Source of the DNA: a bacterium BMS3Abin08
GTDB lineage: Bacteria > Nitrospirota > Thermodesulfovibrionia > Thermodesulfovibrionales > JdFR-85
NCBI GenBank assembly: GCA_002897935.1
Contig: BDTA01000105.1
Coordinates: 1-59,216 of the forward strand
Length of the DNA: 59,216 nucleotides
Reading direction: 5' to 3'
Shown: positions 1-59,216 of the stretch, piece after piece
How positions within the stretch are numbered: position 1 is the stretch's first letter
Layout: every line of letters begins with the position of its first letter
Notes under the pieces: model-generated
Seen by the model: only the letters and a program-made list of their open reading frames with translations
What the model was told of the DNA's origin: nothing
The model's database searches: none
Translations under genes and position numbers: made by a program

Positions 1-2
1 GT

Positions 3-227
3 ATTACAGACATAATCAAGGAAGAATGTAAAAAGAGGCAGGTAAGTGTCAAAGAACTAAAAGGTGGTAGCCGCCGGAATAAAGTGAGTCAAACCCGTGC
101 ATTAATAGCCTATAGGAGCATAGAGGAATTGGGCTTGTCTACTGCTGAAATAGCCAGACACTTAGGGGTAGCTACGTCCACAGTTACACGTGCAATTGCG
201 CGAGGTGAGAAACTAAATAATGCATAA
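3..227 (+). CDS. C-terminal fragment of an IS200-like (REP-associated type) transposase, cut by the window edge
   Basis: An open frame runs from the first bases of the window to TAA at 225-227, giving 74 residues without a start. The visible part contains a helix-turn-helix-like stretch (ELGLSTAEIARHLGVATSTV) followed by TRAIARGE. This is the DnaA/TrpR-like DNA-binding tail found at the C-terminus of many Y1 tyrosine transposases of the REP-associated IS200 type. The catalytic HUH domain would lie upstream of the window, so the family call rests on the tail only. A decayed copy of its last 114 bp follows at 278-391. It could alternatively be the tail of another HTH protein. Confidence 0.55.
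   Translation: MTDIIKEECKKRQVSVKELKGGSRRNKVSQTRALIAYRSIEELGLSTAEIARHLGVATSTVTRAIARGEKLNNA
101..214 (+). repeat. Direct repeat, copy 1 (3' end of the transposase fragment)
   Basis: From ATTAATAGCCTATAGGAGCA through GCGAGGTGAGA this 114-bp stretch is repeated at 278-391 in the same orientation. About eight mismatches are visible, roughly 93% identity by eye. This copy keeps the open reading frame. Confidence 0.85.
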
Positions 228-277
228 GTTTTGCAAGTTTTGCATAGTGTGTAACAACGTCCCCAACTTTCGTCCGT

Positions 278-391
278 ATTAATAGCCTATAGGAGCATAG
301 AGGAATTGGGTTTGTCTACTGCCGAGATAGCGTGACACTTAGGGGTAGCTTCGTCCACAGTTACACGTGCAATTGCGCGAGGTGAGACACT
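278..391 (+). pseudogene. Decayed direct duplicate of the transposase 3' end
   Basis: This is the second copy of the 101-214 sequence, 63 bp after the first. GCCAGACAC of copy 1 has become GCGTGACAC, putting an in-frame TGA in the helix-turn-helix, so this copy cannot encode the domain. It ends within about five bases of the R1/ISNCY terminus at 396. The layout suggests a partial tandem duplication or a second truncated element later hit by the ISNCY insertion. Confidence 0.75.
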
Positions 392-395
392 AATT

Positions 396-724
396 AGAGT
401 CTGTGTATAAACTCCAACACTATGAAAAATAAGGGAAAATGGTATAATTGCAGGGAAAATCAAAAACAAGGAGGAGAGCTTGAAACTGCTGAATGATTTA
501 AAACTGCAATTTGAGAAAGAATTATGGGCGTTAAACCCGGAGCTGGCGGTGATGGATACCATACTAAGCAATTATCCGGAGATAATAGAGATGATGAAAC
601 AGGAAGTAACGGGCGGGCAAGAGGGCAGCGTATTAGGGAGAAAGGACATGCCGACGGTAGAGCAGATAGTGAGGGCAGCGATCTATAAGGAGATAAAAAA
701 CCTGACCTATCGGGAACTTGAATC
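396..724 (+). mobile_element. Left end of an ISNCY-like insertion sequence, truncated on the right
   Basis: The element appears to start with AGAGTCTGTGTATAAACT at 396-413, followed by about 65 bp of leader and a transposase gene beginning at 480. Homology to a transposase stops near 723, where TATCGGGAACTTGAA gives way to CTCACTTTCCGCACA, which looks like the end of the next element. The terminal sequence equals the terminal inverted repeat of the short R1 elements elsewhere in this window, making this the likely parent of those MITEs. Family assignment is by recall of transposase N-terminal sequence; only about 80 residues are left. Confidence 0.6.
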
Positions 725-782
725 TCACTTTCCGCACATAAAAAAACCACATTTCCCGACTTTTAGCTCTGCAAGCCTTTGA
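480..782 (+). pseudogene. N-terminal fragment of an ISNCY-family transposase
   Basis: The frame starts at TTG 480, four bases behind the Shine-Dalgarno-like AGGAGGAG... GAGC run at 468-479. It encodes about 80 genuine residues (MKLLNDLKLQFEKELW near the start, then GRKDMPTVEQIVRAAIYKEI and LTYRELE). The last roughly 20 residues, after LTYRELE at about 723, come from the adjoining element and are spurious. The catalytic DDE domain is missing, so no active transposase is made. ISNCY transposases begin with this kind of helical region followed by a motif around 'LTYRELE'. The family call is moderately sure and the truncation is certain. Confidence 0.65.
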
Positions 783-845
783 AAACAAAGAATAATATTT
801 TTGGCAATTTGGGCTTTCAGCGTACCTGACTCATATTTTATACCA

Positions 846-1238
846 TTAAGCAGGTTTTTTAGTAAAATAGTTTCTCAAATTTTCTGTTTTTTGTATTAAC
901 TTTTCTTCCTCTAAATCCAACAATTTTCTTTCTTCATCAGTGAGTTTTCTTATCTTGGATCTCAGGGTTCTCCATTGTTTATAGTTGCCAGTCATCTCCT
1001 TAATCCACGGAATGTCCTCTTTGGGGATAGCTTTTGATCGTGACCTTCCATCTTTTGTCCAACTAATCTGGTAACTGGGATGCCCTTCGACCTCTTTCGC
1101 ACACCGGCAATTCGGTTTTCCGCATTTACGATGGGTCTGGACATATGTCCCCCTGATCATCTTTTTAATCGTCTTTAACTGTCTGATCAACCTGGATTTT
1201 TCTGTTTCCAGTTTTTTATATTGCTTGAATGTTGACAT
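846..1238 (-). CDS. DUF6788-like accessory protein of an IS1634-type element
   Basis: 130 residues. The N-terminal helix is basic and probably coiled coil (residues 1-28). A cysteine cluster (C39, C44, C46 in HRKCGKPNCRC) may bind a metal. Then comes a short beta motif (GHPSYQISWTKDGRSRS) and a second helical region rich in K and E. This layout matches the DUF6788 family, small proteins usually found beside transposases; their biochemical role is unknown to me. The gene diverges from the IS1634 transposase fragment at 1268. Both start codons lie inside one 43-bp palindrome, with a perfect TTGACA / 17 bp / TATACT promoter and no room for a leader. A related accessory ORF sits in the ISKra4 element at 54318. 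Confidence is high for the gene and moderate for the family. Confidence 0.75.
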   Translation of the reverse strand: MSTFKQYKKLETEKSRLIRQLKTIKKMIRGTYVQTHRKCGKPNCRCAKEVEGHPSYQISWTKDGRSRSKAIPKEDIPWIKEMTGNYKQWRTLRSKIRKLTDEERKLLDLEEEKLIQKTENLRNYFTKKPA

Positions 1239-1274
1239 CTGTAGCAGTATAGACTATACTGCTACAGATGTCAA
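1232..1274. promoter_or_regulatory. 43-bp perfect palindrome carrying two overlapping divergent promoters and two start codons
   Basis: The arms 1232-1252 and 1254-1274 are exact reverse complements around a single A at 1253. On the plus strand TTGACA (1232-1237), a 17-bp spacer and TATACT (1255-1260) lead to ATG at 1268, 7 bp past the -10. By symmetry the minus strand has TTGACA (1274-1269), 17 bp and TATACT (1251-1246), leading to ATG at 1238. Each -35 box overlaps the start codon of the opposite gene. The expected transcription starts fall at or next to the A of each ATG, so both mRNAs should be leaderless. A palindrome of this kind can also be a dimer operator. Confidence 0.85.
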
Positions 1275-1813
1275 GGGATTATGATACAATTACCCGCCTA
1301 CAGGTAGGTGAGATGCCGCTCATCAGAAAAGTCATTGAGCAGTTGCATCTTAAGGATATCTTATTGAAATATATTAAGCCCCATAAAAAAGAGTCCATCC
1401 CGGCCGTAGACTCTCTGTTGATCCTATTGTTTAATATCACTATCAGCAGACAGCCTCTATATGAAATAGAGCAATGGGTTGAACGAATAGACCCAAAGGT
1501 TTTTGGATACAAGTTTTTCAAAAAAGGGGTGATAAATGATGACCGGTTTGGCAGAGCATTGTACAAACTTTACCTGCCAGACAGAGCGTCAATGATGACC
1601 GATATTGTTCTTTCCATGATAAAATTTACAGGCATTGATTTAAGCCGGGTGCATAACGATTCCACAACGGTAAAGGCATACGGAGAAATCCCGGGCAGGA
1701 CGCGTACGGGGTTAAAGCTCGCACAAGGTCACAGCAAAGATCACCGTCCGGATCTGAAGCAAATTGTATATTCATTATCCGTATCGGCAGACGGGACTGT
1801 CCCTGTTCATTAA
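1268..1813 (+). pseudogene. IS1634-family transposase, N-terminal part, 3' truncated by an IS200-type insertion
   Basis: 181 residues resemble the N-terminal third of IS1634-type DDE transposases: a helical start (MPLIRKVIEQLHLKDILL), then GVINDDRFGRALYKLYLPDR, then the first catalytic aspartate context VHNDSTTVKAYGE (D131). The usual length is about 450-550 residues. Translation stops after SADGTVPVH, the point where IS1634 proteins continue into the catalytic core. The palindromic left end of the IS200-like element begins there. I see no 3' half of this transposase on the far side of the IS200-type element, so the interruption came with a deletion. The start at 1268 is fixed by the palindromic promoter. 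Non-functional. Confidence 0.75.
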
Positions 1814-2420
1814 ACGGTCTATACCACCTATGAAATAGGTGGTGGGGCGTGGGGGCAGAGGCCCCACACCGAATATGTCCACCAACAAGGTTGGTGGGGA
1901 TAAGGGCAATATGATAGAAATCCGATATGGAACGATATCAAAAGACTGCGCATGTAGTATACCAATGCAAATATCATTTTGTGTGGGTACCGAAATATAG
2001 ATTTCGAATATTAGAGGAAGAGATAAAAGAGGATTCGCAGAGGATAATGGAGCAACTATGTAACTGGAAGGGTTTCACAATAATGCAGGGGAGCATACAG
2101 CGTGACCATGTGCATCTGTATTTGTCGGTACCACCGAAATATTCACCATCAGATGTAATGAGGATACTAAAAGGGAAGAGTGCAGAGCGAATAATGAGAA
2201 AGCATAAGGAGTTGAATAAGAGATACAGGGGGATGCACATGTGGGCAAGAGGATATTTTGTAAGCACGGTTGGAATAGACGAAGGAACGATAAAGAAATA
2301 CATAGCAGAGCAGGAAGCTGAAGAAATTAAAGAAGAACAGCAAAGATTGTGGAAATAGAAAGTGCGTAGCACTATTTTTTTCAAAGCCACCGACAAGGTC
2401 GGTGGTCGTTTACTTTTAAA
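1814..2420 (+). mobile_element. IS200/IS605-type insertion sequence, apparently intact
   Basis: The element is bounded by subterminal hairpins rather than inverted repeats, as in IS200/IS605. Left: ACCACCTAT-gaa-ATAGGTGGT (1823-1843) and CCACCAAC-aag-GTTGGTGG (about 1879-1897). Right: CCACCGAC-aag-GTCGGTGG (2387-2405). It encodes a single tnpA and no tnpB. AGTGC-GTA-GCACT plus a T run (about 2361-2382) looks like a terminator for tnpA. Exact cleavage sites cannot be fixed by eye. It sits inside the IS1634 fragment. Confidence 0.75.
1927..2358 (+). CDS. tnpA: IS200/IS605-family transposase TnpA (Y1 HUH tyrosine transposase)
   Basis: 143 residues, the usual length for this family. It acts on single-stranded DNA, cutting and joining at sites recognised through subterminal hairpins. 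The HUH metal-binding motif is visible as H61-V-H63 (DHVHLYLSVP), preceded by the typical YHFVWVPKYR. The nucleophile is most likely Y125 (TIKKYIAEQ). Start ATG 1927 follows a weak purine-rich stretch (AGAAATCCGAT). The protein is complete and the flanking hairpins are preserved, so the element may still be active. No accessory gene is present. Confidence 0.9.
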   Translation: MERYQKTAHVVYQCKYHFVWVPKYRFRILEEEIKEDSQRIMEQLCNWKGFTIMQGSIQRDHVHLYLSVPPKYSPSDVMRILKGKSAERIMRKHKELNKRYRGMHMWARGYFVSTVGIDEGTIKKYIAEQEAEEIKEEQQRLWK

Positions 2421-2677
2421 GCTGCCTTTCATTCCCGCTCACAGTGCGTATTCAGGCGGCAGCCTCGTAAAACCTGAAGTGAACGGTTTATAATATAAAA
2501 TCTGGCAAAACACGGGGGTCTGGTGGTTTTTAGAAGGCGCCGATGGTTACACGTTGGGTGAAAGAGGTCCATGTCTTGTCTGCGGACAGGATTCGCTGTA
2601 ATGACAAACCGGACGTCCTCAGGTAAAGAATCACTCAACTCAGGTAAAATGATAATGAACAGACAGGGGACTTGGAG
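2421..2677. other. Intergenic stretch between the IS cluster and cimA
   Basis: No open frame looks coding here. A TATAAT hexamer at about 2490-2495 has no good -35 box 16-18 bp upstream. No remnant of the IS1634 3' half can be recognised. Confidence 0.5.
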
Positions 2678-4267
2678 ATGAAAAAATTGGAGATATACGA
2701 TACAACACTGAGGGATGGTTCACAATCCGAAGAGATTAACTTTTCAGTTGAGGACAAACTGAGAATTACCGAACGCCTTGACGATTTCGGTATCCATTTT
2801 ATTGAGGGTGGGTGGCCGGGGACCAACCCGAAGGACAGTGAGTACTTCAGAAAGGTCAGGCGGTTGGATCTGCGGAGTTCCAGGATTGTGGCGTTTGGCA
2901 GTACTCACAGGGCAGGTATCAAGGCAGAGAGGGACCCGAACCTGAGGGCGCTCCTTGATACCGAAACAGGAGTGGTAACAGTTTTTGGAAAGTCCTGGGA
3001 TTTCCAGGTCAAACATGCACTGAGAATCGATCTGGAAAAGAACATCGAGATCATAAACAACAGCGTTGCCTATCTTAAACCCAGACTCGATATGGTCTTT
3101 TTTGATGCCGAACACTTCTTTGACGGCTATAAGAGCATGCCTGAATATGCAACGGCATGTCTCAGGGCAGCGGTGGAGGGTGGTGCGGACAGGATAGTCC
3201 TGTGTGATACGAATGGTGGTACATTGCCGGAGGAGATAAGAAAGATTACAGTTAGAGTCAAAGCGGACCTTAAATCGGTCCTCGGTATTCACGCCCACAA
3301 TGATTCTGATTGTGCGGTAGCAAATACATTAATAGCGGTGAGGGCCGGGGCGGTTCAGGTTCAGGGGACCATTAACGGTATCGGCGAACGCTGTGGAAAT
3401 GCCAACCTGTGTTCAATAATACCCGCCCTGCAGTTGAAGATGGGGATGCACTGTATATCAGACAATCAACTGCATAAGCTGAGAGAGGTTTCGAGGTTTG
3501 TTAACGAGATTGCAAATGTCAGGCATTTTAACCGCCAGCCTTATGTGGGGGACAGCGCCTTTGCACATAAAGGGGGTATACACGTGTCCGCCGTATCGAG
3601 AAAAAGCGAAACCTACGAGCATATCGATCCCGAACTTGTTGGAAATTCAAGGAGGGTGCTGATATCAGACCTTGCAGGGAAGAGCAACATACTCAGGAAG
3701 GCGGAGCAGTTTGATTTACATATCGAAAAAGACTCCCCTCAGCTTCTGGATATACTCTCTACGCTCAAGGAACTTGAGAATCAGGGGTTTCAGTTCGAGG
3801 CAGCCGAGGCATCCTTTGAGCTGCTGATGAAGAAGACGCTCGGGCTCCACAGGAGGTTCTTTGACTTACAGGGATTCAGGGTGATAGTGGATAAGAGAAG
3901 GGAAGGGGAGGACCCAATAAGCGAGGCCACGATAATGGTAAAGGTTGGTGGACACGTTGAGCATACCGCCTCAATCGGCAGCGGTCCTGTCAATGCCCTC
4001 GATAATGCCCTCAGGAAGGCCCTTGAGAAGTTCTATCCTGAACTAAGGTCGGTCAAACTCCTTGATTACAAGGTGCGCGTTCTTGCCGCTGGTAAGGGGA
4101 CCTCTGCAAAGGTACGTGTCCTGGTGGAGTCGGGGGATGGTGATCTCAGGTGGGGTACTGTCGGTGTGAGTGAAAACATCATCGAGGCCTCCTGGCAGGC
4201 CCTTGTTGATAGTATAGAGTATAAACTCTTGCGAATGGAGGAGGAGGGGGTTGCCGGAGAGGCCTAA
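2678..4267 (+). CDS. cimA: (R)-citramalate synthase
   Basis: 529 residues from ATG 2678. This ATG is preferred over TTG 2672 because AGGGGA at 2665-2670 is 7 bp away from it but only 1 bp from the TTG. The enzyme condenses pyruvate and acetyl-CoA to citramalate, the first step of the threonine-independent route to 2-oxobutyrate and isoleucine. The N-terminal DRE-TIM barrel shows [14 protein letters not shown] (residues about 7-20), [16 protein letters not shown] and [24 protein letters not shown] lies near the middle and a LeuA regulatory-like domain forms the C-terminus. The length suits the CimA/LeuA2 branch rather than LeuA. It overlaps the convergent membrane-protein gene by 4 bp. The close paralogue 2-isopropylmalate synthase is less likely because of the [11 protein letters not shown] start and full length. 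Confidence 0.9.
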
Positions 4268-4824
4268 TTCCCCGCTCCGGGACTGTCTGCCGGACCAGCC
4301 TCTTTAACGGCAGGCTTGGTAATGCCGGAAGGGTTCTCCTCTGTCCCTGCTGCGGGGGATCCGGAAGCAGCGGGTTCGGCTGTTACCGCCTCGTCTTTAT
4401 TATTTTTATCCTTGCCCGAAGGTGGTTTTTCTGCCGGGGCAGTGGCTTTTTCCGGCCCTTTCAGCGTGCGTTCCGCCTTTTCCAGGGATGGTTTAATTAC
4501 GCGGATGATCCTGGGGTCCTTGATAAAGGGACCGTATTTTTTTATTGAAAGTTCAATAAGGTCCTGCTTGTTTACGAGTAGTTCTATTTCATTCACCTTT
4601 CTTGTAAAGGTTACGAGCATAGCGCCTTCAGGGGAGTTTACGGTAAGAAGCAGGGATGCCCCTTTCCTTCCCTTGGCTATAACCGTTCCCTTAAGACGGA
4701 CGGTCTTGCTTTTTGTTATGGATGATGGTATATACCTGTTCAGGAATTCAGGGGCGATTACATAGCCGCTGATTCCAATGGCTATTCCAAGGATAAGCGT
4801 TATCAGGAATGATATAAATTTCAC
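4264..4824 (-). CDS. Hypothetical membrane-anchored protein with a proline/alanine-rich tail
   Basis: 186 residues. A single hydrophobic segment (about 4-23) at the N-terminus is an uncleaved anchor or signal sequence. Residues about 40-115 form a compact, strand-rich region ([21 protein letters not shown]). From about 120 to the end the chain is low-complexity, rich in A, P, E, G and K. No family is recognised. It is transcribed convergently with cimA, overlapping its stop by 4 bp, and lies 52 bp downstream of nadC, so it may be the last gene of a valS-to-nadC run. The central region could be an OB-like beta barrel, but that is a guess from strand pattern only. Confidence 0.7.
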
Positions 4825-4876
4825 ATATATAAGTTAACAGATTCGCCGAATTAATGCAAGGCGGATAATAAGCCGG

Positions 4877-5722
4877 TTAAAGGATTTTCATGCTTATGTC
4901 AACGGAGGTTGCCGAGTGGGTTATCGCCCCCGATGAAATCAGGTTTACCCCTGTGAGGGCGACCTCACTGACGTTCTCAATAGTTATTCCCCCTGAGGCC
5001 TCAAGGTGGGTGGGTGGGTTATGTTTTCTGGCAATTCCGACGGCTTCCCTGATTGTTTCCGTTTTCATATTGTCAAGCAGTATTATATCTGCTCCGGCGG
5101 TTATCGCTTCATCCAGTTCCTGAAGTGTCTTTACCTCGACCTCCAACTTCATGAGGTGGTGTTTCCCTTTTTTTACGGACTCAACAGCCTTTGTAACCCC
5201 GCCTGAGGCCTTTATATGGTTGTCCTTGATCAGGATTCCGTCGAATAGTCCAAACCGGTGGTTCATCCCGCCGCCAACCCTGACCGCATACTTTTCAAGA
5301 TACCTCATGTTTGGGGTCGTCTTTCGTGTGTCAACCAAAATGGCCCCCGTGTCTGCAATCTCCTCTACAAATCTGCCGGTAAGGGTTGCTATTCCTGAAA
5401 GCCTCTGGAGGATATTGAGGGCCGTCCTTTCTCCCATCAGCAGTGCCCTTGTCAGTCCCTTAATCCATGCAAGCGTATCCCCTGATTGCACTTTCTGTCC
5501 TTCTTTTACATTTTGCCGAAATGTGATCCCAGGGACCAGGATAGAGAAGATCTCCTTTGCAAAGGGTAACCCTGCAACTATAAAGTCATCCTTTGCAAGT
5601 ATTACAGCTTCAGAGCAGTGCTGCTCCTGGACGGTAAGCTCAGTCGTGATATCTCCGTTACCGATATCCTCTTCCAGAGCCCTCTTAAGGAAGTCCTTTA
5701 AGGGAATATTTATCAGAGGCAT
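4877..5722 (-). CDS. nadC: Nicotinate-nucleotide pyrophosphorylase (quinolinate phosphoribosyltransferase)
   Basis: 281 residues, normal length. It converts quinolinate and PRPP to nicotinate mononucleotide, CO2 and PPi in de novo NAD synthesis. Family signatures are clear: EEDIGNGDITT near the N-terminus, ERTALNILQRLSGIAT, DTRKTTPNMRYLEKYAVR followed by GGGMNHR, LIKDNHIK, and a C-terminal EASGGI phosphate-binding turn. Start ATG 5722 is chosen because MPLINIPL begins the conserved fold and CGGAAG lies 8 bp upstream; the frame is open further but that extension is not family-like. It begins one base after the stop of the preceding gene, indicating coupling. No nadA or nadB is in the window. 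Confidence 0.93.
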   Translation of the reverse strand: MPLINIPLKDFLKRALEEDIGNGDITTELTVQEQHCSEAVILAKDDFIVAGLPFAKEIFSILVPGITFRQNVKEGQKVQSGDTLAWIKGLTRALLMGERTALNILQRLSGIATLTGRFVEEIADTGAILVDTRKTTPNMRYLEKYAVRVGGGMNHRFGLFDGILIKDNHIKASGGVTKAVESVKKGKHHLMKLEVEVKTLQELDEAITAGADIILLDNMKTETIREAVGIARKHNPPTHLEASGGITIENVSEVALTGVNLISSGAITHSATSVDISMKIL

Positions 5723-5723
5723 G

Positions 5724-6200
5724 TTATTTCTTCCGGAGGAGGGAGAGGAAACCGAAAATACCGCCAATAACGACACCCAGGGAGAGTGTGGATTTCCAGT
5801 CAAAAAGCGTCCGGATATCGCCTTCAACTTTTCCTGTAACAAGGAATATGCTTCGTGAGTTTTCAGACTTCACGTTTTTAGAGGCAACCACTAAAGAGAT
5901 GCTGTTGTTAAGTGAGCTTGAACCCTTTGAAAGGGTAATGGCGGAAAACGAAGAGTCCAGGGTGTTGTCTCCGGCAGAAGTGATGCCGCTTATCCCCCGG
6001 TTTATTCTTATGCTCTCCCCATGTGTAATACACGAAGCGCTCTGTGATGTCTCGATCCGTTCTCCGTCTATGCTGAGGGCTCCTACCTGCTGGAGTTCAA
6101 TGTGTCCGCCTTCCACGGAACGTATTGTGCTCTGTGATACCTTAACGAATTCCGCATCGACCAGACCAAGGTTTTCCTTGTTAATCTCTCTTTTATTCAT
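5724..6200 (-). CDS. Hypothetical tail-anchored protein with short beta-type repeats
   Basis: 158 residues from ATG 6200, preceded by AAAGGG at good spacing; a GTG at 6209 overlaps that Shine-Dalgarno sequence and is rejected. Residues about 15-125 are made of short, irregular segments rich in S, I, G and N (SQSTIRSVEGGHIELQQV, SASCITHGESIRI and similar), a pattern suggesting a beta-helix or stacked-strand fold. A hydrophobic helix near residues 136-153 and a terminal RKK suggest a C-terminal membrane anchor. No signal peptide is seen. The start overlaps the stop of valS by 8 bp and nadC follows after 1 bp, so the three are probably co-transcribed. Function unknown. Confidence 0.75.
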   Translation of the reverse strand: MNKREINKENLGLVDAEFVKVSQSTIRSVEGGHIELQQVGALSIDGERIETSQSASCITHGESIRINRGISGITSAGDNTLDSSFSAITLSKGSSSLNNSISLVVASKNVKSENSRSIFLVTGKVEGDIRTLFDWKSTLSLGVVIGGIFGFLSLLRKK

Positions 6201-9039
6201 CTGAATCACCCTTTAGTTCATGAAGTTTATTGAGGCTCTCGATAATTCGGCCTTTTTTGTCCATAAGGTCATTATACTTGTTTTTCTCTTTTTCAACAAC
6301 CCTTTCAGGCGCCTTTTTTATGAAATCCTCATTCAGGAGTTTTCTGTCCAGGAATCCGACCTTCTCCTGCACTTTTTTCAGATCCCTTTTAAGCCTTGAC
6401 AGTTCGGAATCCACATTCAGGAGACCCTCAAGAGGCACATAGACTTCAAGATGTTCCTTTACCGATGTTGCCATCCCACGTTCTTTCGATACCTTAGGCC
6501 CTATCTCGAGATCCCCGGTCTTTGCAAGTCTCCTTATGTACAGGGAGTTCTTCTTCAGTATCCTTTCGGCTTTTTCACTATAGGTTTTGATCATAGCCTT
6601 CAGTTCGACGGACGGAGAGATGTTCAGTTCACCCCGGATGCTCCTTATACCGGTGATGGACTCGATAATATAGGACATCTCCTCTTCAGCAATCGGATCC
6701 CTTTCGCCGTAGTCCGGATAGGTGCTGACCATAATGCTTTTACCATGCCCCGGCAAGGACTGCCAGATCTCTTCAGTTACAAAGGGCATAAAGGGGTGCA
6801 GCAACCGGAGGGAGTTTTCAAGTACAAGGAGAAGACACTTCAGGTTTGCGGTCCTTGACTTCCCATCCGGGGATTCGTTGTAGAGAACGGGTTTTGAGAG
6901 TTCTATATACCAGTCACAGAACTCATGCCATATGAACTGGTATATGGTGTTGGCCGCGTCGTTGAAACAGTATTCTTCGAGTGATAGGTTGATATCCCCT
7001 GAGGTGTGGACGAGCCTGCTCAGGATCCACCTGCCCGTTATGTCGAGGTCTTCTTTCCATTCGGTATCAGCGTCATCAGTGATATCTTCATCCTCGATGT
7101 TCATGAGGATGAACCTCGATGCGTTCCAGAGTTTGTTTATGAAGTTTTTGTATCCCTCAACACGGTCCTCTGAAAACTTAATATCCCTGCCCTGGGCTGC
7201 AAAGGCGGTCAGAGTGAAACGGAATGCATCGGCCCCGTATTTGTCTATCAAGAGGAGGGGGTCTATCACATTTCCCTTTGACTTGCTCATCTTATGTCCC
7301 TGGGAGTCCCTCACTAGCGCATGTATATAGACATCCCTGAAGGGTACGTCGTTCATGAACTTGAGCCCCATCATCATCATCCGGGCCACCCAGAAGAAGA
7401 GTATATCAAAACCGGTGATGAGGACGCTTGTCGGATAGAACACTTCAAGGTCTTCGGTGTTGTCAGGCCAACCCAGGGTGGAGAAAGGCCATAGAGAGGA
7501 GGAAAACCACGTGTCCAGCACGTCGGGGTCCCTTATAAGTTCCTCGTTGCCGCAGTCAGGACATTCTGTGGGGTCCTCCCCTGAGCAGATCGGTTTAACG
7601 ACCCTCTCAATCTTTACGGTGTTTGCATATTCCGTTATTTCTTCAGGAGTTACCCCACGCAGTCTTAGTTCCGTATAAGTGCCCCCCCTTATTTTTTCAC
7701 CGTCTTTATCGAGGGGTTTAAAGAACGTTATATGGATGAGGTCGCCCTGGTGCTGGCCTTCGACGGTTTTGCAATAAGGGCAATACCATACGGGTATCTG
7801 ATGCCCCCACCATATCTGCCGGGAGATACACCAGTCCCTTATATTCTCCATCCATGAATAATAACTGTTAAGCCATGCCCCTGGGATTATCCTGACACTG
7901 CCGTTCCTGACGGCCTTGATCGCCTCTTCAGAGAGACTCTTTACACTTACATACCACTGTACGGTGGAGAAGGGTTCTATAATCGTTTTGCAACGGTAAC
8001 AGTGACCCACGGAATGTGTATGGCGCTGTTCCTTTTCTATCAGGTTTAACTCGTTTAAATCCTGAAGAACAGCCTTTCTGCATTCATATCTGTCAAGACC
8101 GGCATACTTCTTTCCGGCTGTTTCGGTCATCCTGCCGCGCTCGTCAATAACCGTTATGAAGGGCAGGGGAGGGGTCTGACGCCGGGCAATAGCCTCGTCG
8201 TTAAAGTCGTGGGCAGGTGTAACCTTGACGGCCCCGGTTCCAAAGGATGGATCAACCGTCTCGTCGGAGATTATGGGGATTTCCCTGTTTGTAAGAGGGA
8301 GGGATATCATTTTGTCGATAAGATCCCTGTAACGACCGTCGTCGGGATGAACTGCCACGGCAGTATCTCCAAGCATGGTCTCAGGTCGTGTAGTTGCCAC
8401 AATAATGTAGCCGTTGTCGCCGGTCAGCGGGTATCTTATGTAGGTTAACCTTCCCTCAATATCCTCATACTCCACTTCGAGGTCAGACAATGCCGTATGA
8501 CAGCGGGGACACCAGTTGATAAGCCTCAGGTTTCTGTAAATAAGACCCTCTTCAAAAAGCCTTACAAAGACCTCCCTCACTGCCCGTGAGAGTCCGTCGT
8601 CAAGAGTGAACCTCAGACGGGTCCAGTCACAGGAGGCACCCAAACGCATTAGCTGGATTATGATCCTCTCCCCGTACTCCTCTTTCCACTGCCAGACCCT
8701 GTTGATGAACCCCTCTCTGCCAAGGGCATACCTGTCGGTGCCCTCCTGGGAGAGATGCTTTTCCACGACGTTCTGCGTAGCAATCCCGGCATGATCGGTT
8801 CCGGGCAACCAGAGCGCCCTGAATCCTTTCATCCTTTTCCACCTTGTTAATATATCCTGTAACGTTGCATTGAGGGCATGTCCCATATGGAGTGATCCCG
8901 TGACATTGGGTGGGGGTATAACTATACAGAAGGGTTCTCCTTCAGGGTTGATCTCGGGTTTAAAGAACCCCTCCTGTTTCCAGTACTCGTACCATTTCAT
9001 TTCCACGGAGGGATCGTAACTCTTGTCCAGTCTGCTCAT
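6193..9039 (-). CDS. valS: Valyl-tRNA synthetase
   Basis: 948 residues from ATG 9039, which has AGAGGAG 5 bp upstream; the frame continues 27 codons further upstream but without family similarity. The class Ia enzyme charges tRNA-Val. Visible: PPPNVTGSLHMGHALN with the HIGH-type motif at 51-54, the CP1 editing domain (TTRPETMLGDTAVAVHPDD, then FGTGAVKVTPAHDFND), KMSKSKGN at 583-590, DPDVLDTWFSSSLWPFSTLG, an anticodon-binding domain and the C-terminal coiled coil (about 880-945) typical of bacterial ValRS. Odd: between CPYC (420-423) and CPDCG (493-497) there is a roughly 70-residue segment bearing paired cysteines, longer than in E. coli ValRS and probably a zinc-ribbon insertion. It heads the run valS, small membrane protein, nadC. 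Confidence 0.96.
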   Translation of the reverse strand: MSRLDKSYDPSVEMKWYEYWKQEGFFKPEINPEGEPFCIVIPPPNVTGSLHMGHALNATLQDILTRWKRMKGFRALWLPGTDHAGIATQNVVEKHLSQEGTDRYALGREGFINRVWQWKEEYGERIIIQLMRLGASCDWTRLRFTLDDGLSRAVREVFVRLFEEGLIYRNLRLINWCPRCHTALSDLEVEYEDIEGRLTYIRYPLTGDNGYIIVATTRPETMLGDTAVAVHPDDGRYRDLIDKMISLPLTNREIPIISDETVDPSFGTGAVKVTPAHDFNDEAIARRQTPPLPFITVIDERGRMTETAGKKYAGLDRYECRKAVLQDLNELNLIEKEQRHTHSVGHCYRCKTIIEPFSTVQWYVSVKSLSEEAIKAVRNGSVRIIPGAWLNSYYSWMENIRDWCISRQIWWGHQIPVWYCPYCKTVEGQHQGDLIHITFFKPLDKDGEKIRGGTYTELRLRGVTPEEITEYANTVKIERVVKPICSGEDPTECPDCGNEELIRDPDVLDTWFSSSLWPFSTLGWPDNTEDLEVFYPTSVLITGFDILFFWVARMMMMGLKFMNDVPFRDVYIHALVRDSQGHKMSKSKGNVIDPLLLIDKYGADAFRFTLTAFAAQGRDIKFSEDRVEGYKNFINKLWNASRFILMNIEDEDITDDADTEWKEDLDITGRWILSRLVHTSGDINLSLEEYCFNDAANTIYQFIWHEFCDWYIELSKPVLYNESPDGKSRTANLKCLLLVLENSLRLLHPFMPFVTEEIWQSLPGHGKSIMVSTYPDYGERDPIAEEEMSYIIESITGIRSIRGELNISPSVELKAMIKTYSEKAERILKKNSLYIRRLAKTGDLEIGPKVSKERGMATSVKEHLEVYVPLEGLLNVDSELSRLKRDLKKVQEKVGFLDRKLLNEDFIKKAPERVVEKEKNKYNDLMDKKGRIIESLNKLHELKGDSDE

Positions 9040-9066
9040 TTCACTCCTCTTTAATATCTTTTTATA

Positions 9067-9092
9067 CAAAAAGAAGCAAGCCTTAGGCTTGC
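9067..9092 (-). terminator. Rho-independent terminator between the receiver gene and valS
   Basis: On the minus strand GCAAGCC-TAA-GGCTTGC forms a 7-bp hairpin followed by TTCTTTTT. It lies downstream of the receiver-protein gene and 28 bp before the valS start. It either ends the upstream transcript or attenuates readthrough into valS. I see no T-box features. Confidence 0.7.
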
Positions 9093-9143
9093 TCGATGAT
9101 CTGAATTCTATGATAATCAATCCTGGTTTAAAAATAGAATACT

Positions 9144-9275
9144 GAGTCTGTTGCGCAAACCAAAAATGCCTGAAAAAATCATTCCGGACTTGTTTCGGAA
9201 TTTTATAAAATCAGAGAATTAAAAGTCCCTGAAATAAGTTCAGAATGACAGATGACGGGTTTGTACAATAGACTC
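9144..9275. repeat. 132-bp MITE-like element with GAGTCTGTTGCGCAAACC-type ends
   Basis: The left end GAGTCTGTTGCGCAAACC and the reverse complement of the right end GAGTCTATTGTACAAACC match at 15 of 18 positions. The interior holds a degenerate inverted pair including CATTCCGGACTTGTTTCGGAA and CCTGAAATAAGTTCAGAATG. No coding capacity. The GAGTCT start is shared with the R1 family, but the remaining terminus differs, so I treat it as separate. The rest of the valS-receiver gap (9276-9348) shows nothing else. Confidence 0.65.
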
Positions 9276-9348
9276 AATTGCATTTTAAATTGCAATAACT
9301 TTATTCAGGACCCTGGAAGGCCGAGAAACAGGGGAGATGAAAAGAGGG

Positions 9349-10404
9349 TCAGAACTCGGATTTTATCCTCTCGATCTCCCTGGTAATGATGGTTTCAGCA
9401 AGGTCGGGAACGGTTTCCCATATTACCTTCTCAATCTGCTGTTGTAGAGAGGATGACATTTCCTCAATGGCCGATTTCACCGTATCTTCAATCTGTTTTG
9501 GCAGTGATTCATCCAGTATATCTTCCAGCCTGGCGCCGACCTCCGCACGGATGACTGCATTTATAGTATCTTTTATATCAATATCAGTCATGATTCTATC
9601 TACGCTGTCCTTTATGAGGGCTGTAATGCTGTTGTTGATGGTTTCTGTATCGATCCTTTCAAAGATGGATGCGACCCTGTTGTCGACGGTATCTCTGATT
9701 ATGGAATCCACTGCTTCAGCAGCCTGTTTTGCAGGTTCTTTCCCCGTTTCAGAGACTCCGCTTTCCGCAGATGCCACATCAGGCGCCTCTTCTGAAGCTA
9801 TTTCTTCTTCCCCGGTCTCCAACGGCGGAGCTTTCGTGACGGATTCTTCAAAGGTTATATCTTCCTCGAGGTTCCAGGTCCCTGTTTCCTCCTTCAGCCA
9901 TGGTTGCTCTGAGATCTCAACCGCCTCAGCAGCCTCCGCTGATTCCGCCACCTCGGCATGTTCAGCAGGTGATGCGTCACCCTCAGCCTCTCCAACTTCT
10001 GCAACAACCGCAGCTTCAGATTCCTCTGAGACCTCTTTTTCAGTAAGCACAGCGTTGATCTTGCTTATTAACTCCTGTGATTCGAAGGGCTTGACGAGAT
10101 AATCATCGGCCTTCATCTCCTTTACCATTTCTTCATCAATCGGTTCAAAGGCGCCGGCAAGGAGTAGGACGGGTATATCCCTTGTATCCTCGTCATTTTT
10201 GATGTGATCACAGAGTTGGTAGCCGTTCATCTCCGGCATCTCAATGTCGGCAAGGACTATATCGGGTTTGAATTCCTTTATAACGTTCCAGGCATCCTCA
10301 CCCGTACTCACGGACTTGATCTCGAAGTCCTCGTCCGCAAGTATCAGTTCAACCACCTTCTGGATTGTTATGCTGTCATCCGCCAAAAGTAATTTTTTGC
10401 TCAT
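9349..10404 (-). CDS. Response regulator with an N-terminal receiver domain and a long acidic/helical tail
   Basis: 351 residues. Residues 1-120 are a CheY-like receiver: acidic pocket D9-D10, phosphoacceptor D53 (DIVLADIEMPEMNG) and the conserved lysine in LVKPFES. Residues about 125-235 are very rich in A, E, S and V and probably disordered. Residues about 235-351 form repeated amphipathic helices (SIIRDTVDNRVASIF, ALIKDSVDRIM, AVIRAEVGARL and so on). No DNA-binding or enzymatic output domain is visible, so output is probably by protein-protein contact, as in FrzS-like regulators. No histidine kinase is adjacent. Transcription likely ends at the hairpin at 9067-9092. Confidence 0.85.
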   Translation of the reverse strand: MSKKLLLADDSITIQKVVELILADEDFEIKSVSTGEDAWNVIKEFKPDIVLADIEMPEMNGYQLCDHIKNDEDTRDIPVLLLAGAFEPIDEEMVKEMKADDYLVKPFESQELISKINAVLTEKEVSEESEAAVVAEVGEAEGDASPAEHAEVAESAEAAEAVEISEQPWLKEETGTWNLEEDITFEESVTKAPPLETGEEEIASEEAPDVASAESGVSETGKEPAKQAAEAVDSIIRDTVDNRVASIFERIDTETINNSITALIKDSVDRIMTDIDIKDTINAVIRAEVGARLEDILDESLPKQIEDTVKSAIEEMSSSLQQQIEKVIWETVPDLAETIITREIERIKSEF

Positions 10405-10602
10405 ATCTCACCTCTCTTTGTGGGGTTTCACACCCTAAAGTTATTGTTCAAGGAGTTTATGACCTACTGACAAATTTTATTGTTATATGCAAAAAAAGTC
10501 AAGTATTTTAAAATCGGTTCATTACATTTTAATATATAAGCCTTGAATAAATCTCTTTCTACCCAAATACAGCGGTAACTGATGTTAAGGAGGAGCATGA
10601 CA
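10405..10602. other. AT-rich upstream region of the receiver gene
   Basis: No gene is seen. The stretch is AT-rich from about 10465 to 10545 (TTTATTGTTATATGCAAAAA, then AATATATAAG) and should hold the promoter of the minus-strand receiver gene. I could not pin -35/-10 boxes with confidence. Confidence 0.4.
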
Positions 10603-10705
10603 GTATCTTCAGTCATTCCCGACGGGCATCCGGCCCGTCTCCGAGGGAATTTTGCGATTCACCCTCCCAGTGAATCTTATACAAAATCCAAATCCCTTCA
10701 GATAC
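10603..10705 (+). repeat. R3 repeat, copy 1
   Basis: It begins TCATTCCCGACGGGCATCC and carries the hairpin GACGGGC-atccg-GCCCGTC (10610-10628), then AGTGAATCTTATACAAAATC and CCCTTCAG. The reverse complement at about 12935-13024 reads CATCCCAGACGGGCATCC and later AGGCTTATCTGAAAACACAA and CCTTCAG. It is the same element, diverged and inverted. The two copies flank the bioF-SDR pair. Confidence 0.55.
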
Positions 10706-10806
10706 TCTCATTCTCCTCCTTCATCTCAACCTGCCTCTTCTTATCGCTGGATCCAGGTTCTAATAAAGGCGGGTTGAATGAAAGGACCGTGATTGTTGTG
10801 CCTGCC

Positions 10807-10929
10807 TCATCGGGAGAATGGTTGGCCCGCCCGGGGTTGACGCCCCTTTTGCAATGCCTGAACCCGTGCCTTTCAGGTATTGCCGTTGTCGATATCGCCG
10901 AGGGGTTCGGCGCCGGATAACCCGTCCAT
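10807..10929 (-). pseudogene. Possible remnant of a beta-ketoacyl synthase N-terminus (speculative)
   Basis: Directly downstream of the SDR gene, the minus-strand frame from 10929 reads GAEPLGDIDNGNT, a stop, then KARVQALQKGR. This recalls the start of FabF-like ketosynthases ('..TPLGN..ETWKALL.GKS..'), with TGA where Trp is expected. The match is short and includes gaps, so it may be chance. Nothing else in 10706-10958 looks coding. Confidence 0.2.
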
Positions 10930-10958
10930 GATGTGAGCATACCCTGAAGGAGAGGGAA

Positions 10959-11666
10959 CTAAACCCTGCTCTCAAGTGTGAATACCTGTCCTGTGATTCC
11001 CCTGGTGCCGACAAGACAGGATATAAATGCCGCCACATTCTCCGGTGATGATAGCGCTCCCGTCATACTGCCTGCCATGGCTTCGTCCATTGCCTTTTTT
11101 GCAGCGGCACCCATCCCCACGGGCAGATAACCCGGGACAACAGCGTTTACGAATATATCATATCCGGAGAGTTCACGGGCGGCACTTATGGTAAACCCTG
11201 TTATTCCGGCCTTTGATGCACTGTATGCAACCTGTCCGGCCTTACCGTGCAAGCCCGAGTAGGAAGAGATGTTTATTATATGTCCTCCGCCCGAGTTTAT
11301 CATTAAAGGTGTCAGGTGCCTGACGCAGTTGAAAGTCCCTTTGAGATTAGTGTCGATGATTTTGTTCCAGGTTGACAGGGGATAGCTCATGAGGGGGAGA
11401 TCCTTTGTTATGCCGGCATTGTTTATAATGATATCGAGCCTTCCGATGTCCCCTTCGATCTGTTGAGCCATCCCGGCCGTCTTTTTAAAATCAGAGATGT
11501 CGGACCTGATCAGGCAGGGGTGGTTGTTAAGCGTGGATGAGAGCGCTTTTGCTTCGTTCTCCGATGTGAAATAGTGGATTATTATCCTGAACCCCTCGGC
11601 ATCAAGTCTCTTGGCCAGTTCTCTGCCAAGTCCACCTGTGGCCCCGGTTATGAGAGCAACCCGCAA
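10959..11666 (-). CDS. Short-chain dehydrogenase/reductase, FabG-like, next to bioF
   Basis: 235 residues from TTG 11666, with GGAGG 7 bp upstream. This is a classical SDR Rossmann fold: TGATGGLG cofactor loop (residues 8-14), NNAG at 82-85, and catalytic S134/S135, Y148 and K152 in SSYSGLHG...YSASKAG. FabG enzymes reduce 3-oxoacyl thioesters with NADPH; SDRs close to this one also act on other ketones. The gene overlaps the 3' end of bioF by 19 bp, so the two are translationally coupled and probably share a pathway, such as pimeloyl/biotin or a modified acyl chain. The substrate cannot be read from sequence. The C-terminus (GQVFTLESRV) is slightly shorter than in standard FabG. Confidence 0.85.
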   Translation of the reverse strand: MRVALITGATGGLGRELAKRLDAEGFRIIIHYFTSENEAKALSSTLNNHPCLIRSDISDFKKTAGMAQQIEGDIGRLDIIINNAGITKDLPLMSYPLSTWNKIIDTNLKGTFNCVRHLTPLMINSGGGHIINISSYSGLHGKAGQVAYSASKAGITGFTISAARELSGYDIFVNAVVPGYLPVGMGAAAKKAMDEAMAGSMTGALSSPENVAAFISCLVGTRGITGQVFTLESRV

Positions 11667-12799
11667 TCCAGCGCCTCCTTGATGGTCTTGACAAGGAAAT
11701 CAATATCTTCATCGGTATGTGAGGATGACAGGGAGAGCCGAATCCTGGGCCTCTTTACCGTAGGGTATCTTATCGCCGGGGCGAATATACCCTTTGAGAT
11801 GAAAAAATCAGCGAGTCTCAATGCAGAGCTGTTGTCATCGAGCAGTATGGGGATAATGGGAGTTTCCGATGCCCCCGTATCCATACCAAGCCCCTGGAGG
11901 CCCGACATAAGGGTCTCCCTGTTGTTCCAGAGTTTCTCTAACCGGGAGGGTTCATCCCTGATAATCCTTAATGCCCTCAGGGAAGCTGCCACAGTGTGAG
12001 GGGGCAGTGCGGTTGTGTAGATAAAGGACCTCGATCTGTTTACCAGCCACCTGATGATCTCTGAACTTGCCGCAATAAAACCACCCAGTGAACCAACGGC
12101 CTTTGAGAGGGTTCCCATCTGGACCACGAAACCCCTTGGTGGGAGATCAAAGTGCTGAAGTGATCCCCTTCCCTCACCCAGAACCCCCGTTGCATGGGCA
12201 TCATCGATATAAAGGAGTGCATTGTATTGCATGGCAAGGTGATAGAGGGTATCAAGCGGGGCAATGTCTCCGTCCATACTGAAGACGGATTCCGTTACAA
12301 TCAGTATCCGTCGTTTTCCGATCTTTCTTAAAATCGATTCTACCTCGTTCGTATCCTTATGCCCGAATATTCTTACAGGTGATCTGCTCAGCCGGCATCC
12401 GTCGATTATGCTTGCGTGGTTGAGTTCATCACTGAGGATAACCGCATCTTCACCTGACAGAGCAGGTATGGTTCCTGTGTTGGCTTGATATCCGGTGCTA
12501 TAGAGCAAAGCCCCTTCAGTCTGTTTAAGGAGGGATAGCTCCTTTTCAAGCTCACCATGAAGGGCTGTTCCACCTGAAAGAAGACGGGAGGCCCCGCCGC
12601 CGGAACCGAAGGAACCGATGGAATCGGTGATTGCCTTAATGATTTCCCCGTGGTTGCAGAGACCGAGATAATCGTTGGATGAAAAATTGATCAGGTTTTT
12701 TCCCTCTATTGAGAGGAGTCTTCCCTGGGGGGTGTTCCTGTCCCTGATTTCCCTGAGGAGTCCACTTTCTCTGATGGAGGAAATGCATTCTTCGAACAT
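11648..12799 (-). CDS. bioF: 8-amino-7-oxononanoate synthase / alpha-oxoamine synthase family
   Basis: 383 residues from ATG 12799; an earlier TTG at 12814 is less likely. This PLP enzyme joins an acyl thioester and an amino acid with decarboxylation. BioF uses pimeloyl-ACP/CoA and alanine, and the homologue Kbl uses glycine. Visible: NFSSNDYLGL, GSGGGASRLLSG, HASIIDGCRLS, the DDAHATG aspartate that contacts the PLP ring, and the Schiff-base lysine in GTLSKAVGSLGG (about residue 233). The C-terminus has the usual AIRYPTVKRPRIRLSLS. No other bio genes are in the window. The downstream partner is an SDR, so a role outside biotin, such as lipid or secondary metabolite synthesis, is possible. Confidence 0.85.
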   Translation of the reverse strand: MFEECISSIRESGLLREIRDRNTPQGRLLSIEGKNLINFSSNDYLGLCNHGEIIKAITDSIGSFGSGGGASRLLSGGTALHGELEKELSLLKQTEGALLYSTGYQANTGTIPALSGEDAVILSDELNHASIIDGCRLSRSPVRIFGHKDTNEVESILRKIGKRRILIVTESVFSMDGDIAPLDTLYHLAMQYNALLYIDDAHATGVLGEGRGSLQHFDLPPRGFVVQMGTLSKAVGSLGGFIAASSEIIRWLVNRSRSFIYTTALPPHTVAASLRALRIIRDEPSRLEKLWNNRETLMSGLQGLGMDTGASETPIIPILLDDNSSALRLADFFISKGIFAPAIRYPTVKRPRIRLSLSSSHTDEDIDFLVKTIKEALDCGLLS

Positions 12800-12934
12800 C
12801 TTTAATTTTAACAAAAAGCAGGGGGTATCAGGGCGGTCCGGTCAGGAAACATCCGAAACAAGCGGTTTTCCGGGAATCACGATATGGTGATAAGAGACTG
12901 TATGACAACGAAAAGCAACGGTATGCCGGACCCT

Positions 12935-13024
12935 GAAGGATTTGTGTTTTCAGATAAGCCTCACCTGTATGGCGGGGCCTAAAACCGCCCCGGAGGCGGG
13001 ATGGATGCCCGTCTGGGATGAGTG
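12935..13024 (-). repeat. R3 repeat, copy 2 (inverted relative to copy 1)
   Basis: See copy 1 at 10603. Read on the minus strand it shows CATCCCAGACGGGCATCC and later AGGCTTATCTGAAAACACAA and CCTTCAG. Both copies also have a GGATCC-containing segment nearby (CTGGATCCAGG at about 10747; CCGGATCCGG at about 13063). Confidence 0.5.
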
Positions 13025-13092
13025 GGGAGTCGATCATTCTGCTCCTGACATCGCCTTATCACCGGATCCGGGTAAGAAGTTAATGTAACTTA

Positions 13093-13122
13093 TTGACATA
13101 TCATGATAAATGTTGATATTCT
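13093..13122 (+). promoter_or_regulatory. Candidate promoter of the TPR gene
   Basis: TTGACA (13093-13098), an 18-bp spacer and TATTCT (13117-13122) precede the gene at 13216 by about 90 bp. The -35 is consensus and the -10 matches 4 of 6 positions. GAGGGGGAG at about 13195 is the likely ribosome-binding site. The remainder of 12800-13215 holds R3 copy 2 and nothing else evident. Confidence 0.5.
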
Positions 13123-13215
13123 ATGTTAAAGGTATCCTCCAATAACAGTTCTTGATATTATGGAAAAGATGTCTCAACAGAGCGTATAACTTCTCGAGGG
13201 GGAGTTTGGGTTTTT

Positions 13216-15666
13216 ATGGCTGACAAGACAGGATTTTTCAGAGAGGCTCAGAAACACCTTTCAAAGGGACAGGTTGACAAGGCTATCGCCGTCTGGGAGG
13301 ACTATGTTGCTCATAATCCGGATGGTAATGTCTTCAACACTATCGGGGACCTGTATTACAGGAAAGGTAAAAGGGAAAAGGCCGTAGAATTTTTTCATAA
13401 GTCTGCCGACTATTTCAAGCACGAAGGTTTCCTCACCAAGGCCCAGGCCCTCTTCAAGAAGATTCTAAATCTTGTACCTAACGATGCAAAGGCCCTCCAT
13501 CAAATAGGTTTGCTCAATGAAGAAAAGGGCCTCATAACCGATGCCATAAAATACTACCTCGCAGCGGTTGATGCCTACGCAAAGGATGGCAGCAAGGATG
13601 CCCTCAAGCATGTCTCTGATAAGATTGTGGACCTTGCGCCTACAAACCTGTCGTTGAGAGTCAAGCTTGCACAGTACATGCAGAAGGAGGGGTATATAGA
13701 TGAGGCGGCACGGGAGTATCTCAGTATAGGGAGAGTCTGTGAAGAAAAGGGGGATCTTGATCAGGCAAGGGAGTATTATGAAAAGGCCCTCGAGATTTAT
13801 CCCCGACTGTTTGATATATACGCTGTTCTCTATGATTTCTTTTTCTCACAGGGGGAGTTTGACAAGGCAAGGAAACTTCTGGATAAGGGTATAGAGTTGT
13901 ACCCTGAAAAAGCAGACCTCGAGGTGAATCTTTCAGAGCTGATGATTGCCGGCGGCGATTTGGAAGGCGCCAAAGACAGAATCCTTGCTCTTCTGTCAAG
14001 GGAGGACTTTGAGGAAGACGGACCCCTTTCGGTTAAGGCAAGCAGGCTCCTTGCCGATATATATGTAAAGGAGGGAAAGGAAGACCTTGCCTGGGAAAGC
14101 TACAGGGCTGTTCTTGATGATTATCTCAGGAGGGAGGAGTATGACGATGCCGTTTCACTGCTGACCAAATACAGGAACCTTGCACCTGAGGAATGCACTG
14201 AAAAACTCGTTGAGATATATGGTAAGACCGGTGCGGAGGAAGAACTCTTTAATGAGCTTGTATCCCTTGGTGATATCAAGATTGACAAGGGGCATCCGGA
14301 GGAGGCGCTTAGTTACTTCAAGGATGCGTTGAAACTCAACCCTGCATCAGTGGATGTAGCTCGGAAGGTGTCACGGATTGAGAGCGATCTCGGTATTACG
14401 GATGAACCGGTAAAAGAAGAGAAATCCCTCGATGAGAAGCTTGTTGATGCGGATATCTTCGTGCGTTATGGCCTCATGGACGAAGCCCTCGATGTCCTTG
14501 AGAAACTCAGGGTTGAAGAACCTGAGAATATGGAGGTTCATCGCCGTCTTAAGAGCATCTACCTGGAGAAGGGCGACAGGGAGTCCGCAGTTACTGAATG
14601 TCTGATACTTGCACGTCTTTTTGAGAGAGAGGGTAGTGTTGAGCAGAAGGAACAAGTGATAAAGGAGGCCTTTGACATAGACCCCGATGATCCGCGTTTG
14701 GTGGAGATGGCAAAGGGCCAGGAAGGGATGGCAACCTCCTCGACACTTGACACGGAGTTCCAGGGTGTGGCGCTGGAGGGAATCGATGAGGGTTCTGTAG
14801 AGGCATTTTCAACGGAGGAGACGGTTGCTTTTCCTGATCAATCCAGCCCGGGGGCTATAGAGGAATACTCCGAGGAGCTGGCTGAGGCCGAATTTTATTT
14901 CAGGCAAGGACTTTACCAGGATGCCCTCTCGATTTATGAACGTGTCTATCGCATCTTTCCGGACAACAAGGATATAGAGGATAAGATAAAGGAGATCGAG
15001 GTGTTGATTCCAGGGGGGGATATTGAGCAGGGGGAGCCTTCCCGGGGAGAAGAATCCGTTGAGGAAGTGGTTGAGGGTATAACCGGGGAGGTGGAAGCCT
15101 CTGTCGATAGAGACCCCGGGGAGGATACCGTCGAGGAGGACGTGCCGGGACCGAGCCTTGACAGTGAGGTTCTCGATATATTTGAGGAATTCAAAAAAGG
15201 GATTTCCGAAGAACTGGAAGATGAGGATTATGAAACACATTATAATCTCGGGATAGCTTATAAGGAGATGGGGCTTATTGATGATGCGATCAAGGAGTTT
15301 CAGATGGCAAGGAGTGATCCTGAGAGGAAGATCCATGTTCTCAGTATGCTTGGAATCTGTTACATGGAGAAGAAACTGTATTCACTTGCCATTGATGCCT
15401 TTCAGGAGGCATCAAAAAAAATGACCGATAGGGATGAGTCTTACTGGGGATTGAAGTATGATCTTGCCGGGGCCTATGAAAACAACGGAGATCTAAGAAA
15501 TGCACTTGACATCTACATTGAAATCTATGGGTGGGATTCAATGTTCAGGAGTGTAAATGAAAAGGTAAGCTCGGTTAAACAGAGGCTTGGGGTCGTTAAG
15601 GACGTTGCTGAAGTTGTTGAAGAAGACAACAAGAAACCCAAGAAGGACAGGATATCCTACATTTAA
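13216..15666 (+). CDS. Large tetratricopeptide-repeat protein
   Basis: 816 residues, cytoplasmic (no signal peptide or membrane helix). TPR-type helical hairpins cover most of the chain: about 5-130 (KGQVDKAIAVWEDYVAHNPD and onward), 140-370, 395-480 (LMDEALDVLEKLRVEEPENM), 545-600 and 660-770 (ETHYNLGIAYKEMGLIDDAI). Two acidic, low-complexity linkers lie at about 500-545 and 600-650. The tail is basic (KKPKKDRISYI). The ATPase gene follows after 93 bp on the same strand. TPR proteins are assembly scaffolds. Pairing with an ExeA-like ATPase suggests a part in a secretion, pilus or polysaccharide system, but no such structural genes are present here. No single family beyond TPR is recognised. 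Confidence 0.85.
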   Translation: MADKTGFFREAQKHLSKGQVDKAIAVWEDYVAHNPDGNVFNTIGDLYYRKGKREKAVEFFHKSADYFKHEGFLTKAQALFKKILNLVPNDAKALHQIGLLNEEKGLITDAIKYYLAAVDAYAKDGSKDALKHVSDKIVDLAPTNLSLRVKLAQYMQKEGYIDEAAREYLSIGRVCEEKGDLDQAREYYEKALEIYPRLFDIYAVLYDFFFSQGEFDKARKLLDKGIELYPEKADLEVNLSELMIAGGDLEGAKDRILALLSREDFEEDGPLSVKASRLLADIYVKEGKEDLAWESYRAVLDDYLRREEYDDAVSLLTKYRNLAPEECTEKLVEIYGKTGAEEELFNELVSLGDIKIDKGHPEEALSYFKDALKLNPASVDVARKVSRIESDLGITDEPVKEEKSLDEKLVDADIFVRYGLMDEALDVLEKLRVEEPENMEVHRRLKSIYLEKGDRESAVTECLILARLFEREGSVEQKEQVIKEAFDIDPDDPRLVEMAKGQEGMATSSTLDTEFQGVALEGIDEGSVEAFSTEETVAFPDQSSPGAIEEYSEELAEAEFYFRQGLYQDALSIYERVYRIFPDNKDIEDKIKEIEVLIPGGDIEQGEPSRGEESVEEVVEGITGEVEASVDRDPGEDTVEEDVPGPSLDSEVLDIFEEFKKGISEELEDEDYETHYNLGIAYKEMGLIDDAIKEFQMARSDPERKIHVLSMLGICYMEKKLYSLAIDAFQEASKKMTDRDESYWGLKYDLAGAYENNGDLRNALDIYIEIYGWDSMFRSVNEKVSSVKQRLGVVKDVAEVVEEDNKKPKKDRISYI

Positions 15667-15759
15667 TACAATGAACCGGCATACTTCCCGATAACCGGGC
15701 ATGATTTTATGATTTGACATATTTCTCCGTTTCTCAAGAAGGAGGGAGTAAACATAACG

Positions 15760-16575
15760 ATGGATTACCTCGATTATTACCATCTCAGGGAACACCCCTT
15801 TTCCAACGTAGTTAATAACAGGTTTTATTACAACAGTGTCCAGCATGCAGATGCGCTGACAAAGTTAAAGTATGCCATTGACAGCAAAAAGGGTCTCGCC
15901 GTTGTAATAGGAGATGTCGGCACCGGCAAAACAACCCTTGCCCGCCGCCTGCTTGAGGATCTTGACGAGGAGCATTACGAGGCCACCCTCCTCGTGGTGA
16001 TACATTCATCGGTGAGTTCGGACTGGCTTCTGAGGAAGTTCGCCATGCAGCTGGGGATCGAGGATATAAAGGATGGTAAGCTTGAAATACTGGGTCAGAT
16101 ATACAGGCGACTTGTTGAGATAAATGAATCCGGGAGAAAGGCGGTAATTCTCATTGATGAGGTTCAGATGTTAAACTCAAGAGAGCTTATGGAGGAGTTC
16201 CGCGGGCTTCTGAACATGGAGACACATGACGGAAAGATGTCCAACTTTGTTTTTTTCGGCCTGCCGGAGTTCGAAACCCTGCTGTCTCTCGATGAACCCC
16301 TGAAGCAGAGGGTTGCCATAAGGGTCAAGCTCACATCCCTGACTGAAGAGGGTACGGTTGATTATATCAGGCACCGGCTCCATATAGCAGGTGCCGAAAA
16401 GGATATCTTTTCCAGGGATGCCATGTGTAGAGTGTATAGGTACTCAAAGGGCGTTCCCCGTTTGATAAATACCATCTGTGATAATGCCCTTCTCGAGGGC
16501 TATTTATTAAAGAGAGTTAGTATCGAAGCTGATATTGTTGATGCGGTTGCAGTGGATCTCGCCCTTCAGGTATGA
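15760..16575 (+). CDS. ExeA/GspA-like AAA ATPase
   Basis: 271 residues. It opens with the ExeA-type start DYYHLREHPFSNVVNNRFYY, followed by Walker A GDVGTGKTT (about 49-57), Walker B AVILIDEVQML (about 127-137), a sensor-like FFGLPEFETLL, an arginine-bearing LKQRVAIRVKL, and the lid domain ending GVPRLINTICDNALLEGYLLK. Such ATPases (ExeA, MshM, the ATPase of EPS operons) help assemble secretins or polysaccharide machinery. There is no C-terminal peptidoglycan-binding domain, so it resembles the short MshM/EPS type. Start ATG 15760 has AGGAGG about 16 bp upstream, which is rather far. It converges with radA, leaving 11 bp between the stops. Confidence 0.88.
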   Translation: MDYLDYYHLREHPFSNVVNNRFYYNSVQHADALTKLKYAIDSKKGLAVVIGDVGTGKTTLARRLLEDLDEEHYEATLLVVIHSSVSSDWLLRKFAMQLGIEDIKDGKLEILGQIYRRLVEINESGRKAVILIDEVQMLNSRELMEEFRGLLNMETHDGKMSNFVFFGLPEFETLLSLDEPLKQRVAIRVKLTSLTEEGTVDYIRHRLHIAGAEKDIFSRDAMCRVYRYSKGVPRLINTICDNALLEGYLLKRVSIEADIVDAVAVDLALQV

Positions 16576-16586
16576 CCCATGACAGC

Positions 16587-17939
16587 CTAAGCGGAGATAA
16601 CTGTCTCCAGCGCTTCATGAATATTTCTTACCTCGGTGATCTGGAGTTTTTTCCCTTTGGAGTTCCTGGCTTTAGAGTTAGCCGGCACAACCGCCTTCCG
16701 GAATCCGATCTTTTCTCCTTCTTTAAGTCTCGATTCTCCGTTACTTACCGATCTGATCTCTCCTGAAAGGCCTACTTCCCCAAAGACAATGAGGTCGTTT
16801 GGGAGAGGAACTTCCCTCAGTGAAGAGGCGATTGCAAGTATTATCGGGAGGTCTGTTGCAGGTTCCTGGATCCTCAGACCTCCAACAACGTTCACATATA
16901 TGTCGGTAAGCCCGAGCTGAAGTCCTCCGACTTTTTCAAGCACGGCAATAAGAAGGTTTACCCTCTGGTTATCGACACCTATGGAGGTCCTTCTCGGCAT
17001 ACCGAAGGAGGTTGGTGAAACGAGCGCCTGAATCTCCACTATGAGGGGCCTTGTTCCCTCCATGGTCGATGTTGCAACAGAACCGGATACATCAGAGGGC
17101 CTTTCCCTTAAAAAGAGTTCCGATGGGTTTAGGATCTCGATAAGGCCGCTGTCGGTCATCTCGAAGACACCTATCTCGTTGGTTGAACCAAACCTGTTCT
17201 TTACGGCCCGGAGTATCCGGAAGGAGTGAGATCTTTCCCCTTCAAAATACAAAACCGTGTCTACGATGTGTTCAAGCACCCTTGGCCCTGCAATGGCCCC
17301 TTCCTTGGTTACGTGACCGATTATAAAGGTGGGTATGTTGTGTCTCTTGGCGTAAGTCATCATATGAGCTGAACATTCCCTCACCTGTCCTACCGTGCCG
17401 GGGGCGGATGTGAGTTCCTCGGTGAATATCGTCTGTATTGAATCAATAACGGCAACAGAGGGCCTGATCTCATCCATGGAAGAAAGGATGCTTTCGAGGG
17501 ATGTTTCTGTGAGTATCAGTAAATCATCGGATTCTATACCCAACCTCTGAGCCCTGATCTTCACCTGGGAAGCCGATTCCTCTCCGGAGACATAGAGCCC
17601 CGTACCACTACCTTTGACAAGCCCGTTAAGGGCCTGGAGAATGAGGGTGGACTTTCCAACCCCGGGGTCGCCACCGATCAGGACGACGGAGCCGGATACC
17701 AGTCCGCCGCCAAGCACCCGGTCAAGCTCGGAAATTGTGGTGGAAACACGATTGCCGTCCTCAAGGGATATTGAATTTAAAGCAAGGGGAGTGGAATGGT
17801 TTTCGATCCTCTTTCTTTCCTGACCCGACCTCTGTTCCTCCGCAAAGGAATTCCATTGCCCGCAATCAGGGCATCTTCCGAGCCACTTCAGGGCCGTGTA
17901 TCCACAGGACTGGCATAAAAATACTGTTCTTTTTTTCAT
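16587..17939 (-). CDS. radA: DNA repair protein RadA
   Basis: 450 residues from ATG 17939, where the conserved start (KKRTVFLCQSCGYTALKWLG) begins. RadA promotes branch migration and processing of recombination intermediates. Seen in order: zinc finger C9/C12/C23/C26, Walker A GGDPGVGKST (89-98), the RadA-specific KNRFG at 247-251, and a Lon-like C-terminal domain ending GEVGLSGEIRSVSNGESRLKE. All motifs needed for activity are present and the length is standard. An R2 leader element lies 30-90 bp upstream, reading toward the gene. The thiD gene is upstream on the same strand, 139 bp away. Confidence 0.95.
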   Translation of the reverse strand: MKKRTVFLCQSCGYTALKWLGRCPDCGQWNSFAEEQRSGQERKRIENHSTPLALNSISLEDGNRVSTTISELDRVLGGGLVSGSVVLIGGDPGVGKSTLILQALNGLVKGSGTGLYVSGEESASQVKIRAQRLGIESDDLLILTETSLESILSSMDEIRPSVAVIDSIQTIFTEELTSAPGTVGQVRECSAHMMTYAKRHNIPTFIIGHVTKEGAIAGPRVLEHIVDTVLYFEGERSHSFRILRAVKNRFGSTNEIGVFEMTDSGLIEILNPSELFLRERPSDVSGSVATSTMEGTRPLIVEIQALVSPTSFGMPRRTSIGVDNQRVNLLIAVLEKVGGLQLGLTDIYVNVVGGLRIQEPATDLPIILAIASSLREVPLPNDLIVFGEVGLSGEIRSVSNGESRLKEGEKIGFRKAVVPANSKARNSKGKKLQITEVRNIHEALETVISA

Positions 17940-17971
17940 GATTAATATACCTCTAAGCAAATCACCCGGTT

Positions 17972-18028
17972 TTGCAATGCACCTTGCCGAAAGGCCCGCC
18001 AAAGGCCGGGGATGAAGGCAAGGAATGT
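17972..18028 (-). repeat. R2 leader element upstream of radA
   Basis: Read on the minus strand (toward radA): TTACATTCCTTGCC, TTCATCCCCGG, CCTTTGGCGGGCC, TTTCGGCAAGGTGCATTGC. The outer CCTTGCC/GGCAAGG pair and the inner GC-rich hairpin are shared with the copies at 21794, 34722, 53341 and 58822. It ends about 33 bp before the radA start. Confidence 0.75.
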
Positions 18029-18078
18029 AAATATGGAAATATATCGCATTCAAGAGAAGGCAGATGTGTGTGGCTGAT

Positions 18079-18879
18079 TCAGACCCTCAGCAGTCCCATG
18101 CCATGTCCCGGCTTGTAGGCCCTCCTTATGGCATCGGTAACAAGGTTCTTTGCAAGCCGTGCTGCTTGAAGGCTGTTTTTTCCAAGGGCAAGGTAGGCGG
18201 TTATTGCCGAGGAGAAGGCGCATCCTGTTCCGTGGTATTCACCGGGGTATAGTTCCGATTCGAGGCGGTGAAAACCGATGCCGTCGTAATACAGATCAAG
18301 TGTTATACCCGAAGGGGATTTTTGCAGGTCCCCTGGGTCAGGTTCGGACAGGCGCCTACCGGTGATTATCACTACCCCGGGTCCCCGTGACCTGAGCGCC
18401 CTTGCCGCACGTTCCATATCTTCTATGCCCTCTATCCGGACCCCGCTCAGCAGTGAAGCCTCATAGACATTCGGCGTAATAACGGTTGTCAGTGGAAGAA
18501 GGGGGGACAGTAGCTCCTCAATATTGCCGTCTATGGTGAGGGGGCATCCGGACGAGGATATTGTTACAGGATCAACAACGAGGGGAATTCTGTTGTCTTC
18601 TCTCTCTATCTCGGAGACGACCCCCGCCACGTCTTTTGAATAGAGCATGCCCGTCTTAATTGCATCAATACGGATATCGTCGAGTACTGTGCTGATCTGC
18701 CCCCTTACTACATGGAGCGGGAGCGGGAATATATCCCTGACACCCTTTGTGTTCTGTGCTGTAACGGCAGTAATTGCAGAGAGGCCATAGACCCCGATCT
18801 TCCGGAATACCCCGAGATCGAGCTGTGCCCCGGCGCCTCCGGTGGGGTCGGATCCGGCTATGGTGAGGGCCGTTTTCAT
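18079..18879 (-). CDS. thiD: Hydroxymethylpyrimidine/phosphomethylpyrimidine kinase
   Basis: 266 residues, standard length. A ribokinase-fold enzyme that phosphorylates HMP and HMP-P in thiamine diphosphate synthesis. Visible: LTIAGSDPTGGAGAQLDL at the N-terminus, SAITAVTAQNT, IKTGMLYS, DPVTISSSG, ITPNVYEASLLSG and the anion-hole/catalytic GTGCAFSSAITAYLA near the C-terminus. The usual GADAGAQ... loop is here GGAGAQ. It begins 6 bp after the stop of the SurA-like gene and so belongs to that operon. There is no thiE/thiC neighbour and no TPP riboswitch upstream. Confidence in function is high. Confidence 0.93.
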   Translation of the reverse strand: MKTALTIAGSDPTGGAGAQLDLGVFRKIGVYGLSAITAVTAQNTKGVRDIFPLPLHVVRGQISTVLDDIRIDAIKTGMLYSKDVAGVVSEIEREDNRIPLVVDPVTISSSGCPLTIDGNIEELLSPLLPLTTVITPNVYEASLLSGVRIEGIEDMERAARALRSRGPGVVIITGRRLSEPDPGDLQKSPSGITLDLYYDGIGFHRLESELYPGEYHGTGCAFSSAITAYLALGKNSLQAARLAKNLVTDAIRRAYKPGHGMGLLRV

Positions 18880-18885
18880 GGGTGT

Positions 18886-19836
18886 TCAGAGTTTGACCTC
18901 GATAAATTCCCTGCTCCTTAAGGACCTTGTCCATTCCTTAAGCCTCTTCCTGAACTTCTCTTCAACGAGCTTGGCCCTGATACGGTCCTTCCTGGATGTT
19001 TCGGGATTAAGCTTGTCTTCAAGATAGATTATATGGAGCCCCCGTTCGGTCCGGAAGGGCTTGCTGTATTGTCCAATCTCCAGATTGTCAATGGCCTCAA
19101 GGAAAGGGGCCGCAAGATCTTTCTTCTTTATATAACCAAGCTCACCACCCCTTCCTGCATTCGGTCCTTCCGAGTATTTAACGGCGAGGCTATCAAAGGG
19201 GTCCCCCTTATTCAGGAGTTCCATTACCTTCCCGGCCTTCTTTGCTGCAGAGGCCTTGTCCTCCTTGCCTGTGGTTCTGAAGAATATCTGGCGGATCCTG
19301 TATTCCTCGCCGGAAGAGAGATTATCCTTGTTGTTACGGATGTAACGGGATATCTCCTCCTTCGTAACTATGATTTTATTCCTGACTTCTGAATTAATCA
19401 GCTTGGAGACTATTATCTGTTCTTTGACCTTTTTCTTGTATTCATCATAGGAGAAGCCTTCCTTTTTCAAGGCCTTCTTAAAGGCGTCTTCATTTAATCC
19501 GAACTTCTTTCTTATCTGTGAAATTGCATCGTTGAGTTCTGACTCGGTGACTCCGATATTTTTCTTGCGCGCTTCATGCAGTTGAAGCCTCAGATCTATG
19601 ATCCTCTCAAGATAGTCCTTTTCGTATTTTTTCAAGATCCTTCTTTTTTCATCATTAGTGAGCCCCCTCAGCTTGTCTGCGAGTTCGAATTCCATGTTTT
19701 CATAGAGTTCGCTCCAGGTTATTACGTCCTTGCCTACTATTGCTACCACCCTGTCAAGAAGAATACTGGAATGGGCAATATTGGGGGCAATGGAGAGGAA
19801 TAAAAAAAGCATGGTTGTCAGGTATTTTTTTAACAT
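18886..19836 (-). CDS. surA: Periplasmic SurA-like peptidyl-prolyl cis-trans isomerase
   Basis: 316 residues. An N-terminal signal peptide (about 1-23, ending near NIAHS) directs it to the periplasm. A SurA N-terminal chaperone domain follows (LLDRVVAIVGKDVITWSELYENM), then a long helical section and one parvulin domain at about 180-275 (YRIRQIFFRT..DPFDSLAVKYSEGPNAGRGGELGYI..FRTERGLHIIYLED). Classical SurA has two parvulin domains and about 430 residues, so this is the single-domain form common outside Proteobacteria. It probably assists outer-membrane protein folding. A second foldase lies upstream at 20540 in the same direction, with an R1 element between them. Confidence 0.88.
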   Translation of the reverse strand: MLKKYLTTMLFLFLSIAPNIAHSSILLDRVVAIVGKDVITWSELYENMEFELADKLRGLTNDEKRRILKKYEKDYLERIIDLRLQLHEARKKNIGVTESELNDAISQIRKKFGLNEDAFKKALKKEGFSYDEYKKKVKEQIIVSKLINSEVRNKIIVTKEEISRYIRNNKDNLSSGEEYRIRQIFFRTTGKEDKASAAKKAGKVMELLNKGDPFDSLAVKYSEGPNAGRGGELGYIKKKDLAAPFLEAIDNLEIGQYSKPFRTERGLHIIYLEDKLNPETSRKDRIRAKLVEEKFRKRLKEWTRSLRSREFIEVKL

Positions 19837-19915
19837 CTCTGCTCCTTCGAATTCTGAATTGGTGGTCCGCGTTTAAATAAAGTTCAAATAAAGTCCGTAT
19901 ATAAAATAGCTGTTA

Positions 19916-19944
19916 TTGTCATGCTGAACTTGTTTCAGCATCTC
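19916..19944. repeat. Short inverted-repeat motif (R4)
   Basis: TGTCATGCTGAACTTGTTTC then AGCATCTC. GATGCTGAAA/CAGCATC forms a small hairpin. The same motif with compensating changes (TGTCATCCTGAACTTGTTTC then AGGATCTC) is at 44741-44768. Confidence 0.5.
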
Positions 19945-19956
19945 ATGTAGTTTAGT

Positions 19957-20093
19957 TAGTGTCTGTGTATAAATTACGGTTATTTGTCATTCCCGCAAGC
20001 GAAGCACGTCGGGAATCCTTCTTAAAGAACGATTCCGGACAAGCCGGAATGACGGAAAAACGACAACTGTTCGACTTCATACACAGGCTCTAT
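19957..20093. repeat. R1 MITE-like element
   Basis: The left terminus TAGTGTCTGTGTATAAATT and right terminus CTTCATACACAGGCTCTA are imperfect inverted repeats of the R1 type. The interior has GTCATTCCCGC and GATTCCGGACAAGCCGGAAT hairpins. It lies between the hypothetical gene at 20109 and the surA-like gene, inside an apparent operon, and carries no gene. Confidence 0.75.
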
Positions 20094-20108
20094 ATTAATA
20101 ACCGGACC

Positions 20109-20534
20109 TTAAATAAATGCGATATCTTCGATCGAGGAGGCTACAACAAAAACCCGTTTATTATTACTTTCCCGGTCGGTCGGAATAAGGAAGAACCCTT
20201 TCTTTCCATCCGAGGTTTTGGAGAGGAAGAACCCCTTTTCCCAGGGGATATCCCCCTCAATATAGCCCAGAAGACTCTCCCTGTCCTTGAATCTCACATA
20301 GACTCTCTTTTTCTTTTCCGGCATCCTGCCGTAACGTTTGCTCTCCCTGTAGGCAGGGTCTCCATCAAAGGATTTTACAAAAAATATCGCCTTTAATGAC
20401 TCCATCTTAACAGAGAGGACCTTGCCCGTGGCCTGGTCTTCTACCTCTGTTTCGTCGCTGCTCTCTGAAAAATCCTTGATATATCCCTTGATTATCTCAC
20501 TGTTAACAAGGCGAAGAACCACTTTCTCGTGCAT
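20109..20534 (-). CDS. Conserved-looking hypothetical protein, two beta-rich halves
   Basis: 141 residues, soluble and strand-rich. The first half (KVVLRLVNSEIIKGYIKDFSE) and second half (RVYVRFKDRESLLGYIEGDIP) share the pattern V-x-R-x-K/N-x-E-x-(3-5)-G-Y-I, pointing to an internal duplication of a small Sm-like or barrel-like unit. It starts 5 bp after the stop of the lipoprotein foldase, so the two are coupled. I do not recognise a named family with certainty; it may correspond to a DUF seen in PilZ-like neighbourhoods. No catalytic motif. Confidence 0.7.
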   Translation of the reverse strand: MHEKVVLRLVNSEIIKGYIKDFSESSDETEVEDQATGKVLSVKMESLKAIFFVKSFDGDPAYRESKRYGRMPEKKKRVYVRFKDRESLLGYIEGDIPWEKGFFLSKTSDGKKGFFLIPTDRESNNKRVFVVASSIEDIAFI

Positions 20535-20539
20535 GCCGG

Positions 20540-21442
20540 TTACCTTACGTAGACCTTTATATCTGCCTTTTTCTTCTGCTCTGCAATGTATTTAGCCGTT
20601 ACGGCCTGGCGCTTCTGATCCAGCAGCATGGATCTTATCTGATCCTTTGCCTCTTCAAAGGACATGACCGACGAGGGCTTCCTGTCCTTGACCCTGAGAA
20701 GATAAAAACCATCCTTTCCCTTATACGGCCCACCGACCTCGCCTTTCTTTAGTTCCTTGAGTGCATCGGCAATTGTTCCGGTAAAGAGGTCGGATCTGGC
20801 CCATCCGTATTCACTAACGACCGCCGTTTTTTCCTTCTTGAATCTTTCACCGACGGTATCGAAGTCGATCTTGTCTTCCTTTATTTCCTTGAGGATTTTT
20901 TCTCCTTCTTCCCTTGTGGGGACCTGTATCAGTTTGACTAATACCCTTTCGGGTTTCATAAAGGGTATTTTGCTGTTCATGTAGTAGTCCTTGATATCCT
21001 CCTCCTTTATGGAGTTTTCAGGAACCATCGAGGTAAGGAGTTGATTGATTAAAAGTCTTTCCCCAACCTCTTTTTTAAGTTCCTCCAATGTGATTCCAAG
21101 TTTCTTTAAAGAAGCGTTGAACCGTTCTTCACCGAGTAACTGCTTGATAGAATCTATCTCTCTGTTTATCTCATCTTTATTGACGGAGATCTTTTTTTCC
21201 TTTGCCCCCTGGATGAGGAGTTCATACCCGATAAGTTCATCGATTACGGTCCCTTTCAGCTTTTTTTCTTCTATGCTGGCACCTCCGGCCTTGGCTGATT
21301 CCTTTCTCAGCATAAGTTGCCGGTTAAAAGCCTCCATAGTGATCTCTTTGCCGTTTACCACTGCAGCGGGCTTCTTCGAACACGAAACGCTGAGGAGTAA
21401 TACAACAGAGAGGATGATAACGGGCAGTAATTTTTTTGACAT
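20540..21442 (-). CDS. Lipoprotein peptidyl-prolyl isomerase (SurA/PrsA-like)
   Basis: 300 residues. An N-terminal signal sequence ends in the lipobox LSVSC, predicting a lipid anchor on the cysteine near residue 21. A SurA_N-like segment follows (PAAVVNGKEITMEAFNRQLM..). The C-terminal part contains a divergent parvulin domain (RVLVKLIQVPTREEGEKILKEI..GPYKGKDGFYLLRVKDRKP). The conserved parvulin core is weak, so it may act more as a holdase than as an isomerase. It leads a minus-strand run with the hypothetical gene, the surA-like gene and thiD. Upstream (21443-21640) is AT-rich and probably holds the promoter. Confidence 0.85.
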   Translation of the reverse strand: MSKKLLPVIILSVVLLLSVSCSKKPAAVVNGKEITMEAFNRQLMLRKESAKAGGASIEEKKLKGTVIDELIGYELLIQGAKEKKISVNKDEINREIDSIKQLLGEERFNASLKKLGITLEELKKEVGERLLINQLLTSMVPENSIKEEDIKDYYMNSKIPFMKPERVLVKLIQVPTREEGEKILKEIKEDKIDFDTVGERFKKEKTAVVSEYGWARSDLFTGTIADALKELKKGEVGGPYKGKDGFYLLRVKDRKPSSVMSFEEAKDQIRSMLLDQKRQAVTAKYIAEQKKKADIKVYVR

Positions 21443-21649
21443 AGCGTGATCTCCTGGTCGGAAATTTAAGGGAAAACTATTTAATTACAGTTAAAATTTT
21501 GACATAATAACGGATATAAAAGCAACCACGGCACCTGGATCCGGATACGTCCATAGAGAAACCTGCACATTCTGAAGAGGGTATGGACACGGGGTCATCC
21601 TTTCAGCTTCTTAAGGATTCAGGGTAATCTGATATCACGGGATCATCAT
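21443..21649. other. Divergent intergenic region, no gene
   Basis: It lies between the lipoprotein foldase (-) and glgC (+). It is AT-rich near 21470-21515; TTGACA at 21497 is not followed by a properly spaced -10 on the plus strand. The stretch to 21649 shows no repeat I can name. Confidence 0.4.
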
Positions 21650-21689
21650 TTCATTGGAATCATGATATAATAAAAACACTCAAAAACAT

Positions 21690-21792
21690 ACGATAAGCCG
21701 GAATCCGGTGTTTTCAGTGTTTTCCGGATGCCCGAACGCTTTCGGAGAATGACGGAATAGAGACAACTGCTGGACTTTATACACGGACACTG
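21690..21792. repeat. R1 element, right half only
   Basis: AAGCCGGAATCC, then CCGAACGCTTTCGG and the right terminus TTTATACACGGACACTGTTTA match R1. The left terminus is absent, so this is a truncated copy. It abuts the R2 element at 21794. Confidence 0.6.
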
Positions 21793-21793
21793 T

Positions 21794-21855
21794 TTAGTCA
21801 AGTTCTTCGAGCAAAGGCCGGGGCTTTCGGCAAGGTGCATTGTAAGGGAAGCGCT
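21794..21855 (+). repeat. R2 leader element upstream of glgC
   Basis: AGTCAAGTTCTTCGAGC, AAAGGCCGGGGC, TTTCGGCAAGGTGCATTGTA, AGGG. It reads toward glgC and ends about 40 bp before its start. Its 5' half matches the copies at 53151 and 58822. Confidence 0.75.
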
Positions 21856-21890
21856 TAAAACAGGACATATTTTAATCTGAGGAGGTCTTA

Positions 21891-23105
21891 ATGTTACATC
21901 CCGATATACTTGCCTTTGTCCTTGCAGGTGGTAAAGGTGAACGACTCTTTCCGCTGACCGCATTCCGTTCCAAACCGTCGGTACCCTTCGGGGGCAGATA
22001 CAGGATCGTGGATTTTGTTCTCAGCAATCTGGTCAATTCACGGATATTTTCCATATATCTTCTCGTTCAGTATAAATCACAGTCACTGATTGAACATATC
22101 AGGCAACACTGGGTTATGTCACCCATCATCAGGGATCACTTTATCGCGGTAGTTCCACCGCAGATGAGGATGGGTCCCGAGTGGTTTCAGGGAACGGCAG
22201 ATGCAGTCTTCCAGAACATTAATCTCATAACCCAGCAACGTCCCGGCCTCGTGCTGGTATTTGGAGCCGACCATATATACCGCATGGATATAAGGCAGAT
22301 GATCGATTTTCATCTCGACAGAAATGCAGATGTTACCGTGGCGACAAGGCCCGTTCCGGTCGAGGAGGCCACGTCCTTCGGGGTTATACAGACCGACAGC
22401 GAAAACAGGATTATTGGTTTTCAGGAAAAACCGGAGAACCCGACCCCGATGCCGTCGGACGGCAACAGGGCCTATGTATCGATGGGTAATTACATCTTCA
22501 ATACAGATGTGCTTATTAATGCCCTGATAGAGGCACAGACTAAAAGGCATAACGATTTCGGGGCTCATATACTCCCTGGGCTTGTTGATGACGGCCGGCT
22601 GTTTGCCTATGATTTTGCAATGAACACCATACAGGGCTTTCAGCCCTACGAGGAACGCGGGTACTGGAGGGATGTGGGTACGATAAAGGCATTCTTTGAC
22701 GCACATATGGATATGCTGGGTGAGAAACCCCTCTTTGAACTGAATAATGCAGCCTGGCCGATCTATCCGTCCGGATTTAAGTCCCCTGCAACAAAGATAC
22801 TCAATGCAAATATAGAAAACAGCATGATATCCGAGGGTGTGATAGTCAAGGATGCACGGATAAGAAATTCCGTTATCCGTACCGGGGTGGTGATAGAGGA
22901 GAACGTGGTGATTGAGGACTCGATTATAATGGATAAGACGCTTATAAAACGGGGTGCGCATTTGAAGAATACAATCGTTGATAAATTGAATGTGATCGGG
23001 GAGTCTGCCAGGGTTGGGCATGATTCAGAGGATGAGAGGTTCGGTCTCCACATCGACAGGTCGGGGATCAGGGTGATCCCGAGGAAAGGATTGCGTGATA
23101 CCTGA
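21891..23105 (+). CDS. glgC: Glucose-1-phosphate adenylyltransferase (ADP-glucose pyrophosphorylase)
   Basis: 404 residues, typical length. It makes ADP-glucose for glycogen or alpha-glucan synthesis from Glc-1-P and ATP. Visible: the nucleotide loop LAGGKGERLFPLTAFRSKPSVPFGG, IVDFVLSNLVNS, EWFQGTADAVFQN, FGADHIYRMD, FQEKPENP, SMGNYIFN, YWRDVGTIKAFFDAHMDM, then a left-handed beta-helix C-terminus (NSMISEGVIVKDARIRNSVI) ending IRVIPRKG. GGAGG lies 7 bp before ATG 21891. The stop overlaps the HD gene by 11 bp. No glgA is nearby. All catalytic regions look intact. Confidence 0.95.
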   Translation: MLHPDILAFVLAGGKGERLFPLTAFRSKPSVPFGGRYRIVDFVLSNLVNSRIFSIYLLVQYKSQSLIEHIRQHWVMSPIIRDHFIAVVPPQMRMGPEWFQGTADAVFQNINLITQQRPGLVLVFGADHIYRMDIRQMIDFHLDRNADVTVATRPVPVEEATSFGVIQTDSENRIIGFQEKPENPTPMPSDGNRAYVSMGNYIFNTDVLINALIEAQTKRHNDFGAHILPGLVDDGRLFAYDFAMNTIQGFQPYEERGYWRDVGTIKAFFDAHMDMLGEKPLFELNNAAWPIYPSGFKSPATKILNANIENSMISEGVIVKDARIRNSVIRTGVVIEENVVIEDSIIMDKTLIKRGAHLKNTIVDKLNVIGESARVGHDSEDERFGLHIDRSGIRVIPRKGLRDT

Positions 23106-23865
23106 TAGGATGTCGGAGAGGGAGATATACGGCAAGCTGAAGAAGAAGGCCCTTGAGCTTTCAAAGACACTGTCCCCTCCGGAGTTTTATCAGAAATACG
23201 CTGCTGATATAAGACTTTCCGAGAGGATTTTAAGAAATAGCATCTTGACGAAGCAGTGTATTAATCACCTTAATTTAACGCAGGAAACGATGGGTCATGG
23301 TTTTGACCATTCAATTGCAGTTGCTGTGGATGCAGGTGCGATAGTGAACATTGAAGGGACGGGTATGGGGATTCCGGAGGGCAGGCTTAAGGACCTGATA
23401 GTTGCCTCCCATGTTGCCGGGCTGCTCCATGACATAAAGAGGGGGGAGGAGGACCATGCGGTTGAAGGCAGTAAGGAGGCCGGGAGATTTCTCGATGGTT
23501 TTGGTATGGAGGATTGGCTGAAGAGGTATGTCGTTGTTGCCATAAGGAACCACGAGGCGTTCGGGTCCGTGGTGACGCCCGATGATGAATTTGGAGCACT
23601 TGTCAGCAATGCCCTGTATGACGCGGACAAGTTCAGATGGGGAGTGGATAATTTTACGGTTACTGTCTGGGAAATGCTCGAAGCGGGCAATAAAAAGTTA
23701 AAGGAATTTATTAGAAACTACAACAAATCCCTTGAATATATTGAGAAAGTAAAGGGTACATTCAGGACGGAAACGGGTAAGAAATACGGTCCTGAAATAA
23801 TAGACAAGGGGCTGCAGGTGGGACGAATGCTTTACAGTGACATAGAGAAACTCTCCGGATGTTAA
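23095..23865 (+). CDS. HD-domain metal-dependent phosphohydrolase
   Basis: 256 residues from GTG 23095 (AAAGGA 4 bp upstream); ATG 23110 is an alternative start giving 251. Metal-ligand pattern of the HD family: GHGFDHS (H68/H72), HVAGLLHDI (H112-D113), DHAVEGS, RNHEAFG (H153) and NALYDADKFRWG (D176/D178). The substrate is unknown; HD proteins hydrolyse nucleotides, cyclic dinucleotides and other phosphates. Its start overlaps glgC by 11 bp, so it is co-translated with it, which hints at a link to nucleotide-sugar or glycogen control without proving it. No signal or membrane segments. Confidence 0.85.
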   Translation: MIPDRMSEREIYGKLKKKALELSKTLSPPEFYQKYAADIRLSERILRNSILTKQCINHLNLTQETMGHGFDHSIAVAVDAGAIVNIEGTGMGIPEGRLKDLIVASHVAGLLHDIKRGEEDHAVEGSKEAGRFLDGFGMEDWLKRYVVVAIRNHEAFGSVVTPDDEFGALVSNALYDADKFRWGVDNFTVTVWEMLEAGNKKLKEFIRNYNKSLEYIEKVKGTFRTETGKKYGPEIIDKGLQVGRMLYSDIEKLSGC

Positions 23866-23880
23866 TTTAAGCCTTTCAGC

Positions 23881-24046
23881 CTATGCTTCTTCCCTTCTTT
23901 TTAATTCTTCATCGCCGAAAAGGACACCCCTCAGCCACCTGTGGCCGAATTTGAGGAGTTCCGCCGAGAATGGGACGAAAAGCCATTACCCATCTGCCAT
24001 CAAACTTGACCCACGAGTCAAACGGCGGAAATATGTAATCAATCAA
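23881..24046 (-). pseudogene. Possible short frameshifted gene after the HAD gene
   Basis: From TTG 24046 the minus strand reads IDYIFPPFDSWVKFDGRWVM in one frame (stop 23909-23911). One frame over, the sequence continues VPFSAELLKFGHRWLRGV and on to TAG at 23881. Joined near 23978 they would make a plausible protein of about 55 residues. The shift may be a real mutation, a sequencing error or chance. The TTG overlaps the stop of the HAD gene by 4 bp, as in coupled genes. Confidence 0.3.
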
Positions 24047-24732
24047 CGCCGCCCATCATCGAGAAACACCAGTATCTTCTCTTTCTCTCTGAGGTCTCCA
24101 ATGGTGAGATCCGCCCCTGAATCTTCAAGTTCATTCATAGTGAACGGCCCTGTTGCCACCCCTATGCAGCTTGCACCGTGTACGTGAGCGCACCGGACAT
24201 CCCTCGGTGTATCACCAATGATTACACAATCCTCAGGCTTAACGGCTTCCCCCGATACGGGAAAGCGCTTAATGGCTATAGGTAGAAGGTGGTCCCTGTC
24301 CTCATGATCGCTTCCAAAGGCACCGAAGGGGAAATACCTGTTAAGCCCGAAGGGTGAGAGCTTTAACCGGGCCCCGCCTTCAATATTTCCCGTCAGTAGA
24401 CCGAGGGGATACCCCTCTGCTTTTAAATGCTCGAGAATATCGAAAACTCCGGGGTTCACAGTCCTGTGCGGGTTATCAATTTCCGAGCGGAGTATGGTCA
24501 GGTACCTCCTGGTAACAAGCTCCACCTCCCCGTTGTTGTTCCCGATCCCGTGAAGTTTTAGCGCCTCTTTCACAATCTGCATGTCTGTTTTACCGGCCAT
24601 TGAAATGCCGTTAAAGGCAATGTCAATACCGAAGCGTTCGGAGAATGCCAGATTCAGTGCCCTTATCCCGGCCCCGCCGGAGTCTATGAGTGTCCCGTCA
24701 ATATCGAAAAGTATGAGTTGTTTTACGGTCAT
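24043..24732 (-). CDS. HAD-superfamily hydrolase, phosphoglycolate-phosphatase-like
   Basis: 229 residues. HAD motif I is FDIDGTLIDSGGAG (D9/D11), motif II is LLTGN, and motif IV is IIGDTPRDVRCAHVHG. A helical C1 cap lies at about 20-90. This is the layout of phosphoglycolate phosphatase and related beta-phosphoglucomutase-type enzymes; the substrate is not fixed by sequence. It begins 3 bp after the stop of the permease gene at 24736, so it belongs to the OsmC-permease operon. Downstream lies a possible broken small ORF. Fold assignment is sure and the substrate call is weak. Confidence 0.85.
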   Translation of the reverse strand: MTVKQLILFDIDGTLIDSGGAGIRALNLAFSERFGIDIAFNGISMAGKTDMQIVKEALKLHGIGNNNGEVELVTRRYLTILRSEIDNPHRTVNPGVFDILEHLKAEGYPLGLLTGNIEGGARLKLSPFGLNRYFPFGAFGSDHEDRDHLLPIAIKRFPVSGEAVKPEDCVIIGDTPRDVRCAHVHGASCIGVATGPFTMNELEDSGADLTIGDLREKEKILVFLDDGRR

Positions 24733-24735
24733 ATC

Positions 24736-25575
24736 CTACCTCTCTCCCCAGAGCCTCGGGTCGAGGGCATCCCTCAATCCCTCTCCAAGGAGGTTGTAAG
24801 AGAGTACGGTCAGCAGGATTGCAAGCCCGGGAAAGACGGAAAGCCACCAGGCAATCTCTATATTGGCCTGGCCTGTGGTCAGGATATTTCCCCAGCTTGG
24901 ATATGGAGGCTGAACACCGAGACCCAAAAAACTGAGGGAGGACTCAAGCAGCACTGCCGATGCAACACCAAGTACTGCAGATACAATGATCGGGGCAAGA
25001 CTGTTTGGCAGCATATGTCTGAATATAATCCTTATGTCGGACGCCCCTATCGCCTTTGCCGCAAGGACATATTCACGCTTTTTGAGGCTGAGAAACTCCG
25101 CCCTTACAAGCCGGGCAACACCCATCCAGGAGGTAAGACCGATAATAAACATGATATTCCATATACTCGGCCCGATAAATGCGATAACGGCAAGGATCAG
25201 AAAGAATGTCGGTATTGACAGCATTACGTCAACGATCCTCATATTCAGTCTGTCAAGCAGCCCCCCGTAATAACCGGCTATTGAGCCTATCAGGATTCCG
25301 ATTATGGTTGAGATACCCACGGCAACAAAACCCACGGCAAGGGATATCCTTGCACCGTAGAGCATCCTGCTCAGCAGGTCTCTTCCGAGGTCGTCGGTAC
25401 CGAGGATGTGTGTCCGGCTTGGCGGTTCAAGTATGTGGTTGCGGTCAATGAAGTCATACTCATATGGGGCCAGGATGGGGGCAAAGATGGCTACAGTGAA
25501 GAGGATAACAACAAGTATGCTCCCTGTCAGGGCAAGTTTGTTACGGCTGAATCTCTCCCATAAGACACCTTTCAT
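24736..25575 (-). CDS. Oligopeptide/dipeptide ABC transporter permease, DppC/OppC type
   Basis: 279 residues, inner-membrane protein with about six helices. The N-terminal OppC-type segment (RNKLALTGSILVVILFTVAIFAP and HILGTDDLGRDLLSRMLYGAR) is clear. The EAA coupling loop reads EYVLAAKAIGASDIRIIFRHMLPN. Helices and C-terminal SFLGLGVQPPYPSWGNIL match the family. It lies 3 bp downstream of the DppB-like gene and pairs with it. No binding protein or ATPase (DppA, DppD, DppF) lies in this operon, so those parts must be encoded elsewhere or shared. The substrate could be peptides, nickel or other small solutes. Confidence 0.92.
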   Translation of the reverse strand: MKGVLWERFSRNKLALTGSILVVILFTVAIFAPILAPYEYDFIDRNHILEPPSRTHILGTDDLGRDLLSRMLYGARISLAVGFVAVGISTIIGILIGSIAGYYGGLLDRLNMRIVDVMLSIPTFFLILAVIAFIGPSIWNIMFIIGLTSWMGVARLVRAEFLSLKKREYVLAAKAIGASDIRIIFRHMLPNSLAPIIVSAVLGVASAVLLESSLSFLGLGVQPPYPSWGNILTTGQANIEIAWWLSVFPGLAILLTVLSYNLLGEGLRDALDPRLWGER

Positions 25576-25578
25576 CCT

Positions 25579-26553
25579 TTAAGTCCTCCTCGTCCGCGGG
25601 TCTGCCAGCGCATAACATAGATCGGCCAACATGTTCCCGATGAGCGTAAGAACCGCCCCGATGGTAAGCAGTCCCATTATGAGGGGGTAATCCCTCGTCA
25701 TGACCGACATGTAGAACAGCTGGCCCATCCCCGGGATGCCGAATATCTTTTCAAGGATGACGCTCCCGCCGAGCAGTCCGGGGACTGAAAGCCCGAAGAT
25801 GGTTATTATGGGAAGCAGGGCGTTTCTGAGTGCGTGTCTGTAGATGACCATCCGCTCGGGGAGTCCCTTTGCCCTGGCAGTGGTGATGTAGTCCTGCCTG
25901 ATCACCTCGAGCATGCTGCTGCGCATGTACCTGGAGATACCTGCAAGGCCACCAATGGCGGAAACAAATACGATCAGTATCAAATGCCTGCCCACGTCCA
26001 CCATCTTGCCGCCGACTGAAAGTGCGTCATAGTTCATCGATTTAATACCGGAGATGGGGAGGATATGTAGATAAACCCCAAAGAGCATCATAAGAAGAAT
26101 CCCGAGCCAGAAAGCCGGCATGGAGAATCCGACAAAAACGCCTATGGTGGTGACCTTGTCAAAGAGTGAGTGTTGTCGCGTGGCAGAGGAGATTCCGATT
26201 GGAATGGCAATGAGAAAAACAAGAATCATGCTTACCAGGTTTATTGAAATGGTAACAGGGATTCTCTCCTTTATCTTAGTCCAGACAGGGCGTCTGTCTG
26301 TTGAGAAGGATTCCCCGAAGTCCAGTTTGACTATCCTCTTGGCCCAGAGAAGGTACTGGATGATGATAGGTTTGTCCAGACCGTAATATTTTTCGAGCAT
26401 TTCCCTTGCCTCAGGGGTGATCTTCGGGTTAAGCTCCGTAAGGACATCCGTTGGCTTTCCGGGTGCAAGGTGAATTATGAAAAACGAAAGAAGGGTTATC
26501 CCGAAGAGGGTAATAGTAAGTTCTGTAACCCGTTTGCTTAGAAAAAGGAGCAT
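25579..26553 (-). CDS. Oligopeptide/dipeptide ABC transporter permease, DppB/OppB type
   Basis: 324 residues. DppB-type N-terminus ([26 protein letters not shown]), periplasmic loop ([23 protein letters not shown]), and five further membrane helices. The EAA loop is [29 protein letters not shown], followed by [25 protein letters not shown]. It forms the membrane pore with the DppC-like partner directly downstream (3 bp). It starts 9 bp after the OsmC gene. Complete, with nothing missing. Confidence 0.92.
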
Positions 26554-26562
26554 CCCGCCTCT

Positions 26563-26982
26563 CTATGCCTCCTCAAGCACCCTGAATGAGTGTGTTATCT
26601 TTGCCACACCTTCGAGGGTTGCCTTGACGGAACAGTATTTGTCCATCGAGAGTTGAACCGCCCTTTTTACCGCTTCCCGTGAGATATCCCTGCCTTTTAC
26701 GACAAACTCAATATTAATATCGGTGAACTTCCTGGGGTGAGAATCGGCCCGTTTGGCGCTGACCACTATCTCAAGGTCGCTTACATCCTGTCTCTTTTTT
26801 CTTAAGATGGATATGACATCCATTCCCGCACATCCACCAAGTCCCATGAGTACCAGTTCGGTCGGTCTTGATGCGGTATCACTGCCACCGAACTTGGGGT
26901 CGCCGTCCATGACAACCGAATGGCCTGTTGCCCCCTCTGCTATAAACCTCATACCATCGACTAACCTGACTGTGGCCTCCAT
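26563..26982 (-). CDS. OsmC/Ohr-family peroxiredoxin-like protein
   Basis: 139 residues. The OsmC fold with its two reactive cysteines is visible: C51 (MGLGGCAGMD) and C117 (SMDKYCSVKATL), together with the N-terminal FGGSDTASRPTELVLMGL. Such proteins reduce organic hydroperoxides using a thiol cycle; YhfA-like members have unclear roles. Length and motif spacing match the YhfA/OsmC branch more than Ohr. It is first in an operon with the two permeases and the HAD hydrolase. Start ATG 26982 has AAGGAGGTA about 8 bp upstream. The functional link to the permeases is not evident. Confidence 0.88.
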   Translation of the reverse strand: MEATVRLVDGMRFIAEGATGHSVVMDGDPKFGGSDTASRPTELVLMGLGGCAGMDVISILRKKRQDVSDLEIVVSAKRADSHPRKFTDINIEFVVKGRDISREAVKRAVQLSMDKYCSVKATLEGVAKITHSFRVLEEA

Positions 26983-27049
26983 GCCTTTGCTACCTCCTTA
27001 TGGGTATAGATTGATTAATATTATAACCGAAATACGGCAATAAGCTTAT

Positions 27050-27299
27050 TTGGAGTCTGTGTGCAAACTCAATTTTTCCATCTGTCATTCCGGCAGTCTT
27101 TAAGCCGGAATCTATTCTTTCCAATGCATTCTAAATGCCCCGAACGCTTTCGGGCATGACGACAAAAAGTCGAACAGTTGTCGTTTTTCCGTCATTCCGG
27201 CTTGTCCGGAATCGTTTTTTATAAAGGATTCCCGACTCCCGAATGCGTTCGGGATTGCGGGAATGACAAGTAACTGTAATTTTTACACAGACTCTATTT
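27050..27299. repeat. Composite R1 element (fused dimer)
   Basis: The left end GGAGTCTGTGTGCAAACTC and right end TTTTTACACAGACTCTATTT are R1 termini. The interior has the same order of segments as the two tandem R1 units at 44347-44633 (CATTCCGGCAG, CCGAACGCTTTCGGGCATGA, then CATTCCGGCTTGTCCGGAAT, GAATGCGTTCGGGATTGCGG). Only the inner pair of termini is missing, replaced by AAAAAGTCGAACAG. Non-coding. The remaining parts of 26983-27468 show no gene. Confidence 0.75.
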
Positions 27300-27468
27300 A
27301 TAATGATGCAATACCAACATGGCCTTTATTCAAAAAGGCTGACAGACTGCAATATTGGGATGTTTGAAGTTCAGGGGTTGCTTTATGTGGATTTAACCGG
27401 TACTGTCAGCATCCTTTCAACCTCCGCCGTATCGATGAACCATATGTTTTTTAATCGTGAGATGTCAA

Positions 27469-28014
27469 TTATATCACATCCTTGCAGAGTGATAAAATTG
27501 CCTCGTTTACCCTCTTAAGGTCCACCTGTGTGTTGAAGCACGGCCCGTAGGGCCTCTCATTGGGGATCCCGATCACAGGCATTGGATAGATGTCAACTAT
27601 CCCGCTTGAGAGGTCCCGTTCACAGGCAACGGCCACTATTGCATCCGGCCTGACCTCCATGACTATCTTCCTCGCAAGTGTTCCACCCGTGGCAATAGAG
27701 AGGTTCAGATTATACTCATCTGCGATATTTATCAGGTCTTTTATCTCGCATCTGCCACACCTCTTGCAGTTGTAAATGTTGTGGGTAATCCTTATGTCGC
27801 ATTTGTCTATCTGGAGACAATGGGGCAGGAGCAGGAGTATTTTCTTTGTCCTGTGCCCTTCCCTGAGGACAAGCCCGTTGTTTAGTCGGATTATGGTTCT
27901 CTGCAACCCCTCCTTTGTGTCCTTCTTGAAGGAGGAAAAGAGCATGAAGAGGGGATAGAGAATCTTAAGAGTAAAACATCTAAACAATCTTGGTGTCACC
28001 GGTTCTTTCACCAA
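27469..28014 (-). CDS. DUF116-family protein, cysteine-rich
   Basis: 181 residues in the long form (TTG 28014 or GTG 28011); an internal ATG at 27945 would give 158. The DUF116 signature is visible: LLPHCLQIDKCDIRIT, then NCKRCGRCEIKDL (C66, C72, C83, C86, C89), ATGGTLARKIV, AVACERDLSSGI (C131) and NERPYGPCFNT (C159). The cysteine set suggests metal or Fe-S binding. The family is widespread in anaerobes, often beside fmt and def, but I know of no established function. It overlaps the 3' end of fmt by 35 bp, so the two are coupled. Confidence 0.85.
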   Translation of the reverse strand: MVKEPVTPRLFRCFTLKILYPLFMLFSSFKKDTKEGLQRTIIRLNNGLVLREGHRTKKILLLLPHCLQIDKCDIRITHNIYNCKRCGRCEIKDLINIADEYNLNLSIATGGTLARKIVMEVRPDAIVAVACERDLSSGIVDIYPMPVIGIPNERPYGPCFNTQVDLKRVNEAILSLCKDVI

Positions 28015-28921
28015 CCTTCAGGTCACGTCCCTGTCCCTGCAGATAGGATGCGATATCCATGGGCCTCTTGCCTTCAACCTGAACCTCGAGGGGTGCAACA
28101 AGGCCCTCAGGCGTAGAGATCAGGATGCGATGGCGCTCTCTTTTGACAACTACTCCCGGGGCACCCCTGCCTTCACGGACCTCGGCCTTTAATATCTTGA
28201 CGGTTTTGTTCCTGATCCTCGTAAATGCCCCCGGCCAGGGGTTCAGTGCCCTTATACGGTTGCATATCGCAGATGCAGGCATATTCCAGTCTATAAGTCC
28301 ATCGGATTTCTTAATAATCGGGGCATAGGACGGCTCTCCCCTCTGGGGTACCGGCCTTATGGTATTTTCCCTTACACCGGTTAGGGTCTCGATCAGTAGT
28401 TCTGCTCCGGGATGTGAGAGCCTCTCCGAAAGGGACTTGCCGGTATCTGAATCTTCTATCGGGACCGGCTTCTGCAGGAGGATATCGCCCGTATCAAGAC
28501 CCTCGTCCATAAGCATGGTCGTAATGCCGGTTTCCTTTTCGCCGTTTATAATGGCCCACTGAATGGGGGCGGCCCCACGGTATTTCGGCAGCAGCGATGC
28601 ATGAAGATTGATACAGCCTCTCCGGGGAATGTCCAGTATCTCTTTAGGTATAATCCTTCCATATGCGACAACGATGACAAACTCCGGAGCGAGTTCCCTG
28701 ACGTGGCTTATGAACTCCTCAGACCTTATGTTTGAAGGCTGTGTGCAGGGTATTCCAAGCTCTTCTGCAAGGCTCTTGACCGGGGGCTTAATCATCCTGT
28801 GTCCCCTTCCTCCTGTTTTGTCGGGCTGTGTGACGACCTCGGTTATATCTTCATGATGATCATGAAGGCCCTTCAGTGAAGGAAGGGCAAAATCCGGCGT
28901 TCCAAAGAATAAGATACCCAT
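27980..28921 (-). CDS. fmt: Methionyl-tRNA formyltransferase
   Basis: 313 residues, standard. It transfers a formyl group from 10-formyl-THF to Met-tRNA(fMet) for translation initiation. Catalytic N105, H107 and D144 lie in CINLHASLLPKYRG (the SLLPxxRG signature at 109-116) and DEGLDTGDIL. FGTPDFALPSL marks the N-terminus and a C-terminal OB-type tRNA-binding domain follows from about 205. def lies upstream on the same strand, separated by 157 bp with nothing evident in between. DUF116 follows with a 35-bp overlap. Confidence 0.95.
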   Translation of the reverse strand: MGILFFGTPDFALPSLKGLHDHHEDITEVVTQPDKTGGRGHRMIKPPVKSLAEELGIPCTQPSNIRSEEFISHVRELAPEFVIVVAYGRIIPKEILDIPRRGCINLHASLLPKYRGAAPIQWAIINGEKETGITTMLMDEGLDTGDILLQKPVPIEDSDTGKSLSERLSHPGAELLIETLTGVRENTIRPVPQRGEPSYAPIIKKSDGLIDWNMPASAICNRIRALNPWPGAFTRIRNKTVKILKAEVREGRGAPGVVVKRERHRILISTPEGLVAPLEVQVEGKRPMDIASYLQGQGRDLKVGERTGDTKIV

Positions 28922-29078
28922 GATTTCCAGGGATACTCAAGTTACGAAGGGTTTATGGTGAGTGAACAAAGTTTCGTTGCCTTAATTATTGATTTCATAA
29001 ACCGTATATCCTGATAAGGTCCTGAATCCCCACGGACAGGCGCCTATGATGAATAACCTGACCCGGAATCTTGAATAG

Positions 29079-29588
29079 TCAAGCAGTCTGTCGCAATTTT
29101 CTGAGGTATCTCTTCCTGAAAAACTCCCTTTTGATCGGGCTCATCCTGTCTATAAAAAGCGTTCCGTCAAGGTGGTCTATCTCATGTTGAAGCGCCCGGG
29201 CAAGAAGCCCTGTTGCTTCGATCTCTACAGGCTTTCCATTGCGGTCGAGACCCCTTACACATACCCTTTCTTCTCTCGCTATGGAGGAAGTATACCCGGG
29301 GACGCTGAGACATCCCTCTTCAGAGACCACCCTGCCTGCAGCCTGTACGATGTCCGGGTTTATAAGCACAATCAGTGGATGACTTTCCTCACTTGTGCTT
29401 ACATCAATAACTATCAGCCGCTTTGACTTCCCCACCTGTGGGGCGGCAAGCCCGATACCGGGGGCTGCATGCATCGTTTCAAGCATGTTGTCTATCAGCT
29501 CCTGCAGTGTCCCGTTAATATCAACAACCGGTAAGGATTTTTTCTTTAGCACAGGGTCGGGATATTTTCTAATTTCCAGCACTGCCAT
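29079..29588 (-). CDS. def: Peptide deformylase
   Basis: 169 residues, standard. It removes the formyl group from nascent proteins. The three motifs are complete: GIGLAAPQVG (44-53), EGCLSVPG with metal ligand C93, and QHEIDHLDG with H135, E136 and H139. Start ATG 29588 fits the family N-terminus (AVLEIRKYPDPVL). A TATAAT hexamer on the minus strand (29599-29594) lies only 5 bp upstream of the ATG, so the leader must be very short or this is not the real promoter. The small Sm-like gene diverges at 29651. Confidence 0.95.
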   Translation of the reverse strand: MAVLEIRKYPDPVLKKKSLPVVDINGTLQELIDNMLETMHAAPGIGLAAPQVGKSKRLIVIDVSTSEESHPLIVLINPDIVQAAGRVVSEEGCLSVPGYTSSIAREERVCVRGLDRNGKPVEIEATGLLARALQHEIDHLDGTLFIDRMSPIKREFFRKRYLRKLRQTA

Positions 29589-29650
29589 GGTATATTATAA
29601 CATGCTTCCTGAGGTTTTGTTTTGAAAATGATCTTGCCGGGGACCGTTGC

Positions 29651-29812
29651 ATGAATGATCTTATCGGTAAGGAAGTGCTTGTATATGCAAACGGCATAAC
29701 CTACAGCGGTAAGCTTGTTGAGGTTAACGAAAGGGAGGTCTGCCTCTCTTCCGATGGTGGATGGATAATCATTCTTACTGAAAACGTTGTCGGCATAGAG
29801 GAGAAGGAATAA
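29651..29812 (+). CDS. 53-residue Sm-like small protein
   Basis: Not annotated by length-filtered gene finding, but convincing: ATG 29651 has GGGGA at proper spacing (29640-29644) and the frame ends TAA 29810-29812. The sequence opens MNDLIGKEVLVYANGITYSG then KLVEVNEREVCLSSDGGWII. This alternating-strand pattern (G-K-x-V-x-V-x-x-x-G-x-x-Y-x-G-x-L) is that of a short Sm/LSm-type barrel, as in Hfq and other single-domain RNA-binding or scaffold proteins. A match to a named family is not established. It lies between def (-) and motB (-), converging with motB and leaving 16 bp. Confidence 0.65.
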   Translation: MNDLIGKEVLVYANGITYSGKLVEVNEREVCLSSDGGWIIILTENVVGIEEKE

Positions 29813-29828
29813 GCGCTATCCGGCAGAT

Positions 29829-30650
29829 CTATCCTGAAGAAGGGCGCCCCTTCCGGGTCTTCCTGTCCGGTGCCCTGGTTTTTTCGGGAAAGAGCACCAC
29901 GATGCTTATCCTTCTGTTTCCGGGGTCCCGGGGCTTTTTGATCAGCAAGGGGTCCTTGTCTGCATATCCTATTATCCTGACTATCCTCTGCGGGGATATC
30001 CCTGTCTCTTCAAGATAACGCCTTGCAGCGTTTGCGCGCTCGGTTGAGAGTTCCCAGTTGCTGTAGTTGTTCCTGTAGGAGAAGGAGAAGGAATCCGTAT
30101 GTCCTTCAATGTAGAGCTTATTGCTGATCTCCGACAGGTTGTTCACAAGGACCTTCAGTATCTTCTTTGCCCTTCCGGTAAGATCCGCACTTCCCATGGC
30201 AAACATCGAACTGCCGTTTTTGTCGACTATATCGATCTTGACCCCTTCTTTGACTACCCGCACCATTACCTGTTCTTTAATATCGCCAAGCATGGTCTCC
30301 ACGGCATTCCTAATTGCCTCCTGCAGGGTTTCCGGTGTCATAGACGATGTATTATTGCCGTAGTAGTTTGGAGCAAAGGCCTTATCGGCCGACTCGCCGG
30401 GCTCGTTGAAAATGGCGCTTGTCTTATCCATGAAGGATGAGCCCCCTTTTTCAAAGAGGCTGAAATACTTGAAGTATGTGGCAACCCTTGCACGTTTCTC
30501 GGGTGCAACCATTGTGATCAGCCATAAGAGAAGAAAAAAGGCCATCATGGCAGTAACGAAGTCTGCATATGCCACCTTCCAGCTCCCACCGTGATGGCTT
30601 CCGCCTTCGATTTTTTTCACCTTCTTTATTATTATCTTGGAGTCTTTCAT
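29829..30650 (-). CDS. motB: Flagellar motor stator protein MotB
   Basis: 273 residues. A short cytoplasmic basic segment precedes the single membrane helix (about 28-48, VAYADFVTAMMAFFLLLWLI) with the essential proton-binding aspartate D30. The periplasmic part ends in an OmpA-like peptidoglycan-binding domain (LYIEGHTDSFSFSYRNNYSNWELSTERANAARRYLEE at about 178-215). A basic tail closes the protein. It overlaps motA by 4 bp. No other flagellar genes are in the window. Confidence 0.93.
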   Translation of the reverse strand: MKDSKIIIKKVKKIEGGSHHGGSWKVAYADFVTAMMAFFLLLWLITMVAPEKRARVATYFKYFSLFEKGGSSFMDKTSAIFNEPGESADKAFAPNYYGNNTSSMTPETLQEAIRNAVETMLGDIKEQVMVRVVKEGVKIDIVDKNGSSMFAMGSADLTGRAKKILKVLVNNLSEISNKLYIEGHTDSFSFSYRNNYSNWELSTERANAARRYLEETGISPQRIVRIIGYADKDPLLIKKPRDPGNRRISIVVLFPEKTRAPDRKTRKGRPSSG

Positions 30651-31498
30651 TTCTTTCTGATCGTATCTTCAAGTTCGTTAAACGAGGGCCTGTCTGCAGA
30701 GGGGATTGCCCTTCTCCCGAACTCTACGGCCATTTGCGGCGCCGACCCTCCCACAAAGGAGACGATTGCAATCTTTATAGTCTGGAAGGCCACGCTGTCC
30801 TCTTTTGCCTTTTCTTCAAGGTTGGCTGCCATGGGGCCTACGAAACCATAACACATCAATACCCCCAGGAATGTCCCGACCAGTGCGGCGCCGATACTTT
30901 CACCAAGAACTTCCGGGGGCTCGCTTATCTTTTCCATAGTCAGGACCACTCCAAGGACCGCTGCAACAATCCCAAGTCCGGGAAGGGAGTCCGCTATCCT
31001 GTTTACATGGTTGGAAGGCGTCATGGCCTCGTGATGGTGTGTGTCTATCTCGAGATCCATCAAATTGTCAAGTTCATAGGCGGGCACGTTGGAGGAAACT
31101 ATTACCTTCAGGTTGTCACAGAGGAACTCCATTGCATGATGGTTGGATGTTACGGACTTGTATTTCGTGAAGAGTGGACTCTTTTCGGGATGTTCAATAT
31201 CTTCCTCGATTGAGATCAGTCCCTCTTTACGGATCTTTGAGAATAACTGGAACAGGACCGTGAGCAGTTCAAGATATCCGCTCTTGCCCATGCCTTTGCC
31301 GAAGAAGAGCTTCCCGACGCTCTTTAAAACCATGCCGAGCGACTTTGGGGGAGCGGCAATGACCAGTGAGCCCAGTGCAGCGCCAAAGATGATCACCACC
31401 TCTGCAGGCTGAAAAAGCACACTGAGGTTGCCGTTCTCCATCAGGTATCCCCCGACTACGGCTCCAAGCACTATCAGTATTCCTATAAGCGCAAGCAT
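30647..31498 (-). CDS. motA: Flagellar motor stator protein MotA
   Basis: 283 residues from ATG 31498, where the first membrane helix begins (MLALIGILIVLGAVVGGYLME); the frame continues 28 codons upstream without family similarity. Four membrane helices are expected: two near 1-50, then SLPGLGIVAAVLGVVLTM and GTFLGVLMCYGFVGPMA. The conserved helix-3 proline is present. Cytoplasmic loop contains FSKIRKEGLISIEEDIEHPEKSPLF. It forms the proton channel with MotB, whose gene overlaps by 4 bp. Confidence 0.92.
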   Translation of the reverse strand: MLALIGILIVLGAVVGGYLMENGNLSVLFQPAEVVIIFGAALGSLVIAAPPKSLGMVLKSVGKLFFGKGMGKSGYLELLTVLFQLFSKIRKEGLISIEEDIEHPEKSPLFTKYKSVTSNHHAMEFLCDNLKVIVSSNVPAYELDNLMDLEIDTHHHEAMTPSNHVNRIADSLPGLGIVAAVLGVVLTMEKISEPPEVLGESIGAALVGTFLGVLMCYGFVGPMAANLEEKAKEDSVAFQTIKIAIVSFVGGSAPQMAVEFGRRAIPSADRPSFNELEDTIRKK

Positions 31499-31618
31499 GT
31501 CCCTATAAGACTTATCGGATGAAAGGAGAATTTCTTTAACCCGCGTTACGAATGGATCCCGCTGTAACCCGTATGAGATCAAAAACTGCTTAGGTTAGGT
31601 TAAAATAAAAGGATGGAT

Positions 31619-32170
31619 ATGAAGGTTATTGCCGTCTGTGGTGCCCATAGCGGGTGTGGTAAGACCGGAGTTGCAGAGGCGCTTTTAAGGGCTCTGGACT
31701 GCACCTGGGGTGCCTTAAAGTATACAAAGACCTCCTTTTATACCTCTGTGAGTGAGGAGGTAAATGCGGTTCCGGACAAGGACACGGAGAGACTGAGAAG
31801 GGCAGGTGCCGACAGGGTCGTCCGGGTACAGTCTCCACCCGATGGCTTGTCTGAGCCGCTGGGGCTCGCCCTTGATATGCTTTCCGATTGTGATGGTATT
31901 GTAGTTGAGGGTAACTCACCAATTGAGTTTTTAAAGCCCGATATTGTAATATTTGTTTTTGGGAGAGACACGGAGAGGATCAAGCCATCGGGGAAAATGG
32001 CGTTAAAAAATGCCGATATTGTTGTCTATCAGGATAAACCCCCTGATAAATCCGTTTTGCCCGACAGGGCGGTAACGCTTATCAGATGCAGTCTTAGGAA
32101 TAAGGAACAGCTTAAGAGCCTGGCCGGGAGAGTTCTCGAAAAGATGGCTGTAACCGGGCAATTAGACTGA
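31619..32170 (+). CDS. MobB-like P-loop NTPase
   Basis: 183 residues from ATG 31619 (AAAAGG 6 bp upstream); ATG 31613 is an alternative. Walker A reads GAHSGCGKTG near the N-terminus. SVSEEVNAVPDKDTERLRRAGADRVVRV is the kind of segment that follows in MobB (molybdopterin-guanine dinucleotide synthesis protein B), and IVVEGNSPIEFLKPDIVIFV fits its Walker B region. MobB is not essential for bis-MGD formation and binds GTP. No other mob/moe genes are near, so the specific role is uncertain; a general small G3E/SIMIBI-class NTPase is the alternative. It diverges from motA. Confidence 0.65.
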   Translation: MKVIAVCGAHSGCGKTGVAEALLRALDCTWGALKYTKTSFYTSVSEEVNAVPDKDTERLRRAGADRVVRVQSPPDGLSEPLGLALDMLSDCDGIVVEGNSPIEFLKPDIVIFVFGRDTERIKPSGKMALKNADIVVYQDKPPDKSVLPDRAVTLIRCSLRNKEQLKSLAGRVLEKMAVTGQLD

Positions 32171-32244
32171 AAACACGAAGGGTTGCCTTGAGTTATTCCC
32201 GGGGGCATCGCCCCTGAAGACCCCCTTCAGAAAAGGATTTTAGT

Positions 32245-32451
32245 TTGAAACCAGAGGAGACGGACCATAAGTCGCCGGAAAAGTGGGAACACCTGCGCAG
32301 CAGGCTCTCTGAACTGGCCTGCGATGGCAGAATATCCTGTCCGGTGGTGCGTTCCATAGCCGAGGAAGAAGGGGTTCCTTACGGTGAGGTCGGGAGGTTG
32401 GCAAATGAACTCAAGATAAAGATCTCGGGCTGCGAACTTGGGTGTTTCTGA
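32245..32451 (+). CDS. Small hypothetical protein, possible winged-helix fold
   Basis: 68 residues from TTG 32245, with AAAAGGA 7 bp upstream. The middle (LSELACDGRISCPVVRSIAE then EEGVPYGEVGRLANELKIKI) reads as helix-turn-helix-like units, followed by ISGCELGCF. Three to four cysteines are present (C26, C33, C64, C67). The stop TGA overlaps the ATG of ccsA by one base (TGATG), so it is coupled to the cytochrome c and heme genes. No named family recognised. Confidence 0.65.
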   Translation: MKPEETDHKSPEKWEHLRSRLSELACDGRISCPVVRSIAEEEGVPYGEVGRLANELKIKISGCELGCF

Positions 32452-33266
32452 TGACGCTGCTTTTTGAGCTGGCGCTGACCTTATATTTTGCCGCCACTAT
32501 AGTTGGTATAGTGGAGTTTTTCAAGGGTAGCCGGGCAACGACTACCATAATGAATGCCCTTATCGGCGCCGGCTTTGTTTTTCATACGGCAAATATCCTT
32601 ATGAGGCTCTATGTTTCGGGCCATCTTCCCATCACCAACCTTCATGAGGCCTCGTCTTTTTTCTCCTGGTGCATAGTACTTCTCTTCTTTTTTATCGAGT
32701 ACAGATACCGTATCGGGCTGCTTGGTTCCTTTATTATGCCGGTGGTCTTTATCCTGATGATTGCCTCTTCCATACTCCCGAGGGGAATCAAACAGTTAAG
32801 CCCCGTTCTTCAGAGTTACTGGCTCGGGGTTCATACGTTTCTTGCCTTTCTGGGGGATGCCTCCTTCGCCATGGCTGCAGGGATCGGGGTCATGTATCTC
32901 GTGCAGGAACATTTTCTCAAAAAAAAACACCTTGGGAGCCTCTTTCAGAGACTTCCCAATCTCCAGGTCCTTGATGAGATCAATTACAGGCTGATAACCA
33001 TCGGGTTTCCCCTCCTTACGCTGGCTATTCTTACCGGTGCCATCTGGGCTGAAAATGCCTGGGGGAGTTACTGGCGATGGGATCCAAAGGAGGTGTGGTC
33101 ACTGATTACATGGTTTATATATGTCCTAGTGCTTCACGTCCGCCTGAAACTTGGATGGAAGGGTAAGAAGGCGGCGATACTCTCGATTATCGGCTTTGCA
33201 GTTGTCCTTTTTACCTTCTTTGGGGTCAATCTTCTCTTAAAGGGGATGCACACCTTTGTAAAATGA
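32451..33266 (+). CDS. ccsA: CcsA/ResC-type cytochrome c biogenesis protein (HemX-like)
   Basis: 271 residues from ATG 32451, with about eight membrane helices. The heme-handling WWD motif is present (WAENAWGSYWRWDPKEVWSL). The likely external histidine ligands are in LRMYVSGHLPITNLHE-type and HTFLAFLGDASFAM contexts (residues about 58 and 130; not all four can be placed by eye). In system II cytochrome c maturation CcsA exports and presents heme with ResB/CcsB. No ResB gene is in the window. It overlaps hemA by 4 bp, an arrangement also known for hemX-hemA. The protein therefore either delivers heme to cytochromes c or modulates HemA. Confidence 0.88.
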   Translation: MTLLFELALTLYFAATIVGIVEFFKGSRATTTIMNALIGAGFVFHTANILMRLYVSGHLPITNLHEASSFFSWCIVLLFFFIEYRYRIGLLGSFIMPVVFILMIASSILPRGIKQLSPVLQSYWLGVHTFLAFLGDASFAMAAGIGVMYLVQEHFLKKKHLGSLFQRLPNLQVLDEINYRLITIGFPLLTLAILTGAIWAENAWGSYWRWDPKEVWSLITWFIYVLVLHVRLKLGWKGKKAAILSIIGFAVVLFTFFGVNLLLKGMHTFVK

Positions 33267-34537
33267 GGCTCTTAGTAACAGGACTTAACCATAAAACCGC
33301 CCCTGTTGAAGTGAGAGAAAGACTCTCCTTTGATGGTCCGAAACTTCAGGAGGGGCTTGATCTGCTCCTGGGTTTGCCGGAGGTTGGAGGAGGTGTAATC
33401 CTCTCCACCTGCAACAGGGTGGAGATATATACGGACGTGGCTGATCCGGACAGGGCAATAGCAAGCATCAAGTATTTCCTCTCGAAGTTTCACTCCCTGG
33501 ACCCTGCACTGCTTGAGGGGTCTCTCTATTTTTATTCCGGTGAAGAAGGTGTCAAACATGTGTTCAGGGTGGCCTCGAGCCTGGACTCAATGGTTGTGGG
33601 TGAGCCCCAGATACTTGGCCAACTGAAGGATGCCTATGAGTTGGCCCTATCGAGAAAGGCAACGGGTGTTTACCTTAATAAGCTTCTGAAGAAGGCCATC
33701 TCCGTGGCCAAGCGTGTGCGGACGGAAACACGGATTGCTGAAAATGCGGTTTCCATCAGTTATGCTGCCGTGGAACTGGCAAAAAAGATCTTTTCCGATC
33801 TCAGTAGAAAGACATTCATGCTCCTCGGTGCGGGTGCGATGGCTGAGCTTGCCGTGCGCCACCTTATCAAGAACGATGTTAAGGAGGTAGCCGTTGCCAA
33901 CAGGACATACGAAAGAGGGCTGGAGCTTGCAAGGGAGTTCTGCGGCAGGGCGGTGAGGTTCGAGGAGTTCAAGGAAGAATTAGTGAATACAGACATAATA
34001 ATCTGCTCGACAGGCGCGTCTGATTACATACTCTTCAAGCATGATATGCAGAAGATCATGAAACAGAGGAAGAACCGGTCTGTATTTATTATCGACATAT
34101 CAGTGCCGAGGAACATAGATCCTCAGATCAACGATATCGACAACGTCTATCTGTACGATGTTGACGACCTGCAGGGGGTGGTTGACTCAAATATCCTTGA
34201 GCGAAAGAAGGAGGCGGAGAAGGCCGAGGGTATAGTGGAGGAGGAGGTGGGAAAGTTCCTTAAATGGGAGTCATCCCTTGATGCCGTGCCGACCATCGTT
34301 GCCCTGAGGAACAGGGCGGAAGAGATAAAGCAGGAGGAACTGAAACGGCTCCTCAACCGTCTTGAGGGGATCGATGAAAAGCAGAAGAAGCTCATAGAAT
34401 CCACCCTGTCTGCTGTGGTGAACAAACTGATTCACCCTCCAACGGTTGCACTAAAGGACGATGTTGAGGACAGAGATATACTGATTGTGACGGTAAAGCG
34501 CCTCTATGGGCTGAATGATGAGGACAACGATTTATAA
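33263..34537 (+). CDS. hemA: Glutamyl-tRNA reductase
   Basis: 424 residues, standard. It reduces Glu-tRNA to glutamate-1-semialdehyde in the C5 route to tetrapyrroles. Visible: TGLNHKTAPVEVRERLSF, the catalytic cysteine C50 in LSTCNRVEIYTD, SLDSMVVGEPQILGQLKDAY, the NADPH domain (LGAGAMAELAVRHL) and a dimerisation helix ending NKLIHPPTVALKDD. The start overlaps ccsA by 4 bp. hemC follows 244 bp downstream after a cluster of hairpins. hemB and hemL are not in the window. Confidence 0.95.
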   Translation: MRLLVTGLNHKTAPVEVRERLSFDGPKLQEGLDLLLGLPEVGGGVILSTCNRVEIYTDVADPDRAIASIKYFLSKFHSLDPALLEGSLYFYSGEEGVKHVFRVASSLDSMVVGEPQILGQLKDAYELALSRKATGVYLNKLLKKAISVAKRVRTETRIAENAVSISYAAVELAKKIFSDLSRKTFMLLGAGAMAELAVRHLIKNDVKEVAVANRTYERGLELAREFCGRAVRFEEFKEELVNTDIIICSTGASDYILFKHDMQKIMKQRKNRSVFIIDISVPRNIDPQINDIDNVYLYDVDDLQGVVDSNILERKKEAEKAEGIVEEEVGKFLKWESSLDAVPTIVALRNRAEEIKQEELKRLLNRLEGIDEKQKKLIESTLSAVVNKLIHPPTVALKDDVEDRDILIVTVKRLYGLNDEDNDL

Positions 34538-34593
34538 TACAAATCAGGAGCTGGATTCAGGTGTGGTAAAATTGACGAGGATGCCGGCTGAAT

Positions 34594-34625
34594 GACCCGA
34601 TCTTTGATCGGGGATGAAAGCCGGC
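34594..34625 (-). repeat. R2 half-element, inverted, in the hemA-hemC gap
   Basis: CCCGATC-TTT-GATCGGGG is a hairpin followed by ATGAAAGCCGG, matching GGGGATGAAGGCAAGG of the radA-upstream copy read on the plus strand. This is the one copy that does not read toward the following gene. Confidence 0.5.
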
Positions 34626-34644
34626 TATATAAATAAAATGCATA

Positions 34645-34718
34645 GCTCGCAGTTAGCGAGCGAATGTAAGTTGAATAGTTCATTATCCTTACATTTGCAT
34701 GCTTGTAAAGCATGCAAA
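34645..34718 (+). other. Hairpin cluster between hemA and hemC
   Basis: Three perfect inverted repeats in 74 bp: GCTCGC-agtta-GCGAGC (34645-34661), AATGTAAG ... CTTACATT (34663-34695), and an 11-bp stem TTTGCATGCTT-gta-AAGCATGCAAA (34694-34718). None is followed by a T run, so they are not simple terminators. They may be RNA processing or stability structures in the hem mRNA, or stacked small palindromic repeats. Confidence 0.7.
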
Positions 34719-34721
34719 TCA

Positions 34722-34770
34722 ATATTCCTTACCCGGAAGCCCCGACCTTTGGTCGGGGAGCTTCACAGTG
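34722..34770 (+). repeat. R2 leader element upstream of hemC
   Basis: ATATTCCTTACCCGGAAG, then CCCCGACC-ttt-GGTCGGGG and AGCTTCACAGTG. It is variant but collinear with the copy at 53341 (ACATTCCTTGCC, CCCCGACC, GTCCGGGG, CCTTC). It ends about 12 bp before the hemC start and just before GGGAGA. Confidence 0.65.
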
Positions 34771-34781
34771 GGAGAGATTAC

Positions 34782-35723
34782 ATGAAAATTGTCATCGGCA
34801 CGCGTGGCAGCAAGCTTGCGCTCTGGCAGGCAGAGTGGATTAAGTCTGAACTCGGGAGGATTCATCCTGACCTGAAAGTTGAACTAAGGAAGATAAAGAC
34901 AACGGGGGACAGGATCCTCGATGTTCCCCTTGCGAAGGTAGGTGGAAAGGGGCTCTTTGTGAAGGAGATAGAGGATGCCATGCTGAGGAGAGAGATTGAT
35001 ATAGCCGTACACAGCATGAAGGATGTCCCGACGGAGTTCCCCGACGGGCTTCATCTTGCGGTCATCTGCAAAAGGGAGGACCCGAGGGATGCGTTTATAA
35101 GTCAGGAGTCAGGGGAAGGGTTCAGGTTTAACGGTTTCAGGGAATTACCCGAAGGTGCGGTAGTCGGCACAAGCAGCCTGAGGCGGGCATGCCAGCTACT
35201 CAACGTAAGACCCGGTCTGAAGATTGAGCAGTTGAGGGGTAACGTTGATACGAGGTTGAGGAAGCTCGACGAAGGTCGGTTTGATGCGATAATACTTGCA
35301 GCAGCGGGGATAAAGAGGCTTGGAATGGCTGAGAGGATCACCGAGATGATACCGCCGGATGTGAGTCTCCCCGCCATTGGCCAGGGAGCCGTGGGGATTG
35401 AATGCCGCATAGAAGATGAAGAGGTCCATTCCATAATTAGTCCGTTGAATCATATTGAAACATCGATCTGTGTGCGTGCTGAACGGGCTTTTCTGAGAAG
35501 GCTCGAAGGGGGCTGTCAGGTCCCCATTGCCGCATATGCAGAACTCAGCAACGGCAGGATTGTTATGGACGGGCTTGTCGCTAATATCAATGGTGAGAGG
35601 ATTATCAAGGGCCATGCAGAGAGCGCTGCTGCTGATTTCAGCAAACTCGGCACCGGTCTTGCCGAAGACCTCCTCTCCAGGGGAGCAAGAGAGATCCTTG
35701 ACGAGGTATATGGAAATTCCTGA
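34782..35723 (+). CDS. hemC: Hydroxymethylbilane synthase (porphobilinogen deaminase)
   Basis: 313 residues from ATG 34782 (GGGAGA upstream); the frame is open 56 codons further but that part is the hairpin-rich leader. It polymerises four porphobilinogen units. Visible: IGTRGSKLALWQAEWIK, the DVPTEFPDG loop with the catalytic aspartate (HSMKDVP), SSLRRACQLL, LRGNVDTRLRKLDEG, AAAGIKRLG, and the dipyrromethane-cofactor cysteine C245 (LEGGCQVPIAAY). Complete. It is likely co-transcribed with hemA across the repeat region. Confidence 0.95.
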   Translation: MKIVIGTRGSKLALWQAEWIKSELGRIHPDLKVELRKIKTTGDRILDVPLAKVGGKGLFVKEIEDAMLRREIDIAVHSMKDVPTEFPDGLHLAVICKREDPRDAFISQESGEGFRFNGFRELPEGAVVGTSSLRRACQLLNVRPGLKIEQLRGNVDTRLRKLDEGRFDAIILAAAGIKRLGMAERITEMIPPDVSLPAIGQGAVGIECRIEDEEVHSIISPLNHIETSICVRAERAFLRRLEGGCQVPIAAYAELSNGRIVMDGLVANINGERIIKGHAESAAADFSKLGTGLAEDLLSRGAREILDEVYGNS

Positions 35724-35777
35724 GCAAGATCAAGACACCCACCTCTGCCTGAATCCGGCGGCGGCGGTACCTGCAAG

Positions 35778-36392
35778 GTGATCACTGTTGTCCTGGCCGA
35801 CGACCACAGGATCTTTGTGCAGGGGCTCTGCGCCCTTCTTTCCAATGCAGGTGACATTTCAGTTGTAGGTACCGCAGACAACGGTGCCGGTGCCCTTCAG
35901 AAGATACAACAGAGGAAGCCTGATATAGCTGTGCTTGATATCTCCATGCCGGCTCCTGACGGCATTGAGGTTGCCCTGGAGATACGAATGAAGGGGCTTG
36001 CTACTAAGGTAATCATCCTTACCGCTCATAGCGAAGAGTTACTCGAGAGGCTTGCATTCAAGGCCGGGGTCCAAGGATATGTCCTTAAGGACAACGCCTT
36101 TGAAGAGCTAATTGATGCAATAAGAACGGTCTGTTCAGGTGAGGGGTTCGTAAGCCCCAGCCTTTCCGTTGATGGGATAGAATCCGCATTTTCATGGATT
36201 GGGAACCTTACAAACAGGGAGAAGGACGTCCTCAGTCTGGTTGCATCGGGCTTGACTAACAGGCAGATCTCGGAAACGCTCTGTATAAGCATAAAGACAG
36301 TGGAGACGCACCGGACAAGGATCATGCGGAAACTGGACGTCCATAACACTGCAGATCTCGTCAGATACGCCGTCAAGAGGGGTATTGCCTGA
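35778..36392 (+). CDS. NarL/FixJ-type response regulator
   Basis: 204 residues from GTG 35778. The receiver domain spans 1-120 with D8-D9, phosphoacceptor D54 (DIAVLDISMPAPDG) and conserved K in GYVLKDNAFEEL. A LuxR-type helix-turn-helix covers about 142-200 (LTNREKDVLSLVASGLTNRQISETL then VETHRTRIMRKLDV). It should bind DNA when phosphorylated. No histidine kinase is adjacent. It follows hemC by 54 bp, so it may be in the hem transcript. The Shine-Dalgarno sequence is weak. Target genes cannot be inferred. Confidence 0.9.
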   Translation: MITVVLADDHRIFVQGLCALLSNAGDISVVGTADNGAGALQKIQQRKPDIAVLDISMPAPDGIEVALEIRMKGLATKVIILTAHSEELLERLAFKAGVQGYVLKDNAFEELIDAIRTVCSGEGFVSPSLSVDGIESAFSWIGNLTNREKDVLSLVASGLTNRQISETLCISIKTVETHRTRIMRKLDVHNTADLVRYAVKRGIA

Positions 36393-36485
36393 GTAGACGT
36401 GTTTTTTTCAGGACCACTTTAAGTTTTCAATACCCCGCAGTCTCTGCAGCGGGGAGGCTCATATTGTATGAAGTCCCCGCTGAAT

Positions 36486-36510
36486 CCACCTTTGCCAAGG
36501 TGGGTTTTTC
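36486..36510 (+). terminator. Rho-independent terminator after the hem/regulator genes
   Basis: CCACCTT-tgcc-AAGGTGG followed by GTTTTTC. A second hairpin, CCCCGC-agtctctgca-GCGGGG, sits at 36433-36454. Together they mark the end of the ccsA-hemA-hemC-regulator transcript. Confidence 0.85.
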
Positions 36511-36538
36511 TGATAGCCGCACCGTTCGAACCCGGAAA

Positions 36539-36568
36539 TTGACAAAGATTCCGGCCATGCATTATATT
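36539..36568 (+). promoter_or_regulatory. Promoter of glyQS
   Basis: TTGACA (36539-36544), an 18-bp spacer and TATATT (36563-36568). The start codon at 36587 is 18 bp further, with GGAGG in between, giving a short leader of about 12 nt. It lies just after the terminator at 36486-36510. Confidence 0.75.
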
Positions 36569-36586
36569 TAACATCCTGGAGGCTGA

Positions 36587-39586
36587 ATGAATTTTCAAGA
36601 GATTATAATGAAGCTTAACGAGTTCTGGGACCGGAAGGGATGTCTGCTTCTCCAACCCTATGACATGGAAGTAGGCGCCGGCACCTTTCATCCCGCAACA
36701 TTCCTCAGGGTGCTCGGTCCGGAGCCCTGGAAGGTTGCCTATGTCGAGCCCTCCAGGCGACCCACGGACGGACGGTACGGAGAAAATCCCAACAGGCTGC
36801 AGCACTACTACCAGTATCAGGTAATCATCAAGCCCTCTCCCCTTGAGAGCCAGGAACTATACCTTGACAGTCTCAAGGCGCTTGGTCTTGACCCCCGGAG
36901 GCATGACATAAGGTTTGTCGAGGACGACTGGGAGTCCCCTACACTCGGGGCATGGGGGCTTGGCTGGGAGGTCTGGCTCGATGGAATGGAGATTACCCAG
37001 TTTACATATTTTCAGCAGGTAGGCGGGATTGACCTCAAGCCTGTCTCGGTTGAGATAACCTATGGTCTTGAACGTATTGCGATGTATCTTCAGGAGGTGG
37101 ATAACGTCTTTGACATACAGTGGTCCGACGGTATCAGGTATGGTGAGATACACCACCGTGGAGAGGTGGAGTTTTCAAGGTTCAATTTTGACTATGCCGA
37201 TGTCGGTCTTCTGAAACGCAACTTCGATGACTTTGAGGGAGAGGCAAAGAGGCTTGTCGGTGAAGGGCTTGTCCTTCCCGGATATGAGTTTTGTCTTAAG
37301 TGCTCACATACTTTCAACCTCCTTGATGCAAGAGGTGCTCTTTCGGTGTCTGAAAGGACGGGTTACATTGCAAGGGTAAGGGGTATTGCAAAACTCGTTG
37401 CCGAGGCATACCTGAGACAGAGAGAGGAGATCGGTTTTCCTCTTCTTGAATCACCCTCCGGAACCCCGTTGCAGAGTGAAGAGGTGCCGGAGGAGAGGCC
37501 GGATGATGAATCCCCTTCGGGGGGCGACAGCGGTTCATTTCTCCTTGAGGTAGGAACCGAGGAGATACCCGCGCGGTTTATGCCTCAAATGCTTTCCGGC
37601 TTGAGGTCTCTGATCGGGAAGTATCTGAAGGATAAGGATATAGATTTCAGGGCTATAGAGACTCTGGGGACGCCGAGACGCCTTGCAGCCATCGTTGATG
37701 GTCTTCCTCAAAGGCAGCGAAGCAGAGAGAGGGTGGTTTACGGCCCCCCCGCCAAGGTTGCATTTGACGAAAAGGGAAACCCCTCAAAGGCAGCGGCAGG
37801 CTTTGCTAGGTCACAGGGGGTCGATATCGATAGCCTCAGGACCGAGAAGAAGGGCAAGGGCGAGTACGTGGTGGCGGTAATAGAAGATGGAGGCAGGTCC
37901 GTCTCTGATGTCTTGGCCGAGGGTATCAGGGATATCATTCTCTCCCTTCAACCGCCCAGGTCCATGAGGTGGGCATCGGGAGAACTCAGGTTTGTGAGAC
38001 CCCTGCACTGGATTGTTGCACTCCTAAACGACGGGGTTGTGGATGTCGGGATAGACGGAATAAGGGCCGGCAGGAGGACAAGGGGGCACAGGTTTCTGAG
38101 TCCGGAAGTATTCGAGATTAAGGATATAGGGAGATACAGGGAGCTGCTTAAGGAGCATAAGGTCATCGTTGATCATGTTGAGAGGGAGAGGCTCATTGCA
38201 GGGGAGATTCATTCACTGGCTGAAAAGGAGGGGGGGGAGATAGTCTGGGATCCTGAACTCCTTGTGACCGTTAATTTTCTTGTTGAATACCCCGACGCCG
38301 TAGTCTGCGGCTTCCCCGAAGAGTACCTGAAGCTCCCCAGGGAGTTGCTTATTACCGTAATGAGAGACCATCAGAAGTACTTTGCAATACAGGGGAGGGA
38401 TGGGAATCTCCTGAACAGGTTTGTTGTGATAAGCAATACCGGTCCGGAGAACGCATCTGCTGTCCGCTCCGGTGCGGAACGTGTTATCAGGGCGAGGTTT
38501 GAAGATGCCCGTTTCTATTATGAGGATGACCTCAAGAGGAGTCTTGAAGAGAGGTTGGATGAGCTTAAGAGGGTCACCTTTCATGAAAGACTTGGAACCC
38601 TGTACGAAAAGGTGATGAGGGTATCTCATATAGCGGGAGAGATCAGCAGGGCCGTTCCTTCCGGAGAGGAAAAGGTTGAGAGGGCTGCCATGCTTTCAAA
38701 GGCAGACCTGATAACGGGTGTCGTAAGGGAATTCCCTGAACTCCAGGGACTGATGGGAAGGTACTATGCCCTGCGTTGGGGAGAGGACAGGGAGGTGGCG
38801 GAGGCAATTTACGAGCAGTATCTGCCAATGCACGCTGAAGGGAAGTTGCCTGCAACGGATACAGGCGCCATACTGAGTATGGCTGACAGGATCGACAATA
38901 TAGTATCCTTCTTTTCATTAGGCCTAAAGCCGACCGGGTCTGAGGACCCCTATGCCTTGAGGAGGAGTGCCCTGGGGATTATCGCCATTCTCATTGAAAA
39001 GGGGTATGAACTGAGCCTGGGCCGTCTTGTCGAAGCGGCGCTGCATGGCAGGGATATACAAAACAGGGAGAAACTGAGGAGTGAGGTGTTGGAGTTCTTT
39101 CTCAACAGGCTTGAACCGATCTTCATTTCAAAGGGCTATCCGCTTGATACTATTCAGGCTGTCATTCCCGGTGCTGTGGATACTCCGCTTGTCAGGATTA
39201 GAAGCATCCTGGATGGAGTAGTTGCTTTTAAGAAAGAAGGGGCCTACAACGATACCCTCCTGGCCCTTAAGAGGGTTTTTAACATATTAAAGGGACAGAC
39301 TCCCGGTGAGGTCAGGGTTGAATTATTTACCGAAGATGAGGAGAGGGTATTCTATGACAGGGTTGCAGAGTTCTCTGCACAATTCAGCTCCCTAATATCC
39401 GAAGGTTCATACCGGGAGGCCCTGAGATCGGTAGTGGACCTTGCCGAACCTATAAACAACTTCTTTGATAATGTCCTCGTGATGGATAAGGATGACAGTG
39501 TCAGGCGTAACAGGCTGGGCCTTCTCGGGATGATAAGGGATGCACTGCTGGGATTACTTGATATAACAAAGCTTCAGGAAGTATGA
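36587..39586 (+). CDS. glyQS: Fused glycyl-tRNA synthetase (alpha and beta subunits in one chain)
   Basis: 999 residues. Residues 1 to about 287 are a complete GlyQ alpha subunit with class II motifs ([66 protein letters not shown]). A hydrophilic linker follows (about 288-316, rich in E, P, S, G, D). From [14 protein letters not shown] (319 onward) it is a full GlyS beta subunit, including PTRRLAA-type, [10 protein letters not shown], the HD-like motif region [14 protein letters not shown], and the DALR anticodon-binding C-terminus. In most bacteria these are two genes forming alpha2-beta2; the fusion occurs in chlamydiae and plastids. The open frame is continuous through the junction. It has its own promoter at 36539. 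Confidence 0.95.
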
Positions 39587-39657
39587 TAAACTGGTAAGTG
39601 AGCACCGGCCGGAACAGACCTGTTTTACGGGTTACATTAAACTCTAAGGAGGAACCG

Positions 39658-40047
39658 ATGACTTTCCCTGAAGAACTCAGATACCATAAGGAGCATACCT
39701 GGGTTAAGGTGTCGGGAGCAAAAGCGACCATAGGAATTACCGACTATGCACAGGACTCACTTGGAGACATTGTGTATGTTGATCTTCCCGAGGTTGACGC
39801 CGAGATTGAGAAGGATGCTGAATTTTCAGAGATTGAATCCACGAAGGCAACTTCGTCGGTTATTGCACCGGTTTCCGGAACAATCATCGAGATTAACGAG
39901 GAACTTGACGAGTCACCAGAGGTGATAAATGAGGACCCCTACGGTAAGGGATGGATTGCAATCGTTGAGATGTCCAATCCGTCCGAGGTAGACGACCTTC
40001 TTGATGCTTCCGACTATGAAAGGTATGTTGAAGAGGAGACCAAATGA
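39658..40047 (+). CDS. gcvH: Glycine cleavage system H protein
   Basis: 129 residues from ATG 39658 (AAGGAGGA 5 bp upstream); an upstream open extension is rejected. The lipoyl-carrying lysine is K63 in FSEIESTKATSS. HTWVKV..IGITDYAQDSLGDIVYVDLPEVD and NEDPYGKGWIAIVEM complete the family pattern. It shuttles the aminomethyl group between the P, T and L proteins, or could carry lipoate in an HcoA/sulfur pathway. The P and T genes are not here. It overlaps lpd by 4 bp. Confidence 0.93.
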   Translation: MTFPEELRYHKEHTWVKVSGAKATIGITDYAQDSLGDIVYVDLPEVDAEIEKDAEFSEIESTKATSSVIAPVSGTIIEINEELDESPEVINEDPYGKGWIAIVEMSNPSEVDDLLDASDYERYVEEETK

Positions 40048-41426
40048 AGATTGCTGTTTTGGGTGCAGGACCCGGAGGGTATGTTGCAGCTCTTAAGGCT
40101 GCCCAGATGGGTGCCGAGGTAACCGTTATCGAGAATGAGGAGGTAGGAGGGACCTGTCTTAACAAGGGATGTATCCCGACAAAGACAATGCTGGCATCTT
40201 CCGAACTCTATTCAAAGGTTAAAGAGCTTTCATCCTTTGGGTTCGACCTCAATGGTGAAGTGGTCCCGAATATGGAGAAGATCATCGAGCGGAAGCGCAA
40301 GGTTGTTGATGTTCAGGTAAAGGGTATAAAGGGTCTGTTCAGGAGTTGGGGTGTTGAACTCAAGAACGGCAGGGGAGAACTTGTCTCGGATCGGGAGATC
40401 AGGATATCAAAAGCGGAAGGCGGCGAGACGGTTACTGCCGACAGGATTATCGTAGCCACCGGTTCAAGACCTGCAGAGATTCCAACATTTCCCTATGACG
40501 GAAAGAATATCATATCTTCCACAGAGGCCCTGGAGCTTGATTCGATTCCCAAGAGCCTCCTGATTGTCGGTGCCGGTGTAATAGGATGCGAGTTTGCCTG
40601 CATCTTCAGGGAGCTTGGTACGGAGGTTACCATAGTGGAGTTGCTTCCAAGGGCTGTCGCCACCGAGGATGAGGAGATATCCAGACTGCTCGAAAGGGAG
40701 TTGAAGAAGAAGAAGATAAAGCTCTTTACCGGGGTCAAGGCTGAGAATGTTGAGGTAAAGGAGGACGGCGTTCATACGGTGCTCTCCAACGGCAGGGAGA
40801 TTATTTCCGGTAAGGTGCTTGTCTCTATAGGGAGGGCATTTAACAGTGACGGCATTGGTCTTGAAGCTGTCGGTGTCGAGAAGGGGCCCAGAGGCGACGT
40901 CCGGGTGAACAACCGGATGGAGACAAGCCTGTCCGGCATTTATGCAATAGGGGATGTAACCGGTGGGGTTTTACTTGCCCATGTGGCTTCCAAAGAGGGA
41001 CTTGTTGCCGTTGGCAACATAATGGGCACGGAGTCCGTGATTGACTACTCCGTTGTCCCTGCCGCTATCTTTACATCTCCGGAGATCGCTTCCGTCGGTC
41101 TGAGGGAACATCAGGCATCTGAGAGGGGCATCGAGTATCTTACCGGGCATTTCCAGTTCAGGGCACTTGGAAAGGCGCATGCCATGGGTGAGATTTCCGG
41201 TATGATAAAGGTGATTGCAGAGAAGGATACGGACAGACTCCTTGGTGTCCATATAATAGGACCACATGCTTCCGACCTCATTCATGAGGCTGCTGTTGCA
41301 CTCAAGGCGGGTCTCAAGGTCAAGGATATTGCCGATACCATCCACGCCCATCCCACCCTTTCAGAAGGACTCATGGAGGCCGCAGAGGATGTCCATGGTG
41401 AAGCAGTCCACGTCCCGAGGAAATAA
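40044..41426 (+). CDS. lpdA: Dihydrolipoyl dehydrogenase (L protein)
   Basis: 460 residues. FAD-binding GAGPGGYVAALKAAQMG at the N-terminus, redox disulfide C38/C43 in GGTCLNKGCIPTK, a second Rossmann motif (LLIVGAGVIGCEFACIFRELG), YAIGDVTGG, and the C-terminal HAHPTLSE with the catalytic histidine-glutamate pair. It reoxidises dihydrolipoyl groups with NAD+. The 4-bp overlap with gcvH indicates a dedicated pair, most likely for the glycine cleavage system. Complete. Confidence 0.95.
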   Translation: MKIAVLGAGPGGYVAALKAAQMGAEVTVIENEEVGGTCLNKGCIPTKTMLASSELYSKVKELSSFGFDLNGEVVPNMEKIIERKRKVVDVQVKGIKGLFRSWGVELKNGRGELVSDREIRISKAEGGETVTADRIIVATGSRPAEIPTFPYDGKNIISSTEALELDSIPKSLLIVGAGVIGCEFACIFRELGTEVTIVELLPRAVATEDEEISRLLERELKKKKIKLFTGVKAENVEVKEDGVHTVLSNGREIISGKVLVSIGRAFNSDGIGLEAVGVEKGPRGDVRVNNRMETSLSGIYAIGDVTGGVLLAHVASKEGLVAVGNIMGTESVIDYSVVPAAIFTSPEIASVGLREHQASERGIEYLTGHFQFRALGKAHAMGEISGMIKVIAEKDTDRLLGVHIIGPHASDLIHEAAVALKAGLKVKDIADTIHAHPTLSEGLMEAAEDVHGEAVHVPRK

Positions 41427-41463
41427 GAGAGACAACCGTATTTATAATTGGATTTAAGGTAAC

Positions 41464-42843
41464 GTGTCTGATTGGGTCTTGACAGCAAAAAAGCAGAAAA
41501 AGGAGTTTTTTTCTGAACTCGATGTACTTTTGCGTGCCCTTGACAGGTTCTTTAATCCGGATAACCTGCCGATAAGTGAAAGTAGATACACCGGCAGGAA
41601 CTTCTATAACGAGATGCTTGCCGTGAGGGATGTAATCCTGAGGATTCTCAGCATCCTTGAGAACGTCATTCCTGAAAACAAGAAGAACGCATTCTGGTTT
41701 CAGAAGTTTGCAGAGCAGAAGTTCCTGACCGACAGGAAGAGAGACCGGTTCAGGGAAAATCTCTATCAGCAGGACAGTCCGGAAAAATCCGTGTTTTTCC
41801 TGTACGACTCCTTTATTAACCTGAAGGTCCTGATACATGACCTCCTGGTATCTGAAAAGATCTCTTACAATGCCTATAGGAACTTTGGCGAGCTTATAGT
41901 CAGGGAAATACGGGAAAATAAATTATTCGATCCCTTCAGGAAGGATATCGACCCCGAGTATGATTCTATTGATAACAGAGACATATCCGCTGTTGTACGC
42001 TCCATAAAAGACAGGAACAGCAGAAGGATAGCATCAGGAATCTTTCTCTATCTATTCAGGTTTTTAAGGTACCTCTCTCATATGGAGGTCACGTCCCATC
42101 TCTCGGTTTCGCTGAACTGTTCCTACCTGATACTCGTACTGTTGCGTTCCGAGACAAGGGAGCTGAAGGGCTATCTTGATGAGATTATATCGGCATCCCG
42201 TTCTAAAAGTCTTTCAAATGTGCTTGAGTCGATATCCTTCCAGTTCTCTATGGAGATAAAGAGGGTTTATGAGCAGGAGTTGTGGGATATCCTTACCCTG
42301 GGGACGAGTAGTCAGATCCGCGGAAGAATTGAGAACTCTTACGGAATCCTGTTTAACACAACAGAGCAGTGTATAGTGCAACTGGCCAGGCATTTTTCCA
42401 CCGGCCTGGAGGGTGAAAAGATCTTCCCGAGCTTTGAGACAAAGCTGGAACAGTCCCTGAAGTTGAGGGAGGATATCTTTGTCCTTTACCGGTTATTCAG
42501 GATTTTTGAGGAAAACTTTGAGGATCAGGAGCGAAGGGCAACCCTTTTTGCTTCCATAAGGGGCTACATGCTCTATTTTGAGAGCTTTACATTCAGACTC
42601 CTCCGTTACGAGGATTATGAGGATTTTGCCAGGTTTTTTGATGGCTTTCTGGACATAGCACCTGATTACCTCTATGATGACAAGGCCGACAAGATACTCC
42701 AGAAGTGCAACAGATTCAGTATCTTCCTCAAGACAACCCTGAATCTTGTTTCTCAAAGAAGTGAGTTGGTTAAGCGGCCCCTTGATAAAGCACGTGCTGA
42801 AGAGACCCTCAGGCAGTTTCTTCCCGAGGACTTTGAAATCTGA
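41464..42843 (+). CDS. Hypothetical all-helical protein, 459 residues
   Basis: Starts at GTG 41464 (GGTAAC just upstream). No signal peptide or membrane segment. The whole chain is predicted helical by its heptad-like hydrophobic spacing, with many F, Y, R, E and L residues (DRFFNPDNLPISESRYTGRN; FLYLFRFLRYLSHM; SFTFRLLRYEDYEDF). No catalytic motif or known family is recognised. It follows lpd by 37 bp and may be in the same transcript. Codon use looks like that of its neighbours, so it is a resident gene. A structural or regulatory helical-bundle protein is the most I can say. Confidence 0.8.
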   Translation: MSDWVLTAKKQKKEFFSELDVLLRALDRFFNPDNLPISESRYTGRNFYNEMLAVRDVILRILSILENVIPENKKNAFWFQKFAEQKFLTDRKRDRFRENLYQQDSPEKSVFFLYDSFINLKVLIHDLLVSEKISYNAYRNFGELIVREIRENKLFDPFRKDIDPEYDSIDNRDISAVVRSIKDRNSRRIASGIFLYLFRFLRYLSHMEVTSHLSVSLNCSYLILVLLRSETRELKGYLDEIISASRSKSLSNVLESISFQFSMEIKRVYEQELWDILTLGTSSQIRGRIENSYGILFNTTEQCIVQLARHFSTGLEGEKIFPSFETKLEQSLKLREDIFVLYRLFRIFEENFEDQERRATLFASIRGYMLYFESFTFRLLRYEDYEDFARFFDGFLDIAPDYLYDDKADKILQKCNRFSIFLKTTLNLVSQRSELVKRPLDKARAEETLRQFLPEDFEI

Positions 42844-42929
42844 CATAGCCTTTTTGGTTTTCTGAAAACCCGGGGGATTCTAAAACTGCACAATCCCATC
42901 CGTTATAGTGATTAATCACCGGAGCAGGG

Positions 42930-43062
42930 TGTTCAGTCAAGCACCACTGCCGGAGGCGTTGACTTGCCGGTGGCTTGCCTTATGGCATGTTTTGATGTTT
43001 TATCTATATATTTGCCTCCGGCACTTCGGTGCTTTCGGCAAGCAGGCTTGTAAATTCCAGGG
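42930..43062 (+). repeat. Divergent R2-type element upstream of eno
   Basis: It contains ACTGCCGGAGGCGTTGACTT and, further on, TTGCCTCCGGCACTTCGGTG then CTTTCGGCAAGCAGGCTTGT and AAATTCC. CCGGAGGC/GCCTCCGG are inverted repeats about 70 bp apart. The right half follows the R2 order (GTGC-TTTCGGCAAG...TTGTAA). It ends about 10 bp before eno. Confidence 0.5.
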
Positions 43063-43071
43063 AGGTGTATT

Positions 43072-44349
43072 ATGGGAGAGATTATTGATGTTCATGCAAG
43101 GGAGATTCTTGATTCAAGGGGGAACCCGACGGTCGAGGTGGAGGTTGTTCTGTCCTCCGGGGCGTTTGGTACAGCGGCGGTTCCATCGGGAGCATCCACA
43201 GGGGAGCGGGAGGCCCTTGAATTAAGGGATGGAGATGAAGCACGCTTCCATGGCAAAGGCGTGACAAGGGCTGTGAGCAATGTGGTAGAGGAGATAGCGC
43301 CGAGGATTATCGGCCTTGAATCGGAAGACCAGGTATATATCGACAGGCTGCTCATTGAACTCGATGGGACGGAGAACAAGAGCCGGCTTGGCGCCAATGC
43401 CATTCTTGGTGTTTCCCTCGCTGTCTGCAAGGCCACCGCTGATGAACTCGGGATCTCCCTCTATCGGTACATAGGAGGCTGTAATGCGAAACAACTGCCT
43501 GTACCGTTTATGAATATAATGAACGGGGGCATACATGCAAGCAATAACCTCGATATCCAGGAATTCATGATTGTCCCTGCCGGTGTCGAGAGCTTCGGTG
43601 CTGCCCTAAGGGCTGGTTCCGAGATCTTTCAGACACTGAAGAAGATCCTGCAATCCTGCGGTCTCAGTACCGCCGTGGGAGATGAGGGTGGTTTTGCACC
43701 TGACCTGAAAAGCAATGAGGAAGCCATCAGGCTGATTATAGAGGCGATTGAGAAATCAGGGTACAAACCGGGAGGTGAGGTGTATCTCGCCCTTGATACC
43801 GCTGCCTCCGAGCTTTATGAGAATGGTCTGTACAGTTTTGAGGGGAGAAAGATCGAGGCCCCTGACTTTGTTGATTACTATGAGGGCCTGATAGATAGGT
43901 ACCCCGTTCTCTCAATAGAAGACGGCCTGGGTGAGAACGACTGGGACGGATGGAGGTTGATGACTTCACGTCTCGGCGGCAGGATTCAACTCGTGGGAGA
44001 TGATATCTTTGTTACAGATCCCGAGATAATATCGAGGGGAATCAGGGAGGGTGTAGCCAACTCGGTTCTTATCAAACTAAACCAGATCGGCACACTTACA
44101 GAGACACTTGACGCAACCCTGCTGGCAAACAGGGCCGGCTATACAGCGGTTATATCACACAGATCAGGCGAAACCGAGGATACGATAATCGCCGATCTCG
44201 CCGTGGGGTGTAATGCTGGATTTATTAAGACTGGTTCACTTGCAAGGGGTGAGAGGGTCGCCAAGTACAACAGGCTTCTGAGGATTGAGGAGGAACTTGA
44301 AGAGTCCGCTCTGTATATGGGGATTAACGGGTTCTTTAACCTTGTTTAG
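43072..44349 (+). CDS. eno: Enolase
   Basis: 425 residues. It interconverts 2-phosphoglycerate and phosphoenolpyruvate. Visible: [123 protein letters not shown], and [24 protein letters not shown] lies 7 bp before ATG 43072. Odd: the stop codon TAG (44347-44349) is the first three bases of an R1 element, so the last residues (GFFNLV) directly abut the inserted repeat. The C-terminus may have been slightly trimmed. Confidence 0.96.
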
Positions 44350-44486
44350 AGTCTGTGTATAAACTCAATTTTTCTATCTCTCATTCCGGCAGTTCTTAAT
44401 CCGGAATCCAGTGGTTTCAATGCCTTTCGGATGCCACGAACGCTTTCGGGGCATGACGACAAAAAGACATTTATGGACAGACCCTA
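44347..44486. repeat. R1 element, first unit of a tandem pair
   Basis: Left terminus TAGAGTCTGTGTATAAACTC; right terminus degenerate (TTATGGACAGACCCTA). The interior has CATTCCGGCAG/TAATCCGGAATC and CCACGAACGCTTTCGGGGC. Its first three bases act as the stop codon of eno. Confidence 0.75.
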
Positions 44487-44488
44487 TT

Positions 44489-44633
44489 TAGTGTCTGTGT
44501 ATAAACTCGAGCAGTTGTCCTTTTCCGTCATTCCGGCTTGTCCGGAATCGTTCTTTGAGTAAGGATTTCCGACTCCCGAATGCGTTCGGGATTGCGGGAA
44601 TGACAAATAACTGTAGTTTATACACAGACTCTA
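44489..44633. repeat. R1 element, second unit of a tandem pair
   Basis: Left terminus TAGTGTCTGTGTATAAACTC and right terminus AGTTTATACACAGACTCTA are clear inverted repeats. The interior carries CATTCCGGCTTGTCCGGAAT and CCCGAATGCGTTCGGGATTG hairpins. Confidence 0.85.
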
Positions 44634-44740
44634 TTTAAACAGGCTCGCAGTATAAAGGGATTCAAGGGTGACGGTCCGTAGAAGAAAGCGTTTACTGTTG
44701 TCTCTGAAATGAATTCAGGACAGGCTCCGAGCTTATTTAT

Positions 44741-44833
44741 TGTCATCCTGAACTTGTTTCAGGATCTCTATAAAACACAACATATTGAAGATAGGGGATT
44801 CTGCGGGATTCTGAAATAAACTCAGAATGACAG
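44741..44833. repeat. R4 element
   Basis: The left end TGTCATCCTGAACTTGTTTC (then AGG) and right end CTGAAATAAACTCAGAATGACAG are imperfect inverted repeats about 93 bp apart. Related ends occur at 19916 and inside 9144-9275. The rest of 44634-44900 shows nothing coding. Confidence 0.65.
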
Positions 44834-44906
44834 GAAAGACAGGACGTTGAACCACCTTCAGAACGGGCAGGTTTTTCCGGCTGCAGGGTTGGGATTACAC
44901 AAGAAC

Positions 44907-44935
44907 TTGTTATCTGCTTTAAGAGATGATATAAT
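44907..44935 (+). promoter_or_regulatory. Promoter of ftsB, giving an almost leaderless mRNA
   Basis: TTGTTA (44907-44912), a 17-bp spacer and a perfect TATAAT (44930-44935). ATG 44944 is 8 bp past the -10, so transcription should start 1-2 nt before the start codon. No Shine-Dalgarno sequence is visible. Confidence 0.65.
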
Positions 44936-44943
44936 AGAATCTA

Positions 44944-45267
44944 ATGTATCCCTATAACCGTTTAAGAAGACAGGTATATAATGAGAAAAGAAAAAGGCTC
45001 CTTGTTTTTTATACCGTTGCCCTGGTTGTTATTTCGTATCTTCTCTGGACCCTTGTATTTGATGACAGCGGATACCTCAGATACAGAAGTCTGAATGAAA
45101 AACGCCAGGAGGTCCTGACGGAGATTGTTAAACTTCAGAAGGACAACTCCGGTCTTAAAGGGGAAATACGCCTGCTTGCCAAGGATCCTTTTTATGTAGA
45201 AAAACAGGCCAGGGAGGAACTCAATCTCTCAAGGCCGGATGAGTATGTATTTGTTTTTCAGGATTAA
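44944..45267 (+). CDS. ftsB: Septum formation initiator, FtsB/DivIC-like
   Basis: 107 residues. A short basic cytoplasmic segment (about 1-18) precedes one membrane helix (LLVFYTVALVVISYLLWTLVF), then a periplasmic coiled coil (SLNEKRQEVLTEIVKLQKDNSGLKGEIRLL) and the family ending DPFYVEKQAREELNLSRPDEYVFVF. It belongs to the FtsQLB divisome subcomplex. ATG 44944 lies 8 bp behind a TATAAT, so the message looks leaderless. In many genomes ftsB follows eno, as here, but R1 and R4 repeats now separate the two by almost 600 bp. Confidence 0.88.
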   Translation: MYPYNRLRRQVYNEKRKRLLVFYTVALVVISYLLWTLVFDDSGYLRYRSLNEKRQEVLTEIVKLQKDNSGLKGEIRLLAKDPFYVEKQAREELNLSRPDEYVFVFQD

Positions 45268-45386
45268 AGGGGATTGGGTGTTCCTCTGTAACCGTTTCGC
45301 TGTGTCTTAATGCCTCAGTGATTCGTTAAGTCTTTTCCAGTATAAATTTGAAGAAATCGGATATTCGGATATAGGAAAGGAGAGGT

Positions 45387-46634
45387 ATGGAAGCTAAGAA
45401 AAAGGTGCTTGTGATAGATGATTCACCCACTGTTAGGAGGCTTGCCGAGCTTGTTCTTACTCAGTCGGGCTACGAGGTATTCACTGCACCCGATGGGGAC
45501 GAGGGGCTTGAACTTGCAAAAAAGATAAAACCCTCCATAATACTGGTAGATTTCATAATGCCCAGGATGAACGGTTACAAGCTCTGCAAAATTATCCGTT
45601 CCGATCCGTCCCTGAAGGACATTCCACTGATGCTTATTACAGCAAAAGGTGAGGAGGTAGGACAGACCTTCGAGGAGAAGTTTGGAGTCATTCATTATTT
45701 CCAGAAGCCCTTTGAGCCGGATGACCTCGTCAATAAGATCAATGAAGTGCTTGGAATGGAGACAAGGGAGGAACTGACCCGCCCCCAACCTGAATCACCG
45801 GAAATGCTCGTTGAGAACATCGATCGTCTCTTCAAGTATTATTTTGAGCAGGAACTTAAAGTTCTTCTCAAGACTATCATGACCGAGGTACTCAAGGAGA
45901 CCGAGGTTGTCCGTTGCAACGGATTGATAATTTCCGGGGAGTTAAATCACTTATCAGTGGCGGATGTGCTCCAGTTTATCGGCATGATCGGTCTTTCAGG
46001 GAAACTGACTGTTGTTTCCCGTAATGTTAACTCAGAGGTTTATCTTGAGAAGGGACAGATTGTTTTCGCTGCGATAAGCAAGACGGGATACCGCCGATTT
46101 CTTACGGACATGCTCATAGAGGACGGTAGGATAAAGAAGGATCAACTCAATGCAGTGGTTTTTGAAGCCAAGAAGAGAAGACTCCCTGTCGGCAGGATTC
46201 TGATCCAGGAGGGTTTTATTACGGAAGATGAGTTGATGGTGTATCTCAAAACCCGGATAGAGGAGGCAATCTTTCACACACTCTCTGTAGGTTCCGGCAA
46301 CTTCTATCTCGAAGAAGAGCCTCTTCCGCTCAGTCTGAGCGACATAAAGTTCAGGATACCCGTAAGCTCGATCATCCTTGACAGCTTAAGAAAACTTGAT
46401 GAAAGCAGGGTTGCTGCGGAGATTTTTCACAGTAATGACCTTGTCCCCGTCAGATTGATAACCAACGTTGAGGTTCTTGAAGACGTATCCCTTGATGAAA
46501 AGGAGTTCAAGCTGTTTTCATTGATAGACGGAAAAAGCAGATTAAGTGATATTATAATAAAAAGCAATCTCGATGAACTGGAAGTAAAGAGGATATTTTA
46601 TTCACTTCAGAAGATAGGTCTGCTTAAGATCTAA
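45387..46634 (+). CDS. Response regulator: receiver plus DUF4388 (PATAN-type) output domain
   Basis: 415 residues. The receiver covers 1-120: D11-D12, phosphoacceptor D55 (SIILVDFIMPRMNG), T/S switch in LLITAKGE and K in YFQKPFEPDD. Residues about 170-275 match DUF4388/PATAN (ISGELNHLSVADVLQFIGMIGLSGKLTVV..VYLEKGQIVFA), which in PATAN regulators binds partner proteins in gliding or pilus control. The rest is helical with repeated LIEDGRIKKDQL/LIQEGFITEDEL units. AAGGAGAGG lies before ATG 45387. It leads the CheY-CheW-CheA set and probably acts as its PilG-like output. Confidence 0.88.
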   Translation: MEAKKKVLVIDDSPTVRRLAELVLTQSGYEVFTAPDGDEGLELAKKIKPSIILVDFIMPRMNGYKLCKIIRSDPSLKDIPLMLITAKGEEVGQTFEEKFGVIHYFQKPFEPDDLVNKINEVLGMETREELTRPQPESPEMLVENIDRLFKYYFEQELKVLLKTIMTEVLKETEVVRCNGLIISGELNHLSVADVLQFIGMIGLSGKLTVVSRNVNSEVYLEKGQIVFAAISKTGYRRFLTDMLIEDGRIKKDQLNAVVFEAKKRRLPVGRILIQEGFITEDELMVYLKTRIEEAIFHTLSVGSGNFYLEEEPLPLSLSDIKFRIPVSSIILDSLRKLDESRVAAEIFHSNDLVPVRLITNVEVLEDVSLDEKEFKLFSLIDGKSRLSDIIIKSNLDELEVKRIFYSLQKIGLLKI

Positions 46635-46662
46635 GACCGGGGATGAGAGGAGGTAGGCTCCG

Positions 46663-47025
46663 ATGGCAAGGATCCTTGTTGCTGAAGACAGCATCACAGA
46701 TATTCAGTACATAAAAAATGTGCTGAAGGATACAGGGCATGAGATATCTGCTGCAATGGATGGTGAGGAGGCTGAACGGAAGGCGAGATCGGAAAAATTT
46801 GATCTCATAATTCTTGATGTGGTAATGCCGAAAAAGAACGGGTTTCAGGTATGTCGTGACCTGAAAAAGGATGAGAACCTCAAGGATATGCCTGTAATAA
46901 TGATTACATCCAAATCACAGGAGAGTGATAAGTTCTGGGGAATGAAGCAGGGGGCAAATGAATATATTAAAAAACCCTATGAACCGGCTGAACTGCTTTC
47001 TGCAATAAAGAAATACCTGGGCTGA
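46663..47025 (+). CDS. Single-domain response regulator (CheY/PilH-like)
   Basis: 120 residues. Receiver domain only: E8-D9 acidic pair, phosphoacceptor D52 (DLIILDVVMPKKNG), switch residue T82 in MITSKSQ and K104 in YIKKPYEP. No output domain, so signalling is by protein contact. It lies 28 bp after the REC-PATAN gene and 4 bp before the cheW-like gene. Confidence 0.9.
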   Translation: MARILVAEDSITDIQYIKNVLKDTGHEISAAMDGEEAERKARSEKFDLIILDVVMPKKNGFQVCRDLKKDENLKDMPVIMITSKSQESDKFWGMKQGANEYIKKPYEPAELLSAIKKYLG

Positions 47026-47029
47026 TGCA

Positions 47030-47422
47030 ATGGCTGAACATAAAGAAGACAATATCGGAGAAGAACAGAGGGTATCACCGGAGATAAAGGCATGCGTTTT
47101 TTCCGTGGGTGAGAGGGTTTTCAGTCTTCCCATTGAGAACCTGTTGGAGATTGCCGAGCTGGAAGAGGTCGCTCCGCTTCCCCTGTCTCCTGATTATATC
47201 GACGGTATTGCCCACCACAGGGGAGAGGCCATTCCTGTTCTGAACCTTGAAACTGTCTTTGGCATTGAGGAGAAGGCATCTCTGCACAGGTGGTTGCTTA
47301 TTGTACGGATAGGAGGAGAACTTGTTGGCCTCTCTCTGAATAACATGCCCGACCTGAGTTATGACTTCAGTGGTGAAGTGATAGATCCGTACAGGTTTTT
47401 TGAGAGCTACAGAATACGTTAA
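47030..47422 (+). CDS. CheW-like adaptor (PilI-like)
   Basis: 130 residues. CheW-type SH3-like barrel: KACVFSVGERVFSLPIENLLEI, SPDYIDGIAHHRGEAIPVLNLETVFG, WLLIVRIGGELVGLSLNNM. It links the receptor to the CheA-like kinase. It is slightly short for CheW and has a variable C-terminus, as is usual for PilI-like adaptors. The stop TAA shares one base with the ATG of the kinase gene (TAATG). Confidence 0.85.
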   Translation: MAEHKEDNIGEEQRVSPEIKACVFSVGERVFSLPIENLLEIAELEEVAPLPLSPDYIDGIAHHRGEAIPVLNLETVFGIEEKASLHRWLLIVRIGGELVGLSLNNMPDLSYDFSGEVIDPYRFFESYRIR

Positions 47423-49701
47423 TGACTATGAAGGGATTGATAGATTTTTTCCTGGTCGAGGCCGAGGAGCACATAAGCAGCCTTGAGAAGGGCTTCCTCA
47501 CCCTTGAGAAGCATCCCTCTGACGATGAGCTTCTACAGGAACTCTTCAGGTCTGCCCATACTTTAAAGGGCTCTGCGGCTCTCGTGAAGTTGACCGTGAT
47601 CAGTGAGATCTCCCATGCGATGGAGGACGTGCTTGAGGAGATCAGGGATGGAAAGAGGTCTGTTTCAAAGGATGTGATCGACTGGTTGTTACACACGGTT
47701 GACGATATAAAGCACCTGATCTCCGAGGTGGTGGCAGGGAGGGAGGAAAAGAGGACGATACTGCATGAAATAGTGGAAACCCTGGAGGTTATATCCGATC
47801 AGGAAGGCCTCAAAAAAGAGGTTGAAGAGATCCCCTCTCTCGATAAAGAGGTTGATGCTGTTGTTGAGAAGAGACGGCTTGGAAGGAGGAAGGAGGATTT
47901 AGAGACAATTTCAAGCTATGTCAGGGTCCATATGGACAATATAGAGAAGATGATGAGTAGTATTGGTGAGTTGACGATCCTGAAGAACTATCTTACGTCG
48001 GAAACAGATGAGGTCTTTAATTTAAGGGATGAGATTGAGTATGCCGGGCGGAGGCTTTTAAGGGAAATAGACGAGTTCGGTGACAGATATTCCTATTCAA
48101 TTCCCGAGAAGGTGACTTATGTGGATTCACTCCTTGAGGAGTTTCGTGAGCTTGAGTTTGACCGTTATGATGAACTGAACCTCTTTGCACGGAAACTTCA
48201 GGAGATAACAAGCGATATAACAGAGGCCCTTAAGGGTATTACCGGATTATTCGATAAGTTTACAGGTCATATTTACAAGCTCGGAAGGTTAAGCACAGAT
48301 CTAAGGGATCTCGTTTCAGCCGCAAGGATGGTGGAGACGGGCAGGCTCTTTCAGCGGTTTACAAGGGTTGTCCGTGATCTATCTGAACAGAACGGGAAAA
48401 AGGTCCGCTATATTGTCAGCGGTGTAGATACAAGGATTGACAGAATTCTTTACGAACGGCTTTTTGAACCTCTGTTGCATATAATGAGAAATTGCATTTC
48501 CCATGGTATTGAATTGCCTGAAGAGAGACTCGAGGCCGGAAAACCTGAGGAGGGCAGGGTGGCGCTCTCTGCCAGGAGGGAAGGAAACACGGTTGTTATA
48601 GACGTCAAGGATGATGGTAGGGGTGTTAACCTGAAAAGTGTCTACCTGGAGGCACTGAAGAGGGGGGCTATTGGGAAGGATGAAAAAGTGACAAGGGCAA
48701 GACTGCTGAGTGTCCTCTTTACGTCAGGTTTTTCAACATACGGTGAAACTGATCTGGTCTCCGGCAGGGGAGTAGGGCTTGATGTTGTCAGGCAGGCTAT
48801 AGCCGAGATGAACGGTACAATCGACGTTGCGACTGTGGAAGGAAAGGGAACCATTTTCAGGATAAGACTTCCGCTTTCACTGATAATTGTCAATATAATC
48901 CGCTTCAGGGCGGGAAACCTCCAGTTTTCCGTACCGTCGACCCTTGTACAGGAACTCGTAGAGGTGAATCAGGACCACCTTCGGGACGAAGGGGGCTATA
49001 TTACGATTCGTGACCGCGAATATGAGGTTAAAGATCTTGCCGGTATATTTGAATTAAGACCTGATAGGTCAACAGGCACCGTTCCCGCTATTGTCTTCAG
49101 CGTTTTACCGGGTAAGGAGGTCGTCCTCCTGGTGGATGAGATTGTAGGCCAGGAGGATACCGTCATAAAACCTCTTGGAAGATTCCTTGAGGGGCTCAAG
49201 TGCTATGCCGGGGTAAGCATTTCAGCAGATGGAAGGCTCACACCTGTATTAAACCCTACCGGTCTCTTTGATGAGAAATTTGAGGTTCAAAGGGGACTCC
49301 CCGAAGATGTTTCCGGCCGTGCCTTCAAAAACATCCTCGTTGTAGATGACTCACTCAGCGTCCGTAAATTTGTGAGTATACTCCTTGAGCAGAATGGCTA
49401 CAGGGCGCTGACGGCGTCAAACGGGCTGGAGGCCCTTCATATTATAGATGAAGAACCTGTGGATCTCATAATTACAGACCTTGAGATGCCGGTAATGCAC
49501 GGTTATGAACTCCTTGGAGAATTAAAAAGGAGGGGGATGATCAATTCAGTTCCTACTATAGTATTAACATCGAGAAGCAGCGAAAAGCATAGGGAGAAGG
49601 CATCTCTTCTTGGGGCCAAGGACTTTATAATAAAGCCCTTTGAGGAGCCCCAGTTGTTACGGGTGATCAGAAATAATATCAGCAGTCTGCATCTTACCTG
49701 A
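47422..49701 (+). CDS. Hybrid CheA-type histidine kinase with C-terminal receiver (ChpA/FrzE-like)
   Basis: 759 residues. Hpt domain with phosphorylated H46 (FRSAHTLKGSAALV), dimerisation and long helical section (about 165-310), HATPase with N, G1 and G2 boxes (LLHIMRNCISHGIELPEER; DVKDDGRGVNLKSV; SGRGVGLDVVRQAIAEMNG; GKGTIFRIRLPLSL), a CheW-like regulatory domain (about 490-620), and a receiver with phosphoacceptor D in LIITDLEMPVMHG. A P2-like CheY-docking domain is not evident. The fused receiver and lack of cheR/cheB are typical of Pil-Chp and Frz systems that steer type IV pili rather than flagella. Confidence 0.92.
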   Translation: MTMKGLIDFFLVEAEEHISSLEKGFLTLEKHPSDDELLQELFRSAHTLKGSAALVKLTVISEISHAMEDVLEEIRDGKRSVSKDVIDWLLHTVDDIKHLISEVVAGREEKRTILHEIVETLEVISDQEGLKKEVEEIPSLDKEVDAVVEKRRLGRRKEDLETISSYVRVHMDNIEKMMSSIGELTILKNYLTSETDEVFNLRDEIEYAGRRLLREIDEFGDRYSYSIPEKVTYVDSLLEEFRELEFDRYDELNLFARKLQEITSDITEALKGITGLFDKFTGHIYKLGRLSTDLRDLVSAARMVETGRLFQRFTRVVRDLSEQNGKKVRYIVSGVDTRIDRILYERLFEPLLHIMRNCISHGIELPEERLEAGKPEEGRVALSARREGNTVVIDVKDDGRGVNLKSVYLEALKRGAIGKDEKVTRARLLSVLFTSGFSTYGETDLVSGRGVGLDVVRQAIAEMNGTIDVATVEGKGTIFRIRLPLSLIIVNIIRFRAGNLQFSVPSTLVQELVEVNQDHLRDEGGYITIRDREYEVKDLAGIFELRPDRSTGTVPAIVFSVLPGKEVVLLVDEIVGQEDTVIKPLGRFLEGLKCYAGVSISADGRLTPVLNPTGLFDEKFEVQRGLPEDVSGRAFKNILVVDDSLSVRKFVSILLEQNGYRALTASNGLEALHIIDEEPVDLIITDLEMPVMHGYELLGELKRRGMINSVPTIVLTSRSSEKHREKASLLGAKDFIIKPFEEPQLLRVIRNNISSLHLT

Positions 49702-49758
49702 GAGGCACGGGCTGAACGATACGCCTCCCGGTAGTTCCTATATAAGGCAGTTTTCCCG

Positions 49759-51507
49759 TCAGGCCTGTCCGATCAGGTCTTCATCTCTTCCCTGGAGCAA
49801 GAACTTCTCGACGGATGATAGCAGTTCCTTCGAAGATACCGAGAGTCTCTCGGATATGCTTTCAGAGTCCTGAACAAGATTTAGAAGCTCAAGGGAAATC
49901 CTGTTGACTGATTCCATCGAGAGGACAACCCTGTCCGTGGTACCTTTCTGGGATTGTGAGAGGTTGTAAATTTCCGAAACTATGCCCTTTGTTTTATCAA
50001 TGGCGCGCTCGATTTCTGAAAAAGATGTGCCTGTTTCTGAAGCAAGGGCGGTTTGTCTCTCAACAATTTGCGTCTCCTCTTCAAGGGATGCCGTGATTTC
50101 GCCTGCCTCTGTCTGGATGGCCCGGATGATGTGGGTGATCTCTTTTGTGGCCTCAGCAGAACGGTCTGCAAGTCCCCTGATCTCTTCGGCAATAACGACA
50201 AAGCCCCTCCCGGTATCACCCGCACGTGCCGCCTCAATGGAGGCATTCATGGCGAGGAGGTTTGTCCTTGACGATATCTCCGCTATCAGACCGGAAATGG
50301 TTCCGATATCCATAATCCTCTCAGAGAGCATCTTCATCTTCTTGTTGATGGTCTGCACGGTTAACCTTATAAGCTGCACACCTTCAATGCTCTGGTTAAC
50401 CAGCTTTCCACCTTTTGAAGCGGCCTCTGTAGCAAGGGCTGAGATTCTTGTTGCGTCATCGGTTTTTTCAGAGATCTCCAGTGTGGCGCCGGCGGTTTCA
50501 TCGATTGTCCCTGTTGCATCCTTTAGCTGAACCATCTGGTCTTCCGCACCTTCAGACATCTTCTTGAGCATGTCAAGCAGGTTGAAGCTGTCTTCACCCA
50601 CTCCCCTGGCGGTATTCCTGACTTCATTAATAAGAGATGAAAGCTCGTCCATCATAAGATTGAACGCATCGGCTATGGAACCGAATACATCGGCGGTAAC
50701 CGGTGCCCTCCTGGTGAAATCACCTTCGGATGCGGTACTAACCACATCGAGGAACTGAATAACATTTTCCTGTGTCTTTTTTCTCTCTTCATCGGTCTGG
50801 ATATAGCCACGCAGCCTTGCGAGTGTCTCATTCAGGACCGTTGCTATCTGACCTATTTCATCAGTTGATTTTACATCAACCGAGAGATTCACGTTACCCT
50901 CGCTTATTGCACGTATCCCTTTCATCAACGCACTTAACGGCCTGACGATCCTGTTGGACATAAACAGGGAGAGCAACAGGCCAAAAGAGATAGCGAGCAG
51001 ATAGATTACCAGTATCTTCCATATATCTTCCCGGATAGCATCAAAGAGGTTCAGCTTTTTGAAACCGATATTAATCGTTCCATAGGTTGCCACGGGATAG
51101 GAGAAATTTCTAACTACCTTTCCGGGAAACTTCACATCCCTTGTTATCTCCTTCAGCTTCATACCCACCCCTTTTAGCTGGGAGGGGATTTTGCCACTGA
51201 AGGTATCAGCGATTATTTTTCCATCTTCGAATCTGAAGAAACTGTATTTTATATCCTTGGAAGAGGCTTTTACTTCCCGGGTAATCGTGTTAAGGATCTT
51301 GATATCATCCGTTAACATTGCATCCAGGGCCTTTGATGCCACTGAAACGGTATAAAATCTATTCCTCTGGTTTTGAAGAACAGTTAATCTCTTGCCCATT
51401 GAATAAGCATAGTAGCCAACAATTGCAGAAACAATTATAGTTATAGACAGCAGCGTGGTAATAGTCAACTTGGCTTTTATCCCCATCCCTTTTATGTCTG
51501 TAGGCAT
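49759..51507 (-). CDS. Methyl-accepting chemotaxis protein
   Basis: 582 residues. First membrane helix about 12-32; a periplasmic sensor of about 130 residues (to roughly 165); second helix about 168-190. HAMP domain about 190-245 ([27 protein letters not shown]), a second HAMP-like stretch ([22 protein letters not shown]), and the long signalling coiled coil with the hairpin tip ([38 protein letters not shown]). No C-terminal CheR-docking pentapeptide is seen. Co-oriented with the PstS-like gene 44 bp upstream, so the receptor probably reads that binding protein. It converges with the kinase gene, 57 bp apart. Confidence 0.93.
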
Positions 51508-51551
51508 ATCTGATTCTCCTTTCTTAAATAATAATTGCCGGTATCCTGCAT

Positions 51552-52394
51552 CTAATGTGTCCCGTTCTTTTCCTTAAGGTTTACCGTACCCTGTTTCGAT
51601 ATGATTGCCTGTCCCTCATCACTCAGTGCAAACTTTATAAAGTCTCTCACCATTTTTGACGGCCTTAGCGCGACAGTGAGGTACAGTGGTCTTACAAGCG
51701 GATACTTCCCCGTGCCGATATTCTTCTTAGTAGGAGCCAACCCGTTTAATTTAAGAAACTTCAACCCCTTTCTCTTACGGGCGCTCGATATGCCCGAAAC
51801 TGCTATGGCATCCAGGTCCTTCTCTACATATTTTTCAACGGGGCCGGAACTCTTTTTAATGATGGCATCAGGCCTGAAGTCTTTATCGGCATCCCCGAAC
51901 ACCATCTCTCTTAACATATAGGATACACCACTTATTTTGCTTTTTCTGATAACCAGCTTTATCGGTCTGTCCCGTCCGCCGATCTGTTTCCAGTTGGTTA
52001 TCTTACCGAGAAGGATATCCTTTAACTGCTTTGTCGTTATATTGGTTAGCCTGTTCTTTTTGTTTACGATGACAACAAGGGCATCCCAGGCGACGGGAAT
52101 AAGCCTTGTGTTCCTCTCAAGTATATCCCCCTTGATTTTATGCCTGCACGAGCCCCCTATGTCTATCCTGCCGATCCCGACAGCCCTGATCCCGTAAGTC
52201 GCTCCGCCGCCTTTGAGGTGGATCTTTATGCCCGTCTTTTTTTCGTAGGCCTTGGAAAGCTCAGCCATAAAAGCCTTCTTGGTAATTCCGCAGCCTCCCC
52301 ATATCAGATTCTTGGAATATCCGGCAGAGGGCGAAAAGACAATGGCTAACAGGAAAAACAGCAAGATGAGGAAGATTTTTTTATTAGCAACCAT
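51552..52394 (-). CDS. PstS-like periplasmic binding protein next to a chemoreceptor
   Basis: 280 residues. Signal peptide about 1-27 (hydrophobic run [22 protein letters not shown]). The body is a type II periplasmic-binding fold of the PstS/PBP-like group ([110 protein letters not shown]). Phosphate is the usual ligand, but the signature SxxGS phosphate loop is replaced by GGATYGI, so another anion or small molecule is possible. No pst permease or ATPase is adjacent; the partner is the chemoreceptor gene downstream. Consensus promoter at 52634-52662 and a leader of about 235 nt. Confidence 0.85.
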
Positions 52395-52607
52395 ATAGTT
52401 CTCCTTGCTATAGGTTTTTAAAAGAAACGTTAGTTGCCCAGAGATTATGTCTGTTTACGGGGACAGAAATAGAGATCGAGTGATTTGAAAGGCGCCGATT
52501 GTTTAGATCGGGATCGGGAACATTACAGGTTGTGATACTCTCCCCTCTTAGTGAGACACCCAAATATGGTGGCATATATGATCTGTGCAAGTCTAACCAC
52601 CACCCCA
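52395..52607 (-). other. Long 5' leader of the binding-protein/chemoreceptor operon
   Basis: From the expected start near 52627 to the ATG at 52394 is about 235 nt. No convincing ORF fills it; an 87-residue minus-strand frame has no signal of its own. The region is not rich in hairpins. Its length allows post-transcriptional control. AAGGAG lies about 8 bp before the start codon. Confidence 0.45.
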
Positions 52608-52626
52608 TTATTCTTAGTAAGAATAA
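52608..52626. promoter_or_regulatory. Perfect 19-bp palindrome at the expected transcription start (operator candidate)
   Basis: TTATTCTTA-g-TAAGAATAA, 9-bp arms around one base. It lies 7 bp downstream of the -10 hexamer (52634-52639), overlapping +1 of the minus-strand promoter. A dimeric repressor bound here would block initiation. The regulator is unknown. Confidence 0.7.
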
Positions 52627-52633
52627 CGGTTTC

Positions 52634-52662
52634 ATTATAACCGACAAAGCCCTTATTGTCAA
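52634..52662 (-). promoter_or_regulatory. Consensus sigma-70 type promoter of the PstS-like/chemoreceptor operon
   Basis: On the minus strand TTGACA (52662-52657), a 17-bp spacer and TATAAT (52639-52634): both hexamers perfect. Unusually strong for this window. Directed at the gene starting at 52394. Confidence 0.85.
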
Positions 52663-52728
52663 TAGCTGCAAGATAGAATTATTCCTTATCGATGTCGTCG
52701 TTTGTCCGGGAGCCGCTTGACTGATATT

Positions 52729-53028
52729 TTAGTGATACGTGGCATCCCCCCTGTCACTGTCACTGCCTCCCTCGCGGTTTACCGTATGCATTATGTCATC
52801 GATCATTATCTCGTGGATTGCCTCGATCTGCTCCTTTTCAATCTTTAAACTGCTTGCGATCATTTCAAAGCTCAAGCCCTGGCTGTAGTGAAGTTCCGCA
52901 TCTTCCGTATCTATAGTAGAACAGGTATCATCAAACGACAAACCCCTCTGCAGTTTTTCCCTGAGCCTTTTGATTTCCCTGTCTTATATCCTCTCCTCTT
53001 CTTCTGTGAATTCCTTGTAATCAGCCAT
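52729..53028 (-). pseudogene. Small gene interrupted by an in-frame stop codon
   Basis: ATG 53028, with AAAGGA 9 bp upstream, opens MADYKEFTEEEERI, then meets TAA (52984-52986). The same frame continues without further stops: DREIKRLREKLQRGLSFDDT to TYH and TGA at 52729-52731, 99 codons in all. The helical charge pattern runs smoothly across the TAA, which by one transition would be CAA (Gln). The C-terminal part is acidic and helical (LHYSQGLSFEMIASSLKIEK), like a helix-turn-helix. A second start at TTG 52941 has poor spacing to GAGGGG. Either a recent nonsense mutation or a read-through stop. Confidence 0.6.
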
Positions 53029-53081
53029 GATGGTGGTTCCTTTCTTTTTTTTGCATTTTAAATATTTTAACATAGATGGAC

Positions 53082-53104
53082 TCGTAAAAAGTCCATCACA
53101 CATT
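53082..53104. repeat. Short hairpin GATGGACT...AGTCCATC
   Basis: GATGGACT-cgtaaaa-AGTCCATC, 8-bp stem. A common small intergenic palindrome type. No T run follows. It lies between the interrupted gene and the R2/R1 cluster. Confidence 0.5.
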
Positions 53105-53150
53105 AGGGAAAGGGGGCCGGAAAGGGCCTGAGGTATAATGATATAATCAG

Positions 53151-53192
53151 TCAAGCTCTCCGACCATAGGCCGGAGCTTGCCAATGTAAGTA
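53151..53192 (+). repeat. R2 leader element, first copy before the methyltransferase gene
   Basis: AGTCAAGCTCTCCGACC, ATAGGCCGGAGC, TTGCCAATGTAAG. Collinear with the glgC copy (AGTCAAGTTCTTCGAGC, AAAGGCCGGGGC) and oriented toward the plus-strand gene. Confidence 0.65.
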
Positions 53193-53212
53193 GAATTTGA
53201 TTAATTGCAGTC

Positions 53213-53336
53213 ATCAGTCATTCCCGCAATCCCAAACGCATTCGGGAGCCGGGAATCCTTCTAAAGGAACGATTCCACGAACGCTTTCGTGGAATGACGG
53301 AAAAAACGACTATCGTTCGGTTTTATACACAGACAC
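53213..53336. repeat. R1 element lacking its left terminus
   Basis: It contains CATTCCCGCAATCCC, CCAAACGCATTCGGG, AACGATTCCACGAACGC and the right terminus TTTTATACACAGACACTA. The left end is missing; the copy starts directly in the interior hairpin. Confidence 0.65.
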
Positions 53337-53340
53337 TAAT

Positions 53341-53400
53341 TACATTCCTTGCCTTCATCCCCGACCAAAGTCCGGGGCCTTCGTCAAGGTGCATTGTAGA
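53341..53400 (+). repeat. R2 leader element, second copy before the methyltransferase gene
   Basis: TACATTCCTTGCCTTCATCC, CCGACC-aaa-GTCCGG, GGCCTTCGTCAAGG, TGCATTGTAGAGG. It ends within 10 bp of the start at 53409, and its last bases (GAGG) overlap the ribosome-binding site. Same orientation as the radA copy relative to its gene. Confidence 0.75.
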
Positions 53401-53408
53401 GGTGTAAT

Positions 53409-54035
53409 ATGGAAGTTTTACGGATAATAGGTGCCTTCCTGGTCTTTGCCTTTCTTCATAGCCTCTGTGTGAGGGAGCGAGTGAAGCTGGCGGTTGCAGA
53501 TTTGCTCGGGGAAGAGTTTGTGAGGGGGTGTTACAGGTTTCTGTATACCGTTTTCAGTGTCGTTATCGTTACCCTGTCTTTCAGGTATATCCACTCCCTT
53601 GAGGATCTTGTTCTTTATAAAGGTCCTCCTCTATTCCGGTGGTCCATGCACATAATTCAGTTCGGGGGTTTAATATTCGGCGTCATGACCTTCAGGGTGA
53701 TTGACGGTATGGAGTTCACCGGATTACGGCAGGTTAGCGCCTTTCTCCGGAAACGGCCTGTTTTGGGTGATATAGAGGGCATTAGGGGAACCCTGCTGAT
53801 CCAGGATGGAACATATGGCATAGTGAGACATCCCCTCTATCTTGCCGGTATCATAATATTCACCTTTGAGCCCGATATCACAAGAAACGGACTTACCGTA
53901 ACGGTCCTTGCAGATCTGTACTTCTTGTTCGGGATCCTGACAGAGGAGAGACGGTTCATTAAACGCTTTGGAGAGGAATACCTTCGGTACATGAAGAGAG
54001 TTCCGCGGTTTATACCGTGGCCAGGGAAAAAATAA
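53409..54035 (+). CDS. NnrU / isoprenylcysteine methyltransferase-like membrane protein
   Basis: 208 residues with about five membrane helices. The C-terminal half carries the ICMT/PEMT signature: YGIVRHPLYLAGIIIF, then EERRFIKRFGEEYLRYMKRV followed by PRFIP, which binds S-adenosylmethionine in the methyltransferases. The N-terminal FAFLHSLCVRERVK resembles NnrU. NnrU-type proteins are linked to nitrogen-oxide metabolism, while ICMT-like ones methylate lipids or proteins; sequence alone does not decide. GAGGTG before the ATG is partly supplied by the R2 element. The gene is followed by tRNA-Arg on the other strand. Confidence 0.82.
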   Translation: MEVLRIIGAFLVFAFLHSLCVRERVKLAVADLLGEEFVRGCYRFLYTVFSVVIVTLSFRYIHSLEDLVLYKGPPLFRWSMHIIQFGGLIFGVMTFRVIDGMEFTGLRQVSAFLRKRPVLGDIEGIRGTLLIQDGTYGIVRHPLYLAGIIIFTFEPDITRNGLTVTVLADLYFLFGILTEERRFIKRFGEEYLRYMKRVPRFIPWPGKK

Positions 54036-54080
54036 AGAGAGGGTATCTGTGGCTAAGGCCTTAAATTGAAAGGTAATTTA

Positions 54081-54157
54081 TGGCACGCCCAGGAGGATTC
54101 GAACCCCCAACCTACGGATCCGTAGTCCGTCGCTCTGTCCAGTTGAGCTATGGGCGC
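54081..54157 (-). tRNA. tRNA-Arg (anticodon ACG)
   Basis: On the minus strand the sequence folds as a full cloverleaf: acceptor GCGCCCA/TGGGCGT, D-arm GCTC..GAGC, anticodon arm ACGGA-CTACGGA-TCCGT with anticodon ACG at 34-36, T-arm GGGGG-TTCGAAT-CCTCC, discriminator G and encoded CCA. ACG is read as ICG after A-to-I editing. 77 nt. Promoter at 54165-54194. Confidence 0.95.
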
Positions 54158-54164
54158 TTAGTTG

Positions 54165-54194
54165 ATTTTAAGGGATTTTCCAACTGTTAGTCAA
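54165..54194 (-). promoter_or_regulatory. Promoter of tRNA-Arg
   Basis: On the minus strand TTGACT (54194-54189), an 18-bp spacer and TAAAAT (54170-54165), 7 bp before the tRNA 5' end. The ISKra4 element starts 26 bp upstream of the -35 box. Confidence 0.75.
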
Positions 54195-54276
54195 TCTAAT
54201 AATCTGCGTCCTGGCACAGGGCCTGCGACATGAAAGTGGGTATGAGGGAAAAAGTCTTTTTTTTCTCGTTAAAGTT

Positions 54277-54293
54277 GTAGTATAATATACTAC
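54277..54293. promoter_or_regulatory. Palindrome centred on the -10 of the ISKra4 genes
   Basis: GTAGTAT-AAT-ATACTAC contains TATAAT (54281-54286). It echoes the larger palindrome at 1232-1274 (GTAGCAGTAT...ATACTGCTAC), which also controls a DUF6788-type gene. No good -35 box is seen. Confidence 0.55.
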
Positions 54294-54317
54294 ATTTATA
54301 AACCAGGGAGGATAAAA

Positions 54318-54677
54318 ATGACACAACTGCAAGGACTTCGAATCAGACGAGATGAAATTCTTAAAGAAATAACCGCCTTAGAACAGATACGCCGTGGCAG
54401 CGTGGTTGAGCAATTTGTGGAGACTGTTAAGGCGGACGGTTCCAAAGTTCGAAGAGGGCCGTATGCTCTGTATTCCTACAAGGAAAAAAAGAAGACTGTA
54501 TCCAGACGCGTGAGCAACCCTGAACTGGTAAAGGTCTACCGCAAACAAATCAAGGCGTTTCGGCGTTATCAGGAGCTTAGTGCAGAGCTGATCTGTATTG
54601 GAGAAAAGATAAGCGATATGATTATCTCAGAAGGAGATGATAAAAAAAACAGCAGAAGTCGTTATCGAACAAGATAA
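54318..54677 (+). CDS. DUF6788-like accessory protein of the ISKra4 element
   Basis: 119 residues, start ATG 54318 behind AGGGAGG. N-terminal helix (LRIRRDEILKEITALEQIRRGSVV), short strand-rich middle (RRGPYALYSYKEKKKTVSRRV) and helical C-terminus (YRKQIKAFRRYQELSAELICI). Same order of parts as the protein at 846-1238, but without the cysteine cluster. It overlaps the transposase start by 41 bp in another frame; an A8 run (54642-54649) lies in the overlap. Role unknown, possibly a DNA-binding helper or regulator of transposition. Confidence 0.75.
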   Translation: MTQLQGLRIRRDEILKEITALEQIRRGSVVEQFVETVKADGSKVRRGPYALYSYKEKKKTVSRRVSNPELVKVYRKQIKAFRRYQELSAELICIGEKISDMIISEGDDKKNSRSRYRTR

Positions 54678-55986
54678 AGAAGTAAGCCGGATTCTGCAGA
54701 AAGCGGCTCAGCAAAAGCATAGTGATCTTGAGTCATGGGAGGGGGCGATTCGGGCAGCAGTTCTGAGAGCTGGAGCCAAGGCGCTGGGCGAATTGATTTG
54801 GGGTATTGGCTGTGGTAGGCGAGAGGCTCCGATGAAGTGTTCATGTGGAGCGACAATGGACGGTAAAGGGCTAAAGGGAAAGACTTTATTGACAATTTTG
54901 GGGCCTGTTGAATACCGTCGATCGATGTTTGAATGTCCGATTTGCGGGCAGAGCCGATACCCTGGAGATGAAGAATTAGATGTGGTGGGTACAATGCGAT
55001 CCCCTGGCCTGCGCAGAATGATGGCACGTGCGGGAAGTCGTAATACGTTCAAGGATGGCTGTGAGGACCTGAGAGTCTATGCTGGAATAAACGTCAGCGC
55101 CAAGGAGGTAGAGAGAGTGGCTGAAAGAATCGGAGAAGACATGGAGCAGTGGTCAAAGCGTCAGCGCCAGGATATCCTGCGGCAGGAAGAGCCGGTGAGG
55201 AAGGGGGAAGACATTTCGATAATCTACGTATGTACAGACGGCACCGGCGTACCGATGACCAAGACCGAGCTTCAGGGGCGTAAAGGCAAACATACTGATG
55301 GATCAGCCAAAACCCGGGAGGTCAAGCTCGGATGCGTGTTCACTCAAACCAGCACTGATTCAAAAGGATTTCCTGTGCGTGATCCTGACTCGACGAGTTT
55401 TGCAGGAGCAATAGAGACGGCGGAACAATTTGGCTGGCGAATTTATACTGAAGCTATACGCAGGGAACTGGACAATGCAAAACGGGTCGTGGTTTTGGGC
55501 GATGCTGCGGCGTGGATCAAGAACCTGACCGATATGCACTTCCCCGGAGCGACTCAGATCATTGACCTTTATCATGCCCGCCAGCACGTTTCCGACCTGT
55601 GCAAGATACTGTTTGCTCCAGATGAAAAAAAGGTGGCACAAAACCGTATCCGTTTTTGGAGCCTGCTTGATGAAGGTCGGATAGAAATAATTGTTCAGCG
55701 AGCCCTCAAGAAACTTCCCAAAAACCCTGATGCAAAAAAGAAGGCCGAACAGGAAATCGCCTATTTGCAGAAAAACAAAGAGCGAATGCGCTATGCCGGC
55801 TATCGTGCTGACGGTCTTTTTGTAGGCTCTGGCGTGGTTGAAGCTGGATGTAAGACAGTGATCGGTAAACGATTGAAACACTCTGGCATGGAATGGTCAG
55901 TCCGTGGCGCTAACGCCATTATCGCTTTGCGTTGCATGATGAAATCCGGTCGCTTTGAGGACTACTGGGAAGATCGTGTTGCCTGA
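54637..55986 (+). CDS. ISKra4-family transposase
   Basis: 449 residues, full length for the family. Likely DDE residues: D201 (VCTDGTGVPM), D289 (VVLGDAAAWI) and E402 (GSGVVEAGCK). Paired cysteines near the N-terminus (C68/C70 and C100/C103: MKCSCGA..FECPICGQ) form a probable zinc finger. It is in the +1 frame relative to the accessory ORF, starts at ATG 54637 directly after AGAAGGAG, and ends 5 bp before the right inverted repeat. Codons and stop are intact, so the enzyme is probably functional. Confidence 0.93.
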   Translation: MIKKTAEVVIEQDKEVSRILQKAAQQKHSDLESWEGAIRAAVLRAGAKALGELIWGIGCGRREAPMKCSCGATMDGKGLKGKTLLTILGPVEYRRSMFECPICGQSRYPGDEELDVVGTMRSPGLRRMMARAGSRNTFKDGCEDLRVYAGINVSAKEVERVAERIGEDMEQWSKRQRQDILRQEEPVRKGEDISIIYVCTDGTGVPMTKTELQGRKGKHTDGSAKTREVKLGCVFTQTSTDSKGFPVRDPDSTSFAGAIETAEQFGWRIYTEAIRRELDNAKRVVVLGDAAAWIKNLTDMHFPGATQIIDLYHARQHVSDLCKILFAPDEKKVAQNRIRFWSLLDEGRIEIIVQRALKKLPKNPDAKKKAEQEIAYLQKNKERMRYAGYRADGLFVGSGVVEAGCKTVIGKRLKHSGMEWSVRGANAIIALRCMMKSGRFEDYWEDRVA

Positions 55987-56177
55987 GTTTCCCCACTTTC
56001 ATGTCGTAGGCCCATCTGCAGGCTGCAGGAGGGTTGAAGCCTTAGGGAAGCCTTGTCTACCCCTCAGGGTTTATTGCCCGAATCATAAGTTGTCATCCCT
56101 GGAAGAAATTCACGGCAGGCTCCGAACCCGTTGCAGGGCAGGGCAACCCGGATTTTTCATATGACCGTGAACCGGGT

Positions 56178-57239
56178 TCAGAATATGCTGAACTTGAAAT
56201 ATTTATGGGGATTTTTCCTTATGTCTCTTATCAGCTTATTCAGTTCATCGAGCGTGTTTTTCAGTTCAGTTGTGAGCTTGTCTTCTGTAAGCAGGCTCCC
56301 CATCAATCCCTCTCCCCTGTCGATCCTGGAGAGGATAATGTCCATTTTGCGGGTAACGGAATTTATATTCTCGTAAAGACTCTTGTCTTCGATGAATTTT
56401 TTCAGGGAGCCCTCTGATTTTTCGAGATCTTCTGCAAACCTTTGAAGGGACGTTGATGTACTCAGAAAACTATCATAGAGGGCAGGGTCCTTGATCAGCT
56501 TATAAACAGTCCCTTCCGACTCCTTAAGGGAAGAGGTAAAGAGTCTTACATCCTTGGCGGATGCCGAGAGATCGAGGTAAAGTGTGTTATCCGTCAGGAG
56601 TTTGCCTGCAGTTCCGGTTCCGGAGGTGAGGTTTTTGCTCAGTTCGTTAAGGTTCTCCGCTGTCTCCTGCAGGTTGTCATATATGGCGGGGTCTTTGAGA
56701 AACTTGGCAACCGTGCCTTTGCCTCCTTCAATTTTTTTGAGAATCTCTTCAAGCATGCTTACGAAGTCGGAGATCCTCCTTATGGATTCCTGGCTCGTCT
56801 CTACAATATCCTTTAATTCGATCTGCGAAAGGCCGGTGATCGTTCCATTCGGGCCGATGAGGGGGGAGTCTTTGGACCCGGGACTTATCTCCACATATTT
56901 GTCTCCAAGGAGCCCGAGTGTAAGGATGGTCGCAACAGAGTCCTTCCTGATATATTTTAGTGTTTCGGGTTTTATGGCCATCGTGATCCTTATCTTCTGC
57001 TGAGGTATGAATTCAAGGGACCTGACAGAGCCTATTTCAATGCCGGAGAACCAGACCGGTGCTCCTCTTCGCAGTCCTTTGACATCCTTGAATGTTGCGT
57101 GTATTTTTGTCTTGGGGGCAAAGAGTTCCCCGATGTTGCCTGCAAATAGTACGGTTATAAAAAGCACAAGGAGGGCCGTTGTTACCACGATGCCTACCTT
57201 GAGTTGGGCCCAGTTCAGGGCTTTTTTGTGGTTATACAT
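56178..57239 (-). CDS. mlaD: MlaD-like MCE-domain lipid transport protein
   Basis: 353 residues. Single N-terminal membrane anchor (about 13-34), MCE domain at about 42-122 (IHATFKDVKGLRRGAPVWFSGIEIGSV..DKYVEISPG), then a helical tail. In the tail a unit of the form G-T-x-x-K-L/F-x-x-D-x-x-L/I-Y recurs with exact 34-residue spacing: glycines at 175, 209, 243, 277 and 311. The MCE ring carries phospholipids between inner and outer membranes, and the repeats would extend the tunnel or coiled-coil needle. It overlaps the mlaF stop by 25 bp. No mlaA/B/C in the window. Confidence 0.93.
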   Translation of the reverse strand: MYNHKKALNWAQLKVGIVVTTALLVLFITVLFAGNIGELFAPKTKIHATFKDVKGLRRGAPVWFSGIEIGSVRSLEFIPQQKIRITMAIKPETLKYIRKDSVATILTLGLLGDKYVEISPGSKDSPLIGPNGTITGLSQIELKDIVETSQESIRRISDFVSMLEEILKKIEGGKGTVAKFLKDPAIYDNLQETAENLNELSKNLTSGTGTAGKLLTDNTLYLDLSASAKDVRLFTSSLKESEGTVYKLIKDPALYDSFLSTSTSLQRFAEDLEKSEGSLKKFIEDKSLYENINSVTRKMDIILSRIDRGEGLMGSLLTEDKLTTELKNTLDELNKLIRDIRKNPHKYFKFSIF

Positions 57240-57991
57240 GCATCACCTCTCAACAGTATGAGTTCATTTATGAACGTTTGCAGTTGCCTGTTTTCCGTAG
57301 ATACGAGTTCATTAATATCTCCGTCGAACTCTATTTTACCAGCCTTGAGGTATAAAAACCTCTCTGCTATTCGTGCTGCGTCCGTCACTTTGTGTGTTAC
57401 CACGATAACGCCTTTGCGTTGGGGCGGGGTTCCCGCTGAGAGTTCATTGATAAGGCTGCAGATGTTTTCCGCTGACAGGGGGTCAAGCCCTGTGGTGGGT
57501 TCATCATAAAGGATCATCTCCGGTTCACAGGCGGCAAGGGATCTGGCAATGGCTACACGCCTCTGCATACCCCCGCTTAACTCGTCGGGCATAAGATACA
57601 ATGCCTCCTCTATACCAACCCTTCTCAACATCTCCTTGACCTTTTTTTCAAGTTCCTCTTCGGAAAAGTTGTAGTATTCCCTGAGGCAGAAAGCCACGTT
57701 TTCAAACACGTTGAGTGAGTCGAAAAGGGCGCCCTCCTGAAAGACTATGCTGAACTTCATTCTTATATCACGCAGTTGCGATTCATTAAGGACCGTAATA
57801 TCCCGGCCATCGACTAAAATGCTTCCACTGTCCGGATGGATGAGGCCGAGAATGAGTTTCAGTATGGTTGTCTTCCCCTCTCCGCTGCCTCCCAAAATGG
57901 CGACCTTTTCATGGAATTCAGCCTTGAAGCTCACTTCGTTAAGGACCACCTTCTCCCCGAAGGACAGGCTTACTTTACTGAATTCGATCAT
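57215..57991 (-). CDS. mlaF: MlaF-like ABC transporter ATPase
   Basis: 258 residues. Walker A GGSGEGKTT (34-42), Q-loop SIVFQEGALFDSLNVFENVAF typical of MlaF, signature DELSGGMQRRVAIARSL, Walker B MILYDEPTTGLDPLSA, and H-loop VVTHKV. It powers phospholipid transport with MlaE and MlaD. Overlaps mlaE by 4 bp and mlaD by 25 bp. Confidence 0.95.
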   Translation of the reverse strand: MIEFSKVSLSFGEKVVLNEVSFKAEFHEKVAILGGSGEGKTTILKLILGLIHPDSGSILVDGRDITVLNESQLRDIRMKFSIVFQEGALFDSLNVFENVAFCLREYYNFSEEELEKKVKEMLRRVGIEEALYLMPDELSGGMQRRVAIARSLAACEPEMILYDEPTTGLDPLSAENICSLINELSAGTPPQRKGVIVVTHKVTDAARIAERFLYLKAGKIEFDGDINELVSTENRQLQTFINELILLRGDACITTKKP

Positions 57992-58752
57992 ACCCGCATG
58001 CCCAGGATAAACATGAGAATCCTTGTAAGTGCGAAATCAGTTACAATTATCATTATGGTCGACAGCACAACGGATGTGGTGGTTGCCCTCCTGAGGCCCC
58101 TCGCCCCACCCCTTGTCGAAAGCCCCATGTAGCAGCTTATGCAGGCGATGAGGTAGCCGAATATGAAGGGTTTTGCAATCCCTGAGAATATATTGTTGAA
58201 GTCCATAATGTCCTTGATCTGGCTCCAGTATAATGAGCCACTTTGATGACTTACAAACACGGCTATATAGTATCCTCCGAACAATGAAACCGCATCTCCC
58301 ACGATTGTCAGCACAGGAAGCATAACAATGGCACTCAGCACGCGCGGGGTTACAATTTTTTTTACGGGATCAACACCGAATACCCGGATTATATCCACCT
58401 GATGCCCGAGAACCATTGATCCGATTTCAGAAGCCATGCCGGAACCGACCCTTCCAGCAAAACTGAGGGCTATAGCAACAGGACCTATTTCTCTTATTAT
58501 GGCAACACCGACGATCTTGCCTGTATACATATTCAGCCCCAGCACAGAGAGTTCAGCAGAGATCTGGAGGGAGAGAGCCATGCCGATAAACAAAGAGACG
58601 AGTATAATGAGGAAGAAGGAGCCGGAGCCGGCGTAGTCCATCTGTTCGATGGTTTCCCGCAGATAGAAGGGTTTTCGGAAGACCCCGAAAGGGGCCTTTA
58701 TGCTGAGGGCATAAAAATTCTGAAGGTCATAAACAAGTTCCCTGAGATTCAT
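57988..58752 (-). CDS. mlaE: MlaE-like permease
   Basis: 254 residues, about five to six membrane helices. Family signatures: FRETIEQMDYAGSGSFFLI-like start, IVGVAIIREIGPVAIALSFAGRVGSGMASEIGSM, VDPVKKIVTPRVLSAIVMLPVLTIVGD, and the C-terminal GGARGLRRATTTSVV (short form of the MlaE ending). First gene of the mlaE-F-D set. An R2 leader element lies about 70 bp upstream, reading toward the gene. Confidence 0.94.
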   Translation of the reverse strand: MNLRELVYDLQNFYALSIKAPFGVFRKPFYLRETIEQMDYAGSGSFFLIILVSLFIGMALSLQISAELSVLGLNMYTGKIVGVAIIREIGPVAIALSFAGRVGSGMASEIGSMVLGHQVDIIRVFGVDPVKKIVTPRVLSAIVMLPVLTIVGDAVSLFGGYYIAVFVSHQSGSLYWSQIKDIMDFNNIFSGIAKPFIFGYLIACISCYMGLSTRGGARGLRRATTTSVVLSTIMIIVTDFALTRILMFILGMRV

Positions 58753-58821
58753 GTCTGTCTCCAGGATGATGGAATGCTGTTATAATAACACAACTCAGGT
58801 GATGTCAGCCGGAAGCCTGCC

Positions 58822-58870
58822 CTTACAATGCACCCTGCCTAAAGCCCCGGCCTTTGGCCGGAGAGTCTGA
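58822..58870 (-). repeat. R2 leader element upstream of mlaE
   Basis: Read on the minus strand: TCAGACTCTCCGGCC, AAAGGCCGGGGC, TTTAGGCAGGGTGCATTGTA, AGGG. Collinear with the copies before glgC and at 53151. It lies in the divergent gap, so it could also belong to the plus-strand gene, but it reads toward mlaE. Confidence 0.75.
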
Positions 58871-58908
58871 TTTTAAAGTGTGTCATTCCCGGAAAAAGTT
58901 TCCTCCGG

Positions 58909-58937
58909 TTGACATCGTCTGTGCTTTCTGATAACAT
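58909..58937 (+). promoter_or_regulatory. Promoter of the right-edge Fe-S protein gene
   Basis: TTGACA (58909-58914), a 17-bp spacer and TAACAT (58932-58937). ATG 58950 follows after 12 bp, with AGGG at 58945-58948. Confidence 0.65.
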
Positions 58938-58949
58938 TTGCAATAGGGC

Positions 58950-59216
58950 ATGATTTTCAAGACTCTGATAAAGAAGAGGCTCCCCCGGTTCCTTGATGCT
59001 GTAAACAGGAATTACAGACTGATAGCGCCCGAGCAAAAGGGCAGGGAGACATACATCTTCAGGCCCTACTCACGGTTTTCAAAGGTGGCCCTCGAGTTTC
59101 TGCGCACCATCATCCCGCCCAAACAGTTCTTTTTTCCTCCAAAGGAGGGCCTTTTCCATGTAAAGGCAACGTCCGGGATCGAGGTCGGCACAGAGGAAGA
59201 GCCCTTCAGCATCATC
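58950..59216 (+). CDS. N-terminal part of an AsrA/HydB-like Fe-S oxidoreductase subunit (cut by the window edge)
   Basis: 89 codons are visible, no stop. The segment LEFLRTIIPPKQFFFPPKEG then LFHVKATSG is characteristic of the N-terminal domain of sulfhydrogenase beta / anaerobic sulfite reductase subunit A proteins, which carry 4Fe-4S clusters further on and pass electrons between NAD(P)H-linked and hydrogenase or sulfite reductase modules. The cluster cysteines would lie outside the window, so the function cannot be confirmed. It diverges from mlaE and has its own promoter. Confidence 0.6.
   Translation, partial: MIFKTLIKKRLPRFLDAVNRNYRLIAPEQKGRETYIFRPYSRFSKVALEFLRTIIPPKQFFFPPKEGLFHVKATSGIEVGTEEEPFSII

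Follow-up and report, generated by a model that had tools for sequence, protein, structure and literature searches.

A 43-bp palindrome combining two divergent promoters with a candidate DUF6788 operator in an IS1634-family element

Introduction

A perfect 43-bp palindrome lies between two divergent genes on contig BDTA01000105.1 of BMS3Abin08, a bacterium of the Nitrospirota; the stretch of that contig analysed here, 59,216 nucleotides long, is termed the window. The palindrome separates a DUF6788 gene on its left from an IS1634-type transposase gene on its right, inside one IS1634 element. Why is the site symmetric throughout, and what might read it? A preliminary description took it for two overlapping divergent promoters with leaderless starts, whose competition for polymerase would tie the two genes together in a mutually exclusive, dose-locked way, and added in an aside that a dimeric DUF6788 protein could use it as an operator.

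Several known systems offer themselves for comparison. In Tn10 an element-encoded dimeric repressor acts at a palindromic operator lying across two divergent, overlapping promoters, one for the repressor and one for its target (tetR-tetO-tetA). IS10 and IS50 are protected from read-through by an inverted repeat at the transposase start that acts in RNA. Bacterial bidirectional promoters, as treated in passages of PMC10268837 and PMC12825309 (Warman et al.), are symmetric DNA on which polymerase can bind either way, one binding excluding the other. We describe the palindrome and its element, compare related loci, and weigh the readings that result.

The element in the window

The DUF6788 gene (846–1238, minus strand) is intact. 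Its 130-aa product matches PF20586 (E 1e-18; 67.7 bits against a gathering threshold of 27.2), and alignment and model agree on a putative zinc-knuckle motif, C39-x4-C44-x-C46...H53. The transposase gene (1268–1813, plus strand) encodes only the N-terminal 181 aa, which match PF14104 (E 3e-13) and are 91% identical to the transposase of a relative, locus L035. Full-length transposases of L035 and of a second relative, L036, score 247 and 239 bits with NCBIfam NF033559 (IS1634), well over its cut-off of 100, and this places the window fragment in the IS1634 family. The gene identities given in the preliminary description were correct; the truncation was not mentioned there. An IS200/IS605-type element (1814–2408), carrying a Y1 transposase gene (1927–2358, plus strand), is inserted in the IS1634 transposase gene directly after TTCAT and ends its reading frame. 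The downstream part of the transposase was not found in the window beyond this insertion, and its absence implies a deletion or rearrangement during or after the insertion event. Because the transposase is cut after codon 181 and the remainder is absent, the window copy is a dead element, a relic with no working transposase left to regulate.

Only one end of the element is retained, the terminal inverted repeat on the DUF6788 side (724–736). It reads CTCACTTTCCGCA, with one mismatch to the CCCACTTTCCGCA of L035 and L036, and these repeats have the form C-----YT that passages of PMC2266710 give for IS1634. A transposase-like reading frame without a Pfam match (480–782) is apparently interrupted by this repeat at 724. 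Further left is a 119-bp direct repeat (101–219 and 278–396; 93% identical, 177 bp from start to start) that codes for a helix-turn-helix-like tail, AEIARHLGVATSTVTRAIARGE.

The palindrome and its promoters

The palindrome (1232–1274) consists of arms of 21 bp (1232–1252 and 1254–1274) that are 100% complementary around a single central A. No other perfect inverted repeat in the window comes near it in length, the next-longest having arms of 12 bp, and in shuffled windows the longest arms reached only 8–10 bp. No further copy was found in its own genome, where the site is unique. An assembly artefact or inverted duplication was ruled out because the symmetric site recurs in independent MAGs of other phyla.

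Each strand carries a complete promoter by scoring. On the plus strand, the predicted transposase promoter has TTGACA at 1232–1237, a 17-bp spacer, TATACT at 1255–1260 and, after 7 bp, the ATG at 1268; on the minus strand, the predicted DUF6788 promoter has TTGACA at 1274–1269, again 17 bp, TATACT at 1251–1246 and, after 7 bp, the ATG at 1238–1236. These are the top two sigma-70-like matches in 1–3000, each with 11 of 12 consensus bases, and each -35 box overlaps the start codon of the opposing gene. The symmetry, the spacings and the overlap are thus all as the preliminary description had them. Within the palindrome, motif comparison marks out a putative operator core, TCTG-N23-CAGA (1238–1268), which is common to DUF6788 genes of other IS families.

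Relatives in IS1634 elements

A genome scan with the DUF6788 alignment gave 80 loci. Symmetry and spacing had been expected to persist in homologous loci if the preliminary description was right, and they do in L035 and L036, and for the arms in L037. Locus L035, in a Spirochaetia MAG (2427–3227), has 91% DNA identity over 801 bp and keeps the palindrome; it differs by five changes, among which one symmetric pair turns both -10 boxes from TATACT into TATAAT. Such identity between a Spirochaetia MAG and the genome of the window would mean either recent cross-phylum transfer or MAG contamination. L036, in an Ignavibacteria MAG, reads TTGACA-17-TATATT-8-ATG on both strands, and the 17/7–8 geometry is therefore common to L035 and L036. 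The DUF6788 proteins of L036 and L037 are ∼35% identical; TTGACATCTG...CAGATGTCAA is kept at the same place in both loci, and also in L035, and L037 likewise retains the palindromic arms. Among more distant divergent pairs, L163 keeps interleaved promoters with another palindrome, CTTGACATGGTATTAT...ATAATACCATGTCAAG; L159/L170 and L162/L175 keep them with other palindromes again, and L167 has overlapping promoters with no palindrome.

Two of these loci are complete elements. In L036 the divergent gene pair lies between CCCACTTTCCGCA repeats at 1216 and 3441, and L167 likewise has both genes within CCCACTTTCCGCA ends; each element is flanked by a 6-bp target duplication (TTATAA and GTTAAA, respectively), within the 5–6 bp of IS1634. 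Because terminal repeats and duplications flank both genes, DUF6788 is an internal gene of these IS1634 elements. It thus resembles the passenger genes within the terminal repeats of IS231-type elements (passages of PMC2266710) and of the ISAzba1/ISKra4 group (passages of PMC3942029), neither set of passages mentioning a DUF6788 gene. The passages of PMC2266710 give IS1634 a size of 1.5–2.0 kb and passenger modules to one IS4 subgroup only, unlike L036, which measures 2.2 kb with DUF6788 inside.

In the few IS1634 elements found with no DUF6788 gene nearby (L023, L025–L027, L169) there was no comparable palindrome. Three related IS1634 elements, also with no DUF6788 gene nearby (L024, L028, L033), have TCTGA...GATTTAATG...CTCGACAGA upstream of the transposase; this site is not palindromic inside its ends and may be eroded or due to chance. 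Close relatives were absent from the phylum sample and from plasmids, and DUF6788 relatives were absent from phages, with a single distant one in viral contigs. Viral copies of the site were rejected: viral contigs gave 41 matches to GACATCTG-N20..28-CAGATGTC, about the chance level, and 0 lay near a DUF6788 gene.

Start sites

With the ATG 7 bp after the -10 box on both strands there is no room for a ribosome site, and L035 and L036 keep this ATG-next-to-promoter geometry. The predicted RNA starts accordingly coincide with the two ATGs or directly adjoin them, at 1268 for the transposase and at 1238 for DUF6788. The leaderless starts proposed earlier fit the geometry on the DUF6788 side (the window, L035, L036, L037, L163 and some non-IS1634 loci) and fit less generally for the transposase, whose start in L037 and L163 lies farther downstream, preceded by a possible ribosome site; L159 and L167 appear to have leaders.

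A core shared across IS families

Most DUF6788 genes lie outside IS1634 and precede a transposase gene in the same direction, the transposase being of ISKra4, IS4-like or, once, ISL3-like type. Upstream of the DUF6788 gene, 41 of the 77 loci carry the motif TCTG-N14..25-CAGA, compared with 1.4 on average and at most 7 in 300 dinucleotide shuffles, although the loci are related by ancestry and such shuffle figures, like the Fisher value given below, overstate independence for that reason. Control windows of the same contigs contain it in 1.1% of cases. When all 256 four-mers were ranked with their complements, TCTG came first and the next had 19. In about half of the canonical DUF6788 loci, the stretch searched contains no TCTG palindrome.

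The core has two main spacings. With the short spacing (15–18 bp), a ribosome site and the start codon usually come after the repeat, in that order; with the long spacing (23–25 bp), which includes IS1634, it is usual for CAGA to abut or overlap the start codon. Two discrete operator spacings thus track two start architectures. In the best-scoring promoter the -10 box usually coincides with the centre of the operator or lies immediately 5′ to it, and TCTG palindromes are equally common at one-way DUF6788 promoters. The inner bases of the arms vary among loci and still pair within a locus: complementarity is 70% between a locus's own arms and 32% across loci, and the cross-locus value never exceeded 42% in 2000 shuffles. 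Such covariation would be expected if a reader with two-fold symmetry recognised a palindromic site, or if the arms formed a hairpin. The few ISKra4 elements with no DUF6788 gene nearby (L178, L179, L183) had no comparable palindrome. From these comparisons DUF6788 is the common factor of the loci with the core, its neighbours being ISKra4, IS4-like, ISL3-like or IS1634 transposases.

Zinc-knuckle variants

The core also seems to depend on the type of knuckle. DUF6788 proteins with an altered knuckle (CGRSGC, CGRAGC, CGTPGC, CGTTGC, CGQKNC, CNKLGC, or none) have TCTG...CAGA in 0 of 13 loci, compared with 44 of 82 others (Fisher p 1.5e-4, uncorrected for shared ancestry). Another inverted repeat was found in 7 of the 13 (p<=0.05), and L014 and L015 have a palindrome in common, ACCGATAGC...GCTATCGGT. 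The window itself supplies a second, divergent DUF6788 gene (54318–54677, plus strand), detected by profile search; a BLAST-like search of the genome had listed one gene only. Its 119-aa product matches PF20586 (E 2e-12) and lacks the zinc ligands. In front of the gene is a 19-bp palindrome, TGTAGTATAATATACTACA (54276–54294), over a TATAAT, and the end of the gene overlaps the start of an ISKra4-family transposase gene (54637–55986, plus strand). Zinc-knuckle residues and operator letters are thus apparently linked.

Structure of the DUF6788 protein

AlphaFold2 modelling with 73 relatives was confident (pLDDT 95.7). The modelled fold comprises a helix, three beta strands bearing the C39/C44/C46/H53 cluster, and a long C-terminal helix. 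These four putative metal ligands are invariant among the 73 aligned members and are surrounded by the strongly conserved basic residues R37, K38 and K41. Searches of solved structures with the whole protein and with the head alone gave no significant match (no Foldseek hit at E<=0.001), and sequence and fold searches for a known DNA-binding fold likewise returned nothing significant, an absence that proves nothing. The head domain weakly resembles arm-type integrase (Z 2.4–3.1) and AP2 (Z 2.8) domains, which are beta-sheet DNA readers; the best unrelated row reached Z 3.8. Since chemokines and SRP (Alu) proteins match weakly too, as do dsRNA-binding domains, this modelled resemblance is only a lead.

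A model and its alternatives

We propose that an IS1634-family element with its own regulator uses the palindrome as promoter-operator, DUF6788 being a dimeric zinc-knuckle autorepressor that also blocks the transposase promoter; the comparative data make this probable. The earlier aside on a dimeric DUF6788 protein appears to be the best-supported part of the preliminary description. DUF6788 would form a zinc-knuckle head on a helical hairpin, and its dimer would bind two TCTG-ended half-sites on DNA, thereby blocking RNA polymerase at its own promoter. In the IS1634 class the same operator covers the interleaved, divergent transposase promoter, which would be blocked as well. On entry of an element into a new cell both promoters would fire; DUF6788 would then accumulate and shut both, a negative feedback cap that would keep transposition low. 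Element RNA would start at or next to the ATG, and the operator would therefore lie outside the messages. The two promoters would also compete for one stretch of DNA. According to PMC12825309, bidirectional E. coli promoters fire too rarely at their basal level for polymerases to compete, except where one side is strongly activated, and this leaves the dose-locked exclusion advanced earlier without support as such.

Covariation of the arms suits a hairpin as well as an operator, and an RNA device has to be weighed. In IS10/Tn10 a hairpin in read-through RNA buries the start codon; read-through transcripts could fold the present palindrome with the same outcome, or DUF6788 could bind the hairpin and control translation. 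For read-through RNA from either strand, the computed fold has an energy of ∼-32 kcal/mol (z about -7 to -8), and its stem encloses the ATG. Of 42 DUF6788 operator loci, 32 have a sense RNA of higher stability than the antisense RNA, and sense-strand G.T mispairs outnumber A.C in the arms (25 vs 8, p 0.05 against the shuffled ratio), but this strand bias may stem from promoter letters. SRP Alu proteins and dsRNA-binding domains among the weak fold matches also point towards RNA. The elements' own messages, however, would mostly be without one arm and could not form the full stem, because the start of RNA at the best promoters usually falls within the palindrome or at its border; where the spacer is short, the ribosome site is mostly outside the repeat; and a hairpin needs no TCTG and CAGA letters common to different elements. 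We consider an RNA device unlikely and a DNA operator the better reading, while the G.T over A.C bias hints at an RNA layer and leaves room for a second role in RNA.

The palindrome adjoins the start of the transposase, the usual DNA-binding protein of an IS, and might instead be bound by it, for autoregulation or as a subterminal site, with DUF6788 a bystander. This is very improbable given that the core is found with different transposase families and beside DUF6788, that the palindrome is a single internal site unrelated to the terminal repeats CCCACTTTCCGCA, and that the few IS1634 elements seen without DUF6788 have none. We give scarcely any credence to a symmetric bidirectional promoter that has no dedicated protein, its symmetry serving two polymerase sites and matching start codons. 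ATGTCAA is TTGACAT on the opposite strand, so that the opposing -35 box comes for free wherever TCA follows a start codon, and according to passages of PMC10268837 bidirectional promoters do arise through -10 symmetry. The symmetry here runs on, however, through TCTGTAGCAG/CTGCTACAGA, needed by neither promoter box, and the one-way DUF6788 promoters have TCTG palindromes just as often.

Relation to known systems

The operator model shares with Tn10 tetR/tetA a proposed element-borne repressor and a palindromic operator over divergent promoters, and differs in protein family, in having the transposase as target and in lacking a known inducer; here, moreover, a single 43-bp palindrome would be operator, both promoters and both start codons. 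As in IS10 and IS50, the inverted repeat next to the transposase start could bury that start in read-through RNA; unlike theirs, it coincides with two promoters and a conserved core common to other IS families. The bidirectional promoters in passages of PMC10268837 and PMC12825309 have one -10 region in common and starts mostly 18 bp apart, whereas here two full -35/-10 sets interleave between two coding genes and the predicted starts, 1238 and 1268, lie 30 bp apart, outside the 7–25 bp of that class.

By this analogy the overall plan of element-borne repressor, palindromic operator and divergent promoters is already known from Tn10 tetR/tetA. The novelty lies in the family of the regulator and its occurrence in several IS families, in zinc-knuckle residues that apparently go with the operator letters, and in the compression in IS1634. 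Our literature search, whose reach ended short of subscription journals and ISfinder pages, found no mention of DUF6788 and no paper joining IS1634 with leaderless starts.

Biological significance

On balance we favour, a little more cautiously than the operator model for this locus, a broader view in which DUF6788 proteins are widespread transposon-borne zinc-knuckle autorepressors, recruited by several unrelated IS families and co-evolving with their operators under a protein-operator code. CGKPNC would read TCTG, different palindromes would be recognised by different knuckles, and the symmetric sequence of IS1634 would be operator, pair of promoters and pair of start codons at once. A Pfam family of unknown function, travelling with several kinds of IS in many bacterial phyla, thereby gains a testable function and a candidate binding site. 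The matched zinc-knuckle variants and palindromes form a ready data set on how DUF6788 would read DNA. The IS1634 case is one of extreme compression, with proposed operator, divergent promoters and start codons in 43 bp, and the wider distribution suggests that transposons unrelated to one another may each have taken up this small repressor as a brake on their own activity.
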